This document shows positions 1 to 64,000 of a DNA stretch of 64,000 nt, piece by piece (position 1 is the stretch's first letter; each line of letters begins with the position of its first letter). This DNA is from Prevotella sp. tc2-28. GTDB lineage: Bacteria > Bacteroidota > Bacteroidia > Bacteroidales > Bacteroidaceae. The notes under the pieces are model-generated. The model did no database searches. It worked only from the letters and a program-made list of their open reading frames with translations, and had not been told where the DNA came from. The stretch is from the NCBI RefSeq assembly GCF_900107705.1, contig NZ_FNRE01000003.1, positions 1 to 64,000 of the forward strand. Reading direction: 5' to 3'. The translations under genes and the position numbers were made by a program.

Positions 1-415
1 CCTGCACGCTACTTGGCTGGTTCAGGCTCTCGCCCATTGACCAATATTCCTCACTGCTGCCTCCCGTAGGAGTTTGGTCCGTGTCTCAGTACCAATGTGG
101 GGGACCTTCCTCTCAGAACCCCTACTGATCGTCGGCTAGGTGGGCCGTTACCCCGCCTACTACCTAATCAGACGCATCCCCATCCCATAGCGATAAATCT
201 TTGGTATTAATCAGATGTCCTCATAATACAACATAGGGCATTAATCCGACTTTCGCCGGGCTATTCCCTACTACGGGGAAGGTTGGATACGCGTTACTCA
301 CCCGTGCGCCGGTCGCCATCAAAGTTTGCAAGCAAACTTCATGCTGCCCCTCGACTTGCATGTGTTAAGCCTGTAGCTAGCGTTCATCCTGAGCCAGGAT
401 CAAACTCTTCACTGT
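1..415 (-). rRNA. 16S ribosomal RNA, 5' part (continues beyond the left edge)
   Basis: The reverse complement carries the universal bacterial 27F site (complement at 389-408) and the 338 site, GCTGCCTCCCGTAGGAGT on the plus strand at 56-73. The 5' end of the mature RNA is placed about seven bases beyond the 27F site, near 415. Only roughly the first 400 bases are present; the rest lies left of the window. The V1-V2 region reads as a Prevotella-type sequence by eye, but I could not run a comparison. Confidence 0.97.
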
Positions 416-631
416 AAAAATATCTTTTTCAACTATAAGTTGATGCTCTGTCACAGAACGCTCTCATATCCGGTAGTATCTATTGAAGTCAAGTTATTGA
501 CGGTTCGTTCAATTACCCAAGAGATTCTTCATCTCTCGCTTCTTGTACTACTACTTCTTCTGTTTTATGTAAGTCTTTCAAAGAACTCTTTTCTTCATTG
601 CCAACACCTATTTTTGAGGCGAAAGCGGATG

Positions 632-663
632 CAAAGGTACAACCTTTTTCTTGAACTTGCAAA
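632..663 (-). promoter_or_regulatory. rRNA operon promoter (Bacteroidota -33/-7 type)
   Basis: On the minus strand the sequence reads TTTG (660-663), a 20-base spacer, then TACCTTTG (632-639), matching the Bacteroidota sigma-ABfr consensus TTTG-N19-21-TAnnTTTG. It lies about 220 bases upstream of mature 16S, a normal leader length. The stretch 416-819 holds this promoter, the rRNA leader and the preA promoter; I see no credible gene in it. Confidence 0.75.
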
Positions 664-759
664 CTTTTTCCAAGTTTTTTTGGGGCAAACCGAAAAGTTT
701 TCGCATTTCATGACAAATCAAGAAATTCTCACCTTATTATATTTTATTAATACTGTAAA

Positions 760-791
760 ATTGCAAGAATAGATAAAAAAGATTATATTTG
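760..791 (+). promoter_or_regulatory. preA promoter
   Basis: TATATTTG (784-791) fits the -7 consensus TAnnTTTG. Twenty bases upstream is ATTG (760-763), a three-of-four match to the -33 element. The start codon follows 28 bases after the -7 box. Confidence 0.5.
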
Positions 792-819
792 CAGAAAAAT
801 AGCAAAAACTGACACGACT

Positions 820-2277
820 ATGAAGCAGATGAATATTTACGAAGAAGCAAACAGATGTCTATTATGCCTAGACGCTCCCTGTACAAAAGCATGCAGAACC
901 GGTGACCCAGCGAGAGCAATCCGAGCCATTCGATTTGACAATCACAAGCCAGCATTACGTTGGGTAGCAAACTGCAGTGACGAAGATTTGGACAGTGCAG
1001 AAAAAGCCTGCATCCACTACAACTGGCCGATACGTATCAAAGACATGCTGCGTTCTATCAATCACGACGACGTGCCTGACGATAGCTACCCGCCATTGGA
1101 CATTGACTTTTGTGGTATACACTGTGAAAATCCATTTTTTCTTGCCTCATCGGCCGTTTGTACGAACTATGAGATGGTTGCGCGTGCATTTGACGCCGGA
1201 TGGGCAGGTGTTTTCTACAAGACGATATGTTTACAAGAAATAAAAGAAGTCTCACCTCGTTTTGATGCCATTCACAGCAATGGCACAAGAGGTGATTTCT
1301 ATGGATTTCGTAACATGGAACAGTTAAGTGAGAACCCTGTGGAGATGGACCTTGACATCATGAAACGCCTCAAACAAGACTACCCGACCAAGGTTGTGGT
1401 CGCCTCAATTATGGGAAAGACAAAAGAAGAATGGATAAAACTCGCAAAGATGGCAGAAGAGGCTGGCGTAGATGCTGTGGAGTTGAATTTCTCATGTCCG
1501 CAGATGCGAATAACAGGTATGGGTAGTGATACAGGACAAGACCCAGAAATGGTACTAACAGATACCCGTTCTGTAAAAAATGCGGTAAAAATTCCTGTTA
1601 TTCCAAAGATGACGCCAAACATCACACACATTGTACAACCCGCCTTATCCGGCTACCTCGCCGGTGCTGATGCCATTTCAGCAATCAACACCATTAAATC
1701 TGTAACGATGGAAACGAGGTCAAGTGTTTCGGGCAAATTCACCATCTCAGGTTATTCCGGACGTGCCGTAAAACCAATTGCACTGCGATATATCTTAGAG
1801 ATTGCCCAAAACGAGGAAATGAAGAATATCGAACTAAGTGGTGTCGGAGGCATTGAGACATGGCGCGACGCACTCGAATTCATCCAATTGGGATGCAGTA
1901 ATGTACAAGTATGTACGGCTGTCATGCAGTTCGGCTACCGTATCATTGACGATCTTATCCTGGGAATGAAACGATATATGAAAAAAAGAGGTGTCAGCAA
2001 GCTGAAGAGTCTTGTAGGCGAGAAACTTGCTACATTCGCAAGTCCGAGCGACCTAGACCGTTCGACCATTGTCTACCCCAAGATTGATTTTGAGAAATGT
2101 GTGGGCTGTGGGCGCTGTGAGATATCGTGTAGCGATGGAGGCCATCAAGCTATTGTCTTCAATCACGAGACACGTCAGCCACGGATTGTGGGTAGTAAAT
2201 GTGTGGGGTGCCACCTATGTAGTTTGGTGTGTCCGGCAGGAGCCATTGGTCCTGCCAGACGAATCACCAAGAAATAA
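820..2277 (+). CDS. preA: PreA-like NAD-dependent dihydropyrimidine dehydrogenase subunit
   Basis: This is a 485-residue cytoplasmic flavin/iron-sulfur protein. PreA-type subunits bind FMN and the pyrimidine and reduce uracil or thymine, usually with PreT supplying electrons from NADH; no preT gene is in view. Four cysteines at residues 13, 16, 21 and 25 resemble part of the N-terminal Fe-S domain of DPD or GltD and make the protein longer than the roughly 410-residue PreA of enterics. A dihydroorotate dehydrogenase-like barrel follows (about 95-400, with the NFSCP loop), then two 4Fe-4S motifs CxxCxxCxxxC near 427 and 461. In the loop where mammalian DPD has GLACGQDP with the catalytic Cys, this protein reads GMGSDTGQDP, so the exact substrate is uncertain. 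It is transcribed alone and converges on the starch operon. Confidence 0.85.
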   Translation: MKQMNIYEEANRCLLCLDAPCTKACRTGDPARAIRAIRFDNHKPALRWVANCSDEDLDSAEKACIHYNWPIRIKDMLRSINHDDVPDDSYPPLDIDFCGIHCENPFFLASSAVCTNYEMVARAFDAGWAGVFYKTICLQEIKEVSPRFDAIHSNGTRGDFYGFRNMEQLSENPVEMDLDIMKRLKQDYPTKVVVASIMGKTKEEWIKLAKMAEEAGVDAVELNFSCPQMRITGMGSDTGQDPEMVLTDTRSVKNAVKIPVIPKMTPNITHIVQPALSGYLAGADAISAINTIKSVTMETRSSVSGKFTISGYSGRAVKPIALRYILEIAQNEEMKNIELSGVGGIETWRDALEFIQLGCSNVQVCTAVMQFGYRIIDDLILGMKRYMKKRGVSKLKSLVGEKLATFASPSDLDRSTIVYPKIDFEKCVGCGRCEISCSDGGHQAIVFNHETRQPRIVGSKCVGCHLCSLVCPAGAIGPARRITKK

Positions 2278-2285
2278 GAACAATA

Positions 2286-4187
2286 TCAGAACTCCAGCAC
2301 TAACGACTGTCGTGGCTTCATGGTTACGTCAGTCGTTAAATCGTAATAGCGGTTGGTCAGAACATCCTTTGCACGCTTTGTTTTACCGATAATCTCAGCA
2401 TAACGTCCTACTTGCATTGAAGCAGGTTTTGAGGTGCCATTAAGGACAACAAGAACAGTACGTTCTTTGTACTGACGAGCAATGACATAGATGCCACCAT
2501 AAGGAATAAACTGAGTCTGGGTTCCCTTCGTTATACACTCGTTTCCCTGTCGCCAGTGAAGTAGCCGACTCAGCCACGAGAACATCTGCTGTTCTGCACG
2601 AGTACGTCCTTCAGAGGTAAAGCAATTATGCGTATCGCCCGGGAAACCACCTGGGAAATCCTTACGTACGTTGCCATCTGTGATCTCCTTCGTACCGTTC
2701 ATCAACACTTCTGTTCCATAGTAAAGCTGTGGGATGCGATTAACGGTAAGCAACAGGGCAAGAGCTTGTTTGAGTGCCAACGTGTCTCGTCCGTTTCCGA
2801 GGAAGCGGTCCGTGTCATGATTTTCGATGAAAGCCATCACACTCGATGGGTTAGGATAAAGATAGTCATAGACAAAAGATCCATAAAGTCGGTTTAATCC
2901 TTCCCACCAGGCATCGGTCTCTTCATTCTTGGCTTTGTTCAATTTGTCAAAGAAAGAGAAGTCCATGACAGTTTTCAGGAAAGAGTTGGTTTTTGCCAAT
3001 TTAGAGTCCTTTTGCCACGTTGCAGTATATGCTGGTTCCGTAACCCATGTCTCACCGACTGTATTGAAGTTTGGATACTCCTCATCGAGTTCTTTCATCC
3101 ATTGTGCCATTGCGTCAGCATAAGCATACGGATAGGTATCCATACGAATGCCATCGATGCCTACCGTCTCTATCCACCAGATGCTATTCTGAATGAGGTA
3201 GCGCATGAGATGTGGGTTATGCTGATTCAAATCAGGCATCGTTGAAACGAACCACCCTTCGGTAGTTTCCCTGAGATCCACCTTGGAAGCATACGGATCA
3301 ACGACAGGAGTTAGTTTGTAACTTGTTTGCAAGAAGCTGGTACCACGTGAATCTGACGTGCCCTTCGATTCTTTCAACCATTGTGGCAAGTTAAGCCAAT
3401 CGTGAGTAGGCATATCATGGGTCCATGGGTGTTCAAAACCACTATGGTTGAAAATCATGTCCATCACAACCTTAAGGCCTTTTTTATGAGCCTCATCGCA
3501 TAAATGCCTATAGTCCGCATTTGTTCCAAAACGTGGGTCTACCCGATAGTAGTCAGTAGTAGCGTACCCATGATAAGTAGAGTAGCCCCGCTCACTGTCA
3601 GGCGAATCATTCTCCAACACAGGAGTGAGCCATAGGGCAGTCACCCCAAGTTCCTTAAAATAATCCAGATGTTCACATATACCGTTTAGGTCACCACCAT
3701 GACGGAGGGAAGGCTGGGTACGATCCTCCTTATAGGGGCGCATACCTTTTATCTGCGACTGATGTCCCTTCCCCTGAGCAAAGCGGTCTGGCATGAGCAT
3801 GTACAGCACATCGGCATTGGTGAAACCCATTCGTTTATCGCCACTCATCTCGCGTTGTTTCAGTACATAGTCCACTTTCTGTTTGTCGAAATGAAGTGTC
3901 ATGGTACCTGCTTTGGCATTGCGAAGGTTCATATACACCAATAGATAGTTAGGCGATTCAAGTCGAATTACACTGTCAATAGCCACACCGGGATAGTCTG
4001 TGGACACGTTCTTTACCTGAGCTATATTTTTGCCATACACCATCAGTTGTACGTGTGGATTCTTCATTCCGACGAACCAATCGGTTGGGTCAATGCGATT
4101 AATCGTTAATTTTGCTGCACTCATAGTCATTGTAGCTGTTAGAAAAAGAATGCTAATTGTCAAAAAACGTTTCATAGTCAATTTCAT
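2286..4187 (-). CDS. susA: GH13 neopullulanase / cyclomaltodextrinase (SusA-like)
   Basis: The 633-residue product has a signal peptide (about 1-24) and probably acts in the periplasm, cutting imported maltooligosaccharides. The N-terminal region has the IDPTDWFVGM motif of the cyclomaltodextrinase N-domain seen in SusA. GH13 signatures follow in order: MDMIFNH, GIRMDTYPY (nucleophile Asp near 346), VGETWV (acid/base Glu near 377) and IENHDT (near 455). Length agrees with Bacteroides thetaiotaomicron SusA (about 617). It is the last gene of the leftward starch operon, 5 bases after the pullulanase, and its 3' end lies 8 bases from that of convergent preA. Confidence 0.92.
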   Translation of the reverse strand: MKLTMKRFLTISILFLTATMTMSAAKLTINRIDPTDWFVGMKNPHVQLMVYGKNIAQVKNVSTDYPGVAIDSVIRLESPNYLLVYMNLRNAKAGTMTLHFDKQKVDYVLKQREMSGDKRMGFTNADVLYMLMPDRFAQGKGHQSQIKGMRPYKEDRTQPSLRHGGDLNGICEHLDYFKELGVTALWLTPVLENDSPDSERGYSTYHGYATTDYYRVDPRFGTNADYRHLCDEAHKKGLKVVMDMIFNHSGFEHPWTHDMPTHDWLNLPQWLKESKGTSDSRGTSFLQTSYKLTPVVDPYASKVDLRETTEGWFVSTMPDLNQHNPHLMRYLIQNSIWWIETVGIDGIRMDTYPYAYADAMAQWMKELDEEYPNFNTVGETWVTEPAYTATWQKDSKLAKTNSFLKTVMDFSFFDKLNKAKNEETDAWWEGLNRLYGSFVYDYLYPNPSSVMAFIENHDTDRFLGNGRDTLALKQALALLLTVNRIPQLYYGTEVLMNGTKEITDGNVRKDFPGGFPGDTHNCFTSEGRTRAEQQMFSWLSRLLHWRQGNECITKGTQTQFIPYGGIYVIARQYKERTVLVVLNGTSKPASMQVGRYAEIIGKTKRAKDVLTNRYYDLTTDVTMKPRQSLVLEF

Positions 4188-4192
4188 ATAGT

Positions 4193-6097
4193 TTAGTCAT
4201 GTAATATTACGGCAGATTGAGGAGCCACATTAACTGTAGAACCTTCAATGGAATAGAGTCCCTCTTCGTTGATTATTCCTTCGGCACATACCACGGTATA
4301 ACATCCTCGTGGAATAGTTGTTTCCATTGTTTTCCGGCTAGCATTCAACACCACGATAATGTTGCGCCAATTGTCACGTCCTGCATAGTCTTTCAAACGG
4401 AATGCCACAACATCTTTGGGAGACTTTAAAAACTCAAGATGCTTGCGTACCAAATCGGCAGAACCCATACGGAACGCAGGATGATTGCTGCGAAGTGCAA
4501 TAAGTCGACTGTAGTAATTGAAAACCTGAGGATAACGCTGCATGTTTGACCAGTCAATCCGATTGACACTGTCAGGTGACTCAAATGAATTATGAACGCC
4601 TTTTTTGTCACGTAGCAGTTCTTCACCACTGAGTATGAAGGGTACTCCCTGAGAGGTAAGTACAGCAGTCTGTGCCAACAAATCAAGGCGTATCAGTTCA
4701 TCAGTAGTCAGATGGGCAACACTTGTTTTCAACCTATCAACCAAACACATATCGTCGTGACAGGAGACATAACTGATCATTTGAATGGGATCAACAGCCC
4801 ATGGAACAATCGAATAGTTCACCTTTGCCATATCAACCTGCGGATGACTAATACAGCCAACAATGCCAAACTTCAGACTTTCCTTGCTATCTACGACGCC
4901 TCCGAGCCATCCAGGCTTGGAATCATCACTAAAAGGACCTCGCAACGCATCACGTATCTCGTCAGAGAAAGCAGCGATACGGGGCATTAAGGGAATATTT
5001 GCCTTTACACCTAACTGTTCAGTAGGCAGAGCACATTGTCCAGCACTCCATCCCTCGCCATAAATAAAAATAGAAGGATCTATTTTATCAACCATCTGTC
5101 GGATCTGGTTCATCGTCTCAATATCATGAACACCCATAAGGTCGAAACGGAATCCATCAATATGATATTCGTCTATCCAGTATTTCACCGACTCCATCAT
5201 AAAACGTCGCATCAAAGGTCGCTCTGAGGCCGTTTCATTACCACAGCCACTACCATTACTATAATGACCATCATTCGTTTTACGATAATAGTAATCAGGA
5301 TAAGTGCGCTGGAAATTAGAATGTTCAATATCGTAAGTGTGGTTATATACCACATCCAGGACAACTCGGATTCCAGCTTGGTGGAGTGCCTGAACCATCT
5401 GCTTGAACTCACGAATCCGAGCCTCGGGGTGATACGGATCTGTTGCGTAAGACCCTTCAGGTACATTATAATTAACTGGATCGTATCCCCAGTTGTACTT
5501 GTTTTCACTGAGACGAGTTTCGTCAACAGAGCCATAGTCATAACTGGGCAGAATATGTACAGCATTAACGCCCAATTGTTTCAGATGACTGATAGCCCAA
5601 GGCTCTGTCAACGCCAGGAATTTCCCCTTGTGCTTTGCTTCAGGACGCGCTATGGAGAAGTCGCGATGATGCATTTCATAAATGACCAAGTCGACAGGTG
5701 TCTTGCAGACGGGACGTGTATCACGTTCCCACCCTACGGGATTGGTCGTTTCCATTTGAACAATAGCCGCACGTTGACCATTTACGCCAACAGCTTTTGC
5801 GAAAACGCCCGGACACTCCCCCTTACCGATGTCGAAGGTATAGAAGCGTCCCATCATGTCGCCTTTTACTGTAGCACTCCACAAGCCATCAGCATATTTC
5901 ATCTTAATGGTTTTCAGAGCCTTCCCACCCTGTCCTTGTTGATAGATTCGCACTTTGACCGTCTGCGATTCCTTAGGTGCAAAGAGACGGAACGTAGTCG
6001 CTTCAGGAGCATAGGTCATCTCGTTAAAACAGAAATCTTGCGATGTTGCTCCTAACGACATCATTATAACTAGTGATAATAGAACTTTTCTCATCAT
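4193..6097 (-). CDS. pulA: Type I pullulanase (GH13)
   Basis: The 634-residue exported enzyme debranches alpha-1,6 links of pullulan and branched maltodextrins. After a short signal peptide (about 1-19) comes a CBM48-like beta-sandwich, then the type I pullulanase signature YNWGYDP near 202. Catalytic GH13 motifs follow: VVYNH, GFRFDLMG (Asp near 316), YGEGW (Glu near 348) and SCHDD near 446, a variant of the usual SxHDN that keeps the Asp. The ATG follows directly on the TAA stop of the GH97 gene (6098-6100), so translation is probably coupled. I see no lipobox, so a periplasmic location is more likely than a surface one. Confidence 0.92.
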   Translation of the reverse strand: MMRKVLLSLVIMMSLGATSQDFCFNEMTYAPEATTFRLFAPKESQTVKVRIYQQGQGGKALKTIKMKYADGLWSATVKGDMMGRFYTFDIGKGECPGVFAKAVGVNGQRAAIVQMETTNPVGWERDTRPVCKTPVDLVIYEMHHRDFSIARPEAKHKGKFLALTEPWAISHLKQLGVNAVHILPSYDYGSVDETRLSENKYNWGYDPVNYNVPEGSYATDPYHPEARIREFKQMVQALHQAGIRVVLDVVYNHTYDIEHSNFQRTYPDYYYRKTNDGHYSNGSGCGNETASERPLMRRFMMESVKYWIDEYHIDGFRFDLMGVHDIETMNQIRQMVDKIDPSIFIYGEGWSAGQCALPTEQLGVKANIPLMPRIAAFSDEIRDALRGPFSDDSKPGWLGGVVDSKESLKFGIVGCISHPQVDMAKVNYSIVPWAVDPIQMISYVSCHDDMCLVDRLKTSVAHLTTDELIRLDLLAQTAVLTSQGVPFILSGEELLRDKKGVHNSFESPDSVNRIDWSNMQRYPQVFNYYSRLIALRSNHPAFRMGSADLVRKHLEFLKSPKDVVAFRLKDYAGRDNWRNIIVVLNASRKTMETTIPRGCYTVVCAEGIINEEGLYSIEGSTVNVAPQSAVILHD

Positions 6098-10653
<4,556 letters not shown>

Positions 10654-10676
10654 AGTTGTATCGTGTTAATTCATTA

Positions 10677-11993
10677 TTATTTCTTCACTTTGATAATGGT
10701 CACACATGCCGCACCAATGATCAGACTAATACCTGCGACAAGCATCATCGTACTCTGTGCAGATCCGACCAGCGAGAGGATAGTTCCGCCAAGGGCTGCT
10801 GCAATAATCTGAGGAACACAGATCGTGCCATTGAAGAGTCCCAGGTAGGCACCCATGTGACCATAACCCTGCAATGCATTAGTAACCAGAGCAAAAGGCA
10901 TTGCCAACATCGCAGCCCATGCACACCCTATTAAGATAAAGGGAACAAACAACAGATATTGGTCATGAATGAAAGGAACCATCGCAAAACCCACACCACC
11001 TAAAACCAAGCTGAGTGAATAAGCCAACTTTGTATTCTTAAATTGCGTGAGTATCGCAGCCCAAACAACAGAACCGATAGCCTGAACGGCAAACAGAATG
11101 CCTACCCAGTCGGCTGCATCCTGATAATTCTTGCTGGCAGTATCGGTCGTGTTCCAAACGGTATCAGCAATAGTGCCTGCAGTATAGGTCCACATGTACA
11201 TAAAGGCAACCCAACAGAAGAACTGTACCAGTCCTATCTTCCAAAATGCCGATGGGGCATTCTTCAACAAGGTAATCCAGTTACCTGACGCTGTATCCTT
11301 GTAATCACCAGGGTCTTCTGACGATGCATTATATTCGGCATACTCCTGTGGGTTCCACTCTTTCACTTTCAACGTGGTGTAGATGACACATAGTATCAGA
11401 ATTGCTGCACCGATGTAGAACGACCAGATAACGGAATCTGGAATAACACCCTTGGCTGCAACGTTGCTAATGCCTACAAACGCGAAGACATAAGGAAACA
11501 CATAGCCCACCACGCTGCCCGCATTGCAGAGGAACGACTGGATGCTATAGGCCTTTGCCTTCTGTTCCTCGTTCACCATGTCACCAACCAACATCTTGAA
11601 GGGCTGCATAGCCATGTTGATGCTGGTATCCAAGAACATCAAGGCAACTAATCCAAAGACGAGTGCAGCACTGATGGTCAGTCCAAAAGAACCGGAATTG
11701 GGCAACAAGCACATGACAAGAACGGCTACAGCAGACCCTATAAATAAATAAGGTATGCGACGACCAAAACGAGTCCACGTCTTGTCACTCAATGTTCCGA
11801 CAATGGGTTGTACCAGAATGCCCATTAATGGGGGCAGTATCCAAAAATAGCTCAGCGAGTGTGGATCAGCACCCAACGTAGCGAAAATACGCGAGATATT
11901 AGCCGACTGGAGTGCATACGCTATTTGCACGCCAAAGAACCCGAAACTCAGGTTCCAAAGACTCCAAAATGGAAGATTAGGTTTTTGTCTCAT
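10677..11993 (-). CDS. MFS maltose/maltodextrin transporter (SLC45/GPH-like)
   Basis: This 438-residue inner-membrane protein has about twelve hydrophobic segments. The loop between helices 2 and 3, GTLSDKTWTRFGRRIPY, is the MFS motif A in the form typical of SLC45 and related glycoside symporters. Related genes sit in starch loci of many Bacteroidota and are thought to carry maltose or maltodextrin into the cytoplasm. Its position between the regulator (27-base gap) and malQ (23-base gap) supports that substrate, but specificity is inferred from context only. Confidence 0.85.
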   Translation of the reverse strand: MRQKPNLPFWSLWNLSFGFFGVQIAYALQSANISRIFATLGADPHSLSYFWILPPLMGILVQPIVGTLSDKTWTRFGRRIPYLFIGSAVAVLVMCLLPNSGSFGLTISAALVFGLVALMFLDTSINMAMQPFKMLVGDMVNEEQKAKAYSIQSFLCNAGSVVGYVFPYVFAFVGISNVAAKGVIPDSVIWSFYIGAAILILCVIYTTLKVKEWNPQEYAEYNASSEDPGDYKDTASGNWITLLKNAPSAFWKIGLVQFFCWVAFMYMWTYTAGTIADTVWNTTDTASKNYQDAADWVGILFAVQAIGSVVWAAILTQFKNTKLAYSLSLVLGGVGFAMVPFIHDQYLLFVPFILIGCAWAAMLAMPFALVTNALQGYGHMGAYLGLFNGTICVPQIIAAALGGTILSLVGSAQSTMMLVAGISLIIGAACVTIIKVKK

Positions 11994-12020
11994 ATATCAC
12001 TTATATTAATTTCTTCTTTT

Positions 12021-13061
12021 CTATCTCGTTGTTCCACGGACAACCAGTCTTGTGCGGACAATACGCCGTTCAGCCTTGTCGCGAGGGATTATTCCTTCCA
12101 CTTGATCTATCAAGATATCAGCAGCTTCCTCACCTACTTTCATTCCCCGTTGTTCTACTGTGGTCAGCATCGGGTCACAAGCCACGGCCCGCTGCCCATT
12201 CGTAAAGCCACAAATCGAGATATCCTCTGGTACACGGAAACCCATCCGTTTGGCGGTGTAGAGAATACCAATTGCCGTATCGTCGTTGACGGCAAAGAAT
12301 CCATTAGGTGGTGTGTCATTTTCAAGCAATTCAGGAGTAACCGCTTCAGCATCAGCCCGATTGTCACAAATGCGAGTCAGTGATTCGTCATAATGCAGCC
12401 CATGCTTCAGCAGAGCATCTTTGTAACCGTTAAACCGATTCTTCGAGATCTCCAATGTTGGAGCCGAACCGTAAAATGCAATACGCGTACACCCCGTCTC
12501 TATCAGATGAGATACGGCATTAAAAGCACCCATGTAGTCATCAACCACTACCCTACTGGCATTCACGCCCGTACATATTCTATCATAAAATACCAACGGC
12601 ACTCCTGCATCCATCAGTCGTTCAAAGTGATCATAGCGTTTCGTATCCTTGGCTTGTGACACAATGACGCCGCAGACTTTATTCTCATAGAACGACTGGC
12701 AGATACGCACCTCACGTTCATATTGTTCATTGCTCTGCGCCACCATGATGCGATATCCCCGCGAGGAAGCTTCCTCCTCTATGCCTGCCAGCACCGACGA
12801 GAAATAGAAATGTGTAAACTCTGGGATAATGACTCCAATCAGTTTGATGGGTTGCACTCTGGAATGCCGCAATGACTCAGCCAGTACGTTGGGGGTGAAG
12901 TCGTGCTCACGGTCATACTGCTGGATAGCAGCCCGTCTTTCCGGAGAAATACGGGGCGAGTCCTTCAGCGCACGCGATACAGTCGCTACGCTAATACCCA
13001 ACTCGCGGGCTATGTCCTTCATTGTCAGTGGAGTCTTACCGTTCATAAGGCTTTCAGTCAT
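12021..13061 (-). CDS. LacI/GalR-family regulator of the starch locus
   Basis: The 346-residue DNA-binding protein has a LacI helix-turn-helix (MKDIARELGISVATVSRAL, about 14-32), a hinge region with NVLAESLRH, and a periplasmic-binding-protein-like sensor domain to the end. It heads the leftward starch operon. A -7 box at 13070-13077 leaves only a few bases before the first ATG, so the true start may be Met6 (13046) or Met14 (13022); the HTH is intact in either case. The best operator candidate is the palindrome at 13131-13146. Bacteroides sus uses SusR instead, so the control logic here differs. The ligand is presumably maltose or a maltooligosaccharide, which is inference. Confidence 0.9.
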   Translation of the reverse strand: MTESLMNGKTPLTMKDIARELGISVATVSRALKDSPRISPERRAAIQQYDREHDFTPNVLAESLRHSRVQPIKLIGVIIPEFTHFYFSSVLAGIEEEASSRGYRIMVAQSNEQYEREVRICQSFYENKVCGVIVSQAKDTKRYDHFERLMDAGVPLVFYDRICTGVNASRVVVDDYMGAFNAVSHLIETGCTRIAFYGSAPTLEISKNRFNGYKDALLKHGLHYDESLTRICDNRADAEAVTPELLENDTPPNGFFAVNDDTAIGILYTAKRMGFRVPEDISICGFTNGQRAVACDPMLTTVEQRGMKVGEEAADILIDQVEGIIPRDKAERRIVRTRLVVRGTTR

Positions 13062-13069
13062 TACTTTTG

Positions 13070-13077
13070 CAAAGATA
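13070..13077 (-). promoter_or_regulatory. -7 box of the leftward starch operon
   Basis: The minus strand reads TATCTTTG, a full match to TAnnTTTG. No TTTG is found 19-21 bases upstream, as expected for an activator-dependent promoter. The predicted transcript starts only a few bases before the first ATG of the regulator gene. Confidence 0.6.
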
Positions 13078-13130
13078 GGTATTTTTTTAATTCATTATTT
13101 ATTTAACTAAGCGAAATATGATTTGTTGTT

Positions 13131-13146
13131 GTGCAAACGTTTGCAC
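13131..13146. promoter_or_regulatory. LacI-family operator, perfect 16-bp palindrome
   Basis: GTGCAAACGTTTGCAC is identical to its own reverse complement and has the central CG of LacI/GalR operators. It lies between the divergent starch operons, 53 bases from the leftward -7 box (13070-13077) and 54 bases from the rightward one (13201-13208). A related site lies upstream of the amylase gene. Confidence 0.8.
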
Positions 13147-13200
13147 TGCCTATATAACGCATTTAACTCAAAAAAAGTATCAACGTATCAAAACAATTTC

Positions 13201-13208
13201 TAATTTTG
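13201..13208 (+). promoter_or_regulatory. -7 box of the susCDEF operon
   Basis: TAATTTTG matches TAnnTTTG. The position expected for -33 (13177-13180) reads GTAT, so that element is absent. The untranslated leader would be about 60 bases. Confidence 0.6.
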
Positions 13209-13274
13209 CACTTGATTTGAATCAATAGACGAAATTTCGAGACTAATAACTTTTATACTAACTCTAATTTACAA

Positions 13275-16200
13275 ATGATGAAGCAATTAAACATTAGAAC
13301 TCCGTTTAGGATGTTTGTCCTCCTATTAGGACTCTTCCTTTCGGTAGGTGCCTTTGCTCAGATTGACGTCAAAGGCCATGTGAAAGATGCTACGGGCGAG
13401 CCCATCATCGGTGCTACAGTACGAGTGGCGAACACACAAATCGCAACCGTTACTGATTTCGATGGTAATTTTGCCCTAAAAGCCAACCAGGGTGCTGACA
13501 TCACTATCAGCTACATTGGTTATCAGACAGCTACCGTCAAGGCGGCTCGCTCTATTGAGGTAACGCTGGAAGAAGATGCCACCACACTGGAGAACGTAGT
13601 AGTCATCGGTTACGGTGTGGCCCGTAAGACCGACCTGACCGGTTCAGTAACGGCTATGAAGCCCGATGAGAAGAACCACGGTTTGCAGGTTTCTGCCCAA
13701 GACATGATTCAGGGTAAGATTGCCGGTGTGAACGTAAGCTCAGCTTCCGGTGAGCCTGGTGGCGGTGCACAGATTCGTATCCGTGGCGGTGCTTCTCTGA
13801 ATGCATCCAACGACCCTCTGATCGTGATTGACGGAATGCCTTTGGATAACAATTCCACAAAAGGTATGAGCAACCCCCTGTCATTGGTTAACCCTAACGA
13901 TATCGAGTCGTTTACCGTACTGAAGGACGCTTCTGCTACCGCTATTTATGGTAGCCGCGGTTCAAACGGTGTTATCATCATTACCACCAAGCGTGGTCGT
14001 CGCAACCAGTCTCCACAGATTAGCTACAACGGAACACTGTCTGTCAGCACGGTTGCCAAGAAACTGGACGTGATGAATGCAAGCGAGTACCGTGAGTTCA
14101 TCAAAGATTATTATGGCGCAAACTCAGATGCATATGCTGGTCTGGGCAATGCAGACACTAATTGGCAGGATGAAATCTATCATGCAGGTGTCAGCTACGA
14201 CCACAATGTAAGCGTAAGCGGCGGTGTTGGCAACCAGAAGTGGGCCATGCCATATCGCGTCAGCGTGGGTTACACCCATCAGGAAGGTGTATTGGTTGAT
14301 TCAAACTTTAAGCGTTTCACTGCTGGTTTCACATTGAACCCCTCGCTTTTGGACGACCACCTGAACCTGAACATCAATGGTAAGTATGCTTATACTAAGA
14401 CGAATCCTGGAGGTCAGGGTGCCATTGGTACTGCCACAAGAATGGATCCGACCCGTCCTGTCTGGAGTGACGAAGAGCAGTTTAAGAACTGGGGTGGCTA
14501 CTGGCAGTGGATCAAGACTACATCAAGCTACGACCCCACCTACCCCTACGCCCGTAACGACGATGCTCCCAGCAACCCTGTGGAACAGGTCAAACACTAT
14601 CGCAACGACAGAAATGCACATGTACTGTTAGGAAACTTTGAGGCCGACTACAAGATTCACGGTTTCGAAGACCTCCGCCTGCACATGAACCTGTCTGGTG
14701 ACTATAGTACTGGTGCAGAATACACGAATAACGATCCGCAATCAACCTACGGATACTACTTTGGCGGTTCTGGTGACAATACAGAAAAGAAATACAATGT
14801 CGTGGCTACCGGCTATGCACAGTATTTCAAGGACTTTGCCAAGGATAACCACTTCGACATCATGGCTGGTTACGAATACAGCCGTATGAAGTACTGGGGA
14901 GGCAGTTCCTATGCCGACTATTATCCCGCAACTTACCAGAAGACCTTTGACGACGGAACACCCAAGGCTGGTACCATCAACAATTCCAATGAGGATTATT
15001 GGAAAGGTCAGACCGTATTGGTCAGCTGGATTAGCCGTGCTAACCTGACATTGCTTGACAGATACTTGTTTACCTTTACCTTCCGTGCCGACGGTTCGAG
15101 CCGCTTTGCAGACGGACACCGCTGGGGTTACTTCCCTGCTGCCGCTTTAGCATGGCGCATGAAGGACGAGCCATTCCTAAAGAAAGTTGACGTCGTCAGC
15201 GAAGCCAAGCTCCGCCTGGGTTGGGGTAAGACTGGTCAGCAAGACACTGGTAAGGAATATTATACTCCTGCCTATCGAAAGAATACGAACAATTCTTACA
15301 TCTACCCGATTGGCGAAGGCAACCCCGGTACCCTTTACAAGCCTGAGGCTTACAATAACGATTTGACCTGGGAAACAACAACTACCTATAATATTGGTTT
15401 GGACTTAGGTTTCTTCGACCAGCGTCTGACACTGAATGTGGATGCATACTATCGCAAGACCACTGACCTGCTCTGCTCACCATCAGTTGCTGCAGGACAG
15501 AACTACGACAACAAGATCATGATGAACGTAGGTTCACTGAAGAACAAAGGTTTTGAGATTGCAATTACCGGCAAGCCCATCCAGTCAAAAGACTGGTTCA
15601 TGGAACTGGGAGTCAATGCAGCCTACAACAAGAACGAGGTTACTGAAATCAACGCCAGTGGACGTGACATGATTGAAGCAGGTATGACAGTTGGTATGCA
15701 AAAAGACGTTACTTACCATAAGGTTGGACAACCTGCCAACTCCTTCTGGGTTTACCAGCAGGTTTACGACGAGGCAGGACGTCCTATCCAAGGTGTCTAT
15801 GTAGACCGCAACGGTGATGGACTGATTGATAACAACGACCGTTACTTCTACAAGAGCATTAACGCTCCTTGGACTGGCGGTTTCTATTTCAAGCTCTCTT
15901 ACAAGAACTGGGATCTGGGAACCAACTTCCGTGCAAGCTTCGGCAACTATGTCTATAACAACATTGTCCAGGGCAAGATGAATACGGATGTGCTTTACAA
16001 TGCCTCTAAGAACTTCTACGAGAACAGCACATCTGACATTACAGCACTGAGATGGACTTCTTACGAATATCCTCTTTCCGACTATTTCGTACAGAACGGT
16101 AGCTTCTTGAAGTGTGACAACATCACCTTGGGATGGAACTTCAAGACATGGGACGAATACTTGTCTGGCCGCATCTATGCTTCCTGCACCAACGTATTCA

Positions 16201-16307
16201 CGATTACGAAGTACAAGGGTCTTGATCCTGAACAGACTTCCGGTATGGAAAGCAGCCTCTATCCACGTAGCCGTACTTTCCTGGTTGGACTTAACCTGAA
16301 CTTCTAA
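13275..16307 (+). CDS. susC: SusC-like TonB-dependent outer-membrane transporter
   Basis: This 1010-residue protein imports glycan fragments through the outer membrane with SusD as lid. In order: signal peptide ending AFAQ (about 1-29), a carboxypeptidase-regulatory-like domain (about 32-105, with GEPIIGATV and DFDGNFAL), a TonB-box region before GYGVARKTDLTGSV, a plug domain (to about 240, with IRGGASLNASNDPLIVIDG) and a 22-strand barrel ending in a hydrophobic-aromatic C-terminus (LVGLNLNF). It is first in a four-gene operon with susD 27 bases downstream. There are two Met codons in tandem at the start; either is possible. Confidence 0.96.
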   Translation: MMKQLNIRTPFRMFVLLLGLFLSVGAFAQIDVKGHVKDATGEPIIGATVRVANTQIATVTDFDGNFALKANQGADITISYIGYQTATVKAARSIEVTLEEDATTLENVVVIGYGVARKTDLTGSVTAMKPDEKNHGLQVSAQDMIQGKIAGVNVSSASGEPGGGAQIRIRGGASLNASNDPLIVIDGMPLDNNSTKGMSNPLSLVNPNDIESFTVLKDASATAIYGSRGSNGVIIITTKRGRRNQSPQISYNGTLSVSTVAKKLDVMNASEYREFIKDYYGANSDAYAGLGNADTNWQDEIYHAGVSYDHNVSVSGGVGNQKWAMPYRVSVGYTHQEGVLVDSNFKRFTAGFTLNPSLLDDHLNLNINGKYAYTKTNPGGQGAIGTATRMDPTRPVWSDEEQFKNWGGYWQWIKTTSSYDPTYPYARNDDAPSNPVEQVKHYRNDRNAHVLLGNFEADYKIHGFEDLRLHMNLSGDYSTGAEYTNNDPQSTYGYYFGGSGDNTEKKYNVVATGYAQYFKDFAKDNHFDIMAGYEYSRMKYWGGSSYADYYPATYQKTFDDGTPKAGTINNSNEDYWKGQTVLVSWISRANLTLLDRYLFTFTFRADGSSRFADGHRWGYFPAAALAWRMKDEPFLKKVDVVSEAKLRLGWGKTGQQDTGKEYYTPAYRKNTNNSYIYPIGEGNPGTLYKPEAYNNDLTWETTTTYNIGLDLGFFDQRLTLNVDAYYRKTTDLLCSPSVAAGQNYDNKIMMNVGSLKNKGFEIAITGKPIQSKDWFMELGVNAAYNKNEVTEINASGRDMIEAGMTVGMQKDVTYHKVGQPANSFWVYQQVYDEAGRPIQGVYVDRNGDGLIDNNDRYFYKSINAPWTGGFYFKLSYKNWDLGTNFRASFGNYVYNNIVQGKMNTDVLYNASKNFYENSTSDITALRWTSYEYPLSDYFVQNGSFLKCDNITLGWNFKTWDEYLSGRIYASCTNVFTITKYKGLDPEQTSGMESSLYPRSRTFLVGLNLNF

Positions 16308-16334
16308 ATAGACAATATAAAATAAGAACGCATT

Positions 16335-18062
16335 ATGAAACTCAATAAGATAAAAGCAATAGCTCCGGCAGTAGCACTGCTGCTTGCTGCCACGATGAGT
16401 TCCTGCATGAACGATCTGGACAAGGGCAACATAAACCCGAAAGTAGAGAGCCAGCCAGACGTAACAGCACTCTACAGCAAGTGCTATGCCTGCCTTATCA
16501 TGGAGGGCATGGACGGTTCTGCTGATTTCACCGTCGATGATAATGGAAAATCTACTTTCCTCCGTAATCTCTTCAATGCAAACGTACTTTCTACCGACGA
16601 AAGTATTTGTTGGTGGTCGGATGGCGGTCTTGGTGACTATGGATTGAACGATCCTAAGCCCAATTCCGACGCTATCAGATTCCTGTACTACCGAATGATA
16701 TACAATATCTCATTCTGTAATCACTATTTGGAACTGCCAGAGGCACAGGGCGACGCCACAAAACTGGCTGAGGTGCGCTTTATCCGTGCATATTTGTATT
16801 CACAGATGCTCGACTTGTTTGGTGACCCCTCGTTCATTCCTGCTATTTCTACAGAGATTCCCAAGCAGGCACACGCCTACAATGAGAAGTTTGATGCAAG
16901 CCAGACCTATACCCGTGCACAGCTGTTGGCCATGGGTCGTGAATTCTTGTTCAACTGGGTTGTTAACGAATTGAAGGCTTGTGAGGCCAACCTGATGGAT
17001 CCTCAGCCTAAGACTGACAGTGACCCCAACTACGGACGTGTTGACAAGGCTGCTGCATGGCTGATGCTGAGCCGCATGTATCTGAATGCCGGTACTTATC
17101 TGAATGACAATGGTCAGAACAACCCTTATTGGGCAGAAGCTTTGACCTATGCCGAGAAGGTTATCAACTCACCCTATGCACTCTTTGACGACAGCAAGAT
17201 ATCAGCCCAGGCAAAGGCTAATGGCTATAAGCCTTACGACTTGTTGTTTATGGGTGACAACGGTTCTAACGGTGCTTCATGCGAGGCTATATTCCCACTG
17301 CTTCAAGATGGTAAGACCACGAAGGGATGGGGTGGTTCCTTATTCTTCATTGCAGCCATGTGGAATCCTGATATGAGAAACGTCATGGGTCTGGATGCAG
17401 GTACAACAGGAAATACCTGGTCTGGTATGCGTGCACGTCCTCAGCTGATTGAGAAGTTCACCAGCGACCCCCAAAGCTTCGTTGGAAAGACTGCTGCTGA
17501 AATCCGTGCCATGGGCATTGACGACCGCGCCATTTTCTGGGGCGTAGGTAAAGACTTGGAAGTATTTCCTAACGATGCCACAGGTTTTGCACACGGTCTG
17601 ACCACACCGAAATGGAACAACAACTATTCTACAGGCGGAACTCCGCACGACACTTACGATGTCGATATCGATTTCTTCTTGCTGCGTAAAGCAGAGGCTT
17701 ACCTCAATGCAGCCGAGGCCGACATGCATATCAGCGGTGAGAGCTCTGCCAAGGCAGCAGGTTATCTGAAACAGCTCCGTAGCCGTGCACATGCCGGTGA
17801 GAAGAATGTTTTCACACTGCAGGACGTGCTTGACGAGCGTGCCCGTGAATTCTATTTCGAGGGCATACGCCGAACCGATCTGATTCGCAACAATCAATAT
17901 GGCGGCTTGGACGTTACTTACGGTTGGCAAGGCAAGAGTGGCAACCAGGAATATACAGGTGCTCCATTCGACAAGACTCGTAACGTCTTCCCTATCCCAT
18001 CTGTTGAGATGATGGCCAATCCAAACCTGACTCAGATTGACGGTTATAATGAGGCCAACTAA
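16335..18062 (+). CDS. susD: SusD-like starch-binding surface lipoprotein
   Basis: The 575-residue lipoprotein (lipobox MSSC, lipidated Cys24) belongs to the SusD/RagB family: an alpha-helical TPR-rich fold that binds glycan on the cell surface and closes over SusC. Family features include the early helical segments with RFIRAYLYSQMLDLFGD, and the C-terminal FYFEGIRRTDLIRNN and NVFPIPSVEMMANPNLTQ motifs typical of the SusD C-terminus. Starch as ligand follows from its neighbours. It sits between susC and susE in the same orientation. Confidence 0.96.
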   Translation: MKLNKIKAIAPAVALLLAATMSSCMNDLDKGNINPKVESQPDVTALYSKCYACLIMEGMDGSADFTVDDNGKSTFLRNLFNANVLSTDESICWWSDGGLGDYGLNDPKPNSDAIRFLYYRMIYNISFCNHYLELPEAQGDATKLAEVRFIRAYLYSQMLDLFGDPSFIPAISTEIPKQAHAYNEKFDASQTYTRAQLLAMGREFLFNWVVNELKACEANLMDPQPKTDSDPNYGRVDKAAAWLMLSRMYLNAGTYLNDNGQNNPYWAEALTYAEKVINSPYALFDDSKISAQAKANGYKPYDLLFMGDNGSNGASCEAIFPLLQDGKTTKGWGGSLFFIAAMWNPDMRNVMGLDAGTTGNTWSGMRARPQLIEKFTSDPQSFVGKTAAEIRAMGIDDRAIFWGVGKDLEVFPNDATGFAHGLTTPKWNNNYSTGGTPHDTYDVDIDFFLLRKAEAYLNAAEADMHISGESSAKAAGYLKQLRSRAHAGEKNVFTLQDVLDERAREFYFEGIRRTDLIRNNQYGGLDVTYGWQGKSGNQEYTGAPFDKTRNVFPIPSVEMMANPNLTQIDGYNEAN

Positions 18063-18103
18063 CATGAGTGTAAACAAAACGAAACATTAATAAGAAACGC
18101 AAT

Positions 18104-19336
18104 ATGAAGAACAGACTATTGCTTGGCGCACTGCTCATAGGCACCGCCAGCTTATTCACAGCATGTTCGGATGACAACGATTCAAACCCCACGCTGATTC
18201 AGCCTACGGAGTTTACGTTGAACACACCAACATATATTGACCAGACAGTGGATCTGAAGAACACCGAAGCACTGCAACTATCATGGTCGCAGCCTAAGTA
18301 CACTGCCGACAACGCACCTTTGCAGGTTACATACCAGATTCAGGTGTCGCCCACTAACTCGTTTACCGTTTCTACCGCTCAGGCAGAAGCTGACAAGGAA
18401 GGTAAAACTGTTGCTGACTATGCTAACATAGCGCGCACAACAACAATGTGCAAATATTCATTGCTTTCCGCCGACCTTGACAAGGCGCTGCAGACGATTG
18501 GCAAATGGCAAGCAGCAGAGGACGTTCCGGCTATTCAGAACGTATTTGTGAGAATTCATGCCTATATTTCAGAGAATGGGAAGCAGCTCAATTCCATTAT
18601 CTCTACCAATGAGGTAAAACTGAGTGTTTCCCCGTACTTCGAAATTATGAAGGAGGCTGATCCTATCCTGTGGTACATGGTAGGTAGCTGTATCGGTAGT
18701 GCAGAATGGGACAATGGTGGTGATGCAAGTATCGGCAAGGGCCTCGTTCCATTGTTCAAACAAGCCAATGAGAAGTACGACAAGGCAACAGGTGCAGGTG
18801 TAATTGCATTTACTGGATTCTTCCCCCAAGGCGGTGAATTCAAGTTTATCAAGGTTCCTGGCAACTGGGATGATGACAAGCAGATTAACTACACCAAAGT
18901 GAAGGATGCTCCTTCTTATATTGAAGATAAGGGTGACTTCCATAATATTGGAATTGCACAAAGTGGTTACTACACCATCAGAATGAATACCACAGAAGGT
19001 AAAGAGGAAGTCACTTTCGAGAAATACGAAAAGGATGTGAAGGTTTACGAGCAACTCTGTGTCGCAGGAACCATGAACGAATGGGGCGACAGTGACATGA
19101 TTCCCGTATGGACGCTTGCTGGCGAGAACCATGTATGGTCGTTCGTTGTAAAAGGAGCCGATCACATGAAGGTGAAGACCAAAGGAAGTTGGGACACCAA
19201 CTGGGGCTACAGAGACGGACTCCAGGGTGAAGGTGACAAAGATGGAAACCTTGTTATTCCTGGTAAGGACACAGATAAATACCTGTTGCTGTTCAACGAC
19301 ATCACTGGTGACTATCTGCTAATTAAACAAAAGTAA
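18104..19336 (+). CDS. susE: SusE-like starch-binding lipoprotein
   Basis: The 410-residue lipoprotein has its lipobox at FTAC (Cys21). The N-terminal part (about 35-150) looks like the SusE fibronectin-like domain (LSWSQPKYTADN, VTYQIQVS). Two carbohydrate-binding modules probably follow; the stretches GTMNEWGDSDMIPVWT and FKFIKVPGNWDDD resemble the aromatic starch-binding surfaces of SusE and SusF. It is third in the operon, 41 bases after susD. It probably holds starch at the surface without hydrolysing it. Confidence 0.85.
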   Translation: MKNRLLLGALLIGTASLFTACSDDNDSNPTLIQPTEFTLNTPTYIDQTVDLKNTEALQLSWSQPKYTADNAPLQVTYQIQVSPTNSFTVSTAQAEADKEGKTVADYANIARTTTMCKYSLLSADLDKALQTIGKWQAAEDVPAIQNVFVRIHAYISENGKQLNSIISTNEVKLSVSPYFEIMKEADPILWYMVGSCIGSAEWDNGGDASIGKGLVPLFKQANEKYDKATGAGVIAFTGFFPQGGEFKFIKVPGNWDDDKQINYTKVKDAPSYIEDKGDFHNIGIAQSGYYTIRMNTTEGKEEVTFEKYEKDVKVYEQLCVAGTMNEWGDSDMIPVWTLAGENHVWSFVVKGADHMKVKTKGSWDTNWGYRDGLQGEGDKDGNLVIPGKDTDKYLLLFNDITGDYLLIKQK

Positions 19337-19356
19337 CCAACAAAATCAAGAAACGT

Positions 19357-20805
19357 ATGAAAAAGATTATATTATGTGGAATCGCCTTGGTGGCAGGACT
19401 CATGTCCTGCACCGAGGACTACACTAACTGGGGTACGCCACAAAGCAACACCCCCAACGAGCCTCAGACGTTCGTGATGATGGTTCAGCCAACAGCCAGT
19501 TCTATAGACTTTGCCACCTACACAGAAGAAACAGTACAATTGTTTACGACCAATGTAGGCGAGGGACAAACTAAAGGCTACACGGTGACTATCACTGGCG
19601 AGAATGTGGATGGCATACAAATTATCCAGGCTGACGCAAATGGAAGAGTTGCCACTTCTACGTTAGAAGATGTCGTCATTGGCTTGTATGGCAAGGCTCC
19701 TACGCCACGTACACTTATTCTGTCCGTTGAGACTATAGTCAATAACATCAATACCGCTGAAGGCGTTATTTCTGCCAAAGTGAAAGCATCACCGTATTCT
19801 ATGACGGCTAAGCTGGATGCTCCATATATTGACGAAAACGGATATTATCTCGTTGGAAACGTTGACGGATGGACATGTAAGCGAGTAGAAGCATATCACA
19901 TGACGAACAATGGAGGAGATGTCTACGACAATCCTGAGTTCACTGTTGAACTAGAGCCTGTCGACGGTGTCACTACCTATGAGATTAAGATGATACCTGC
20001 CGCAGACTTCAACGACGACGGCACCGTAAAAGAATGGGGACGTGCCCTGTCTGCTCTCCCAGGTGTAGACACACCTGCATACAGCGGAAAGTTCTCAGAC
20101 AAGAATGCAGGCGGCAACATCAAGTTTGATGCCGTTAATGGAGCCAAGAAGTACATCGTAAAAATCAATGCGATGGAAACGACCTACGATGTTAAAGCTA
20201 TTACCTATAACCCATTCATTTATTTCATCGGAGCGACAGACGGATGGAATAATGACGAGCCTAATCGTCAGAGACTTGCTCTTGTCGACGAAAGCGGCAT
20301 CTATACGGGTTACATCTATTGCGCTGACCCGAATGGCTGGGGCAATGAGTTCAAGTTCCAGAAGGTTGCTGGCGACTGGGGTACAGAGGTTAACTCAGGC
20401 ATGATGTCTGGCGGCATCACTGGTGATGTGGCTGACGGCGGTGGTAACTTCAAGGCTACTGCTGGCGAAGGTATCTATTATTTCACGCTTAACATGGCAA
20501 CCAACTCATTGAATGCCGTTCGTATTACCAATATGAACCTTGTTGGCGACTTCAACGGATGGAATCAAGCTGACGATGCCCAGCAGATGACATGGGATGC
20601 AGCCAATTACTGCTTCGTCATCACAGGTGCAGGCGTAACTGCTAATGGTTGGAAATTCACAGCCAACAACGCATGGGGAATCAACTTAGGTGGCGACATC
20701 AACGACTTGACACAAGATGGTTCAAATCTCTCTGCAGTTGGAACAACCATCAAGCTCTACCCCACTCGTAAGACTTCTGACAAGATTTACTGCACAGTAG
20801 AGTAA
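19357..20805 (+). CDS. susF: SusF-like multi-CBM starch-binding lipoprotein
   Basis: The 482-residue lipoprotein has its lipobox at LMSC (Cys18). An N-terminal Ig-like region (about 35-150) precedes three repeated modules with a similar pattern: YLVGNVDGWTCKRVEAY, YFIGATDGWNNDEPNRQRL and NLVGDFNGWNQADDAQQMT. Each carries the G-x-W element of SusE/SusF starch-binding domains. This count of three agrees with the three CBMs of Bacteroides SusF. It is the last gene of the susCDEF operon and is followed by a clear terminator. Confidence 0.85.
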   Translation: MKKIILCGIALVAGLMSCTEDYTNWGTPQSNTPNEPQTFVMMVQPTASSIDFATYTEETVQLFTTNVGEGQTKGYTVTITGENVDGIQIIQADANGRVATSTLEDVVIGLYGKAPTPRTLILSVETIVNNINTAEGVISAKVKASPYSMTAKLDAPYIDENGYYLVGNVDGWTCKRVEAYHMTNNGGDVYDNPEFTVELEPVDGVTTYEIKMIPAADFNDDGTVKEWGRALSALPGVDTPAYSGKFSDKNAGGNIKFDAVNGAKKYIVKINAMETTYDVKAITYNPFIYFIGATDGWNNDEPNRQRLALVDESGIYTGYIYCADPNGWGNEFKFQKVAGDWGTEVNSGMMSGGITGDVADGGGNFKATAGEGIYYFTLNMATNSLNAVRITNMNLVGDFNGWNQADDAQQMTWDAANYCFVITGAGVTANGWKFTANNAWGINLGGDINDLTQDGSNLSAVGTTIKLYPTRKTSDKIYCTVE

Positions 20806-20826
20806 ACCTCTTTTCTATTCGATATT

Positions 20827-20861
20827 CAAGCGGACATCCTAAAACGGTGTCCGCTTGTTTT
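20827..20861 (+). terminator. Terminator of the susCDEF operon
   Basis: A perfect 10-bp stem, CAAGCGGACA (20827-20836) with TGTCCGCTTG (20848-20857), closes an 11-base loop and is followed by TTTTAT. It separates susF from the amylase gene, which has its own promoter. Confidence 0.85.
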
Positions 20862-20985
20862 ATATTAAGGAAAAATATTGCTACCATTAATGCTCGCAAT
20901 TGTTAGATTTAAATGTAGCATTTTTATTATTTAATATGCCAGTTCGGGATAAGTATATGACTTATGCTCTGAAAAATATTTTTTA

Positions 20986-21068
20986 AATTTTGCTGCCACC
21001 CTGCCACCAATCTTCTATAACACCAGTTTTTAGACATATTTTTGGTGGCAGCAGGGTGGCAGCAAATT
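20986..21068. repeat. Long imperfect inverted repeat built on CTGCCACC
   Basis: The left arm (20986-21010) and right arm (21042-21068) are reverse complements except for a three-base insertion and one missing A in the right arm. They are separated by 31 bases. Each arm holds two copies of CTGCCACC or its complement. A stem of about 24 bp would form in RNA or extruded DNA. It follows the sus terminator, so it is not needed for termination. Origin unknown; it could be a relic of a small mobile element. Confidence 0.6.
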
Positions 21069-21122
21069 CCGGTTTTTGGTAAAAAACAACAAAAAACTAC
21101 GAGTAGTTTGTCAATAAGCGGG

Positions 21123-21234
21123 GGTTATTGTGTAATAACCCAGCCTTATTTTGGAATAACCTTACCTTATTCAAAATTACTTCCGGAGTAACAAAAAATA
21201 CTTTCGGAGTATTCAAAAATACTTTCGGAGTATT
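21123..21234. repeat. Tandem array of short palindromes, about 20-base period
   Basis: Six short inverted repeats lie head to tail: GGTTATT/AATAACC (21123-21140), TTATT/AATAA (21146-21159), GAATAA/TTATTC (21154-21172, sharing an arm with the previous one), TTACT/AGTAA (21177-21191), and AATACT/AGTATT twice (21197-21213 and 21218-21234). Loops are 4-7 bases, and the last three have TCCGG or TTCGG. The arms differ between units while pairing is kept. Together with the inverted repeat at 20986-21068 this fills most of the 571-base gap between susF and the amylase; I see no gene there. Confidence 0.65.
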
Positions 21235-21272
21235 CCCAAAAACAAAGGTAATAGAGTATCTAAAGATGCCAA

Positions 21273-21288
21273 ATGCAACCGATTGCAC
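21273..21288. promoter_or_regulatory. Second LacI-family operator, upstream of the amylase
   Basis: ATGCAACCGATTGCAC matches 13 of 16 bases of the palindrome at 13131-13146 and keeps the form TGCAAnCGnTTGCA. It ends 54 bases before the amylase -7 box, the same distance as at the susC promoter. Confidence 0.7.
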
Positions 21289-21342
21289 ATACTCTCAAAA
21301 AATATTCTACTACGTTGTAGTTCACCCTATTTGTAAATTTTG

Positions 21343-21350
21343 TATCTTTG
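21343..21350 (+). promoter_or_regulatory. -7 box of the alpha-amylase gene
   Basis: TATCTTTG fully matches TAnnTTTG. No TTTG stands 19-21 bases upstream. The transcript would begin about 23 bases before the ATG. Confidence 0.6.
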
Positions 21351-21376
21351 CAAAGTAAATCTAACGACTAACGATT

Positions 21377-23215
21377 ATGAAACGACTTTTTACCTCACTA
21401 CTTATTACATTGACATCGCTGTGTATGATGGCACAGGGATGGCCCGAGAAATACGAAGGTGTAATGCTACAGGGATTCTATTGGGATTCGTATACTGATA
21501 GCAAGTGGACGAACTTGGAGTCTCAAGCAGATGAATTATCTCAGTATTTCAAGCTTATTTGGGTGCCAAACTCAGGTAAGACATCAGATTTTCACCACGC
21601 TGGAAGAAAAACGATGGGATACGACCCTTGTTATTGGTTTGACCACACTGGTGCATTTGGAACAGAGGCAGAACTTCGTTCCATGATTAGCACCTTTCAG
21701 ACAAAAGGTGTGGGTATCATTGAAGATGTGGTGGTTAACCACAAAAACGGTCTGAACACTTGGGTGGACTTCCCTAATGAGACCAAGGGAACTTATAGTA
21801 TCACATGGGACAACACCAATTTCTCTGGAATTTGCAAGGACGATGAATGCAACAGTCATCTAAGTGAATGGGCTACTGGAGCTTTTGCAGGCAAGAAAGC
21901 AACTGGAGCAAACGATACAGGCGACAACTTTGATGGTTTTCGTGACCTCGACCATACCAATGCAACTGTGCAGCAAAACATCAAGACCTATGTTAGTTTC
22001 CTATTAAATAATCTCGGTTATGTAGGTTTTCGCTATGATATGGTAAAGGGCTTTTCAGCATCATATATTGGCATCTATAACGCATCGGCAAATCCCACCT
22101 ATTCTGTAGGCGAATATTGGGACGGAGACTTTAATAAGACAAAAGGTTGGATTGACGGGACCAAGGTGGACGGCAAGATTCAAAGCGCTGCTTTCGACTT
22201 CCCACTGAAATACAAGATTAACGCAGCTTTTGGTGGTGGTAAATGGGACCAGTTAAAGGAAGCCTTTTTAGCTAACAACACGGATTATTCTCGTTATGCG
22301 GTTACCTTTGTTGACAACCACGACACCTATCGTGAGAGGACCTGCCTAAACTATAACATTTGTGCAGCTAATGCCTATATTTTGACTATGCCTGGTACAC
22401 CTTGTTTGTTTCTTCCTCATTGGAAAGATTACAAGGGAACACTGAAGAAGTTGATAGAGGCACGTAAAGCTGCTGGTATCAACAATCAGAGCACAATAGA
22501 GAGTGTAGAGACTTCTGACAAAGGACTTGTTTTGAAAGTGAAAGGCGATAAAGGCTCCTTGATGTTGGTTACTGACGAAGCAACAATAAATACAGCAGGC
22601 TATCAACTGGCTGTTGAGGGAGTATTATTCAAACTATACGCCAGCTCGGAAGTTGATCTATCTGGTGTCAATGCTGTTACTGACACTGATGCCAAACAGG
22701 AGCCAACAACAGTACCAGACTGCTGCGTAGTCAACGAAGGAGAAACATGTGCTTTCTTTGAAGTTCCTGCTTTCTGGGATATGTCATCACGAGTTATCAA
22801 GTGTTGGCGCTGGGATAAGCAATACAACTATACTGGAGGTTCATGGCCTGGAGTAACATGCACTAAAGTTGGAACAGCTCACAATGGTAATGCTGTATGG
22901 AAGTGGACTTTCAAGGAGTCGGACAAGAAAACTGCATCTGGCGGTAATGAAGGTATCATCTTTAATAATGCCATTAATAGCTCTGACAACAAAAAAGAAC
23001 AGACAGACGACCTCGATTTCCAAAATACCGGCTACTATACCATGAATGGTATGTGGAAAAACGTATTGAAGGAAACTACTGGCATCCAAACAATAACAAC
23101 AACCCGTCAAAATTCGGATACCCATTGGTACAATCTCAATGGTCTAAGACTCACAGAGAAACCTGCAACAAAGGGCGTTTACATCCATCAGGGTAAGAAA
23201 GTGGTGGTACGATGA
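21377..23215 (+). CDS. Secreted alpha-amylase (GH13) with CBM26 and T9SS-like tail
   Basis: The 612-residue enzyme cuts internal alpha-1,4 bonds of starch. After a signal peptide ending MAQ (about 1-20) the GH13 barrel shows EDVVVNHK, GFRYDMVKG (nucleophile Asp near 219), VGEYWDG (acid/base Glu near 244) and FVDNHDT (near 314). A CBM26-like starch-binding module covers about 455-560 (CWRWDKQYNYTGGSWPG, GIIFNNA). The last 35 residues, with WYNLNGLRL, KGVYIHQGKK and VVVR, resemble the sorting tails of type IX secretion cargo in Prevotella. It takes the place of SusG but has no lipobox and no CBM58. It has its own promoter and operator copy; the stop overlaps the next gene by ATGA. Confidence 0.92.
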   Translation: MKRLFTSLLITLTSLCMMAQGWPEKYEGVMLQGFYWDSYTDSKWTNLESQADELSQYFKLIWVPNSGKTSDFHHAGRKTMGYDPCYWFDHTGAFGTEAELRSMISTFQTKGVGIIEDVVVNHKNGLNTWVDFPNETKGTYSITWDNTNFSGICKDDECNSHLSEWATGAFAGKKATGANDTGDNFDGFRDLDHTNATVQQNIKTYVSFLLNNLGYVGFRYDMVKGFSASYIGIYNASANPTYSVGEYWDGDFNKTKGWIDGTKVDGKIQSAAFDFPLKYKINAAFGGGKWDQLKEAFLANNTDYSRYAVTFVDNHDTYRERTCLNYNICAANAYILTMPGTPCLFLPHWKDYKGTLKKLIEARKAAGINNQSTIESVETSDKGLVLKVKGDKGSLMLVTDEATINTAGYQLAVEGVLFKLYASSEVDLSGVNAVTDTDAKQEPTTVPDCCVVNEGETCAFFEVPAFWDMSSRVIKCWRWDKQYNYTGGSWPGVTCTKVGTAHNGNAVWKWTFKESDKKTASGGNEGIIFNNAINSSDNKKEQTDDLDFQNTGYYTMNGMWKNVLKETTGIQTITTTRQNSDTHWYNLNGLRLTEKPATKGVYIHQGKKVVVR

Positions 23216-23700
23216 AGCAGCGACTTCTTTTCGTATGTCTGGGTAATATCTGTCGTTCACCGGCTGCTGAAGGAATCATGCAGCAGCTGGTGGACGACAG
23301 AGGTCTATCTGACCGGTTCCACATTGAGTCGGCAGCTATCGGCCCTTGGCATATCGGTGATTTGCCCGACAGCAGGATGCGTCGCTGCGGCAACAAGCAT
23401 GGATATAACTTCAACAGTCGTGCCCAACAATTGGACAGTTCCTATTTCGACCGCTTCGACCTCATCATCGGAATGGATCACGAGAACATCAGAGCTATCA
23501 CCGCCAAAGCACGCAATGAGGAGGACCTGAAGAAGATAAGACTGATGGCTGACTATCTCCGCCACCACCCATCTCAGCCTACCATCCCCGACCCTTACTA
23601 TGGCGTAGAGCGTGATTTCGAATTAGTCGTCGAACTGCTGGAGGATGCCTGCGAGGGATTGTTAGACAGCCTCATCAGAAAGACAAACAGGAATCAATAA
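23212..23700 (+). CDS. Low-molecular-weight protein tyrosine phosphatase
   Basis: The 162-residue cytoplasmic phosphatase has the P-loop CxxxxxR in VCLGNICRSP (Cys9 to Arg15) and the general-acid loop DPYYG near 124, both complete. Family members remove phosphate from tyrosine on proteins, in some bacteria from BY-kinases that control capsule synthesis. No BY-kinase is in the window, so the target is unknown. The ATG overlaps the amylase stop by four bases, so it may be translated from the amylase transcript. Confidence 0.93.
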   Translation: MKQRLLFVCLGNICRSPAAEGIMQQLVDDRGLSDRFHIESAAIGPWHIGDLPDSRMRRCGNKHGYNFNSRAQQLDSSYFDRFDLIIGMDHENIRAITAKARNEEDLKKIRLMADYLRHHPSQPTIPDPYYGVERDFELVVELLEDACEGLLDSLIRKTNRNQ

Positions 23701-23710
23701 CACAAAAACG

Positions 23711-24172
23711 ATGATAAGAAAAGCTGAAACAAAAGACATCAAGGGAATCATTGATCTTCTATACCAGGTGGACGCCGTGCATCATGGCATTCGACCAGAC
23801 TTGTTCAAAGGGAACACGCCCAAATATGACGAACAAGCGCTTGAGGCTATTCTGAGCGATGGAAGCAAACCGATTTTTGTCTTTGAAGAAGGAAAAATAC
23901 TAGGACATGCTTTCTGTCAGATTACGGAGATTAAGAACCACCGATTACTACAGGACACCAAAACACTGTATATTGACGACATCTGCGTAGATGAGGCAGT
24001 TCGTGGAAAGCATATCGGAAAGGCACTTTATGAGTTTGTCCGTGACTATGCCAAGTCCATAGGGTGCTATAATATCACTCTCAACGTCTGGGAGGGTAAC
24101 GACGCGGCCTATTCTTTCTATAAGAACATGGGCATGCAAGTCCAAAAGACAGGCATGGAAACCATTCTATAA
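23711..24172 (+). CDS. GNAT-family N-acetyltransferase
   Basis: The 153-residue protein has the GNAT fold: N-terminal strand and helices, then the acetyl-CoA-binding motif A in VDEAVRGKHIGKALYEF (about 97-113) and motif B around NVWEGNDAAYSFYKNMGM near the C-terminus. The acceptor is unknown. It follows the phosphatase by 10 bases in the same direction and is probably cotranscribed. Confidence 0.9.
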   Translation: MIRKAETKDIKGIIDLLYQVDAVHHGIRPDLFKGNTPKYDEQALEAILSDGSKPIFVFEEGKILGHAFCQITEIKNHRLLQDTKTLYIDDICVDEAVRGKHIGKALYEFVRDYAKSIGCYNITLNVWEGNDAAYSFYKNMGMQVQKTGMETIL

Positions 24173-24193
24173 GTAAACCTATAACGATTATTT

Positions 24194-24304
24194 ATGAATC
24201 AGAGTTCTTCGTCAAGCAACGCGACCCAAGACCGAGCATATCAAATCATCCGTACCAGTTGGATTGGTATTATAGCCAATCACAATTACAGCGAGAATGA
24301 TTAG
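24194..24304 (+). pseudogene. Truncated N-terminus of a probable CDF cation transporter
   Basis: A 36-codon frame begins with a Ser-rich stretch and then RAYQIIRTSWIGIIAN, which resembles the start of cation diffusion facilitator proteins just before their first membrane helix. The similarity stops there; the frame runs into NHNYSEND and a stop that overlaps the next gene by 8 bases. I read it as the remains of a transporter gene deleted after its first 27 or so codons. It could instead be a short leader peptide. Confidence 0.4.
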
Positions 24305-24845
24305 AGATTTCATCGCCATCGACTTCGAGACAGCCAATCAGGAGCCTTCGAGTGTCTGCTCAGTAGGAGCAGTCGTGGTGCGTAACGGACAGGTTGCAGA
24401 TAGTTTTTATAGTCTCATCCAACCTGAGCCAAACTACTATAATTACTGGTGTCAGCGGGTGCACGGCATCACACAAAGCGATACCGACAATGCGCCTGTA
24501 TTCTCGAAGGTTTGGGAGCAACTGGAACAGCGGATTGCCAATGTCTTCTTCTCCGAACAGCCATGCGATGATTTAAGATACCAGATAGCCACCCTACCCT
24601 TCGTCGCCCATAATTCCCGCTTCGATGAAGGATGTTTGAAGGCGGCTTTCAAAGTCTATCAGATGGACTATCCTGACTATCGTTTCTACGATACCCTTAC
24701 AGCCTCACGCCACCAGTTCGGCCATACGCTGCCCAATCATCAGCTCCATACGGTTGCTGCTGCATGCGGCTACGACCTGCAAAACCATCACCACGCATTG
24801 GCCGATGCCGAGGCTTGCGCAGCAATAGCATTATACATTTTGTAA
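24297..24845 (+). CDS. DnaQ-like 3'-5' exonuclease (DEDDh)
   Basis: The 182-residue protein carries the DEDDh exonuclease motifs: AIDFET (Asp9, Glu11), HNSRFDEGCL for the second Asp and HHALADAEA for His and the last Asp. It is a stand-alone exonuclease domain like the DnaQ/RNase T group, probably trimming DNA or RNA in the cytoplasm. No helicase or polymerase part is attached. It begins inside the transporter remnant, which suggests that the deletion brought it close to the acetyltransferase gene. Confidence 0.9.
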   Translation: MIRDFIAIDFETANQEPSSVCSVGAVVVRNGQVADSFYSLIQPEPNYYNYWCQRVHGITQSDTDNAPVFSKVWEQLEQRIANVFFSEQPCDDLRYQIATLPFVAHNSRFDEGCLKAAFKVYQMDYPDYRFYDTLTASRHQFGHTLPNHQLHTVAAACGYDLQNHHHALADAEACAAIALYIL

Positions 24846-24922
24846 AACTGTAAAGAAGTGGTCTCCTTCCTTGCAATCGGCTGCTAAAGAATAGGTGTAT
24901 CTTTTCTCATCAACCAGAAGAT

Positions 24923-24938
24923 ATATCGTCTGCGATAT
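24923..24938. promoter_or_regulatory. OhrR/MarR-type operator, distal copy
   Basis: ATATCG-TCTG-CGATAT is an inverted repeat with perfect 6-base arms. It shares the core ATCGTYTGCGATAT with the copy 44 bases downstream. The form resembles known OhrR boxes. The likely ligand is the regulator at 25625-26065. Confidence 0.6.
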
Positions 24939-24966
24939 TTTGTTAATCATTCTTAAAGTTTAAGAT

Positions 24967-24983
24967 AAATCGTTTGCGATATA
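24967..24983. promoter_or_regulatory. OhrR/MarR-type operator over the gpx -33 element
   Basis: AAATCG-TTTG-CGATATA has ATCG/CGAT arms around TTTG; that TTTG (24973-24976) is also the -33 element of the gpx promoter. A bound repressor would block RNA polymerase. Confidence 0.65.
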
Positions 24984-25003
24984 AAATAATCTTCTTACCT
25001 TTG
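24973..25003 (+). promoter_or_regulatory. Promoter of the gpx-ohrR operon
   Basis: TTTG (24973-24976), a 19-base spacer and TACCTTTG (24996-25003) match the Bacteroidota consensus fully. The ATG is 40 bases downstream. Confidence 0.8.
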
Positions 25004-25043
25004 CAACTGCAACAAAAACAACAATAATAAATAATAATAAGGT

Positions 25044-25586
25044 ATGCAAAAGATTTATGATTTCAAGGCTTTTTCAAGCAAAGGTAAGGAGATTGATTTC
25101 TCACAGTTTCAGGGTAAGGTATTGCTGATTGTCAACACAGCCAGCAAGTGTGGATTTACCCCTCAGTTCGCAGGACTGGAGGAGTTGAACCAGAAATATA
25201 AAGACAAGGGACTCGTTATCATCGGATTCCCCTGCAACCAGTTCAAGGAGCAGGATCCAGAGGGTGATGAAAAGATTGAGGAGTTCTGCCAGCTGAACTA
25301 TGGCGTGACCTTCCAAATCATGAGAAAGGGTGATGTCAACGGTCAAGACGCGCAGCCTATCTTCGAGTATCTGAAGGCACAGGCTCCTACAGAGGAATAC
25401 AACGGTCTGAAGGCTAAAGCTGCCAAAACACTTTTCAAGGCTATCAGCAAGAGCGTGGAGAAGGATAGCGACATCAAGTGGAACTTTACCAAATTTTTAA
25501 TTTCAAAGGATGGTGAGACCATCAAGCGCTTCGCACCCATAACAGAGCCAAAAGATCTTGAAAAGGACATTGAGGAAATGCTGTAG
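25044..25586 (+). CDS. Glutathione peroxidase-family (thiol) peroxidase
   Basis: The 180-residue cytoplasmic protein reduces hydroperoxides. The active-site motif NTASKCGFTPQF has Cys36 in place of selenocysteine; the partner residues are in CNQF (Gln) and WNFTKFL (Trp, Asn). A further Cys in FCQLNYG fits the resolving position of thioredoxin-dependent Gpx enzymes, so thioredoxin is a likelier donor than glutathione. First gene of the peroxide-stress operon. A paralogue begins at 63508. Confidence 0.94.
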   Translation: MQKIYDFKAFSSKGKEIDFSQFQGKVLLIVNTASKCGFTPQFAGLEELNQKYKDKGLVIIGFPCNQFKEQDPEGDEKIEEFCQLNYGVTFQIMRKGDVNGQDAQPIFEYLKAQAPTEEYNGLKAKAAKTLFKAISKSVEKDSDIKWNFTKFLISKDGETIKRFAPITEPKDLEKDIEEML

Positions 25587-25624
25587 TTTTTTAATTAAGA
25601 GTCAAGAGTTAAGAATTAAGAGTT

Positions 25625-26065
25625 ATGCACGCAGAGTTACAACTTGACAACCAGATTTGTTTCCGACTCTATACGGCAGCAAGACTCATCATGCAGGCCT
25701 ACACGCCGATGCTAACGGAACTGGGCATCACATACCCACAGTACCTCGTTCTGATGGTGCTGTGGGAGCAAGATTCCCAACCTGTGAACGACATTGCTCA
25801 TCGTCTGCTGCTCGAAACAAACACTGTTACGCCCCTGCTTCAGCGTATGGAAAAGCTTGGTATCGTGGTTCGCAAGCGTGGCAAGGAGGACAAGCGTCAG
25901 CAAATTGTCAGTCTCACAGAGAAAGGCCGCGATATGGAGAAACAAGCCTACAAGATCATCCCAGCAGGCATGGGTGAAACACTGAAGGCCTGTCCGCTCC
26001 AGATGGATGACTACACGCATTTGGCCTGTGAATTAGACTCGATTATTGAAACACTAAAGAAATAA
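25625..26065 (+). CDS. OhrR-like MarR-family redox regulator
   Basis: The 146-residue winged-helix protein has the N-terminal signature LDNQICFRLY with a Cys at position 12, the place of the peroxide-sensing Cys of OhrR, then TYPQYLVLMVLWE and a winged helix with LLLETNTVTPLLQRMEKLG and KRGKEDKRQQIV. OhrR proteins repress peroxide-resistance genes until organic hydroperoxide oxidises this Cys. It is second in the operon behind gpx, and the two palindromes upstream of gpx are its likely sites, giving negative autoregulation. Confidence 0.9.
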   Translation: MHAELQLDNQICFRLYTAARLIMQAYTPMLTELGITYPQYLVLMVLWEQDSQPVNDIAHRLLLETNTVTPLLQRMEKLGIVVRKRGKEDKRQQIVSLTEKGRDMEKQAYKIIPAGMGETLKACPLQMDDYTHLACELDSIIETLKK

Positions 26066-26092
26066 ACAACCGACACACAAAGAAATAGAAGT

Positions 26093-26782
26093 ATGACTTT
26101 AGAAGAAGCAATCAAAGCCCGTCATAGTGTTAGGGCGTACAAAGCACAGCCTTTGGCAGAAGAGATTGCCAAGGTGCTGGAGAAGGAGATTGAAGAGCAA
26201 AACCGTCAGGGACATCTGCATATCCAGTTGATTAAGAATGAGCCGAAAGCCTTCCAGGGCAAACTGGCTAAGTACGGAAAGTTCTCCAACGTGACCAACT
26301 ATCTGGTCATGGCTGGCCAGAAAGCCGAAGACCTTGATGAACGTATCGGCTACTACGACGAACATCTGGTACTTCTGGCTCAGACACTCGGTTTGAATAC
26401 CTGTTGGGTGGGACTCAGCTACTCAAAGATACCAGGAACCTATGTGCTCGAAGAGGGCGAGGTCATCAAGGCCTATATCGCCATCGGCTATGGTGAGACA
26501 CAGGGAGTCAGCCATAAGATCAAGACCGTAGGAAAAGCGAGCAACGCCAGCGACATCACCCCCTCATGGTTCCGCAAGGGTGTCGAAGCAGCCCTGCTTG
26601 CCCCGACAGCCGTGAACCAGCAGAAGTTCTTCTTTGAATATGTATCCGCCAGAGACAGCAAGTCTGCCCAGGTAATCGCCAAAAGAAGCTTCTCGCTGAT
26701 TGGCTTTACACAGATGGATCTCGGCATCGCGAAGTATCATTTCGAGGTCGGTGCAGGAAAGGATAACTTCGAATGGGCATGA
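26093..26782 (+). CDS. Nitroreductase-family protein
   Basis: The 229-residue protein begins with EEAIKARHSVRAYKAQPL, the FMN-phosphate binding signature of the nitroreductase family (Arg-His-Ser-x-Arg). It has two related halves and AALLAPTAVNQQKFFFEY near the C-terminus, as in the longer single-chain NfnB/TM1586-like forms. These FMN enzymes reduce nitro groups, quinones or flavins with NAD(P)H; the substrate is unknown. Its place in an OhrR operon points to a role in redox stress. Confidence 0.88.
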   Translation: MTLEEAIKARHSVRAYKAQPLAEEIAKVLEKEIEEQNRQGHLHIQLIKNEPKAFQGKLAKYGKFSNVTNYLVMAGQKAEDLDERIGYYDEHLVLLAQTLGLNTCWVGLSYSKIPGTYVLEEGEVIKAYIAIGYGETQGVSHKIKTVGKASNASDITPSWFRKGVEAALLAPTAVNQQKFFFEYVSARDSKSAQVIAKRSFSLIGFTQMDLGIAKYHFEVGAGKDNFEWA

Positions 26783-27018
26783 AGATCAAAGAGTGGCTGC
26801 AATCCCTTTCGTTCAGGACTGGTGTTATCGTCCTGATGTGCTGCATACCGTTCTATATCCTGTCCTTCGCCCAGATGTTGCTGCCCATCAGTGCCACAAT
26901 AAAGGGCGTGCTTTGGGCTGTGCTCTTCGGACTGGCCAAGACCTGCCAGTATGGAGGACTGACGATCCTGGGCGTTGAAGGCTATAGACGGCTACGGAAT
27001 AAATTCAAAAACCAATAA
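26773..27018 (+). CDS. Small two-helix membrane protein (transporter-suffix-like)
   Basis: The 81-residue protein has two hydrophobic segments (about 18-38 and 42-66) ending with ILGVEGYRRLRNKF. It resembles the 'transporter suffix' domain found as short proteins in Prevotella and at the ends of transporters. The first ATG overlaps the nitroreductase by 10 bases; Met3 (26779) gives the common ATGA overlap and may be the real start. Function unknown. Confidence 0.75.
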   Translation: MGMKIKEWLQSLSFRTGVIVLMCCIPFYILSFAQMLLPISATIKGVLWAVLFGLAKTCQYGGLTILGVEGYRRLRNKFKNQ

Positions 27019-27033
27019 TCAAAAAAAAATGTT

Positions 27034-27756
27034 ATGAAGAAACTTATCAAATCATCAGCCCTCGTGCTGACAGGCGCACTGCTCATCTACGCCTGTGGAA
27101 ATAAGGAGCAGAAGAGTGAGGCAAACGTCAATGAGAATCCTACTCAGGAGAAAGTCGAGGTAAATGCCGTTGAAGGCCGCAAGAACTTCAGCGACAAGGC
27201 TGTTATCACACCGTTGCCCGCCATCATGATTGCTACATGGGACGAAAACAAGAATCCCGACGTGATGATGGCAGCATGGGGTGGCCAGTGTGGCCCCAAG
27301 CACATCACCTTCGAACTCTCCAAGCACAAGACCACGGACAACATCCGTCTGAAGAAGGCTTTCACCATCAGTTTTGCCACGAAGAATGACATCGTTCAGA
27401 GCGACTATTTCGGCATCGTGTCCGGCAATGACGTGCCCGACAAGGTGGCTAAGGCGGGATTCACCATCACACCAAGTCCCAATGTCGATGCACCTATCAT
27501 CAACGAGTACAAGCTGACGCTAGAGTGCAAGGTCGTGACCTTCGATGAAGACGAGAACGGTGGTGCCCGTGTCGTTGGTGAGATTGTCAACATGAGTGCT
27601 GACGAGAGCATCCTCGATGAGGAGGGCAACATCGACCTCGGCAAGCTTCAGCCCGTCATCTTCGATTCTGCCAAGAACGAATACCGTGTAGTCGGCGAGA
27701 AAGTCGGTACGGCTTGGGGATCTGGCAAGACCATTCAGGAACGTGAAGTTAAATAA
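27034..27756 (+). CDS. Flavin reductase-like FMN-binding lipoprotein
   Basis: The 240-residue protein has a lipobox at IYAC (Cys21) followed by an acidic linker, then a flavin reductase-like split barrel (about 50-225; PLPAIMIATWDENKNPDVMMAAWGG, VQSDYFGIVSGNDVPDK). Close relatives without the leader are cytoplasmic flavoredoxins. A lipoprotein form would place the flavin protein in the periplasm or on the surface. It is the last gene of the operon, 15 bases after the small membrane protein. Confidence 0.82.
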   Translation: MKKLIKSSALVLTGALLIYACGNKEQKSEANVNENPTQEKVEVNAVEGRKNFSDKAVITPLPAIMIATWDENKNPDVMMAAWGGQCGPKHITFELSKHKTTDNIRLKKAFTISFATKNDIVQSDYFGIVSGNDVPDKVAKAGFTITPSPNVDAPIINEYKLTLECKVVTFDEDENGGARVVGEIVNMSADESILDEEGNIDLGKLQPVIFDSAKNEYRVVGEKVGTAWGSGKTIQEREVK

Positions 27757-27783
27757 CGAACAAGATTGAATCCCTGCTGGCAC

Positions 27784-28158
27784 TTATTTACCAGCAACGA
27801 CTTCAATCTCTACCAATGCGCCCTTCGGCAGTGTCTTGACGGCAACAGCTGAACGGGCAGGATATGGTTCTGCAAAGAACTCTGCATAGACGGTGTTCAT
27901 GTCGGCAAAGTCATTCATGTCGGCCATGAATACCGTCGTTTTCACAACATCATTCATTGACAGACCTGCCTCTTCAAGGATAGCCTTCACGTTGAGTAGC
28001 GATTGGCGTGTCTGCTCCTTGATACCTCCTTCTGCAAACACACCTGTAGCTGGGTTTATGGGAATCTGTCCTGAAGTGTAAACGAGATTTCCTACTTGGA
28101 TGGCCTGACTATACGGGCCAATGGCAGCTGGTGCTTTTTTGGTGCTAATTATCTTCAT
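27784..28158 (-). CDS. ridA: RidA-family enamine/imine deaminase
   Basis: The 124-residue cytoplasmic protein has the family motifs [20 protein letters not shown] near the start, [10 protein letters not shown], and the catalytic-site [20 protein letters not shown] with Arg and the terminal Glu. RidA hydrolyses reactive enamines and imines from PLP enzymes. It converges with the flavin reductase gene and diverges from the Cys/His-rich gene. Confidence 0.95.
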
Positions 28159-28220
28159 ATTGTTTTCATTGATATATTGACTTCGAAGCCAAATTTCCTA
28201 AACTTTTTTGAAATTTTCTG

Positions 28221-28228
28221 CAAAAATA
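28221..28228 (-). promoter_or_regulatory. -7 box of ridA
   Basis: The minus strand reads TATTTTTG, matching TAnnTTTG, 63 bases from the ridA ATG. A second match, TAAATTTG, lies just beyond (28230-28237). No clear -33 element is visible. Confidence 0.4.
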
Positions 28229-28271
28229 GCAAATTTACAGTAAAAATAAAAAAAATCTCCATTATCTTTAG

Positions 28272-28279
28272 TATCTTTG
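28272..28279 (+). promoter_or_regulatory. -7 box of the Cys/His-rich gene
   Basis: TATCTTTG is a full match. It ends 5 bases before the GTG taken as start codon, so the transcript would be leaderless or nearly so. Confidence 0.5.
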
Positions 28280-28284
28280 CAACT

Positions 28285-28626
28285 GTGAAAACTATTCGAA
28301 GACAAATATCTGCATGTATTTTGTTGGCAGTATTCCTGCCGATGCTGGTATTTTCATCGCTTCATATTCACGAAATCCCACAGACGACTGATACAGAATG
28401 TAGTGACTGCGTGCATCATAATTGCCACGGTCACCTGTCAGTTATGGCAACTTGGGCGCACGACTGCGTGCTGTGTCAGTTCCTCACATTGCCGATGTTG
28501 ACTGCTGTCATGATGGCAGTCATGGTATATGTTCATGTATGTAAAGAATATCATGCGCGGCCTTTGTGCGGAAGCCGTACCGCCTGCTGTGGCTCCAATA
28601 TCACCAGGGGGCCCCCTTTGGTCTGA
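28285..28626 (+). CDS. Small exported Cys/His-rich protein, possible metal binder
   Basis: From the GTG at 28285 the frame gives 113 residues: a basic start, a hydrophobic segment (ISACILLAVFLPMLVFSS), then HIHE, TECSDCVHHNCHGH and DCVLCQF, a second hydrophobic stretch, and another Cys-rich tail. The open frame extends upstream to 28096, but that part overlaps ridA and spans a promoter, so it is left out. The CxxC and His pattern and the ZnuD-like receptor 55 bases downstream suggest zinc or copper handling in the envelope. I do not recognise a named family. Confidence 0.6.
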   Translation: MKTIRRQISACILLAVFLPMLVFSSLHIHEIPQTTDTECSDCVHHNCHGHLSVMATWAHDCVLCQFLTLPMLTAVMMAVMVYVHVCKEYHARPLCGSRTACCGSNITRGPPLV

Positions 28627-28681
28627 TTTCCTTAGAATTTTACATACATTATTATATACATCTCTTTAATCAAATCACAGA

Positions 28682-30853
28682 ATGAAAATGAAATGCATTC
28701 TGCTATTGTTGTGTATATGCACGGCAGTGGCAGCCCAAGATAGTTTAAAACATCATCATAAGGAGGACTCGACGGATGTATTTTTCCGCCATTTGCAACT
28801 GAACGAACTGACAGTAACGGGTGTGACGGGCGACACAAAACTAAAACACGCCACGGCACCCGTGTCGATTATCTCACCCCAGGTGTTACGGGCTACCGCC
28901 TCGACAAACATCATCGATGCCATTGCGCACCAGCCTGGTGTCAGCCAGCTAACCACGGGCGGCAGCATCTCAAAACCCATTATCCGCGGACTGGGTTACA
29001 ACCGGGTTGTGGTAATGAGCGAAGGTGTGCGACAGGAAGGACAGCAATGGGGCGATGAACATGGTGTGGAAGTCGATGGAAGCAGTGTAGGCTCGGTAGA
29101 AATTCTGAAAGGTCCAGCTTCACTGATGTACGGATCGGATGCGATGGCAGGTGTGGTTATCCTGCATGCACAACCTACATTGGCAGAGGGTGAGCTGAGG
29201 GCCAATATCAGCACGGAGTATCAGACCAACAACGGCCTCTTTCACTACTCACTACAAATGGCGGGTAACCAAAAAGGGTTCGTATGGGACGCCCGCTACA
29301 GTGACAAGATGGCTCACGCTTATAAGAACAAGTATGACAACTATGTGCCTGGCTCACAGTTCCGTGAACGTGCAGGGCGCCTGATGTTGGGTATTAATAA
29401 GGCGTGGGGACACTCACGACTCACATGGACGGCCTATCACCTGACACCGAGTATCGTAGAGGGTGAGCGTGACCCTGAGACGGGAGAATTAGAACATGAA
29501 GTGGGCTGGACAGGACATCAATACAGCAAGTCGTTGCCTTTCCAACAGGTGAAACACTACAGAGCCGTGTGGGACAACTCGTTGAGTCTCTCATCGGGCT
29601 ATCTGAAAACCATTATCGGCTATCAGCAGAACTGCCGTCAGGAGTTCGAGGAGAGCGAGGAAGAATATGAATTGTATTTAAAACTACACACGCTGACTTA
29701 CGACCTGCGTTACATCACCAACGAGTGGAACGGCTGGAAACTCTCAACGGGCATTGGTGGTATGTTCCAGAAATCAGGCAATAAGGGCGAGGAATACTTG
29801 ATTCCTGACTATCGGCTCTTTGACTTCGGTCTCTATGCCACAGCCACAAAATCCATAGGCGACCAATGGACTCTCAGCGGAGGTCTGCGTTATGACCACC
29901 GACGACTGCATGGTTATGAGCTGATGGAGGATGGTGAGATGCGCTTTGCAGATTTCACGCGTCACTTCAATGGCCTGACAGGCAGCATTGGTGCCGTATG
30001 CAATATCAACGACCACTTTAACCTGCGCCTGAACCTCGCCCGTGGCTTCCGATCACCCAATATGAGCGAATTGGCCTCAAACGGTGTTCATGAGGGCTCT
30101 ATCCGCTATGAGTTAGGAAACCGGAAGCTTAAGGCCGAATACAGTCTGCAGGCTGATCTCGGACTTGACTTCACCTCACGCTATGTCTCTGCACAATTAG
30201 CACTTTTTGCCAACCGCATTGACAACTACATCTTTATAAGAAATGAGGGGCAAGAGGTAATAGGTGAGAGAATGGACTATCCCGTTTATGTCTATACGCA
30301 GGGCGATGCCCGTCTGCTGGGTTTTGAGGCCGGTGTGGATTTCCACCCCGTCCACTCCGTTCATTTCTCCAACTCTTTCTCCTATGTTGATGCTCAACTG
30401 TTGCATGCTGATGCTAATACTAAGTATCTTCCCTTTACACCTGCACCTAAATGGTCATCTGAGTTAAAGTGGGAACTCTTTCACCATTCGCACAACACGG
30501 TTCATCATCACCACACCTCCGATGCTGCCCATCGTTCACCATTCAACAACCTCTACCTTGCCGCAGGACTTGACTGCTATCTGAAGCAGTCGAACATCTA
30601 TAGTGCAGACGACACTGAGACGGTGACACCAGGCTATGCCCTGCTTTCTCTATCAGCAGGCACCGACATTCAAGTGAAAGGCAGGAAGATTGCAGAAATC
30701 TACATCACAGCCGACAACTTACTGAACAAGGCCTATCAGAACCACTTAAGCCGACTGAAGTATGCCGATGAGAATGTCATTACCGGCCGTCGTGGTGTCT
30801 ATAACATGGGACGTAACATCACGTTCAAGGTAGTGGTACCAATCATTCTGTAA
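28682..30853 (+). CDS. ZnuD-like TonB-dependent receptor (probable zinc uptake)
   Basis: The 723-residue outer-membrane receptor has a signal peptide ending AVAAQ, His-rich stretches early (HHHK) and in an outer loop (FHHSHNTVHHHHTSDAAH), a plug domain with QPGVSQLTTGGSISKPIIRG, GYNRVVVMSEGVRQEGQQWG and DEHGVEVD, and a 22-strand barrel ending in VPIIL. The plug sequence and His clusters are those of ZnuD-type zinc receptors. There is no carboxypeptidase-like extension and no SusD partner, which also points to a small ligand. Probably cotranscribed with the preceding Cys/His-rich gene. Zinc is inferred from family resemblance. Confidence 0.88.
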   Translation: MKMKCILLLLCICTAVAAQDSLKHHHKEDSTDVFFRHLQLNELTVTGVTGDTKLKHATAPVSIISPQVLRATASTNIIDAIAHQPGVSQLTTGGSISKPIIRGLGYNRVVVMSEGVRQEGQQWGDEHGVEVDGSSVGSVEILKGPASLMYGSDAMAGVVILHAQPTLAEGELRANISTEYQTNNGLFHYSLQMAGNQKGFVWDARYSDKMAHAYKNKYDNYVPGSQFRERAGRLMLGINKAWGHSRLTWTAYHLTPSIVEGERDPETGELEHEVGWTGHQYSKSLPFQQVKHYRAVWDNSLSLSSGYLKTIIGYQQNCRQEFEESEEEYELYLKLHTLTYDLRYITNEWNGWKLSTGIGGMFQKSGNKGEEYLIPDYRLFDFGLYATATKSIGDQWTLSGGLRYDHRRLHGYELMEDGEMRFADFTRHFNGLTGSIGAVCNINDHFNLRLNLARGFRSPNMSELASNGVHEGSIRYELGNRKLKAEYSLQADLGLDFTSRYVSAQLALFANRIDNYIFIRNEGQEVIGERMDYPVYVYTQGDARLLGFEAGVDFHPVHSVHFSNSFSYVDAQLLHADANTKYLPFTPAPKWSSELKWELFHHSHNTVHHHHTSDAAHRSPFNNLYLAAGLDCYLKQSNIYSADDTETVTPGYALLSLSAGTDIQVKGRKIAEIYITADNLLNKAYQNHLSRLKYADENVITGRRGVYNMGRNITFKVVVPIIL

Positions 30854-30896
30854 CGTAGCCACCGAGTGGCTGTTTTACAAAGCATAGCAACTAAAA

Positions 30897-30920
30897 GAAC
30901 CCTCACGATGGTGAGGGTTC
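30897..30920 (-). terminator. Terminator of ssrA, shared with the convergent receptor gene
   Basis: A perfect 10-bp stem GAACCCTCAC/GTGAGGGTTC encloses GATG. On the minus strand it is followed by TTTTAG, as expected for the end of ssrA; on the plus strand the following bases are less T-rich. Confidence 0.8.
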
Positions 30921-30935
30921 TCTACATTGTAACGA

Positions 30936-31332
30936 AGTGGAAGTGGAGGGAATCGAACCCTCGTCCACACGAGGAAACCATACGCTTTCTACATGCTTAT
31001 CTTGGCCTTCATTTTCGTGTTGCAGCAAGACCCAAGCCACCAACTGCAACCTTATCCTCTAAATCTCATCAGATTATCGAGGCCTAACCTGACTATTCCC
31101 GATTTACCTGCACCGCTTGACCCTCAGATTCGGGACAACATCCTTGGAGCGATGTCTCGTTCTCCTACCTTGTAAGAGAATTAGGCCAGTAAACTACTGT
31201 ACTTCGTTTAGGCAGCGAGAGCGTACTTTGTTTCGCCAATTAATTTTCTGACCGACGTGATTATGGAGTCCACAGTCGTCACTCCGCATGCTTACGTACC
31301 ATCTCGGCTCGCTGTCAAATCCAGTCACCCCC
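30936..31332 (-). ncRNA. ssrA: tmRNA
   Basis: The minus-strand RNA starts GGGGGUGACUGGAUUUGAC near 31332 and ends with a T-arm (GGGUUCGAUUCCC) and an acceptor arm whose CACUUCC pairs with the 5' GGGGGUG; CCA is not encoded. The resume frame at 31237-31208 encodes the tag GETKYALAA followed by UAA, close to tags known in Bacteroides. tmRNA with SmpB frees stalled ribosomes and marks the unfinished protein for degradation. Short open frames over this stretch are not genes. Confidence 0.95.
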
Positions 31333-31356
31333 AAGATAAATATCGTAATTGGACTG

Positions 31357-31364
31357 CAAAAATA
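31357..31364 (-). promoter_or_regulatory. -7 box of ssrA
   Basis: The minus strand reads TATTTTTG, 24 bases before the mature 5' end, leaving a short leader for processing. A GTTG 16 bases upstream is a weak -33. Confidence 0.5.
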
Positions 31365-31408
31365 CAACATATTTTCGATACAACCATCGTTTTCTCGGAA
31401 AAATTAGT

Positions 31409-31416
31409 TATTTTTG
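31409..31416 (+). promoter_or_regulatory. -7 box of the exopolysaccharide locus
   Basis: TATTTTTG stands 40 bases before the first ATG of the exporter gene, divergent from ssrA. No -33 match is visible. Confidence 0.45.
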
Positions 31417-31456
31417 CACAATATTTTAAAGGACATCGTGTTCTTATATAATAATA

Positions 31457-34012
31457 ATGCGAATAAACATGAAACGAATCTCTACAATCATACTCTGCCT
31501 GCTAATGGTATCGGCCGTCACATGGGCCCAGTCCGGCATGACAGATAACCAAGTGATGGACTATGTCATTGAGCAGAACGCCAAAGGAATTTCACGCCAG
31601 CAGATTGTCACGCAACTGATGCAACGTGGTGTCACCATCGAACAGATACGTCGCATCCAGAAAAAATATCAGAAGCAGATCAAGAATGGTTCTCTTGGTG
31701 CTGAGGATATCACAGCAGGCTCAAAGGCCGTCAAGAACCGTATGCGTGAATCAAATGGCGAAAAACGCGAAGAGCAGGCGAAACAGGATCAGAAAAAAGC
31801 CTCTCAGTACCGTGTCAAGGACAGCAAGTATGAGACTTACAAGAAGAAGCAAAAGCGTACTTACGACGAGAATGACAAGGAGTTCACGGAGATGGACGAC
31901 GCAATGGATTTCATGATGCCAGACTCGCTGAAGTACTTCCTAAAGGAGGATGAGGAGAAAGAAGAGAAGCGCAAGATATTCGGTCACGATGTCTTCAACA
32001 ACAAGAACCTGACCTTCGAGAGTAGCATGAACCTCGCTACTCCGCAGAATTACCGTCTAGGTCCTGGTGATGCCGTCAATGTAGATATATGGGGTGCCTC
32101 ACAGGAAAGTGTCACTGAGACTATTTCGCCAGATGGTACCATTACTATTGAAGGCATTGGTGTTATTCAATTGGGTGGACTCTCCGTCAGTCAGGCAAAG
32201 GCACGACTGAGGAAAGTCCTCGGTCCCCGCTATCAAGGTTCTCAGATTGACCTGACACTTGGACAAACACGTACCATTACCATCAGTGTGATGGGCGAGG
32301 TAAAAGTGCCAGGAACCTATACGATGTCAGCCTTTGCCTCCGTCTATAACGCACTATACATGGCTGGCGGCCCAAACGAGATTGGTACGCTGCGTAATGT
32401 AAAGGTATTCCGTCGTGGCAAGCAGATTACCAATGTCGACGTCTACGACTTCCTGCTCAATGGCAAGCTGTCGGGAGATGTACGTCTTCAAGACAACGAC
32501 GTAATAACCGTCGGTCCATATGAAGCCCTGGTCAATATCACAGGTAAGGTAAAGCGCCCGATGTTCTACGAGATGAAGAAAACGGAAACTGCTGCTACCC
32601 TACTCCGCTATGCCGGAGGATTCACTGGTGACGCTTATACCAAGGCTATACGCATCAACCGAAAGGCTGGCAACCAGTATTCCGTATTCAGCGTTGGCGA
32701 GTTTGACATGACCCAGTTTAAACTGATGGACGAAGACTCTGTCAGCGTTGACTCCACTATGAACCGCTACCGGAACATGGTTGAGATTAAGGGTGCTGTA
32801 TTCCGTCCTGGCATGTATCACGTAGGAGGAAACATCAGCACCGTAAAGGCGTTAGTAGAAGCTGCCGACGGTCTGACAGAAGGAGCTATCTCACAGCATG
32901 CCATCATGCACCGCATGAGAGTAGACCGCACTTTGGAAATGCTAAGTGTCGACATCCGTGGCATTCTGGAAGGAACGACACCCGATGTTCCCTTGCGCAA
33001 TGAAGACGTGCTTTACATTGCCAGTCGTGAGGAGAAAATACAGAAACAGACCGTCACCATCACCGGAGAGGTGCTTTACCCTGGTGTCTATAAATACGCA
33101 GCTAACGAGAGTGTAGAAGACCTCATCCTACAGGCAGGAGGACCTACTGATGCAGCTTCGTTGGTTAAGGTGGACGTTTCCCGTCGCGTCAGCAATCCGC
33201 AAGCAACAGAGGCAGGCGACCAGATAGCACAGACCTTTAGCTTTAAGCTGACTCGCGACTTCAATATTGCAGAACAACCAGACTTCAGACTGATGCCGTT
33301 CGACGAGGTATACGTACGCCGCAGTCCCAACTATACCGAACAGCAAAACGTCACTGTTGAAGGTGAAGTACAGTTTGAAGGCACCTATACCCTATCCAGT
33401 AAGGGTCAACGATTGAGTGAGCTCATCAAGCAAGCTGGCGGGTTGACCAACCGAGCCTATCCTGAGGGCACCAAGCTTCTCCGCCTGATGACCCCCGAAG
33501 AGAGTGAGCAAATGGAAGTTGTGCTTCGTACCGCTCAGCGTAATTCCGGTCGTGACTCCATTGATGTCAAGAAGCTCATGACAAATGCCAATTACCCCGT
33601 GGGTATTGAGCTCGACAAAGCCTTGAAGAATCCCGGTTCTGAGGATGACCCCATTCTGCGTGAAGGCGACCGCATCGTCGTTCCCCGCTACGATGGTTCC
33701 GTCAAAATCAATGGTGAGGTACTCTATCCCAACACCGTATATTTCAAGGAAGGGAAAGATGCCGACTATTATATCAACTTAGCAGGAGGTACCACCTCTA
33801 GTGCCAAGAAGAGTCAGACCATCATCATCTATATGAATGGCATGGTAGCCCGAGCCGACCGCAAGCACAAGCCCCGCCCAGGTTGCCAAATCATTGTTCC
33901 CACCAAGCGTCGTGGTCGCACACTTGGCATCACCGAATGGATGAGTATCGGCACAAGCGCAGCCTCTCTCGGTACCATGTTCGCCACTATTGCTAACCTG
34001 TTGAAGAAGTAA
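31457..34012 (+). CDS. Polysaccharide export protein with multiple SLBB domains (OPX)
   Basis: The 851-residue exported protein has a signal peptide (about 1-25), a charged helical region (about 40-180) and a polysaccharide export domain beginning at YRLGPGDAVNVDIWG (about 195-270). It then has five or six SLBB repeats, each with an ITGxVxxPG-like strand (VMGEVKVPGTYTM, ITGKVKRPMFYEM, IKGAVFRPGMYHV, ITGEVLYPGVYKY, VEGEVQFEGTYTL, INGEVLYPNTVYF). The C-terminus has a possible membrane segment. This is the large OPX type of Bacteroidota, the Wza-like exit for polymer across periplasm and outer membrane. First gene of the locus. Confidence 0.9.
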   Translation: MRINMKRISTIILCLLMVSAVTWAQSGMTDNQVMDYVIEQNAKGISRQQIVTQLMQRGVTIEQIRRIQKKYQKQIKNGSLGAEDITAGSKAVKNRMRESNGEKREEQAKQDQKKASQYRVKDSKYETYKKKQKRTYDENDKEFTEMDDAMDFMMPDSLKYFLKEDEEKEEKRKIFGHDVFNNKNLTFESSMNLATPQNYRLGPGDAVNVDIWGASQESVTETISPDGTITIEGIGVIQLGGLSVSQAKARLRKVLGPRYQGSQIDLTLGQTRTITISVMGEVKVPGTYTMSAFASVYNALYMAGGPNEIGTLRNVKVFRRGKQITNVDVYDFLLNGKLSGDVRLQDNDVITVGPYEALVNITGKVKRPMFYEMKKTETAATLLRYAGGFTGDAYTKAIRINRKAGNQYSVFSVGEFDMTQFKLMDEDSVSVDSTMNRYRNMVEIKGAVFRPGMYHVGGNISTVKALVEAADGLTEGAISQHAIMHRMRVDRTLEMLSVDIRGILEGTTPDVPLRNEDVLYIASREEKIQKQTVTITGEVLYPGVYKYAANESVEDLILQAGGPTDAASLVKVDVSRRVSNPQATEAGDQIAQTFSFKLTRDFNIAEQPDFRLMPFDEVYVRRSPNYTEQQNVTVEGEVQFEGTYTLSSKGQRLSELIKQAGGLTNRAYPEGTKLLRLMTPEESEQMEVVLRTAQRNSGRDSIDVKKLMTNANYPVGIELDKALKNPGSEDDPILREGDRIVVPRYDGSVKINGEVLYPNTVYFKEGKDADYYINLAGGTTSSAKKSQTIIIYMNGMVARADRKHKPRPGCQIIVPTKRRGRTLGITEWMSIGTSAASLGTMFATIANLLKK

Positions 34013-34017
34013 GAAGT

Positions 34018-35073
34018 ATGGAAGATAAGAAGATTATTAATATCAATATAATTGATGTTATCAAAATACTTAAAGAAGATTGGCGCAAAGTATGCAAATA
34101 CTCTAGCATAGCGGGTATCATTGGTGTATTACTAGCTTTCGGCACCCCAAAAATCTACAAATCGACTGTTGTTCTTGCTCCAGAAGAGTCTGGCAGCGGA
34201 TTCTCCGGAAGTATTTCCTCATTGGCAGCCATGGTGGGTATGAACATGAAAATAGGGCAGACGGGAGATGCCTTATATCCCGAGATTTATCCAGACCTGA
34301 TGGCATCGACTAATTTTATTGTCGGACTGTTTCCCGTAACAGTAACAACCCAAAAGACACACAATACTTTCACCTATCAAGAATATATAAGTAAGCACCA
34401 GAAACTAGCTATTCATGAATACCCTTCAGCCCTACTACATAACATTATTGAAAAGATAACTTCTGAAGAAACGCCAAAATCTGGCCATAAGCCTAACCCC
34501 TTTCAACTGACGAAGAAAGAGGATGAAATTGCCAAGAATATAAAAAGCAAAATAGATTGTACTGTTGATAAGAAAACAAATGTCATCACTATTGTTGTGG
34601 AAGACCAGGACCCTCTAATAGCAGCGACCGTGGCAGACTCTGTACAGATGCACCTTCAACTAGCCATCACAGATTACCGCACAAAAAAAGCGAGAGTAGA
34701 CTTGGAATATATGGAAAAACTTTTCCAAGAGGCCTATCAACAATATACAAAGGCACGTCAGAAGTATGCAGCATTTGGAGATGCAAACAGCAATGTCGCC
34801 TTACAATCAGTCCAATCAAAAATGGATGATTTAGAAAATGAAATGCAATTGAAATACAATATCTACCAACAAGTAGTAGAGCAACTGCAGTTGGCTAAGG
34901 CAAAAGTACAAGAACGTACCCCTGCCTTCACGATTGTGCAAGGAGCAACAGTCCCTATCAAACACAGTAGCCGTCCGAAAGTCGTCACACTGATTATTTG
35001 GATGTTCCTCGGTCTCATTCTTCGTTTAGGAATGCTTTTATGGAGAAATCGACAACAATTTATTAATATATAA
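34018..35073 (+). CDS. Wzz-like chain-length regulator (PCP, no kinase)
   Basis: The 351-residue inner-membrane protein has a first membrane helix near 28-45, a periplasmic Wzz domain with a long coiled-coil (about 215-290, YMEKLFQEAYQQYTKARQKY) and a second helix near 320-340 preceded by VPIKHSSRPK, the usual Pro-rich end of Wzz. The tail is too short for a tyrosine kinase, and no Wzc-type kinase is near. It would set polymer length and meet the OPX protein in the periplasm. It starts 5 bases after the exporter gene. Confidence 0.9.
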   Translation: MEDKKIININIIDVIKILKEDWRKVCKYSSIAGIIGVLLAFGTPKIYKSTVVLAPEESGSGFSGSISSLAAMVGMNMKIGQTGDALYPEIYPDLMASTNFIVGLFPVTVTTQKTHNTFTYQEYISKHQKLAIHEYPSALLHNIIEKITSEETPKSGHKPNPFQLTKKEDEIAKNIKSKIDCTVDKKTNVITIVVEDQDPLIAATVADSVQMHLQLAITDYRTKKARVDLEYMEKLFQEAYQQYTKARQKYAAFGDANSNVALQSVQSKMDDLENEMQLKYNIYQQVVEQLQLAKAKVQERTPAFTIVQGATVPIKHSSRPKVVTLIIWMFLGLILRLGMLLWRNRQQFINI

Positions 35074-35078
35074 TAAGG

Positions 35079-37085
35079 TTGAAAAAACATCCTTATATCA
35101 CAGCAATTCTCATCGCCACCCTATTAGCTATAGTAGTGTGGCTTTGTGTGCCTAAAGAGTACACTGCCGTCACAAAAATTAGTGACGAGTACCAAGAGAC
35201 GGATCTTGCCATTGGTCTTTCAAAGATACAGGCCAACATTAAAGAAGCCATTGGTAGTGCCAATAATGGGATTAATGACATGGAGACCTATTGTAAAGTC
35301 TTAAAAACTGAAGATTTTGCCCGTTCCATATCACACAAGCAGGTTCCCAATAAAGGAGTAACCTATGGAGAGTATCTTGCTGAAAAAGATACCATTGAAA
35401 TCATACAAGCCCATATAAACTACAACTATAGCAGTAAACACGAAACACTAACTATAGGCTTTTCAGACAACGATCCTGTCATTGCAGCACAAATGCTAGA
35501 TAGTGTTACTGCGGAATTACAAACAGTTATTACTCGATCTCGCCGTCAAGTCATTGAAGCAGCAATAAAAAATGCTGAGAAAGAATTATCAAAAGCATCC
35601 CAACTGTATAAAATGGCCCAAAAAGAATATGCTTCTTTTACAGATTCTCATTTTTCAACCACTTCGAAAAGTGTTTCTGAAAAAAAACATGCCATACAGC
35701 GCGACCTGACATTAGCACAAAGTCTTTACGAAAAAGCTGTTAAGCAGTATTCGCGGCAGATTGCACTAAAACAACGCACCTATCATTCTTTTACCATCAT
35801 ACAGTCAAACACAGTCCCTACCAATAGAAATGACCATTTTGCAAATTTTCTTTTTGCATTTGTCATTATTGGCCTGTTTGCTACAACAGCCTTTCGTCAA
35901 TACTCATTAAAGAAAAAAAATGATACTTTATCCTTGGAAATGGGTGATTTTTTTTCTCCTTGGAGTCTTACTTTTGCTATTTGGGGTGGTTTATTTATTA
36001 TGTACTTCCTACAAGGTACTTTGGATCCTATCGGTCCACTATTCATTACAAATTTTCTTCTATGGATAGGTACTTTTATTCCAGCATCTTTACTTACTTT
36101 TATATTAACAAAAGATGAAAGTAAGGCAAAACCCGTATGGCGCGGAAAAAGTATTGATGTTAATATGAATCTATTCTATGTCATTTTAATTGTCTCACTA
36201 CTCTTTACAATACTTTATGCAAAACGGATATATGAAATAGTTAGTCAGTTCGATACAGAAGATTTATTGTATAATATTCGTTTGTACACTATCTACAAAA
36301 CAGAATCGCCAGGAATATTAATTCTCACTCAAGGAATAAATTTTTCTTTATTTTTAACTGCAATATGGCTTTATCCTAAAATATCTAAATGGACTATAGT
36401 CCTTATTGTCGCTATTAATTTACTCCTTGAATTCTCCATGATGGAGAAAAGCGGTATTCTCATCATGACTTTGAGCACGCTATTCGTATTGTATGAGAAA
36501 CAAACCATCAAAATACGCTCCATAGGACTTACTCTCTTAAGCATCATTGTCCTATTCTTTTTCTTTAACATGTCGAAAGAATCCCAAGATCAAGATTCTG
36601 TTGATTTTATAGACTTCTTGGGAATATATGTTACGTCACCCATAGTAGCCTTTGAAAAGTTACAAATAACCATTACCAATGGTTGGGGAGTAAATACATT
36701 CAACGACGTATTCCCTTATTTACGATACCTGGGCATCCATCTCGAGAGCATAGAACGTCTTCAGGATTTTGTCTATGTTCCAGTACCAACAAATGTATAT
36801 ACCATCATGCAGCCTTTTTATAACGATTTTGGATCAAAAGGGGTCGCTGTTTTCGGCATTCTATATGGCTGGGGTGCTGGATATGTTTATCGCAAGTTTT
36901 ACGATGGTAGCAGTACATATAAATGCATTTATACATTTTTGATAGAAGTCATCATTATTCAATTCTACAATGAGAACCTGCTACAGCAGTTCCATATCGT
37001 TCTAGAGACATTCTTCTTTGTTGTCTTACTGACTGCCACCAGTCACAAAAAAATTACAAAAGAAACAGCAAATGAAGTTATTTAA
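35079..37085 (+). CDS. Composite Wzz-Wzy protein: chain-length regulator fused to polymerase
   Basis: The 668-residue frame begins at a TTG, five bases after the wzz stop and preceded by AAGG; no ATG lies before the first membrane helix. Residues 1-275 form a second Wzz unit: helix 1 (about 5-24, PYITAILIATLLAIVVWLCV), a periplasmic coiled-coil part and helix 2 (about 252-271) after the Wzz-like SNTVPTNRND. From about 290 to 660 there are nine or ten hydrophobic segments with a large loop before YVPVPTNVYTIMQPFYNDFG, the pattern of an O-antigen/oligosaccharide repeat-unit polymerase. No stop or Met separates the halves. If correct, polymerisation and length control reside in one chain. It overlaps the flippase gene by 14 bases. 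Confidence 0.8.
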   Translation: MKKHPYITAILIATLLAIVVWLCVPKEYTAVTKISDEYQETDLAIGLSKIQANIKEAIGSANNGINDMETYCKVLKTEDFARSISHKQVPNKGVTYGEYLAEKDTIEIIQAHINYNYSSKHETLTIGFSDNDPVIAAQMLDSVTAELQTVITRSRRQVIEAAIKNAEKELSKASQLYKMAQKEYASFTDSHFSTTSKSVSEKKHAIQRDLTLAQSLYEKAVKQYSRQIALKQRTYHSFTIIQSNTVPTNRNDHFANFLFAFVIIGLFATTAFRQYSLKKKNDTLSLEMGDFFSPWSLTFAIWGGLFIMYFLQGTLDPIGPLFITNFLLWIGTFIPASLLTFILTKDESKAKPVWRGKSIDVNMNLFYVILIVSLLFTILYAKRIYEIVSQFDTEDLLYNIRLYTIYKTESPGILILTQGINFSLFLTAIWLYPKISKWTIVLIVAINLLLEFSMMEKSGILIMTLSTLFVLYEKQTIKIRSIGLTLLSIIVLFFFFNMSKESQDQDSVDFIDFLGIYVTSPIVAFEKLQITITNGWGVNTFNDVFPYLRYLGIHLESIERLQDFVYVPVPTNVYTIMQPFYNDFGSKGVAVFGILYGWGAGYVYRKFYDGSSTYKCIYTFLIEVIIIQFYNENLLQQFHIVLETFFFVVLLTATSHKKITKETANEVI

Positions 37086-38406
37086 TAAAAATGACATAAG
37101 AAGCAATAAGATATACAAGAATGTAGCATTTTCATTCTTGTTAAAATTCATTGCCACCATCATTCTGTTTGTAATGGTACCTCTTACTTTAACATGTTTA
37201 GGGAACTATCAAAATGGTGTTTGGCTAACTATTAGCAGTCTTCTTATTTGGATTGACCAAATGGACATTGGTTTAGGAAATGGTTTGAGAAACAAATTGT
37301 CAATAAGCATAGCTCATCATGACATGGAAGAAGCTCGCAAAATGGTTTCGTCCTGTATGGCAATGCTAACCTGTATTATTATACCACTTGCAACATTTCT
37401 ATTGTTTCTCATTCAAATAACAGATATATATGCATTTTTCAATGTTGAACCTGAACGCATACCCACTCTCAGAACAGCTTTACAAGCCGCTGTTATTTTT
37501 GTATGCATGACTTTCATCTTCAAACTGATTGGTAATGTATATATGGGAATGCAAGCCCCATCCATCAGCAATCTCATTATTGTAATAGGACAAGGCTTGG
37601 CTTTATTTTCCACATGGATTTTGCTTAAGACGGGAAATGCCACTTTCCTTAATGTGGTCATCGTAAATACGGCAGCTCCTTTGCTCATTTATATGATTGC
37701 CTACCCCATCACCTTCTACAAGGTATTTCCTACACTACGCCCCTCCTTGTCTCTCATCAACTTACGTTCTGCCCTATCTTTAGGCAATCTTGGTGTTCGA
37801 TTCTTCTGGTTGCAGATTGCCGGTGTCATTCAAATGATGACGGCCAATATTCTCATCTCCAACCTCTTTTCTCCTGAGATTGTTACTCCTTACCAGATTG
37901 CATATAGATATTTCAGTTTGGTCTTAGCCGCGTTTACAGTTATCTGTATGCCTTTTTGGAATGCCACCACAGACGCTTATGAACGAGATGACATTCAATG
38001 GATTCGAAAGGCTGACAAGCGAATGGGGTTTGTCGTCATAATACTAGGACTGTGCCTCGTTTTGATGGTAACAATCTCACCATTTATATACGATTTATGG
38101 ATTGGCGATAAATGCGAGGTGCCATTCGGAATAACATTGATGATGGCTATCTACACCTTTATTATTATTGCAAGCAGCCGATATTCTTATTTCCTAAATG
38201 GTATCGGTGCCCTTCGGCTTCAAATGTACATGACGGTAACCGTATTGTTCTTCATACCACTGGCATGGCTGGCAAGCCACTTGACGCATGACATCAATTA
38301 TTTCTTGGCCGTTATGTGTCTGTGTATTACGCCAAGCTGGATTGTCAACAAGATACAGTTCAATAAGATAATTAATGGAAAGGCGACAGGATTATGGAAG
38401 AAATAA
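37072..38406 (+). CDS. Wzx-type flippase
   Basis: The 444-residue inner-membrane protein has about twelve hydrophobic segments with the MOP-superfamily pattern: a first pair of helices with GNYQNGVWLTISSLLIWIDQ, the LGNGLRNKL loop and a mirrored second half. Such proteins move undecaprenyl-linked repeat units to the periplasmic face. It lies between the polymerase and glycosyltransferase genes and overlaps both. The base composition of 35000-39000 is visibly more AT-rich than the starch locus, common in polysaccharide loci acquired by transfer. Confidence 0.88.
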   Translation: MKLFNKNDIRSNKIYKNVAFSFLLKFIATIILFVMVPLTLTCLGNYQNGVWLTISSLLIWIDQMDIGLGNGLRNKLSISIAHHDMEEARKMVSSCMAMLTCIIIPLATFLLFLIQITDIYAFFNVEPERIPTLRTALQAAVIFVCMTFIFKLIGNVYMGMQAPSISNLIIVIGQGLALFSTWILLKTGNATFLNVVIVNTAAPLLIYMIAYPITFYKVFPTLRPSLSLINLRSALSLGNLGVRFFWLQIAGVIQMMTANILISNLFSPEIVTPYQIAYRYFSLVLAAFTVICMPFWNATTDAYERDDIQWIRKADKRMGFVVIILGLCLVLMVTISPFIYDLWIGDKCEVPFGITLMMAIYTFIIIASSRYSYFLNGIGALRLQMYMTVTVLFFIPLAWLASHLTHDINYFLAVMCLCITPSWIVNKIQFNKIINGKATGLWKK

Positions 38407-39125
38407 AAGACAAGATATCCATTATCACAATCTGCTATAATTGTGCTTCTGATTTAGAACGCACTATTAAGAGTGTACTTACACAAACATATAGTAATAT
38501 AGAATACATCATCGTGGATGGCGGAAGTACTGACCACACGCCACAAGTCATAGACAAATATAAAGATCGTATCAAATGCATCATCAGCGAGCCTGACGAT
38601 GGGATTTATGACGCATTAAACAAAGGTATCAGAAAGGCTTCCGGCGAATGGATTTTATGCTTAAATGCAGGAGATGTTTTACGCAACAGCCAAGTTTTAA
38701 CAGATGTCTTTTCTAACGAAATACCTGATGATATTTCTTTTCTATATAGTGACTATGTGCTCACTTTCGGCAACGGAAAAACTGAGACACGCCATTGCGA
38801 CAGGAACAAAGGAATTATCCATCACCAGAATTCCATATACAGACGCAACTTGCATGAAACTTACGGATATTACATCGTAACGCATCCCTATATTGTTAGC
38901 GACCTTTTGTTCTTTCTGGCAATTCCTGAGAACAAGTTCCTAAAAATGAATACAATTATTGCAAATGTTCAGTTTGGCGGTGTATCTAATGGACAATGGT
39001 GCACAATACAGCGATGGGCTGCTCATATCATTTATGGCAAAGAGACATTCCCAAGTGTTTTCAGGCAATATGCCCTTATGCAAATTAAGAATTTCGTAAA
39101 GTTCGTGCTACATATTAAACATTAA
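38394..39125 (+). CDS. Glycosyltransferase family 2
   Basis: The 243-residue cytoplasmic enzyme has a GT-A fold: ISIITICYNCASDLERTIKS at the start, then YIIVDGGSTDHT, DDGIYDALNKGI, and the sugar-nucleotide site LNAGDVL in place of DxD. It resembles WcaA-like and colanic-acid-type transferases that add one sugar to a lipid-linked unit. Donor and acceptor are unknown. It overlaps the flippase by 13 bases. Confidence 0.9.
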   Translation: MEEIKDKISIITICYNCASDLERTIKSVLTQTYSNIEYIIVDGGSTDHTPQVIDKYKDRIKCIISEPDDGIYDALNKGIRKASGEWILCLNAGDVLRNSQVLTDVFSNEIPDDISFLYSDYVLTFGNGKTETRHCDRNKGIIHHQNSIYRRNLHETYGYYIVTHPYIVSDLLFFLAIPENKFLKMNTIIANVQFGGVSNGQWCTIQRWAAHIIYGKETFPSVFRQYALMQIKNFVKFVLHIKH

Positions 39126-39133
39126 CATTCCAC

Positions 39134-40048
39134 ATGACAGCAGATTTGCAAAAAAGCAAGATAACCGTACTCATGTCCACCTACAATGGAGAGAAGTATC
39201 TTACGGAGCAGATAGAAAGCATTCTCAATCAGAGGAATGTTGATATCAACTTACTCGTACGTGATGACGGTTCTACTGACCAAACACTAACCATACTGAA
39301 GAAATATCAAGAAAAAGGTGCCTTAGAGTTTTACACTGGCAAGAACCTTGGTCCACAGAGAAGTTTCCTGCATCTGCTGCAAAATGCTCCACAATGTGAC
39401 TATTATGCCTTTGCCGATCAAGACGACGTATGGTTGGAAGACAAATTATATTCTGGCATCTCACAATTGGAGAACGCCAAGGGAAAGCCTGCCCTATATT
39501 TCTCACAGACACAACTGACAGACGAGAATCTACGCCCCATACCCAGCATTATCATCCATCCGAAACTGACCTTTGGCGAAATGTTGGTTTACAAGTTTAT
39601 AGGAGGATGCACCATGATTCTCAATCATCCACTACGGAAAGTTATTGGGACATTTATCCCTGTCAATATGCCCATGCACGACCTTTGGGTATATTCCATA
39701 GCATTGGCAGCAGATGCACATGTTGTCTTTGATCCAAATTCCCATATACTATATCGTCAGCACGGTAACAACACCATAGGACAAGGACAAGGTTTCATCT
39801 ATGAATGGACACTGCGCCTCAAGCGCTTTGCAACAAAGAAAAATGACAGATACAGCCAGGCCCAGGAGCTTGCCAATGGATATCTTTCCATCATGTCTGA
39901 AAAAAACGCAACCTTACTAAAGTTGTATCTGGAAGGAAAACAGAATTGGAGAAAGCGCTTGTCTCTTATGACAAATAAAGAACTGCGTTGTGCTGACAGA
40001 ACTACGCAAATACTTTTTTGGATTAATGTAGTCTGTAACAAGTACTAA
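39134..40048 (+). CDS. Glycosyltransferase family 2, rhamnosyltransferase-like
   Basis: The 304-residue enzyme has the GT2 signature VLMSTYNGEKYLTEQIESIL, VRDDGSTDQT and FADQDDVWLEDKL, the form found in rhamnosyl- and related transferases of O-antigen loci, and a C-terminal half with MHDLWVYSIALAA and RQHGNNTIG. It follows the previous gene by 8 bases. The sugar added is unknown. Confidence 0.9.
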   Translation: MTADLQKSKITVLMSTYNGEKYLTEQIESILNQRNVDINLLVRDDGSTDQTLTILKKYQEKGALEFYTGKNLGPQRSFLHLLQNAPQCDYYAFADQDDVWLEDKLYSGISQLENAKGKPALYFSQTQLTDENLRPIPSIIIHPKLTFGEMLVYKFIGGCTMILNHPLRKVIGTFIPVNMPMHDLWVYSIALAADAHVVFDPNSHILYRQHGNNTIGQGQGFIYEWTLRLKRFATKKNDRYSQAQELANGYLSIMSEKNATLLKLYLEGKQNWRKRLSLMTNKELRCADRTTQILFWINVVCNKY

Positions 40049-40107
40049 AACAATTGAGCCTGCTTAAGTTAAACGAAAACAACATAGAATAGAAAAAACA
40101 AGCGAAA

Positions 40108-40563
40108 ATGATTTCATTAGTTGTGTACTTGATGACCTTGACAGGCATCAGCACCGCCTCGGCGCAGACCCTCGTGCTGCACCATGACGATGGCACCACC
40201 ACCGACGTGGAGCTTTACCTGATGCCTCACATCCAGTTCCAGAACGACCATGTGCTAATCACCTCCTCGGTGCTCGATATGGACTATCCCAAAGAGAACG
40301 TCTTGCGGTTCTCATATAAAGGGGTGACCACTGATGTGAAGGCCGTGAAGCGCGATGCCGACTACTCACGTGAGAACGGTCAGCTGGTGTTCCACGGCAT
40401 CGACCAGACCGACAAGGTGGCAGTCTATAACACGAACGGCATCCGAGTCCCCGTCCGCTTGATCCGTTCGGGCAACGATGTGACCCTTCCCCTCGCTTCC
40501 ATCCCCTCTGGTGTGTATGTGCTTTCAGTTAATGGTCGGACCTCTAAATTCTCGAAACCATGA
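40108..40563 (+). CDS. Small secreted protein with T9SS-like C-terminal tail
   Basis: The 151-residue protein has a signal peptide ending ASAQ (about 1-19), a short N-terminal region common in Prevotella surface proteins and a C-terminal domain VAVYNTNGIRVPV, LPLASIPSGVYVL, SVNGRTSKFS, the pattern of type IX secretion tails. The ATG of the next gene overlaps its stop (ATGA). Base composition is richer in GC than the glycosyltransferase genes on both sides. No enzymatic domain is visible, so its role is unknown. Confidence 0.75.
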   Translation: MISLVVYLMTLTGISTASAQTLVLHHDDGTTTDVELYLMPHIQFQNDHVLITSSVLDMDYPKENVLRFSYKGVTTDVKAVKRDADYSRENGQLVFHGIDQTDKVAVYNTNGIRVPVRLIRSGNDVTLPLASIPSGVYVLSVNGRTSKFSKP

Positions 40564-41468
40564 AGAAGTTCTTCCTTACCATGATGTTTGCCGTAGCAGC
40601 TATGGCAGGCATGGCTCAGACTATTGGCGAGGCTTTCTATGTTTATCGACATGACGGACAATGTTATACGTTCCTCAGAAATCAAGTAGATTCTATTGTT
40701 TATTCTCATATCAACGCTGATGGTGTGTTTCATGATGAAGTTGTTACCCAACTGATTTACACTAAAGATAGTATCAGTAAAATGCCATTATTGGAGGTTG
40801 ATGGTATTGGATTTGTTAATATGGAAGATTTCTATACTTCCTGTCCCGGCTCCAACCACCCTCACATGATAGACCTTGGCCTGCCCAGCGGCACGAAGTG
40901 GGCCTGCTGCAATGTGGGGGCCAGTGCACCTGATGAATATGGTAACCATTATGCTTGGGGAGAGACCCAGCCGAAGAGTTCGTATTATGAAGTTACTTAT
41001 TCATATTTTACTGGAAAAGACACTGATTGTGACGGCTGGTTTGATAATAGGATTTTCTCAGTAGTGGATATCGGCAGCGACATTGCTGGTACAATCTACG
41101 ATGCCGCTACCGCCAACTGGGGCGCTCCTTGGCGCATGCCAACTTTGGAGCAAATGCAGGATACGACCTCTATTTGGACTTCTGAGAACGGGGAAAATGG
41201 TTGGAAGTTCACAGGTTCTAATGGCGGCACAGTGTTCCTTCCTGCTGCTGGCTACCGCTGGCATGGTGAGTTCCACTACGCCGCAGGCTCATGGGCCAAC
41301 TACTGGTCGTCGTCGCTTTATGATGGCCAACCGCACTGGAATACTCAATTTGAGTTATCAGCGAATGACTGGTCGCACTGGGCATGCGACCTGGACGGCT
41401 ACTCGGAAAGCGTAGGCTTGTCCGCCTGCAGCCGCGCCACCGGTTTATCTGTGCGCCCCCGTGCGTAA
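40560..41468 (+). CDS. Secreted FISUMP-domain protein
   Basis: The 302-residue exported protein has a signal peptide ending GMAQ, an N-terminal region with VDSIVYSHINADG and then a FISUMP domain (about 100-302): MIDLGLPSGTKWACCNVGAS, GNHYAWGET, WGAPWRMPTLEQMQ, FLPAAGYRW, YWSSSLYD and LSVRPRA. FISUMP proteins are abundant surface proteins of Bacteroidota and Fibrobacter, related by fold to sulfatase-modifying/lectin-like domains; their function is mostly unknown. Here the gene and its partner interrupt a run of glycosyltransferases. Confidence 0.88.
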   Translation: MKKFFLTMMFAVAAMAGMAQTIGEAFYVYRHDGQCYTFLRNQVDSIVYSHINADGVFHDEVVTQLIYTKDSISKMPLLEVDGIGFVNMEDFYTSCPGSNHPHMIDLGLPSGTKWACCNVGASAPDEYGNHYAWGETQPKSSYYEVTYSYFTGKDTDCDGWFDNRIFSVVDIGSDIAGTIYDAATANWGAPWRMPTLEQMQDTTSIWTSENGENGWKFTGSNGGTVFLPAAGYRWHGEFHYAAGSWANYWSSSLYDGQPHWNTQFELSANDWSHWACDLDGYSESVGLSACSRATGLSVRPRA

Positions 41469-41536
41469 GAACTGAGCATGCTTCCAATGATGTAAAAAAG
41501 CCGTTTCCTTAAGTAAGCTCAATAAATGTTTATCTC

Positions 41537-42337
41537 ATGAATATACTTCCCAAAATTTCTGTTATTACTATATCCTACAATAGTAAGGATACTATAGAAA
41601 AGACTATTAATAGTGTCATTTCACAAGATTATGACAACAAAGAATATATTGTGATAGACGGGGGCTCCAAGGATGGGACAACAGACATCATTCGACAATA
41701 CAGCAGTGACATCTGCTTCTTTGTCTCTGAGCCGGACCATGGAATCAGTGATGCCTTTAACAAAGGCATCAGACATGCCACAGGAGACCTGATTGTTCTT
41801 ATCAATTCCGACGATTATCTGTTACCGGAAGCATTAAAGAATGTGGCTCAGCATTATGACACAGCAACAGACATCTTTTGCTGTAACCTGTTACTGTGGA
41901 ATGAGGATTCTGGTGAAAAACGTATTATCAAGCCATCAACAGACTTCCCCACCATGCCTTTCTTCCGTCGTCCTGCCCATCAAGGTGCATTCATCACGAA
42001 AGCATTATATGAGAGGATAGGTCTTTACGATACAAAGATACGCTATGCGATGGATCTTGACTTCTTAATGAGGGCGACAAAGCATCATGCCATATTCAAG
42101 CATATAGACATCAATGTGGCAGTATTCCGATTAGGAGGTGCCACAGACGAAAGTATTTTCAAGAAAAAAAAAGATTATCTGACAATCGTACGAAAAAATG
42201 GTGGATCACGGCTACAATCTTATCTATTCTATGCCTTTCTTGTCATCACCCAGACAACAAAGAAAGCCCTTCGTCTTTCCGGCATTGACTGGGTTCGAAA
42301 AATAAGATATCGTCCGGCCTGCCATTTAAGTCTATAG
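41537..42337 (+). CDS. Glycosyltransferase family 2
   Basis: The 266-residue enzyme has the GT2 elements KISVITISYNSKDTIEKTIN, YIVIDGGSKDGT, EPDHGISDAFNKGI and LINSDDYL, and a C-terminal half with YAMDLDFLMRATKH. It is related to the first transferase of the locus by motif pattern. The sugar donor is not predictable from sequence alone. It follows the FISUMP gene after 68 bases. Confidence 0.9.
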   Translation: MNILPKISVITISYNSKDTIEKTINSVISQDYDNKEYIVIDGGSKDGTTDIIRQYSSDICFFVSEPDHGISDAFNKGIRHATGDLIVLINSDDYLLPEALKNVAQHYDTATDIFCCNLLLWNEDSGEKRIIKPSTDFPTMPFFRRPAHQGAFITKALYERIGLYDTKIRYAMDLDFLMRATKHHAIFKHIDINVAVFRLGGATDESIFKKKKDYLTIVRKNGGSRLQSYLFYAFLVITQTTKKALRLSGIDWVRKIRYRPACHLSL

Positions 42338-42386
42338 CAAGACAATAAACACACCTCATTTCCGTTTTGTAAAAAAAACACCGCGA

Positions 42387-43565
42387 ATGAAGATATGTAT
42401 ACTCACACCACGCTTTCCCATGCCTGAATGTGGAGGCGACTTGCTGAGAATCAACTATATTGCCCGGCATCTAAAGTCACAAGGCCATCAGTTGGTATTG
42501 GTGTCATACACAGAAGAGACACCTGACATTGATGCTGCCCAAGAATTGTATGATAAGGTCTATACCGTAAAACGCAATAAGATAGCCTCTATATTTTATT
42601 CTGCCCTGTTTATGCTGACGGGACGCCCCATACAGTGTGGCTATTATTACTCATGGGCTTTCAACAGCCTCTTTAAGAAAATTATCCAGAAAGAAAAGCC
42701 CGACCTCTATATCTCCCACTTGCTACGTATGGTGCCTTTCTTGGAGAATGCAAAGCTACAAGGAAAATCTATCATTGAAATGACCGATGCCTTGTCAAAA
42801 ACCTATGCGTTGGCTACAGGAGCGAAAGGCAACAATCTGCTTCAGAATATCTATAAAATAGAGAAACATCTGATTGCTAAATACGAAAAATTTGTCATCA
42901 GACGTTATCCTAAAATTGTACTGGTATCTCTGTCAGACATCGACTTCCTCAGCAGCAATATGAAGGGGAAATACACAGAAGCGTTGGAACTTCATACCAA
43001 TGGTGTGGAGTATTTGTCAGAAACCATCAATCATACTGATACGAAAAAGATATGCTTCATCGGTCACATGCAGTCTCTTCAAAATCAGGACGCCGTTCTT
43101 CATTTCGTCAACGACATCTTTCCGCTCATTTTGGCCAAGAAACCCGACATGAAGTTCTACGTCGTTGGAGCGCATCCTCCCAAGAGCATCCTGAAACTCG
43201 ACAATGGAAAAAATATCTTTGTTACTGGGTTTGTAGACGATCTCAACAAGTTTGTTGCCGACTCCTGTATTGCCGTTGCGCCTGTGCAAATCGCAGCAGG
43301 CATACAAAATAAAGTTCTTGTAGCTTTGGCTAACGGCATTCCCGTTGTCTTGACCTCACTAATAGCAAAAGCCATTCCAGAACTACGCGACGGCGAGAAC
43401 TGTTTCATACGAGATGACGACCTGTCGTTTGCCGAAGCATGTCTCTCTCTTCTCGAAGATATTAATCTTCGCGCCAAAATTAGAGAACAAGGCCGCCATA
43501 CAGTTATTGAGCACTACTCATGGCATTCAAAACTATATGGTTATGAACTATTTGACAAGCATTAA
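42387..43565 (+). CDS. Glycosyltransferase family 4
   Basis: The 392-residue enzyme has the GT-B fold. The N-terminal half begins MKICILTPRFPMPECGGDLL, and the C-terminal half has KICFIGHMQSLQNQDAVLHF, KFYVVGAHPP, VTGFVDDLNKFVADSCIAVA and VALANGIPVVLT, the nucleotide-sugar binding region of GT4. It probably adds a sugar with retention of configuration. It is the last transferase before a 498-base gap. Confidence 0.9.
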   Translation: MKICILTPRFPMPECGGDLLRINYIARHLKSQGHQLVLVSYTEETPDIDAAQELYDKVYTVKRNKIASIFYSALFMLTGRPIQCGYYYSWAFNSLFKKIIQKEKPDLYISHLLRMVPFLENAKLQGKSIIEMTDALSKTYALATGAKGNNLLQNIYKIEKHLIAKYEKFVIRRYPKIVLVSLSDIDFLSSNMKGKYTEALELHTNGVEYLSETINHTDTKKICFIGHMQSLQNQDAVLHFVNDIFPLILAKKPDMKFYVVGAHPPKSILKLDNGKNIFVTGFVDDLNKFVADSCIAVAPVQIAAGIQNKVLVALANGIPVVLTSLIAKAIPELRDGENCFIRDDDLSFAEACLSLLEDINLRAKIREQGRHTVIEHYSWHSKLYGYELFDKH

Positions 43566-43718
43566 GATTATATCAGGGATAAATATTATAAAAACACTTG
43601 CATATCTCAAGAAAAAGTCAAACCCTTGCCGCATCGTACCCCATTTTAGACCTAACTTACCTCCAATACAACCTAGTACTAGCCTCTATTCTTGTGCGAT
43701 TGAACTACATTTGATATA

Positions 43719-43764
43719 CGTTTGTTGTCCGTTCATGAATCGAACAACAATCGGACAACAAACG
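43719..43764. repeat. Inverted repeat with 13-bp arms
   Basis: CGTTTGTTGTCCG (43719-43731) and CGGACAACAAACG (43752-43764) are perfect complements around 20 bases; CGGACAAC then recurs at 43763-43770. A -7-like TACGTTTG (43717-43724) overlaps the left arm, so the hairpin could affect a promoter or the 5' end of the transcript for the 44064 gene. Confidence 0.6.
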
Positions 43765-43835
43765 GACAACAGTGGGAGGAAGAGCGAAGGAAGGGTTTGG
43801 AAAAGTTGGAGATAATATGGAGTGTGATATGACAG

Positions 43836-43888
43836 GAATTAGAGTAGAATTAGAGTAGAATTAGAGTAGAATTAGGGTAGAATTAATA
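43836..43888. repeat. Tandem 11-bp repeat, about five copies
   Basis: The unit GAATTAGAGTA occurs three times exactly, then GAATTAGGGTA and a partial GAATTAATA. The 11-base period is close to one DNA turn. It lies between the inverted repeat and the composite gene at 44064. The whole gap 43566-44063 has no credible gene. Confidence 0.8.
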
Positions 43889-44063
43889 TACAATTAGAAA
43901 ACAATGAAGTATGAAAAGGAAAGGAACAGGAAAGGGACTGATGATGGTAAGCAGATTGCGTCTTTCTATGGTCGAGGCGAGAATAATAGAAAAACAATAT
44001 GAGAGAACACAATAAAACGCAGTTTTAGCAGTTATATTAAGTATACGACTGATAAAATAGCTT

Positions 44064-47000
44064 ATGACGATATCTCTACTTGGTGCATTTTTGTTGAGTT
44101 TTATTTGTGGGATGGTATTTACACCCCTTATCCTTGATTTCTGCAAACAGAAAAACTTATATGACATTCCCAATGATCGAAAGGTACACAAAAATGCCAT
44201 TCCACGACTGGGAGGCATCTCATTCCTTCCCAGCATGTTGATAGCTTTTTTCGTTATACTGATATTCTTCTCATTCTACAAACATGGCGATATTTCCATA
44301 AAGACGTGGAGCATGAGCTTCATTACAGGACTGGCTATCATCTATTTTGTAGGCATCATTGACGACCTGATAGGGTTGAATGCAAGTAGTAAATTTCTGA
44401 CTCAGATAGCAACAGCATGTCTGCTGCCCTTTTCCGGACTATACATCAACAACCTCTACGGACTTTTTGGAATCTATGAGCTGCCTTATATTACAGGTGT
44501 TTTGTTAACCATCTTCATCATTGTGTTTATTGACAATGCCATCAATCTCATCGATGGGATTGACGGACTAGCAGGGGGACTATCGCTGTTAGCATTGAGT
44601 GGTTTTCTGGTATATTTCATACACTATGATGTTTTCATGCACACTTACAGCATCATTGTGGCAGGCTTGATAGGAGCGCTCATTGCCTTCCTTTATTTCA
44701 ATATCTATGGGAGCACTGAGCGGAACACAAAGATTTTCATGGGCGATTCCGGCTCGTTATCGTTAGGATTCACACTTGGATTCCTGTCAATCAAATGTAT
44801 AATGAACAACACATTGATTTGGCCTGAGCGTAGTGAGGCTTTTTTGGTTCCTGCCTCACTGCTTTTCATTCCTACGGCAGACGTTGTGAGAGTCACCTTG
44901 CATAGACTGCGCCATTGTCATCCACTATTTCTAGCCGATAAGAACCACATCCACCACAAGTTCATGAGAGCTGGATTGTCGCAGCATCAGACGTTAGCAT
45001 TCATACTGATGCTGGCTGTTGCTATCGTGATACTGAATGCTTTACTCTACCCTACTATATGTGCAACATGGATAATAGCAATTGATGCTGCGCTATACTG
45101 CCTTGTCAATGTATGCATCAACCAATGGATAGATAGCAATTATATGAAGAGAGCTTTCGACGTGATTACATCATGTCTGTGTCTCATCATTTTTTCCCCT
45201 TTAATACTCTTATGCTATCTCATCATCAAAATTGGGGGAGGACCTGCTATCTACAAGCAAGAGCGCATAGGACTGGGAGGGCGCCCTTTCTACATTTACA
45301 AATTCCGAAGCATGAAAGTAGATGCAGAAAAAGAAGGTGAAGAGTTGCTGCAAATGGACAACGACCCACGACTGACAAAAATCGGACGCATTCTACGCAG
45401 TCATCATATTGATGAACTACCTCAGTTATGGAACGTCCTTCGTGGCGACATGTCCTTTGTCGGACCTCGTCCGGAGCGCAAGTACTATATTGAACAAATT
45501 ATGAAGCGTGATTCACGATATGAAAAACTATACGCATTGCGCCCTGGAGTAACCAGTTATGCTACTTTGAAAAATGGTTATACAGATACAATTGACAAGA
45601 TGCTGGTACGTCTGGAAATGGATTTATATTATTTAGAACATCAATCATTATGGACTGACATGAAAATATTACTGAAGACGTTTGTAAACATCGCATCAGG
45701 ACGAATTTTCTGTATAGCTTTCGCCATACTATGTATGAACAATGCTATGGCACAGGATTCATTGCAGACCAACATCACCTACGACCTGACGACGGAAGCC
45801 GCCTTTGGTACGGGCGACTTCACAGCTTATCAACTGGTAACGAATCGACATCATGTATTGGCAACACGCCCCAACACGGCCTATCTGCGAGGTGCCGTCA
45901 ATGTAGAGCATGCGTTCAATGAAGACTGGAAACTTTCCGGTACTATCGATGCCATCGGTTCTCTGCATGCTGATCACAAATCCTATCTGCAGCAGTGTTA
46001 TGCCAACCTCTCGTGGAAATCGTTCTTTCTGGAGGTAGGCAGCAGGGAACAGCAACAGGTAGTGCGGGACGATCTGCTTTCCGTTGGCTCGTTCGTTAAA
46101 GGCACCAATGCCAAACCTATTCCTCAGGTACACATCGGAACTAATGGATTCTGGAACATTCCATATACAAAAGGATGGATACAGGTAAACTTCGATTTCG
46201 GCTATGGGAAATTCCTGGATAACAGCTATCGGGAGAAACAATATTTTGATCGTCAAGATGTCTGCTACCAATATGTCACAGGAGCTTATTATCACCAGAA
46301 GCATCTTTATATCCGCACCAACCCAGAGAAAACATTCTTTGCAATGGTGGGTATTGAACATGCCGCCCAGTTTGGTGGCACCAACTACAAGAATCAATCA
46401 GGTATCTTGGTCGCAAAAAGCAAGCCAGCTAACTTCAAAGCCTTCTGGAAAGTTATCCTGCCCCTAGGCGATAGCAACTATTTTGAGAATGAGGCTCTGG
46501 AGGATTGGGTGTATGGAAATCACGTGGGCGTGATGACCTATCAGATTGGATGGAACATCAACAAGAGCCATCAAGTACAAGCATATTTAGACAATCCATT
46601 TGAAGACGGATCTGGTATTCGTAAGGGTAATGGTTGGGACGGTTTATGGGGTTTGCAGTATAGCAACAAAACACTAGGCAGGCAGTATGTGCGCGGAGCT
46701 GTCTTTGAATATTTCCAAAGCACCAACCAGTCAGGTCCTTTGCATTGGGATAAGGGTGATTTTCCGGAACCTATCCGTAGCCAAATTACCGACTTAGTGA
46801 CGGGTAATGACAATTATTACAACCACTTGTTCTATGGTAGTTATGCTCACTACGGCATGACGCCAGGCATTGCCCTGATTACATCTCCCATCTATAATAA
46901 GAATGGGTTCAATGAGTTTAGCAACAATCGTGTCAAGGCATGGCATCTGGGTGTCAATGGCGAGTTGACAGACCATCTTTCCTATCTTGTCAAAGGCTCT

Positions 47001-47192
47001 TATCAGGAAGGATGGGGCACCTATGGTGCTCCTGCACCTCAAAAGCTACACTCTTTCGATGCCATGTTCCAAGGCATCTACATACAGGGGCCTTGGAAGA
47101 TCTCTGCTGCCTATGCTTTCGATGCAGGCAACGTCTATGGCGACTGTAACACGTTTAACATTAAAATAGGTTATCATGGCAAGATTCTTTAA
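44064..47192 (+). CDS. Composite WecA/PNPT + WbaP/PglC-type PHPT + Wzi-like outer-membrane protein
   Basis: The 1042-codon frame has three parts. Residues 1-350: a WecA/TagO-type polyprenyl-phosphate sugar-1-phosphate transferase, with IDDLIGLNASSKF, NAINLIDGIDGLAGG (near 160), FMGDSGSLSLG (near 226) and HIHHKFMRAG (near 297). Residues 358-547: a bacterial sugar transferase (PHPT), with YKQERIGLGGRPF, YKFRSMK, DELPQLWNVLRGDMSFVGP. Residues 548-563 are hydrophobic and end NNAMA before QD, a good signal-peptidase I site. Residues 564-1042 (479) resemble the Wzi capsule-assembly barrel. Both transferases keep their catalytic residues. Met360 and Met533 stand at the domain borders, so separate internal starts are possible: from Met533 (45660) the frame begins with a normal signal peptide. 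Otherwise this is a polyprotein cut at 563. It overlaps the lipoprotein gene by 17 bases. Confidence 0.85.
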   Translation: MTISLLGAFLLSFICGMVFTPLILDFCKQKNLYDIPNDRKVHKNAIPRLGGISFLPSMLIAFFVILIFFSFYKHGDISIKTWSMSFITGLAIIYFVGIIDDLIGLNASSKFLTQIATACLLPFSGLYINNLYGLFGIYELPYITGVLLTIFIIVFIDNAINLIDGIDGLAGGLSLLALSGFLVYFIHYDVFMHTYSIIVAGLIGALIAFLYFNIYGSTERNTKIFMGDSGSLSLGFTLGFLSIKCIMNNTLIWPERSEAFLVPASLLFIPTADVVRVTLHRLRHCHPLFLADKNHIHHKFMRAGLSQHQTLAFILMLAVAIVILNALLYPTICATWIIAIDAALYCLVNVCINQWIDSNYMKRAFDVITSCLCLIIFSPLILLCYLIIKIGGGPAIYKQERIGLGGRPFYIYKFRSMKVDAEKEGEELLQMDNDPRLTKIGRILRSHHIDELPQLWNVLRGDMSFVGPRPERKYYIEQIMKRDSRYEKLYALRPGVTSYATLKNGYTDTIDKMLVRLEMDLYYLEHQSLWTDMKILLKTFVNIASGRIFCIAFAILCMNNAMAQDSLQTNITYDLTTEAAFGTGDFTAYQLVTNRHHVLATRPNTAYLRGAVNVEHAFNEDWKLSGTIDAIGSLHADHKSYLQQCYANLSWKSFFLEVGSREQQQVVRDDLLSVGSFVKGTNAKPIPQVHIGTNGFWNIPYTKGWIQVNFDFGYGKFLDNSYREKQYFDRQDVCYQYVTGAYYHQKHLYIRTNPEKTFFAMVGIEHAAQFGGTNYKNQSGILVAKSKPANFKAFWKVILPLGDSNYFENEALEDWVYGNHVGVMTYQIGWNINKSHQVQAYLDNPFEDGSGIRKGNGWDGLWGLQYSNKTLGRQYVRGAVFEYFQSTNQSGPLHWDKGDFPEPIRSQITDLVTGNDNYYNHLFYGSYAHYGMTPGIALITSPIYNKNGFNEFSNNRVKAWHLGVNGELTDHLSYLVKGSYQEGWGTYGAPAPQKLHSFDAMFQGIYIQGPWKISAAYAFDAGNVYGDCNTFNIKIGYHGKIL

Positions 47193-47568
47193 ATATTTTC
47201 TCTTTTCACTTTGTGCGATTCACTTTTCACTTCTCTTTTCCTCATGTCAAGAAGGAAGAGAAGCCGGCGATTTGCTGGGCCAGTGGCGCATGGATCATAC
47301 CGATTCCAAATACATCAGTTTCTCTGGTTCTATTGTTTGGGTGAAGGATCTTAAGAACTGTAACGTGTATGGAAATTTCCAGCATGTGGGTGACAGTCTG
47401 TTCATTCAGTGTTATTCAGAAAAGGCAGAGAAAGCAGACACCATAATGATTGAGGAATCGTTTGGTTTCAAGCCTTTCAATAATATCAGGGTAAAAATAG
47501 CTGCCTTAGATAACGACCAGCTTGTCATTACCAAAGGCAGCCAAACATGGAGTTTCCACAAATACTGA
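47176..47568 (+). CDS. Lipocalin-like lipoprotein
   Basis: The 130-residue protein has a hydrophobic leader and lipobox FSSC (Cys24), then LLGQWRMDHTDSKYI, a G-x-W start and beta-rich pattern like the lipocalin-like lipoproteins of Bacteroidota, ending with LVITKGSQTWSFHKY. It overlaps the composite gene by 17 bases and is the last gene of the exopolysaccharide locus, so it may assist the Wzi-like part or polymer attachment. It converges with the GH51 gene, leaving one base between them. Confidence 0.75.
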   Translation: MARFFKYFLFSLCAIHFSLLFSSCQEGREAGDLLGQWRMDHTDSKYISFSGSIVWVKDLKNCNVYGNFQHVGDSLFIQCYSEKAEKADTIMIEESFGFKPFNNIRVKIAALDNDQLVITKGSQTWSFHKY

Positions 47569-47569
47569 T

Positions 47570-49597
47570 TTATTTCTTGATGCGGTAGATACGGAACGAC
47601 ATGGCAGGAAGCAGGTCGTTGATGACCGACTGCTTTTTACCTACCTCAACTGCCGCACTACCTTTCTTCGGTGTGATGAATTCAGGATGCTGGATGCTGT
47701 TCTCATCATCCAGACCCTGATGACTCAGCGTAAGTGTCTGAGCAGTTTCGGCACCTGTCATGTCCTTCAGATTCAGTGTGATGGACTGCTCGTTCTTCGA
47801 CGTATTGACCACCTTGACAATGACCTCGTTGGCATCTTTGTCATAGGCGGCTGAAGCAAAGAGTCCATTCTGACCTTCCTGGTTGGCGACAGGCTGAGGC
47901 TTGCCCTTTTTCGTCTTGGCTGGTGTGGTCAGCGAAAGAACATGCGTACCCTTGTTGGTGGCGTACATCTGCTGAACATAGTAGCTCACGGTCTTGAACA
48001 TCTGTGTCTGGTCGTACCAAATCTGGTCTGGACGCCATTGCCATCCGTCGACATGGGCGAAGAGCGGAGCAGGAGTCGTCATATGTACGATGTCGGCATT
48101 ACGCTCAAAGCCTGTCATGTGAGCAGCCTCCAAGATAGCAGCCTCGTAGTGGTTCCACTTCTTACCCTTGCCGTGACAGGCATACTCACCCGCAAACACC
48201 TTTGGTCCCTTGCGATCGTAAGAGTCGTAGCGGAGGCCATGGCTCAGGAACCATGCTTCATTACGATAATAGTGCTCGTCGTAGAGATCAACCTTCAGTT
48301 CCTTCATACGGGGTTGCAGCAGGTCGAAATCCCAACCCTCAGAGTTAGGGCCTGTGGTACCGATCAGTTTCAGCGTTGGATATTTGGCACGCAAGGCATC
48401 ACTAAACTTCTTCAGACGAGCCGTAAATACAGGACCAAAACCACCGTGAGCCTCATCATAGTCCCACTGCTCGTTACCAACACCCAAGAACTTCAGGTTA
48501 AAAGGAGCAGGGTGACCCATGTCGGCACGTACCTCACCCCACTTCGTAGTTACATCACCATTGGCAAACTCTACAAGGTCGAGAGCATCCTGGATATAGG
48601 AATCCAGGTCGTCAAGGGCCACATGCACACCAGGCTTGGTGGGGTTAGGGTTCTGGAATTGACAACTTAGGCCACATGAGATGACGGGCAATGGTTCGGC
48701 ACCGATGTCCTCAGCCAACTGAAAGAACTCAAAGAAACCCAGTCCATATGACTGATAGTAGTCGGGGAAGTAGCGGAAGTCAAAGGTATGTTCCCAGCGG
48801 TTCTGGTTCAGCGGACGGTTTTCTACAGGACCTACAGAGTTCTTCCACTGATAACGGGTTGTCAGGTCGGTACCCTCCACGATGCATCCACCAGGGAAAC
48901 GGAAGATACCCGGGCGTAGGTCTTCCAAAGCTTGTGCTAAGTCGCGACGCATTCCATTCTCACGGTTCTTATAGGTTTTGACAGGGAACAACGACACATG
49001 CTCCAGACAGACTTTGTTAGCACTATTCAGGAAAATGCGCAGTTTAGCATGCTTCAGTGTTTTCGAAGCAGTCAGTGTAACGGTGTATTTCTTCCATTCC
49101 TTGGAGGTGATATTCAGTTTCTGCTCAGCAAACTCTTGGCGTTCATCCATCGAATTCTCCTGAATGAGCTGGACACGGATGGCAGAATTACCCTTAGGAG
49201 CCTTGGCCCATACGGAGAAGCGGTAGCTCTCACCTTTCTTTACGCCAATGCCGAAGTACCCCTCATTCACCAGACCTGTGCGACGGTCGCGATGACCAGG
49301 ATTGCTCAATTCCACATAGTGCGGGCAACGCTCAAAGGGTCCGTCATCCTCCACCTCGACACGACCAAAGGCCTGCCATCCCATCAAGTGCTGAGGAAAC
49401 TCGAAGGAGCGGTTCTTCACCAGTTCACCATACAATCCGCCATCAGCGGCATAGTTGATGTCCTCGAAAAAAATACCATACATGGTCGATTGGATAGGCG
49501 CACCTAATTTCTTGGTACTTACATCCATCGTCATTTGTGCCATAGCGACAAGGGATATACCCATGACAACAGCCAATGATAAGAATCTTTTCTTCAT
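47570..49597 (-). CDS. GH51 alpha-L-arabinofuranosidase
   Basis: The 675-residue exported enzyme removes arabinofuranose from arabinan or arabinoxylan. Start is taken at MKKRFLSLAV (49597); the frame extends nine codons upstream but those precede the signal peptide. After the signal peptide (to about AMAQ) come the N-terminal barrel strand and a CBM4/9-like jelly roll (about 70-190), then the barrel with GIFRFPGGCIVEG, LGVGNEQWDYDEAH (acid/base Glu) and FAGEYACHG (nucleophile Glu), and a C-terminal beta-domain. It lies 36 bases after the GH43 gene in a two-gene operon without SusC/D. Confidence 0.93.
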   Translation of the reverse strand: MKKRFLSLAVVMGISLVAMAQMTMDVSTKKLGAPIQSTMYGIFFEDINYAADGGLYGELVKNRSFEFPQHLMGWQAFGRVEVEDDGPFERCPHYVELSNPGHRDRRTGLVNEGYFGIGVKKGESYRFSVWAKAPKGNSAIRVQLIQENSMDERQEFAEQKLNITSKEWKKYTVTLTASKTLKHAKLRIFLNSANKVCLEHVSLFPVKTYKNRENGMRRDLAQALEDLRPGIFRFPGGCIVEGTDLTTRYQWKNSVGPVENRPLNQNRWEHTFDFRYFPDYYQSYGLGFFEFFQLAEDIGAEPLPVISCGLSCQFQNPNPTKPGVHVALDDLDSYIQDALDLVEFANGDVTTKWGEVRADMGHPAPFNLKFLGVGNEQWDYDEAHGGFGPVFTARLKKFSDALRAKYPTLKLIGTTGPNSEGWDFDLLQPRMKELKVDLYDEHYYRNEAWFLSHGLRYDSYDRKGPKVFAGEYACHGKGKKWNHYEAAILEAAHMTGFERNADIVHMTTPAPLFAHVDGWQWRPDQIWYDQTQMFKTVSYYVQQMYATNKGTHVLSLTTPAKTKKGKPQPVANQEGQNGLFASAAYDKDANEVIVKVVNTSKNEQSITLNLKDMTGAETAQTLTLSHQGLDDENSIQHPEFITPKKGSAAVEVGKKQSVINDLLPAMSFRIYRIKK

Positions 49598-49633
49598 TTT
49601 CTTAGGTCTAATAAAGTTATACAAATGTTCATA

Positions 49634-51778
49634 TTATTCTTCCCAACGGAAAACAGCCCCATTACGACGGGCAGGGTCTACACCTGTAAAGTCCATAGAA
49701 TAAGGACTGCCCGTAGTAGGACTCTTGCCGATATATCGGTGGGTACGCATTGACATGAGCATAAACTCATGGTCAAGGTAGTCCTGCCACATAAACACCT
49801 CGGCTTTCGAAACATCAGTGGTCAGACGGACATCACCGGCAAGACCATAGCCAGCACAGAAAACGTAGCGACCGTCTTCACACTGGAGGATAACCTGTCC
49901 CTGTCCTTTATCAATGATACGAAAACGTGTTAACTTGGAATTGTCCTTGGCATAGGTGTCATGCAACAGGCCATGCTCCAGAGCAATAGCAGGACGACCT
50001 GTAGCAAGATTGATGATACGGAAACTCTTGCCGTAAGGAATATTACCCGAACGGTCAGCCTTGGGCTCTACGACAGTGAAATTGTCAAACTCTGCATAGC
50101 CACCCTGCTTGCCCTTGTGATTGAAAGCAAAGAGGGCGTGGCGCGAGCCTTGGAAGGTGATGAGCTGATAGCTTAAAGGCATCTCACGGCCTATCTGGTG
50201 ATAATCCTCGCCATTGAGCGAGTATTCATAGTGTGCCTGGTCATGGTCATAGTCACCTACCATGCGCAACCAAACTTTTTTGATGGTCCCGTCTGTTGCG
50301 GCGATACCTAAGGTCACAGTATCGTTGACTGCTTGTTCGAAACAGCGCAGATGCAGGCGAGAGTCATCCTTGGTGACCCCTATCCACGAGCAAGGCACAT
50401 TGATGTTGCCCAGTCCGGCGACGTCGCCATCCTTCATACCTTGAACATACAGTTCGACGGTAGCGACGCTGGCAGGACCAATAACGCGCTGTGTCAACGT
50501 GTTGCGGGCCCACATCAGCTGTTCGGCAGGCATTGACTGCAGGCGCAGACGGCCATTTTTCAGGCTCCACTTGGTGTCATCAGGATTGTGGTTCCATTGC
50601 CAAATAGGCTTCAAAGAAGTGAGAGGTGAATGGCGAGAGGTGAGTGAATAGTTGAAGTTGTCCGAGCGGTCGTATGGTGCATGAGGTTGGAAAATCCTTT
50701 CTTCTTGCTCCTTACCTCTCACTTCTATCTGAGGCTTTAGCCACGTGCGAGGAGCACGTCCGAGGTTACCTTCCAGTCCCAACATGGGCCATCCGTCTTT
50801 CCATGTAATCGGTGCCAGTGTCACCGTACGGCCGATGGAATGGAAGTCCATCATCAGTAAAGCCCACCATTGACCGTTCTGATCTTCGACAATGCCCCCC
50901 TGATGAATATTGGTACAAGCAGTAGCATCCTTGTCAACAGCAGGAAGACCAAACGGCGTGCCATCCTCACCAATGCGGTATTTCACACCACGAGGGACTT
51001 GTGTCAGTGGAGCTGCATGATAGCCAAACGTCTCGTCGGCAGTGATGGTGATGGTCTCGTAAGGTCCCCAGATACTCTTAGACCGCGAACAGAGGGTTCG
51101 TCCATTAGGTTTATAATCGGTAGAGATAAGGTAGTACATACCATTGATCTTATACATGTGGTGTCCCTCTCCAACTGCATTACCCTCAGGAATGATGACA
51201 CGCTCTGTTTCCTCTTTCGGTCCGCTCATGTCGGGTTTCAGTTCTGTACACTTCACCTCTCCATATCCATGAATGGCATATATTTTTCCATCGTCATCGA
51301 AGAGCACAGAAAGGTCGTAGATACGGCCCTGCATGTTATGATGTTTCCATGGTCCACGGATATCCTTTGAGGTATAACATTGGAGCCCTTTACCGTTGAC
51401 ATTCGTAAAAACATAAAACTGTCCGTTTGCACAACGGATGGCTGGTGCCCATACACCCTGGCCATAAATCTCTTTATGGTTTTTCAGCGAAAACGCCTCA
51501 TCGTCAAAATCGAAACGGTCAAAGCAATAGCTGATATTTTCCCAGTTAACCAAATCCTTGGAATGCAGGATGACAAGGCCTGGAACGGCATGCATTGTAG
51601 TACCCGCCAGATAATAGTCATCACCCACACGAAGGATGTCTGGGTCGGAGAACTCGTCATAGAACAACGGATTCGTAAAGGTTCCATTTCCATTATCAGC
51701 AGTCCATGAAGTCTGAGCACTTGCCGTGGGCAAATGAGAAATTAGAATAAAAAATGTGAGAATGATTATTTGTTTCAT
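49634..51778 (-). CDS. GH43 glycoside hydrolase with C-terminal accessory domains
   Basis: The 714-residue exported protein has a signal peptide ending ASAQ. The five-bladed GH43 propeller (about 30-330) shows NPLFYDEFSDPDILRVGDDY (catalytic base Asp), RIYDLSVLFDDDG and AVGEGHHMYKINGMYYL (acid Glu). A beta-sandwich like the GH43 C2 domain follows (about 390-570), and the last 140 residues look like a beta-trefoil or similar carbohydrate-binding domain. Beta-xylosidase or alpha-L-arabinofuranosidase activity is likely; sequence alone does not decide. With GH51 downstream the operon probably strips arabinose side chains from plant glycans. Confidence 0.9.
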   Translation of the reverse strand: MKQIIILTFFILISHLPTASAQTSWTADNGNGTFTNPLFYDEFSDPDILRVGDDYYLAGTTMHAVPGLVILHSKDLVNWENISYCFDRFDFDDEAFSLKNHKEIYGQGVWAPAIRCANGQFYVFTNVNGKGLQCYTSKDIRGPWKHHNMQGRIYDLSVLFDDDGKIYAIHGYGEVKCTELKPDMSGPKEETERVIIPEGNAVGEGHHMYKINGMYYLISTDYKPNGRTLCSRSKSIWGPYETITITADETFGYHAAPLTQVPRGVKYRIGEDGTPFGLPAVDKDATACTNIHQGGIVEDQNGQWWALLMMDFHSIGRTVTLAPITWKDGWPMLGLEGNLGRAPRTWLKPQIEVRGKEQEERIFQPHAPYDRSDNFNYSLTSRHSPLTSLKPIWQWNHNPDDTKWSLKNGRLRLQSMPAEQLMWARNTLTQRVIGPASVATVELYVQGMKDGDVAGLGNINVPCSWIGVTKDDSRLHLRCFEQAVNDTVTLGIAATDGTIKKVWLRMVGDYDHDQAHYEYSLNGEDYHQIGREMPLSYQLITFQGSRHALFAFNHKGKQGGYAEFDNFTVVEPKADRSGNIPYGKSFRIINLATGRPAIALEHGLLHDTYAKDNSKLTRFRIIDKGQGQVILQCEDGRYVFCAGYGLAGDVRLTTDVSKAEVFMWQDYLDHEFMLMSMRTHRYIGKSPTTGSPYSMDFTGVDPARRNGAVFRWEE

Positions 51779-51903
51779 AATTCGCTATTATCTAATCGTT
51801 TTTAAAACGCTTTGTACCTTTAGGTCAAAGAATTAAATAGTCTGCACTCCAAAGGAAGGGCTGCTAAACAATAACAAAGGCTCCTTTATGCTCAATTTTG
51901 GAA

Positions 51904-51935
51904 CAAAGATAGTGTTTTTTTGTGATAACACCAAA
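51904..51935 (-). promoter_or_regulatory. Promoter of the GH43-GH51 operon
   Basis: On the minus strand: TTTG (51932-51935), 20 bases, TATCTTTG (51904-51911), a full consensus match. The untranslated leader is about 120 bases. Confidence 0.8.
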
Positions 51936-51948
51936 TCATTTTGCGCTT

Positions 51949-51983
51949 TTAGGGAAATTCCCCTCTTCGATTAGGGAAAATCC
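51949..51983. promoter_or_regulatory. Direct repeat upstream of the Gly-rich protein promoter
   Basis: TTAGGGAAATTCC (51949-51961) and TTAGGGAAAATCC (51971-51983) are 22 bases apart, two helical turns, and end directly at the -33 element (51984-51987). This arrangement suits a dimeric activator on one DNA face; LytTR-type regulators bind direct repeats with this period. Confidence 0.5.
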
Positions 51984-52015
51984 TTTGTTATATCATTATT
52001 TTCTGTCTACTTTTG
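51984..52015 (+). promoter_or_regulatory. Promoter of the Gly-rich protein gene
   Basis: TTTG (51984-51987), 20 bases, TACTTTTG (52008-52015). The match is full. It overlaps an upstream in-frame ATG at 52013 and so fixes the start of the gene at 52043. Confidence 0.8.
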
Positions 52016-52042
52016 CATCGTGAACAAATAAAACCAACGATT

Positions 52043-53002
52043 ATGAAGAAGATCATGATAGCCCTTACAATTATACTGACAATGGCAGCAACGGGCAAGG
52101 CAATGAGTTATGAACAGGCTCGCAACGAAGCATTGTTTCTAACAGACAAAATGGCATACGAGTTGAACTTGACGGACGAACAGTATGAGGCAGCCTACGA
52201 AATCAACCTCGACTACCTGATGGGTGTGACGAGCTACGATGATGTATATGGTAACTACTGGGAGCGCCGTAACCTGGACATGAGCTATGTACTATTGGAT
52301 TGGCAGTGGCGCACATTCTGTGCTGCCAGCTACTTCTATCGCCCACTCTACTGGCGTGACGGTTTCTGGCATTTTGGCATCTACGCCCGCTATCCACACC
52401 GTGACTACTTCTACTTCGGACGTCCTGTATTCTACGCCAGCTATCGTGGTGGACATGCCTGGCACGTCATTGGTGGACGAGGCTACTACTATGGTCGTCG
52501 TGAGCATTTCCGCCCTGTAGGACGCACGCATTTCGGCATGCTGGACCGTTGGAACCGTGGTGATTTCCACCACAGCCGTGGGCCCGTCACCCGTTATCGT
52601 GACAACTACGGAGGTGTGCGCCACAGTTCTACACGTACCACTGTAAACCGTAACAGTGGTTCATTTACCGACCGTGGTTCTTTCCATCGCAACGGCACTT
52701 TCCACAATGGTGGAGTTCGCAGTACAAACCCACGTACTGGAGCAAGCGGCTCATATAGCGGTGGTGGCTCTTTTGGAGGAAGCCATAACGGTGGTGGATC
52801 ATTCGGAGGAAATCACAGCGGTCGCACAGGTGGAGGCTCTTTTGGAGGCAGCACTAGCGGTCGCACAGGAGGAGGTTCATTCGGCAGTGGCGCTACCCGT
52901 AGCATGAGCAGCGGTTCCTTTGGAGGAGGTCACCGCAGCAGCGGAGGCAGCCAGGGAGGCGGTCACAGCAGCAGAGGCGGTGCTTTCAGCAGAGGTCGTT
53001 AA
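52043..53002 (+). CDS. Secreted protein with Gly/Ser/His-rich repetitive tail
   Basis: The 319-residue product has a signal peptide (about 1-21, ending GKAM), a region with YEQARNEALFLTDKMAYELNL and LTDEQYEAAYEINLDY (about 22-60), an aromatic- and Arg-rich middle (about 75-190) and a low-complexity tail with GGGSFGG units (about 225-319). The frame opens ten codons earlier at 52013, but that ATG lies inside the -7 box, so 52043 is used. I do not recognise the family. The first part resembles helical segments of small periplasmic stress proteins; the tail may be surface-exposed. Its 3' end overlaps the convergent phosphatase frame by 126 bases. Confidence 0.75.
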   Translation: MKKIMIALTIILTMAATGKAMSYEQARNEALFLTDKMAYELNLTDEQYEAAYEINLDYLMGVTSYDDVYGNYWERRNLDMSYVLLDWQWRTFCAASYFYRPLYWRDGFWHFGIYARYPHRDYFYFGRPVFYASYRGGHAWHVIGGRGYYYGRREHFRPVGRTHFGMLDRWNRGDFHHSRGPVTRYRDNYGGVRHSSTRTTVNRNSGSFTDRGSFHRNGTFHNGGVRSTNPRTGASGSYSGGGSFGGSHNGGGSFGGNHSGRTGGGSFGGSTSGRTGGGSFGSGATRSMSSGSFGGGHRSSGGSQGGGHSSRGGAFSRGR

Positions 53003-53500
53003 CAGACGAACTTCAGCATTCATCATTCGCTGCACCTCACGCATCGTACACCTTGCATAAACGGCTAAGATAGCTTTGTTGATGATACCATGACCAACGG
53101 CCACTACTCGTTTCCCCGGGTATGTGGCCGTTAGATATAACAGAAAGTCGCGAGCTCTCAACAGCAAAGTTTCCTCACTTTCTATATCATCAGGCCACAC
53201 CTCACCTTTCAATTCAGGAATATAGCGTCCCGTAAATCCACCCCAGTCGCGTTCACGCAACAAGGGTGTTGTCTCGACAGGTAACCCATGAGGTGCAGCA
53301 ATAAACGCTGCTGTCTGGATGGCGCGATGCAAATCACTGGCCACTACAGCGTCAATGGTCTCTTTAGCCAAGCGTTGAGCCACTTGCTGCGCCTGTTCGA
53401 TTCCCTGCTCATTCAGTTCACCTTGTGTCTGTCCCTGCATGATTTGCCGTGCATTATCAACGGTTTCACCATGTCGAACCAAAAAAATTGTTGTCTTCAT
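52877..53500 (-). CDS. Histidine phosphatase (phosphoglycerate mutase-like)
   Basis: The 207-residue cytoplasmic protein has IFLVRHGETVDN at the start (catalytic His in RHGE), LRERDWGGFTG and VVAVGHGIINKAIL (second His). Start is taken at MKTTIFLV (53500); the open frame reaches 53545, but that would cross the promoter. Residues to about 167 (MNAEVRLLTT) cover the normal family length. The remaining 40 residues are almost only Ser, Ala and Thr and are the antisense reading of the Gly-rich repeats of the convergent gene. Substrate unknown. Confidence 0.88.
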   Translation of the reverse strand: MKTTIFLVRHGETVDNARQIMQGQTQGELNEQGIEQAQQVAQRLAKETIDAVVASDLHRAIQTAAFIAAPHGLPVETTPLLRERDWGGFTGRYIPELKGEVWPDDIESEETLLLRARDFLLYLTATYPGKRVVAVGHGIINKAILAVYARCTMREVQRMMNAEVRLLTTSAESTASAAVTASLAASAAAVTSSKGTAAHATGSATAE

Positions 53501-53504
53501 GCAT

Positions 53505-53533
53505 GCAAAGATACGAAAAATTTGTATCTTTGC
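53505..53533. promoter_or_regulatory. Palindromic divergent promoter pair
   Basis: GCAAAGATAC (53505-53514) and GTATCTTTGC (53524-53533) are perfect complements around nine bases. Each arm holds a TATCTTTG -7 box, one for the leftward phosphatase and one for the rightward DUF308 gene. No -33 match is seen for either. The leftward transcript would begin at or next to its ATG. Confidence 0.6.
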
Positions 53534-53557
53534 CCCCAGAATCATAAAAAAACAAAT

Positions 53558-54265
53558 ATGAAGATTTTTCAGAGTTCCATTTTCCGAGCATTATGTGCCA
53601 TTGTGGTTGGTGCACTGCTTATCAAGTATCCGCAAGACGGAGTTACATGGCTGACAATAGCTATTGGGGTGCTTTTCCTGTTATCGGGCATCATTTCCGT
53701 GATGGCTTATCTGAATGCAAAGAAACACGAAGGTGAATATACGATTACTGACAGCCAGGGGCGTATCGTTTCCGGAGGTCAGCCCACCTTTCCTATCGTG
53801 GGAGCCGGTAGCGTCATCTTAGGACTGGTTCTGGCCTTGTCACCTCATGTATTTGTCAATGGTTTGATGTATATCCTTGGTGCCATCATGATTCTAGGCG
53901 GTATCAACCAACTGATGAACCTGGTTTCTGCCCGTCGATTGGGCAAAGTTTCATTCGGCTTTTGGATTGCCCCATCCATCATCTTCATCACGGGCCTATT
54001 TGTTGTCTTGAAGCCCATGGAGACTGCTGAATTGCCTCTGCTCATATTAGGTTGGTGTTCATTGCTCTACGGAATAACTGAACTCATCAACGCCTTGAAA
54101 ATTCGCAGTATTCGCAAATTGGCAGAACGTCAGCAAGAGGAGTCTGAACGTCTGAACCAGCAGGATACTGCCGTAGAAATCAGTTCTGAAATCAACAAGT
54201 CACAAGAAGAGAGTACCCCTACCTCAGAAGAAAAGGAGGAGGAGTACCCTGATTTTATCGGATAG
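53558..54265 (+). CDS. DUF308 (HdeD-like) membrane protein
   Basis: The 235-residue inner-membrane protein has six hydrophobic segments in three pairs (from FRALCAIVVGALLIKYP to LLILGWCSLLYGITELINAL), the repeat pattern of DUF308/HdeD proteins, and an acidic cytoplasmic tail with many Glu and Gln (about 185-235). Start is taken at MKIFQSSIF (53558); the open frame extends 90 codons upstream but runs antisense through the phosphatase gene. HdeD of enterics is linked to acid resistance; here the role is unknown. Confidence 0.88.
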   Translation: MKIFQSSIFRALCAIVVGALLIKYPQDGVTWLTIAIGVLFLLSGIISVMAYLNAKKHEGEYTITDSQGRIVSGGQPTFPIVGAGSVILGLVLALSPHVFVNGLMYILGAIMILGGINQLMNLVSARRLGKVSFGFWIAPSIIFITGLFVVLKPMETAELPLLILGWCSLLYGITELINALKIRSIRKLAERQQEESERLNQQDTAVEISSEINKSQEESTPTSEEKEEEYPDFIG

Positions 54266-54275
54266 CGACCAATCT

Positions 54276-54890
54276 CTACACGTTGGTCACAATACCTTCG
54301 ATGTAGGTCTTTAGGATATGTATGCCGGTCTTATTCTCATGTCCCCAGGGGATGATAAGATCGGCATATTTCTTTGTAGGTTCTATGAACTGCTGGTGCA
54401 TGGGCTTGAGCACTTTCTCATACCGGTCGAGTACCATATCTACGGTTCGTCCACGCTCCACTACATCACGTCGGATATTACGGATAAGACGTACGTCATC
54501 ATCAGTATCCACAAAAATTTTAAGGTCCATCATGTCACGCAACTTCTTATAATGCAGCGTCATAATGCCCTCTAGGATGATAACAGGCTTCGGTTCTACA
54601 TGTACAGTTTCTGGCAGACGGTTGGAAATGACGTATGAATAGGTAGGCTGCTCAATAGCCTCACCATTTTTCAACATTTTGATATGCTCCGTCAACAGTT
54701 TCCAGTCAAAGGCATCAGGATGGTCGAAGTTGATGGCCTTCCGTTCCTCGTCTGTCATTCCTGTAGTATCATTATAGTACGAATCAAGAGGAACAACTGC
54801 TGCGCAATGGGGAGGCAGAACTTTGGCAATTTTCTTTACGACGGTCGTCTTGCCTGAACCTGTACCGCCCGCAATTCCTATAATATACAT
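54276..54890 (-). CDS. udk: Uridine kinase
   Basis: The 204-residue cytoplasmic enzyme phosphorylates uridine and cytidine in nucleoside salvage. The P-loop GIAGGTGSGKTT is at 5-16, followed by PLDSYYND, NFDHPDAFDW and VIILEGIMTLH, all typical of Udk. It is the last gene of a leftward three-gene operon and overlaps the UDG-fold gene by 13 bases. Salvage of nucleosides fits the nuclease set found further right. Confidence 0.95.
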   Translation of the reverse strand: MYIIGIAGGTGSGKTTVVKKIAKVLPPHCAAVVPLDSYYNDTTGMTDEERKAINFDHPDAFDWKLLTEHIKMLKNGEAIEQPTYSYVISNRLPETVHVEPKPVIILEGIMTLHYKKLRDMMDLKIFVDTDDDVRLIRNIRRDVVERGRTVDMVLDRYEKVLKPMHQQFIEPTKKYADLIIPWGHENKTGIHILKTYIEGIVTNV

Positions 54891-55465
54891 TCTTTTTTAA
54901 ATAAGAAATTAAACACTTTCTGATATGCCTCCGCCTTTCGTTCGACAGCCATTGGGTAGGCACGCGAACTACTTGGCATCCGATAAAGGCGCATTCTCCG
55001 ATGATCGAATTCGAACTCAGTATAGTCACCCACTTGAGGTTCCTCCATATGGAACTGTCGACAAGCAATTGTGGTTGCCAACTGTCCAGCTGTCAAAATT
55101 GCCTGGCACGCTGGTATTTTGCGAACCATCTCCGCCAGATTGGTCTCCTCCACGATGTCCAAGTCCTTATCGCTGGCTGTATTCTTAGTACGAATAATGC
55201 GTGTGGCTGTATCATACATGGCAATCCCCTTCTCTTTTAGAAATGCCACGATGTTGTCGATATCGTAAGTCTTCTCCTTTAATCTGACAAAGTACATCTT
55301 GTCACCAAAGAAACAGATGCCCATGATGCGCCACATATCATTGGTAAAATTGGGATAATAGAACTTCATAGCCCATCGTTTCTCTGCCGGTGGGAAAGTG
55401 CCTAGCATCAACAACTTTGCATTCAATGGCAGAAAAGGTTCAAAAGGATGGTGCTCTATCTCCAT
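54878..55465 (-). CDS. Uracil-DNA glycosylase superfamily protein
   Basis: The 195-residue protein begins EIEHHPFEPFLPLNAKLLML and GTFPPAEKRWAMKFYYPN, the water-activating loop and Phe/Tyr pocket pattern of the UDG/MUG superfamily in the form common in Bacteroidota, and later has ILTAGQLATT and MPSSSRAYPM. It may remove damaged bases, but members of this subgroup are mostly uncharacterised. It overlaps udk by 13 bases and the upstream gene by one. Confidence 0.82.
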   Translation of the reverse strand: MEIEHHPFEPFLPLNAKLLMLGTFPPAEKRWAMKFYYPNFTNDMWRIMGICFFGDKMYFVRLKEKTYDIDNIVAFLKEKGIAMYDTATRIIRTKNTASDKDLDIVEETNLAEMVRKIPACQAILTAGQLATTIACRQFHMEEPQVGDYTEFEFDHRRMRLYRMPSSSRAYPMAVERKAEAYQKVFNFLFKKECIL

Positions 55466-56517
55466 TATTTCTGCTCTTTTACCAGATATACTAGTGTTGG
55501 CAGGTGATCGCTATAACCGTTGAGCCATACGCCACCAGCATGGGTACGCAACGTATTTCCCTTATACTTTCCTTCTTGCTGGAACAAGTAGTCACGACGG
55601 AATATCTGAGGTTGCCACAACTTCAATGTCGAATAGTCGCGCTGTCCTTTCTGGTTCAACAGCGAGTTCGACAAGATAATCTGGTCGAAAAGGTTCCAGG
55701 CACCATCATACATCAATGTTCCCGTTCCACTGGCATGGATATCCCAGAAAGGATTATATAGGTCAGCCTGTTCCTTGACTTCTTCAATCTTACGCTTGGC
55801 ACCCAATGCAACAGACATTGAGGGATCCTTCGGGTCGTCGTTCATATCACCCATGATGAAAAGCTTCACCTGAGGGTCCTCAGCAATCAGCGAGTCCTTT
55901 ACTACACGTATCTGTTTGCCTCCCAATTCGCGGTAATAAGAGGAGGCTCCACGGGAAGGCAAGTGGTTGACAATGATGGTGACATGCTCGTTAGCCATTG
56001 TTCCACTAACCACAAGGAAACCACGTGTAGCTCGCATGGAGTCTTTCGGCAAATCATAGACATAAGGCACCAATTTGACATTACGCACTGTGAAGAGTGA
56101 CGGATTGTAAAGCAAACCGCAGTCAACCCCGCGTTGGTCTGGACCTTCAATATGACAGAACTGGAAATTGCGGGCCTTCAAGACATCCTGATTACACAAG
56201 TCCGTCAGACACTTGGCATTTTCAACCTCAGAGACACCGATAGCAGCACATCCCACAAGAGGCAACTTGTCGGTACCCATCTCGGAGAGCACGCGTGCCA
56301 TGTTACGCAACTTGCTCGTATACTTTAGCCCTGACCATTTGTTGCGTCCATCGGGCAGATACTCATAGTCGTTCTTTCCAGCATCGTGACAAGTATCAAA
56401 CAGGTTCTCAAGGTTATAGAATCCAATAGCATAGACCGAGAATTTCTTCTCCTGGGCTTGCGCATTCAACGTTCCTGCCAGGAACATGACGGCGAGAAGG
56501 GATAGTAATTTTTTCAT
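55465..56517 (-). CDS. Exported endonuclease/exonuclease/phosphatase-family protein
   Basis: The 350-residue protein has a signal peptide ending AQAQ (about 1-22) and the EEP (DNase I-like) fold: FYNLENLFDT at the start, AAIGVSEVENAK (metal-binding Glu), IVNHLPSRG, IMGDMNDDPKDPSM and GYSDHLPTLVYL (catalytic His). It is exported, so an extracytoplasmic nuclease or phosphodiesterase role is likely. First gene of the operon with the UDG-fold gene and udk. Confidence 0.9.
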   Translation of the reverse strand: MKKLLSLLAVMFLAGTLNAQAQEKKFSVYAIGFYNLENLFDTCHDAGKNDYEYLPDGRNKWSGLKYTSKLRNMARVLSEMGTDKLPLVGCAAIGVSEVENAKCLTDLCNQDVLKARNFQFCHIEGPDQRGVDCGLLYNPSLFTVRNVKLVPYVYDLPKDSMRATRGFLVVSGTMANEHVTIIVNHLPSRGASSYYRELGGKQIRVVKDSLIAEDPQVKLFIMGDMNDDPKDPSMSVALGAKRKIEEVKEQADLYNPFWDIHASGTGTLMYDGAWNLFDQIILSNSLLNQKGQRDYSTLKLWQPQIFRRDYLFQQEGKYKGNTLRTHAGGVWLNGYSDHLPTLVYLVKEQK

Positions 56518-56537
56518 ATGCTTATAGTTTTATGTTG

Positions 56538-56545
56538 CGAAGATA
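56538..56545 (-). promoter_or_regulatory. -7 box of the EEP-UDG-udk operon
   Basis: The minus strand reads TATCTTCG, seven of eight bases of the consensus, about 20 bases before the ATG. Confidence 0.4.
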
Positions 56546-56620
56546 GGCATAATTTTTGAGATAATCTAATATTTTTAAAAAAAAGATACGAAAACATAGC
56601 TATTTTTTCTTTTTATTCGT

Positions 56621-56628
56621 TAACTTTG
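56621..56628 (+). promoter_or_regulatory. -7 box of the TonB receptor operon
   Basis: TAACTTTG matches TAnnTTTG, 36 bases before the ATG at 56665; no -33 element is clear. Confidence 0.45.
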
Positions 56629-56664
56629 CAGCAAATATACTAATAATTATAAACAAGTAATCTT

Positions 56665-59346
56665 ATGCAAAGAAAACTGAAATTTGCCGTGTTGGCACTT
56701 TGTGTGGCAACGACAGCTTTTGCCCAGTCCCCAGAAACGGACAAGGAAGGACAGGCTGCCGTAACCAGCGAACAGGCCTTCACTTTCACGGAAGCTCAGT
56801 TGGGCGAGGACGATGACATGTCTCAGAATGTGACGATCATCTCTTCAAACCAGAACATCTACGCATCACAAGTAGGCTACATGTTCAGTCCCGTCCGCTT
56901 CCGCTATCGTGCTTTTAATCAAAAGTACAATGAGATTTACATCAACGGTGCCCTGATGAACGATATGGAGACAGGTCAGTTCCGCTATGCACTGGTAGGA
57001 GGTCTGAACCAGCAGACTCGTGGCGTGGAGAATGCACTGCCTTTTGAGTTCAACAATTTCTCCATGACAGGCATGGGTGGTTCGAATAATTACGACTTCC
57101 GTCCTAGTCACATGCCTACAGGACAACGACTGACGCTAAGCGGTGCTAACCGTAACTATACCGTACGTGCCATGTACACTATCAACACAGGACTTCGACC
57201 TGACGGATGGGCATTCTCTGCAAATGTCACCTACCGCTGGGCCAACATGAACACGTCGTATGTCGATGGAACGTTCTACAACGCCCTCTCCTATTTCTTT
57301 GGCGCTGAGAAGAAATTGAACGACTTCCACTCGCTAAGCATCGTTACATGGGGTAACCCAACAGAACGTGCCACACAAGGTGCTGGTACTGACGAGATGT
57401 ATTGGTTGGCAAACAGTAATTTCTACAACCCCAACTGGGGATACCAGAATGGCGAGAAGCGTAACTCACGTGTTGTTAACGACTTTGCGCCCACAGCCAT
57501 GATCACCTGGGATTGGAACATCAGCGACAAGACCAAACTGACCACCTCGTTGACAGGCCGTTACTCTATGTACAAGGCCACCAAGCTCAACTACAATGGT
57601 GGAGAGAATCCTGCCCCCGACTATTGGAAGAACATGCCATCGAGTTACTATGACGTTTGGAATGAAGATGACTACTGGGGACGTACCATGACAGGCTATA
57701 ACGACTTCATGTATGCAGCTACCTACCTAGGGGACAGCAAGGCTAACCGCCAAATCAACTGGGATGGTCTGTATTATGCCAACCTGCAGGGCAATGCCAC
57801 TGGTCGTGACGCCGCTTACTATGTTCAGGCCAAGCATAATAACAATCTGAACATCACTTTGTCGTCAGCCCTAAAGACGGAACTGAACAAAAACACGACG
57901 TGGAATGTTGGCCTACAGCTTGCCCACAACACGGGTATGCACTACCAGACAATGGAAGACCTGCTGGGAGCCAAGACTTTCCATAACATCAACACCTACG
58001 CACTAGGGAACTACCCCGCTTCTGACCCTCGCGTACAATATGACCTGAACAATCCGAATGGCGTTGTCAATGAGGGCGACCGCTTCGGTTATGATTATAA
58101 CCTGTTGGTACGCAAGGCTCAGCTGTGGAGTGCCCTTCGTTACAACAAGGGTGCCCTGCATTCATTCCTCGCAGGTCGCATTGGTGGTGTCACCATGCAA
58201 CGCGATGGCAAGATGCGCAATGGTATGGCTGCAGAATATTCCTATGGCAAGAGTGGTACGGCTAAATTCCTGGAAGGTGGTGGCAAAGTCGGTCTGGCCT
58301 ATCGTTTCGCCAAGGGCAACACAGTAACGCTGGGTGCCGGCTTCGAGTTCAAGGCTCCACAGGCTCAGACTGCCTTTGTCTCTCCTGAGATCAACAACGA
58401 CTTTGTGGCAAACCTGAAGAACGAGAAGGTGTTCAGTTCCGAACTGGGCTATCAGTTTGAGACTAGCTGGATGAAGGCCAACGTCAACGGATACTACAGC
58501 TACCTGACAGACGTTACAGAATGGCAGAACTTCTTCTACGACGACATCGGTTCGTTCTCCTATGTCTCTATGACAGGCATTAAGAAGGCTCACTACGGAT
58601 TGGAATGGGGTCTGAACTTCAAGCTCGGCTCTGCTTTCAGCGTCAAGACCATCGGAACCATTAGCGAAGCCAAGAACATGAACAACGCAGCTGTTCGTTA
58701 TATGAACTCCACCGAAGGGACCTATCATGATGACATTGTATATAATAAGAACATGCGCGAGAGCGGCACACCACTTTCTGCTTACAACCTGACACTGAGT
58801 TACCATGCTGGTGGCTGGTTCATTGATGTTATGGGTAATTACTACCACCGCATCTACTTAAGCTATTCACCTAGCTATCGCTATGGCAACACCCTGGAGA
58901 ACCGTCAGACATCATGGACTCAGTTCTACGATGCCAACCACAACCAGCCTAACGCAGGTAACGATCCCAGCAAGTATATTGTGACAGGCGAACAGGTATA
59001 CTATACCAGCGCACAGGCCGCCCAGGATCCCAGTGTCCAAGAAGGACAACTGTTGCCTGGTGCCATCGACCAGGAGAAGAGCAACGGCGGTTTTATGCTC
59101 GACCTCTCTATCGGTAAGAGCCTTAGACTGAAGAAAGGCTCACTCAGCATCAACCTCTCATTGTCCAACCTGCTGAACAACACCAAGCTCTGTACTGGTG
59201 GTTACGAACAAGGGCGAAGCAACTACTCTGTCAACTCAGAAACGGGTGAAGTTGGTTCTGCACGCGTTTACAAATTTGACAAGAACCCCAAGAAGTTCTA
59301 TGCCTACGGAATCAACGGAATGCTGAACATTGCATATAAATTCTAA
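56665..59346 (+). CDS. TonB-dependent receptor / outer-membrane barrel
   Basis: The 893-residue protein has a signal peptide ending TAFAQ, a plug-like domain (VTIISSNQNIYASQVGYMFS, YNEIYINGALMNDMETG, RGVENALPFEFNNFSM) and a large beta-barrel ending in GMLNIAYKF. There is no carboxypeptidase-like extension and no SusD. Directly downstream are a DUF5689 lipoprotein and an OB-fold lipoprotein. OB folds commonly bind nucleic acid, and a nuclease lipoprotein lies further right, so DNA, RNA or nucleotides are candidate ligands. That is inference from context. Confidence 0.88.
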   Translation: MQRKLKFAVLALCVATTAFAQSPETDKEGQAAVTSEQAFTFTEAQLGEDDDMSQNVTIISSNQNIYASQVGYMFSPVRFRYRAFNQKYNEIYINGALMNDMETGQFRYALVGGLNQQTRGVENALPFEFNNFSMTGMGGSNNYDFRPSHMPTGQRLTLSGANRNYTVRAMYTINTGLRPDGWAFSANVTYRWANMNTSYVDGTFYNALSYFFGAEKKLNDFHSLSIVTWGNPTERATQGAGTDEMYWLANSNFYNPNWGYQNGEKRNSRVVNDFAPTAMITWDWNISDKTKLTTSLTGRYSMYKATKLNYNGGENPAPDYWKNMPSSYYDVWNEDDYWGRTMTGYNDFMYAATYLGDSKANRQINWDGLYYANLQGNATGRDAAYYVQAKHNNNLNITLSSALKTELNKNTTWNVGLQLAHNTGMHYQTMEDLLGAKTFHNINTYALGNYPASDPRVQYDLNNPNGVVNEGDRFGYDYNLLVRKAQLWSALRYNKGALHSFLAGRIGGVTMQRDGKMRNGMAAEYSYGKSGTAKFLEGGGKVGLAYRFAKGNTVTLGAGFEFKAPQAQTAFVSPEINNDFVANLKNEKVFSSELGYQFETSWMKANVNGYYSYLTDVTEWQNFFYDDIGSFSYVSMTGIKKAHYGLEWGLNFKLGSAFSVKTIGTISEAKNMNNAAVRYMNSTEGTYHDDIVYNKNMRESGTPLSAYNLTLSYHAGGWFIDVMGNYYHRIYLSYSPSYRYGNTLENRQTSWTQFYDANHNQPNAGNDPSKYIVTGEQVYYTSAQAAQDPSVQEGQLLPGAIDQEKSNGGFMLDLSIGKSLRLKKGSLSINLSLSNLLNNTKLCTGGYEQGRSNYSVNSETGEVGSARVYKFDKNPKKFYAYGINGMLNIAYKF

Positions 59347-59359
59347 AAACAGGACAACT

Positions 59360-60226
59360 ATGAAGACAAAGAAATATATTCTCTTCGCTTTGGCAGCATT
59401 GCTGACAGCCTCATGTCACGATGATGGTAACTGGGGACAAAAACCGTGGGAGCAATACGACCCAACCTACGGAATAGAAGCCAACGGCAACCAAAATCTG
59501 AGAGCGACCAACCCTAAGAGTATCGCTGACGTCAAGGCTATGTTCAGTAAAGAAATCAGTGGTGGAAGTCTGAGACAGGTTACCGAGCCTCTGCAGATAC
59601 AAGGCATCGTGGTGGGTAACGACGAGGGTGGCAACATCTACCAGTCACTCTATATCCAGGATGCAACAGGTGCTATCAGCATCAGTATCTCACAAGCTGG
59701 TCTCTATGGTCCATTCTCCATCGGACAGGCCGTTTTGATAGAGCTGGAAGGACTTTATGTTGGTGGCTACGGACAACAGCCCCAAATTGGCACCATCTAC
59801 GAGAATCCCAAGAACGGTAATATCCAGACAGGACGTATGAGCCGCTACGAATGGATGAAACACTACAAGCTATTGGAAGAACTGGATGATCTAAAGCCCA
59901 CCCCCATAGCAGTAACCAGTATGGCTGCTCTGGATCTGGAAAAGGACTGCTGTAAACTAATTACACTGAAAAACGTGGAACTGACAGCAGCTGACGGAAA
60001 GGCCGTCTTTGCCCCATCTGACGGCAGTGTAACCCTGACTAGCAATTGTGCCAACCGTGATATCAAAGGCATGAACAACGTTGTCGTGCGTACCAGTACC
60101 TACGCCAAGTTCGCCAATGCTGTCATGCCAACGGGCAAGGTTGACATCACAGGTATTGCCTCACGTTTCAACAATACTTGGCAGATTCTGATGCGTACTG
60201 ATAAGGACATCAAGGTTGCCCAATAA
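59360..60226 (+). CDS. DUF5689-domain lipoprotein (OB-fold)
   Basis: The 288-residue lipoprotein has its lipobox at LTASC. Start is taken at MKTKKYILF (59360), 13 bases after the receptor stop; the open frame begins 30 bases earlier inside the receptor gene. The main region (about 45-288) has the DUF5689 pattern: SIADVKAMF, IQGIVVGNDEGGNIYQSLYI, GQAVLIELEGLYVGGYG, QIGTIY and ITGIASRFNNTWQILMR, suggesting two OB-like barrels. It sits between a TonB receptor and another OB-fold lipoprotein and is probably a surface binding protein of that set. Confidence 0.85.
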   Translation: MKTKKYILFALAALLTASCHDDGNWGQKPWEQYDPTYGIEANGNQNLRATNPKSIADVKAMFSKEISGGSLRQVTEPLQIQGIVVGNDEGGNIYQSLYIQDATGAISISISQAGLYGPFSIGQAVLIELEGLYVGGYGQQPQIGTIYENPKNGNIQTGRMSRYEWMKHYKLLEELDDLKPTPIAVTSMAALDLEKDCCKLITLKNVELTAADGKAVFAPSDGSVTLTSNCANRDIKGMNNVVVRTSTYAKFANAVMPTGKVDITGIASRFNNTWQILMRTDKDIKVAQ

Positions 60227-60265
60227 CTTACTTAACCTCAACGAATAACAAAATAGAAAAAAGAT

Positions 60266-61924
60266 ATGAAAAAGATTGCAAGACTTATGACACTGGCATT
60301 AGTGGTATTTGCCCTAGCCAGCTGTGAGGACGTTCCGAGTCCATTTGGCACTGTTACGCCACCAAAGGGTGACAGCAGGGGTTCTGACATTCCGCCTACG
60401 GGAACAGGTACAGCTACCGACCCCTTCAATGTGCAGAAGGCTATTGACTTCGTGAAGGAATTAGGTGCTGACGTTGAGTCAGAAACTGCTCTTTATGTCA
60501 AGGGAAAGGTTCTCTCCATCTCTGAGATTTCTGCATCCTATGGCAATGCATCCTTCATTCTATCTGATGATACCGAAGGTACCAACAAATTTACAGCCTA
60601 CCGCGTAAAGGGCTTTAACAACCAGAAGATTACCGACGAGAAGATGATTAAAGTGGGTGACGATGTCATTATCTGCGGTAAGATTGTAAACTACAAAGGT
60701 AATACGCCTGAGACCGTACAGAATACAGGTTATATCTACTCTGTCAATGGAAAAACAGGCGGCGATCCTGCGCCAACAGGTGAAGCTAAAGGTACTGGCA
60801 CACAAGCCGATCCCTTCAACATTGCCGCTGCTATTGCGAAATGCAAGGAGATTGGCACTACAGCATCTACTGAGAAGTACTATGTAAAAGGCATTGTGGT
60901 GAAGGGGGGGACTGTTTCCGGTGGCTTTGGAAACGTGACCTTCGACATGGGCGACACCAAAGATGCAACAACTACCTTTAAGGCATTCCAAGTTGCAGGA
61001 ACAGACGGAGAAAAACTGGCTGACGGTTACACAGTAAATGCCGGTGACGAAGTCGTTGTCTACGGACCTATTTACAACTATCAAGGCAACACTCCTGAAA
61101 CATCAGGAAAGAGTGCAGCCCAGATAGTCACCATCAATGGAAAGAAGACAAGTGAAGGTTCTGGTGGCACCCCTTCCAGTGAGGTTAAGGCTGTTACCAT
61201 TGCCGAGTTTAACGCTGCTGCTGAAAGCACCGATATCTGGTATCAATTGACGGGTACAATCAAGAGCCTAAAAGAAGGCGATAAGTATGGAAACTTCAAT
61301 CTTGAAGATGCAACGGGTTCTGTATACGTTTATGGTCTGCTGTCAGAAAAGGGTGGAGCCAAACAGAAATTCCAAGAGTTAGTAGCTGCACAAGGCTTGC
61401 AGGCCGGTACCAAGATTACCATTATTGGAAACCGCAGCTCTTACAACGGACAAATTCAAGTTGCCAATGCCTACTTTGTCAAAGTAGAAGATAGTAGTGA
61501 CACCCCTGGTGGTGGAGAATCCGGTGCAAGCAGTATAACAGTAGCCATGTCTTCATTGGGTGTAGCAAATGGTGTTGAAGTTGGTACCAAGACGCTCACT
61601 GACGGCACGGTACTGACTTTCGACAAAGGAAGCAATAACAATGCACCCAAATACTACGATTCAGGCACAGCAGTCCGCATGTATCCCAACAACAGCGTTA
61701 CTGTGACTGCATCCAAGAAGATTGCCTCCATTAAGCTAACTTGTTCCGCAAACAACGCTGAAGGAAAGATCTCTGCATCAAAAGGAACGATTGTTATTGA
61801 GGGCATGACTGTGAACCTCAATGGCATAGACGACACGACGACAACCATTACGAATTCCCATACGGGTACTGGTGCTGCCAGTCAGTTGCGAATAGCCTCA
61901 ATAGAAATCACTTACGCGAAATAA
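60266..61924 (+). CDS. Lipoprotein with three OB-fold domains
   Basis: The 552-residue lipoprotein has its lipobox at LASC (Cys20). Two similar OB-fold units (about 50-165 and 175-295) each contain GTGTxADPFN, a YVKGxV strand, and the closing GNTPET element; a third, different OB unit lies at about 310-415 (WYQLTGTIKSLKEGDKYGNF, GTKITIIGNRSSYNG). The last 120 residues form a beta-sandwich with VTVTASKKIASIKLTCS. These units match the DUF6359 and OB nucleic-acid-binding types of Prevotella surface proteins. It ends the TonB receptor operon and is followed by a terminator. Confidence 0.82.
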   Translation: MKKIARLMTLALVVFALASCEDVPSPFGTVTPPKGDSRGSDIPPTGTGTATDPFNVQKAIDFVKELGADVESETALYVKGKVLSISEISASYGNASFILSDDTEGTNKFTAYRVKGFNNQKITDEKMIKVGDDVIICGKIVNYKGNTPETVQNTGYIYSVNGKTGGDPAPTGEAKGTGTQADPFNIAAAIAKCKEIGTTASTEKYYVKGIVVKGGTVSGGFGNVTFDMGDTKDATTTFKAFQVAGTDGEKLADGYTVNAGDEVVVYGPIYNYQGNTPETSGKSAAQIVTINGKKTSEGSGGTPSSEVKAVTIAEFNAAAESTDIWYQLTGTIKSLKEGDKYGNFNLEDATGSVYVYGLLSEKGGAKQKFQELVAAQGLQAGTKITIIGNRSSYNGQIQVANAYFVKVEDSSDTPGGGESGASSITVAMSSLGVANGVEVGTKTLTDGTVLTFDKGSNNNAPKYYDSGTAVRMYPNNSVTVTASKKIASIKLTCSANNAEGKISASKGTIVIEGMTVNLNGIDDTTTTITNSHTGTGAASQLRIASIEITYAK

Positions 61925-61945
61925 TAATTCGCATCATAACCATCA

Positions 61946-61980
61946 AAAAGGCTGCAAGACCAACAGGTTTTGCAGCTTTT
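61946..61980 (+). terminator. Terminator after the OB-fold lipoprotein gene
   Basis: GCTGCAAGACC (61951-61961) pairs with GGTTTTGCAGC (61966-61976) with one G-U pair around AACA, followed by TTTT and preceded by AAAAAG. Confidence 0.85.
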
Positions 61981-62023
61981 CACTTGATTGCAGGAAATAA
62001 TTTTTGAGAAAAGAGATAAAATA

Positions 62024-62055
62024 TTTGGTTAGAAGGATTTTTTTTCTTACCTTTG
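62024..62055 (+). promoter_or_regulatory. Promoter of rpmE
   Basis: TTTG (62024-62027), 20 bases, TACCTTTG (62048-62055): a full consensus match. Leader length is about 48 bases. Confidence 0.8.
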
Positions 62056-62106
62056 CACCCGCTTTTATGCACAATAGACAAGTAACATATAATAATTAAC
62101 AAGAAA

Positions 62107-62361
62107 ATGAAAAAAGGTATTCATCCAGACAACTATCGCCCCGTCGTGTTCAAGGACATGTCCAACGGCGATATGTTTCTCTCGAAGTCTACAGCAAAGA
62201 CTAACGACACTGTAGAGTTCGAAGGCGAAACTTACCCCGTGGTAAAGATTGAAATTTCGAGCACTTCTCACCCCTTCTACACTGGTAAGAGCAAGCTCGT
62301 CGACACCGCTGGTCGTGTTGATAAGTTCATGAGCCGCTACGGTAAGGCTGCGAAGAAATAA
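62107..62361 (+). CDS. rpmE: 50S ribosomal protein L31, type B
   Basis: The 84-residue protein begins [20 protein letters not shown] and has the [20 protein letters not shown] signature of bacterial L31. It lacks the CxxC zinc-ribbon cysteines, so it is the zinc-free type B form, which in many bacteria is the only L31 or is made under zinc limitation. A full-consensus promoter and a strong terminator show that it is a separate unit between the OB-fold and nuclease genes. Confidence 0.97.
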
Positions 62362-62385
62362 ATAATTTCAAGCCTAACAAGATTT

Positions 62386-62432
62386 AAGGCGCGTCCGAAG
62401 GTAGTTGCATATGCCTTTTGACGCGCCTTTTT
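62386..62432 (+). terminator. Terminator of rpmE
   Basis: AAGGCGCGTC (62386-62395) pairs with GACGCGCCTT (62420-62429); a smaller inner stem is possible. It is followed by TTTTT. Confidence 0.85.
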
Positions 62433-62458
62433 AGCTAATAACAAAAACATCAGCAACT

Positions 62459-63409
62459 ATGAAGACTAAACAACTTATCTTTCTTTTCGCCTGTGCACTT
62501 ACAATGGCTGCCTGTGGTGGTGACGACCCTGTCAACATCCACGGAGACTCCAAGACAACATCCATCAGTGACGACACTAGTGCAAATACCAACAAGAACA
62601 CATCTGGTCCCACTGAGGCTCAGACACACTATGAGTTCCCAAAAGTGAAAGGTGGCACAAGCGACATCATAGTACACTCCACCACGAATTATGGAGTGAA
62701 CTTTTCTTTGGAGTGGGATCATCAGAAGAAGGCCACACGTTGGGTCTGCTGGGAAGTGAACAGCGAAAACCGCGTTGAGAAATACAGCAGAAATCAGTTA
62801 TGGCCCAATGGCGATCCCTGGGCATACGACCCGAAGGTTCCTCAAACCGAGCAACAGGCGACCTATAGCGAACTGAGCAAGAGTTACTACCCAGGCTATA
62901 TCCCCGGTGTTCACAAAGAATCAGATTATTTGTATCAGAAAGGCCACATCTGTGCCTCACAAGACCGCATCTATGATAAAGAAGCCAACCAACAGACGTT
63001 TTACATGACAAACATCTACCCGCAGGTAGGCAACTTCAATGGCAAGCTGTGGGCTAAGCTTGAAGGACAGGTACGTTCTTGGGGCAAGAACAGCAACGTG
63101 ATGTATGTCTGCAAAGGAGGCACTATCGACAAGGATAGCGAAATATTAGGATACACCATTGGCAAACACATCATTCCAAAATACTTCTTCATGGCTATTG
63201 TCAGTCAGACGACCAAGGGAGTCAGGGGTATCGCTTTTTGGATGGAGCACCTGAACGAAGACCGTTCTGGCGACCTACTCAGCAAGTATGCCATGAGCAT
63301 CGACGACTTGGAAAGCAAGACCGGAATCGACTTCTTCTGTAATCTTCCAGACGACACAGAGAACAAGGTTGAGGGCACACTGACGCTTAGCGACTGGAAT
63401 CTTCAATAA
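62459..63409 (+). CDS. DNA/RNA non-specific endonuclease lipoprotein (NUC1 type)
   Basis: The 316-residue lipoprotein has its lipobox at MAAC (Cys19), an unstructured Ser/Thr/Asn-rich linker (about 25-60) and a beta-beta-alpha-metal nuclease domain (about 65-300). The active-site motif reads YQKGHICASQDR, a change from the usual DRGH that keeps the catalytic His; the metal-ligand Asn is in FYMTNIYPQVGNFN. Such enzymes cut DNA and RNA; at the cell surface it would release nucleotides for uptake. It follows the rpmE terminator and I see no clear promoter of its own. Confidence 0.9.
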   Translation: MKTKQLIFLFACALTMAACGGDDPVNIHGDSKTTSISDDTSANTNKNTSGPTEAQTHYEFPKVKGGTSDIIVHSTTNYGVNFSLEWDHQKKATRWVCWEVNSENRVEKYSRNQLWPNGDPWAYDPKVPQTEQQATYSELSKSYYPGYIPGVHKESDYLYQKGHICASQDRIYDKEANQQTFYMTNIYPQVGNFNGKLWAKLEGQVRSWGKNSNVMYVCKGGTIDKDSEILGYTIGKHIIPKYFFMAIVSQTTKGVRGIAFWMEHLNEDRSGDLLSKYAMSIDDLESKTGIDFFCNLPDDTENKVEGTLTLSDWNLQ

Positions 63410-63423
63410 AAAAAATTAAAATT

Positions 63424-63455
63424 CTTGGCTATCACAAGGAAATGTTGTATCTTTG
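63424..63455 (+). promoter_or_regulatory. Promoter of the second gpx gene
   Basis: CTTG (63424-63427), 20 bases, TATCTTTG (63448-63455). The -33 has one mismatch. The -7 box overlaps the left arm of an inverted repeat (63441-63485). Confidence 0.65.
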
Positions 63456-63485
63456 GGCAGGCTAATTAACCGAAGATACAACATT
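63441..63485. repeat. Inverted repeat across the gpx promoter and transcript start
   Basis: AATGTTGTATCTT (63441-63453) and AAGATACAACATT (63473-63485) are perfect 13-base complements around 19 bases; with one mismatch the arms extend to 16 bases. It contains most of the -7 box and the predicted transcript start. Confidence 0.65.
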
Positions 63486-63507
63486 TATAATAAATTACAC
63501 ATAAACA

Positions 63508-64000
63508 ATGAAGACTATTTATGATTTCTCTGTCAAAGACAGAAAGGGAAAAGACGTTTCACTGAAAGAGTATGCCAACGAGGTACTGCTGATTGTCAAC
63601 ACAGCCACCAAGTGCGGCTTCACCCCACAGTACGACGAATTGGAAGCATGCTACAAGAAATACCATAGCCAGGGTTTTGAGATTCTCGATTTCCCCTGCA
63701 ACCAGTTCGGACAGCAGGCTCCCGGCACAGACGAGAGCATTCACGAGTTCTGTAAGCTCAACTTCGGCACCGAGTTCCCCCGATTCAAGAAAGTCAAGGT
63801 AAACGGTGAAGATGCCGAGCCACTCTTCAAGTTTCTGCAGGACCAGAAAGGCTTTGCCGGATGGGACCCAGAGCACAACCTGACCCCCATTTTGGACGAT
63901 ATGCTGTCCAAGGTTGACCCTGACTACAAGCAAAAGTCCGATATCAAGTGGAATTTCACCAAGTTCCTCATCAACAAGAAAGGACAGGTTATTGCACGTT
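63508..64000 (+). CDS. Glutathione peroxidase-family (thiol) peroxidase, cut by window end
   Basis: The frame starts at MKTIYDFSVKDRKGKDVSL and is open to the last base (164 codons seen). Active-site NTATKCGFTPQY has Cys in place of selenocysteine; CNQFG and WNFTKFLINKKG supply the Gln and Trp/Asn. It is similar to, but clearly different from, the Gpx at 25044-25586, for instance in its resolving-Cys region FCKLNFG. It has its own promoter without the OhrR-like palindromes, so the two peroxidases appear to be under separate control. Confidence 0.93.
   Translation, partial: MKTIYDFSVKDRKGKDVSLKEYANEVLLIVNTATKCGFTPQYDELEACYKKYHSQGFEILDFPCNQFGQQAPGTDESIHEFCKLNFGTEFPRFKKVKVNGEDAEPLFKFLQDQKGFAGWDPEHNLTPILDDMLSKVDPDYKQKSDIKWNFTKFLINKKGQVIAR

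Follow-up and report, generated by a model that had tools for sequence, protein, structure and literature searches.

How a single uninterrupted reading frame could supply two enzymes of the inner membrane and a β-barrel of the outer membrane is the question raised by a locus of Prevotella sp. tc2-28 that lies within the window, by which we mean the whole 64,000-nucleotide stretch of DNA analysed here. Polytopic (PNPT) and monotopic (PHPT) phosphoglycosyl transferases are alternative initiating enzymes, and their occurrence in a single chain raises the further question of whether both are active in one polymer. The genes for sugar-coat initiation and for surface anchoring have here been merged, in a few related gut-type bacteria.

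Domain content of the reading frame

Translation of 44064-47192 gives 1042 codons with zero internal stops. A first reading, made from the sequence only, had described a single frame with PNPT, PHPT and Wzi-like parts, and both the translation and three Pfam matches above their curated cut-offs bear this out: Glycos_transf_4 (PF00953) at residues 84-245 (112 bits vs. 27), Bac_transf (PF02397) at residues 362-543 (215 bits vs. 27) and Caps_assemb_Wzi (PF14052) at residues 612-1023 (65.2 bits vs. 30.1). The motifs that it had named are all present—NAINLIDGIDG, MGDSGS and HIHH, which we take to be PNPT catalytic motifs, and KFRSM and GDMSFVGPRPE, presumably catalytic and typical of PHPTs—as are the hydrophobic run ending AMA/QD and a 479-residue Wzi-like remainder. 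Its two internal starts fared differently: Met533 is correctly placed at 45660, whereas residue 360 is a tyrosine and the methionine is residue 361, at 45144.

The PNPT part matches MraY both among PDB sequences (5jnq, E 4.8e-12) and among structures (Foldseek, TMt 0.71-0.75), and its structure model contains 11 long helices. The PHPT part, a region of low confidence in the model, matches WbaP (E 7e-34) and the PglC-type chain 8e37 (E 4e-29) among PDB sequences; by these matches it is a member of the PHPT/monoPGT family, with a predicted phosphoglycosyl transferase activity. The Wzi part has strands from residue 569 to 1041 in a model of moderate confidence, giving a β-barrel fold, and resembles E. 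coli Wzi of group 1 capsules (2ynk) by Foldseek (TMt 0.55, alongside other porins) as well as through PF14052; no PDB chain matched it by sequence at E up to 1. A Pfam search for Wzi in eight genomes returned one match in the window's genome (G000); the same search missed the Wzi of G162 and G250, so further copies in G000 are possible. The ATG of the small downstream gene opens a 17-base overlap with the end of wzi.

Table 1. Features of the fused frame and its neighbour, in window positions
Feature	Position	Strand	Basis or remark
Fused ORF, PNPT-PHPT-signal peptide-Wzi	44064..47192	+	1042 aa plus stop; same frame in G162
PNPT part, WecA/MraY-like polytopic phosphoglycosyl transferase	44064..45140	+	Residues 1-359; PF00953, MraY matches
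Junction 1, PNPT tail in frame with PHPT	45120..45146	+	Met361 codon at 45144; comparison of 28 loci
PHPT part, small monotopic phosphoglycosyl transferase (PglC/WbaP catalytic domain)	45144..45710	+	Residues 361-549; PF02397, PDB matches
Start-like site in PHPT tail	45635..45662	+	Weakly folded upstream 25 bases plus Met533 ATG at 45660
Predicted signal-peptide region	45660..45752	+	Residues 533-563; comparison of 36 loci, cut-site check, Q-rule
Mature Wzi-like outer-membrane barrel	45753..47189	+	Residues 564-1042; PF14052, Foldseek to 2ynk
Small downstream gene, neighbour outside the fusion	47176..47568	+	Lipocalin_8, 26.6 bits, just below cut-off 27.2

Conservation of the frame in a second species

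The same three-part frame runs uninterrupted in G162, where it spans 1044 codons from stop to stop and shows, among the matches listed, 86% identity over the junction query. An alignment of the two coding sequences, from G000 and G162, covers 1042 codons and contains 0 gaps, at dS 0.97 and dN/dS 0.095; by part, dN/dS is 0.112 for PNPT, 0.043 for PHPT and 0.104 for Wzi. Such a gapless shared frame rules out an assembly slip in the window. We found nothing in favour of an artefact or of decay—sequencing error, lost stop codon or pseudogene—and regard this explanation as hardly credible, as G162 excludes an error or lost stop and three more genomes carry the PHPT-Wzi join. The earlier worry over a lost stop codon is thereby answered by a selection-kept frame, found by searching related genomes; the other worry, that relatives might always have the parts as separate genes, holds for most relatives examined but not for G162. 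At the level of sequence, these comparisons confirm that the fusion, part of a polysaccharide locus in a Prevotella-like bacterium, is real and under purifying selection.

The PNPT-PHPT junction

Among 28 loci compared at this junction, 21 have an ATGA stop/start overlap, 3 (G000, G162 and G242) have an in-frame fusion and 4 are arranged otherwise. G162 has TTG, and G242 has CTG, in the place of the Met361 codon; a separate PHPT start is therefore not conserved, and the internal PHPT start once proposed at "Met360" finds no support in that form. The same in-frame PNPT-PHPT link, without the Wzi part, occurs in two-part frames of the genus, which measure from stop to stop 550 codons in G242, 625 in G008 and 640 in G001, the PNPT being distant in the latter two (29 and 24% identity, respectively).

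The PHPT-Wzi junction and the predicted signal peptide

The PHPT-Wzi join is found in 5 of 398 genomes of the genus, a sample taken from a larger group, and its spacing is 60 bases in all five carriers (G000, G162, G412, G119 and G227). We compared 36 loci out of 45 sequences scanned; excluded were L067, L068, L072, L073, L106, L107, L113, L118 and L125, in which PHPT is absent, partial, distant or not adjoining the other parts. All 31 PHPTs without the join terminate in GK[IK]F and a stop codon; all five joined PHPTs have GR[IV]F followed by a hydrophobic core. In the joined genes, the PHPT tail continues into the core of the Wzi signal peptide, and wzi lacks a start of its own; in relatives with separate genes, Wzi has an ordinary N-terminal signal peptide. 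Residues 533-549 of the window's frame, i.e. the PHPT tail, occupy the place of the n-region, and residues 550-563 provide the hydrophobic core and cut region, with a best 12-residue hydropathy of about 2.5 (a value for the five fused genes only) and a cut site assigned by rule. The predicted cut, Ala563/Gln564, is flanked by Ala (−1) and Gln (+1) in all five joined genes; the residues at −3 are A, L, A, S and V, of which the Leu, in G162, is not a classic small residue. In P. gingivalis, >60% of predicted signal peptidase I substrates have Gln at +1, according to one study (PMC5837995). From these alignments, the C-terminal end of an enzyme of the inner membrane seems to function as the signal by which a protein of the outer membrane is exported, and the signal peptide of this Wzi, unlike that of E. 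coli Wzi, would derive in part from a PHPT.

Because the frame has no stop codon, any ribosome that finishes PHPT must also make Wzi, and the joined chain is most likely cut at the predicted A563/Q564 site by signal peptidase I. A joined frame could also mean an uncut fusion, in which Wzi remains on PHPT as a periplasmic domain tethered to the inner membrane, in a new role; this we consider very improbable, given that the Ala/Gln pair persists in 5/5 genes despite a diverging hydrophobic core (dN/dS 0.31 vs. 0.095 overall, G000 vs. G162) and that the Wzi of separate-gene relatives has a signal peptide of the ordinary kind.

In an order-wide search of 247 genomes, 32 (the window's own included) match at E 1e-40 or better and, apart from the window's own, none spans the join from the PHPT side stop-free; the alignment of G518 starts from query residue 13, yet contains a TAA. 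Centring the search of related genomes on G162 or on G412 gave nearly the same genomes.

A start-like site in the PHPT tail

Of 707 internal ATGs, 99.0% have a lower context score than the ATG of Met533; folding at the site is equally weak in 15 of these 707 and in 34 of 92 true starts. In four of the five joined genes, which form two pairs of close relatives, the tail ATG, a site picked after the join was already known, exceeds 97.9-99.0% of the 707 in context and has a folding energy between −1.7 and −4.5, a weakness matched by 1 to 15 of the 707, both measures largely tracking A/T-richness; the context matrices and folding background for the 707 were built without the PHPT-Wzi loci, without G306 and without two flanking loci from these genomes. 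At the equivalent codon, folding energy is −20.4 to −7.1 in 31 PHPTs not joined to Wzi, and 1 of 49 PHPT tails without the join (PHPTs fused to PNPT alone included; hits <55% identity or short of the C-terminus dropped) has an ATG scoring at least 4, with a matrix whose training included fused loci. The start codon is not kept in place (Met533 in G000, G412 and G119; Ile533 plus Met537 in G162; Met531 in G227), and synonymous-site conservation near Met533 shows nothing unusual. In G227, the join is present and the tail ATG is not start-like (score −2.6, folding −12.2), so an internal start is not universal. G306, in the 10 kb examined, has no PNPT, the tail only of this PHPT and an intact wzi that stands alone, the first ATG of which corresponds to Met533 and follows a stop by two codons; this start has a middling context (0.30, higher than 87% of internal ATGs) and weak folding (−4.6). 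In Bacteroidetes, among them Prevotella, starts seem to be selected by lack of structure and not by Shine-Dalgarno pairing (PMC3155529; PMC6847099).

A start-like site in four of five species suggests that Wzi is synthesized separately besides the joined product. Since the stopless frame forces the joined product and the start-like site may add separate Wzi, the two mechanisms can be compatible; they had been put forward as alternatives in the sequence-only reading, and of its proposals the cut (Ala/Gln in all five) and the start at Met533 (Met537 in G162) gain support, whereas the non-conserved start at Met361 does not. If no internal start were used, all Wzi would be cut from the 1042-residue or a PHPT-Wzi chain, as in cytochrome b/c1; the unavoidable joined chain, the invariant Ala/Gln and the join of G227 without a start-like ATG agree with this, yet it seems rather unlikely when the ATG at 533 or 537 of four of five species ranks among the highest 2.1% of the 707 by each of two related measures, and when the stand-alone wzi of G306 begins at the equivalent ATG. 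We give still less credence to a nested gene as essentially the sole source of Wzi, with the joined product degraded or an inactive by-product: PHPT would then always bear Wzi or a remnant tail, hard to reconcile with its dN/dS of 0.043, and G227 lacks the site, even though the context and weak folding of the tail ATG in 4/5 and the G306 derivative would fit.

On balance, we think it probable that a selected gene fusion gives rise to a signal-peptidase-cut polyprotein, with some Wzi added from the Met533 start. A bolder version has, in our judgement, slightly less than an even chance: a dual-mode frame that would be both a cut three-protein polyprotein (linked PNPT-PHPT plus outer-membrane Wzi) and host to a start nested within the tail of PHPT for extra Wzi, the enzyme's C-terminus doubling as export signal and thereby tying anchor supply to the initiating enzymes.

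Origin of the joins and proposed mechanism

Forcing the five joined PHPTs into one clade gives p-AU 0.039; without G227 the other four cluster, weakly (67/84), and the Wzi tree shows a mosaic pattern in which G250, though unfused, adjoins G162 (hits below 55% identity for PHPT or 50% for Wzi, or below 85% coverage, were dropped, as were short hits and hits below 45% identity from the PNPT tree). The PHPT-Wzi join may have had one origin plus recombination, or two origins, and R547-I-F may derive either from the PHPT terminus, which reads KIF in relatives, or from the n-region of wzi, which begins MKR in some relatives. Comparison with relatives points to two small changes behind the fusion: a net one-base shift where the PNPT gene ends, which would have turned an ATGA-overlap pair into a single frame; and a deletion that took away the stop codon of PHPT, the intergenic DNA and the native start of wzi, after which the PHPT C-terminal tail would have replaced the n-region of the Wzi signal peptide.

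Translation entering at Met1 would yield a PNPT-PHPT-signal-Wzi chain, of which PNPT and PHPT would be retained in the inner membrane and Wzi routed via Sec by the internal signal peptide; cleavage after A563 by signal peptidase I would add a membrane helix to the C-terminus of PHPT and make Gln the first residue of Wzi. Part of the Wzi precursor would, likely for the window's species, begin at Met533 and give the same mature Wzi, which would allow the amount of barrel to differ from that of the enzymes. If true, this would be a natural bacterial polyprotein covering inner membrane, periplasm and outer membrane in one pathway, and gene fusion would be possible even though one product must exit the cytoplasm, by recruitment of an upstream tail into a signal peptide. 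The locus would then offer a test case for whether Sec and signal peptidase I can resolve an outer-membrane barrel behind an 11-helix membrane protein, and for start placement inside coding sequence in bacteria without Shine-Dalgarno starts.

Relation to known systems

The Bradyrhizobium cytochrome b/c1 precursor (fbcH) is the product of one gene and is cut into an inner-membrane and an exported protein. In fbcH as in the window's frame, a polytopic protein of the inner membrane precedes, in one continuous frame, a signal peptide with an exported protein; signal peptidase I separates the two products of fbcH, and a cut by this enzyme is predicted here. Unlike fbcH, the window's frame has three parts and an internal start-like site, belongs to surface-polymer assembly and would export an outer-membrane barrel. 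Bacterial polyproteins cut by signal peptidase are already known in principle, as are internal starts within a frame, and this combination is a variant. Searches for PGT-Wzi fusions and internal-signal-peptide polyproteins, in a collection with few subscription papers, list no description of this fusion; the sequence-only reading likewise knew of no described example. The principle has precedents in fbcH and the Bi-PGT fusions.

Bi-PGTs (PMC10942596) are monotopic phosphoglycosyl transferases with extra domains at either end. The window's frame likewise attaches functional parts to a small monoPGT; its C-terminal partner differs in being a predicted signal peptide plus outer-membrane barrel, and its N-terminal partner in belonging to the other PGT superfamily. 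Archaeal Cas11b is reported to be a second, shorter product made from an in-frame internal start (PMC11899642). A start-like ATG inside a longer frame is common to both; the window's short product would differ in bearing at its N-terminus an export signal that lies within the chain of the long form.

The fused frame and its conservation

The sequence-only reading described a single open frame carrying PNPT, PHPT and Wzi parts, and our analysis bears this out: three known families, two of phosphoglycosyl transferases (PNPT and PHPT) and one of outer-membrane barrels (Wzi), stand end to end in one frame, each above its curated score in a Pfam search (see table). The PNPT part matches MraY (5jnq, E 4.8e-12) in a PDB sequence search and is MraY-like also in a structure model, with 11 long helices; for the PHPT part the PDB hits are WbaP and PglC-type structures; and the Wzi part, for which a PDB sequence search up to E 1 gave nothing, resembles Wzi (2ynk) and other porins as a structure model. 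The model of the whole chain is moderate (mean pLDDT 72, pTM 0.46) and poor over PHPT. By likeness to WecA, the C-terminus of the PNPT part would be cytoplasmic; the PHPT part must lie in the cytoplasm. Relatives of the Wzi part at 77 and 69% identity are named as Prevotella metagenome bins, suggesting a "Prevotella-like" bacterium as the source of the frame.

Features of the fused frame, its surroundings and related loci
Feature	Location	Description
Fused frame	window 44064-47192 (+)	1042 codons, open throughout
Glycos_transf_4 (PNPT part)	residues 84-245	Pfam, over curated score
Bac_transf (PHPT part)	residues 362-543	Pfam, over curated score
Caps_assemb_Wzi (Wzi part)	residues 612-1023	Pfam, over curated score
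First PHPT codon, Met361	window 45144	
Tail ATG, Met533	window 45660	
Predicted signal peptidase I cut	between A563 and Q564	
Alpha-L-arabinofuranosidase gene	window 47570-49624 (-)	
Stretch before the frame	window 43591-43989	75% alignment to G162
G162 gene	L086 3598-4338	246 codons, no Pfam family
G306 stand-alone wzi	L137 4504-6036	510 codons, intact
G008 PNPT-PHPT frame	L142 3307-5178 (minus)	625 codons (624 aa as scanned), distant PNPT
G001 PNPT-PHPT frame	L144 2765-4681 (minus)	640 codons (639 aa as scanned), distant PNPT
G242 PNPT-PHPT frame	L101	550 codons
G227 tandem PHPT genes	L089 3639-6357 (counted on reverse strand)	35 and 76% identity to window PHPT
G222 wzi	L115 4500-5813	over three frames, as if frameshift-broken
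G213 PHPT	L140 1792-2347	over two frames, as if frameshift-broken

The same reading had proposed a search of relatives for the three-part frame. Among the matches listed for query residues 313-585 in 398 sampled genomes of the genus, one other genome, G162, has it uninterrupted (1044 codons, stop to stop). The two coding sequences align without a gap over 1042 codons at dS 0.97, dN 0.092 and dN/dS 0.095, which excludes a slip in sequencing as well as a gene that died recently; by part, dN/dS is 0.112 for PNPT, 0.043 for PHPT, 0.104 for Wzi and 0.31 for the hydrophobic core. At the DNA level the alignment (85.5%, 7698 columns) starts at 43990, some 75 bases ahead of the frame, and continues to 51685, the limit of the G162 stretch that was fetched.

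Glycosyltransferase genes lie upstream of the frame, and a small lipocalin-like gene overlaps its end. Beyond the polysaccharide locus, on the opposite strand, comes an alpha-L-arabinofuranosidase gene, over which the alignments with G162 and with G306 also extend. The stretch before the frame aligns in G162 to the bases preceding a gene and to roughly its first 50 bases; some 0.7 kb of this gene is missing from the window, and a relative of it precedes wzi in G306.

The two joins

Forty regions were fetched from relatives; the comparison of the joins covers 36 loci, counting the window. PNPT precedes PHPT in 28 loci: in 21 the genes overlap by ATGA and PHPT is read in a different frame, in 4 the spacing is of another kind, and in 3 (the window, G162 and G242) the two are fused in frame. 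The first PHPT codon in these three is ATG, TTG and CTG, respectively; the separate PHPT start proposed from the sequence alone is therefore not kept. In G008 and G001 there are two further two-part frames with a distant PNPT; by sequence, the PNPT-PHPT fusion therefore seems to have had more than one origin.

Wzi stands behind PHPT in 29 loci, in separate frames in 24 and fused in 5 (the window, G162, G412, G119 and G227). The 31 PHPTs of this set that lack a Wzi join all terminate in GK[IK]F followed by a stop, whereas all five joined PHPTs read GR[IV]F and pass directly into the hydrophobic core of the Wzi signal peptide, with a spacing of 60 bases in every case. Judged from this alignment, the joined genes have therefore lost the PHPT stop, the intergenic bases and the ATG of wzi itself, and the PHPT tail is in the place of the n-region; R547-I-F may come from the PHPT end or from the Wzi side. 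A genus survey with residues 493-662 gave matches at E 1e-30 or better in 68 of 398 genomes: 5 cover the full query without a stop, 10 do so but contain at least one stop, G306 matches over residues 32-170 and has a stop, and in 52 the alignment begins only at query residue 23 or later. Of 247 genomes sampled across the order, 32 (our own among them) give a match, and none except our own gives a stop-free alignment from the PHPT side. In G227 the second of two tandem PHPTs is the one joined to Wzi. Broken-looking genes occur in G222 (wzi) and G213 (PHPT).

Proposed cleavage and internal initiation

No stop interrupts the frame from Met1 to the end of Wzi, so a ribosome that finished PHPT would also translate Wzi; as far as the sequence dictates, a joined PHPT-Wzi product is forced. 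Signal peptidase I would then be predicted to cut it: the five joined genes all keep Ala before the cut (-1) and Gln after it (+1), with A, L, A, S and V at -3, while the hydrophobic core diverges. In Bacteroidetes, Gln after the cut is the rule for substrates of signal peptidase I, and over 60% of those predicted in P. gingivalis have it (PMC5837995). We judge, without this being a measurement, that at least cleavage probably operates.

Bacteroidetes, Prevotella included, appear to do without Shine-Dalgarno pairing; their true starts stand out by weak structure and by A-rich bases upstream (PMC3155529; PMC6847099). Related loci, leaving out those of the joined genes, supplied 92 clear starts and 707 internal ATGs for a start-context weight matrix. 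The ATG in the PHPT tail (Met533 in the window, Met537 in G162) scores above 99.0, 97.9, 99.0 and 99.0% of internal ATGs in the window, G162, G412 and G119, genes that form two pairs of relatives, and above 69.6% in G227; folding equally weak is found at 15, 8, 14 and 1 of the 707, and at 330 for G227, context and folding both reflecting A/T-richness and the site having been examined after the join was known. Folding at this codon is -1.7 to -4.5 kcal/mol in these four genes (G227 apart) vs -20.4 to -7.1 in 31 PHPTs without a Wzi join. Of 49 PHPT tails lacking that join, an ATG falls within codons 524-544 in 24, and in one its context score is at least 4, with a matrix whose training included the fused loci. 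Synonymous conservation around the tail ATG is nothing unusual. The Met361 site has a fairly high context score, above 97.3% of internal ATGs, but was scored one codon before, at Tyr360. Our judgement, again not a measurement, leans towards cleavage and an internal start both being active to some degree; that the two routes also couple the supply of the anchor to that of the enzymes is a bolder reading, judged in the same way, to which we give somewhat less than even chances.

The principle is already known. In Bradyrhizobium, cytochrome b/c1 is made as one chain of an inner-membrane and an exported protein that signal peptidase I cuts, as proposed for the fused frame. Bi-PGTs are monoPGTs with fused domains (PMC10942596), like the PHPT here; in the literature searched we found no description of a PGT joined to an outer-membrane barrel.

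A likely derivative in G306 and the origin of the joins

Two codons downstream of a stop, the stand-alone wzi of G306 opens with MKILFKTFEYIVSGSYLCIAFAILCTNNAMA|QDS, carrying a PHPT-tail remnant and the same ATGAAAATATTA as the window. Another PHPT lies upstream in the 10 kb fetched, in which no PNPT was found. Identity to the window in 120-base windows is patchy (78-90% in the first three, 58-81% in nine, 98% in the last), and the gene is thus most simply read from sequence as a descendant of a joined gene through deletion and recombination; against the window, dN/dS over the Wzi part is 0.067 at dS 2.4, near saturation. Provided the gene is expressed, its likely start is the Met533 site, which here has a middling context score (0.30, above 87% of internal ATGs) and weak folding (-4.6).

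PHPT trees pair the window with G162 (100/99) and G412 with G119 (100/96), group these four weakly (67/84), and mildly reject forcing G227 into the group (p-AU 0.039); Wzi trees are a mosaic. The PHPT-Wzi join may have had one origin, followed by recombination, or two. A different Wzi, 27-30% identical, is often found near PNPT on the opposite strand in other Prevotella-type genomes (L070, L073, L076, L078 and others).
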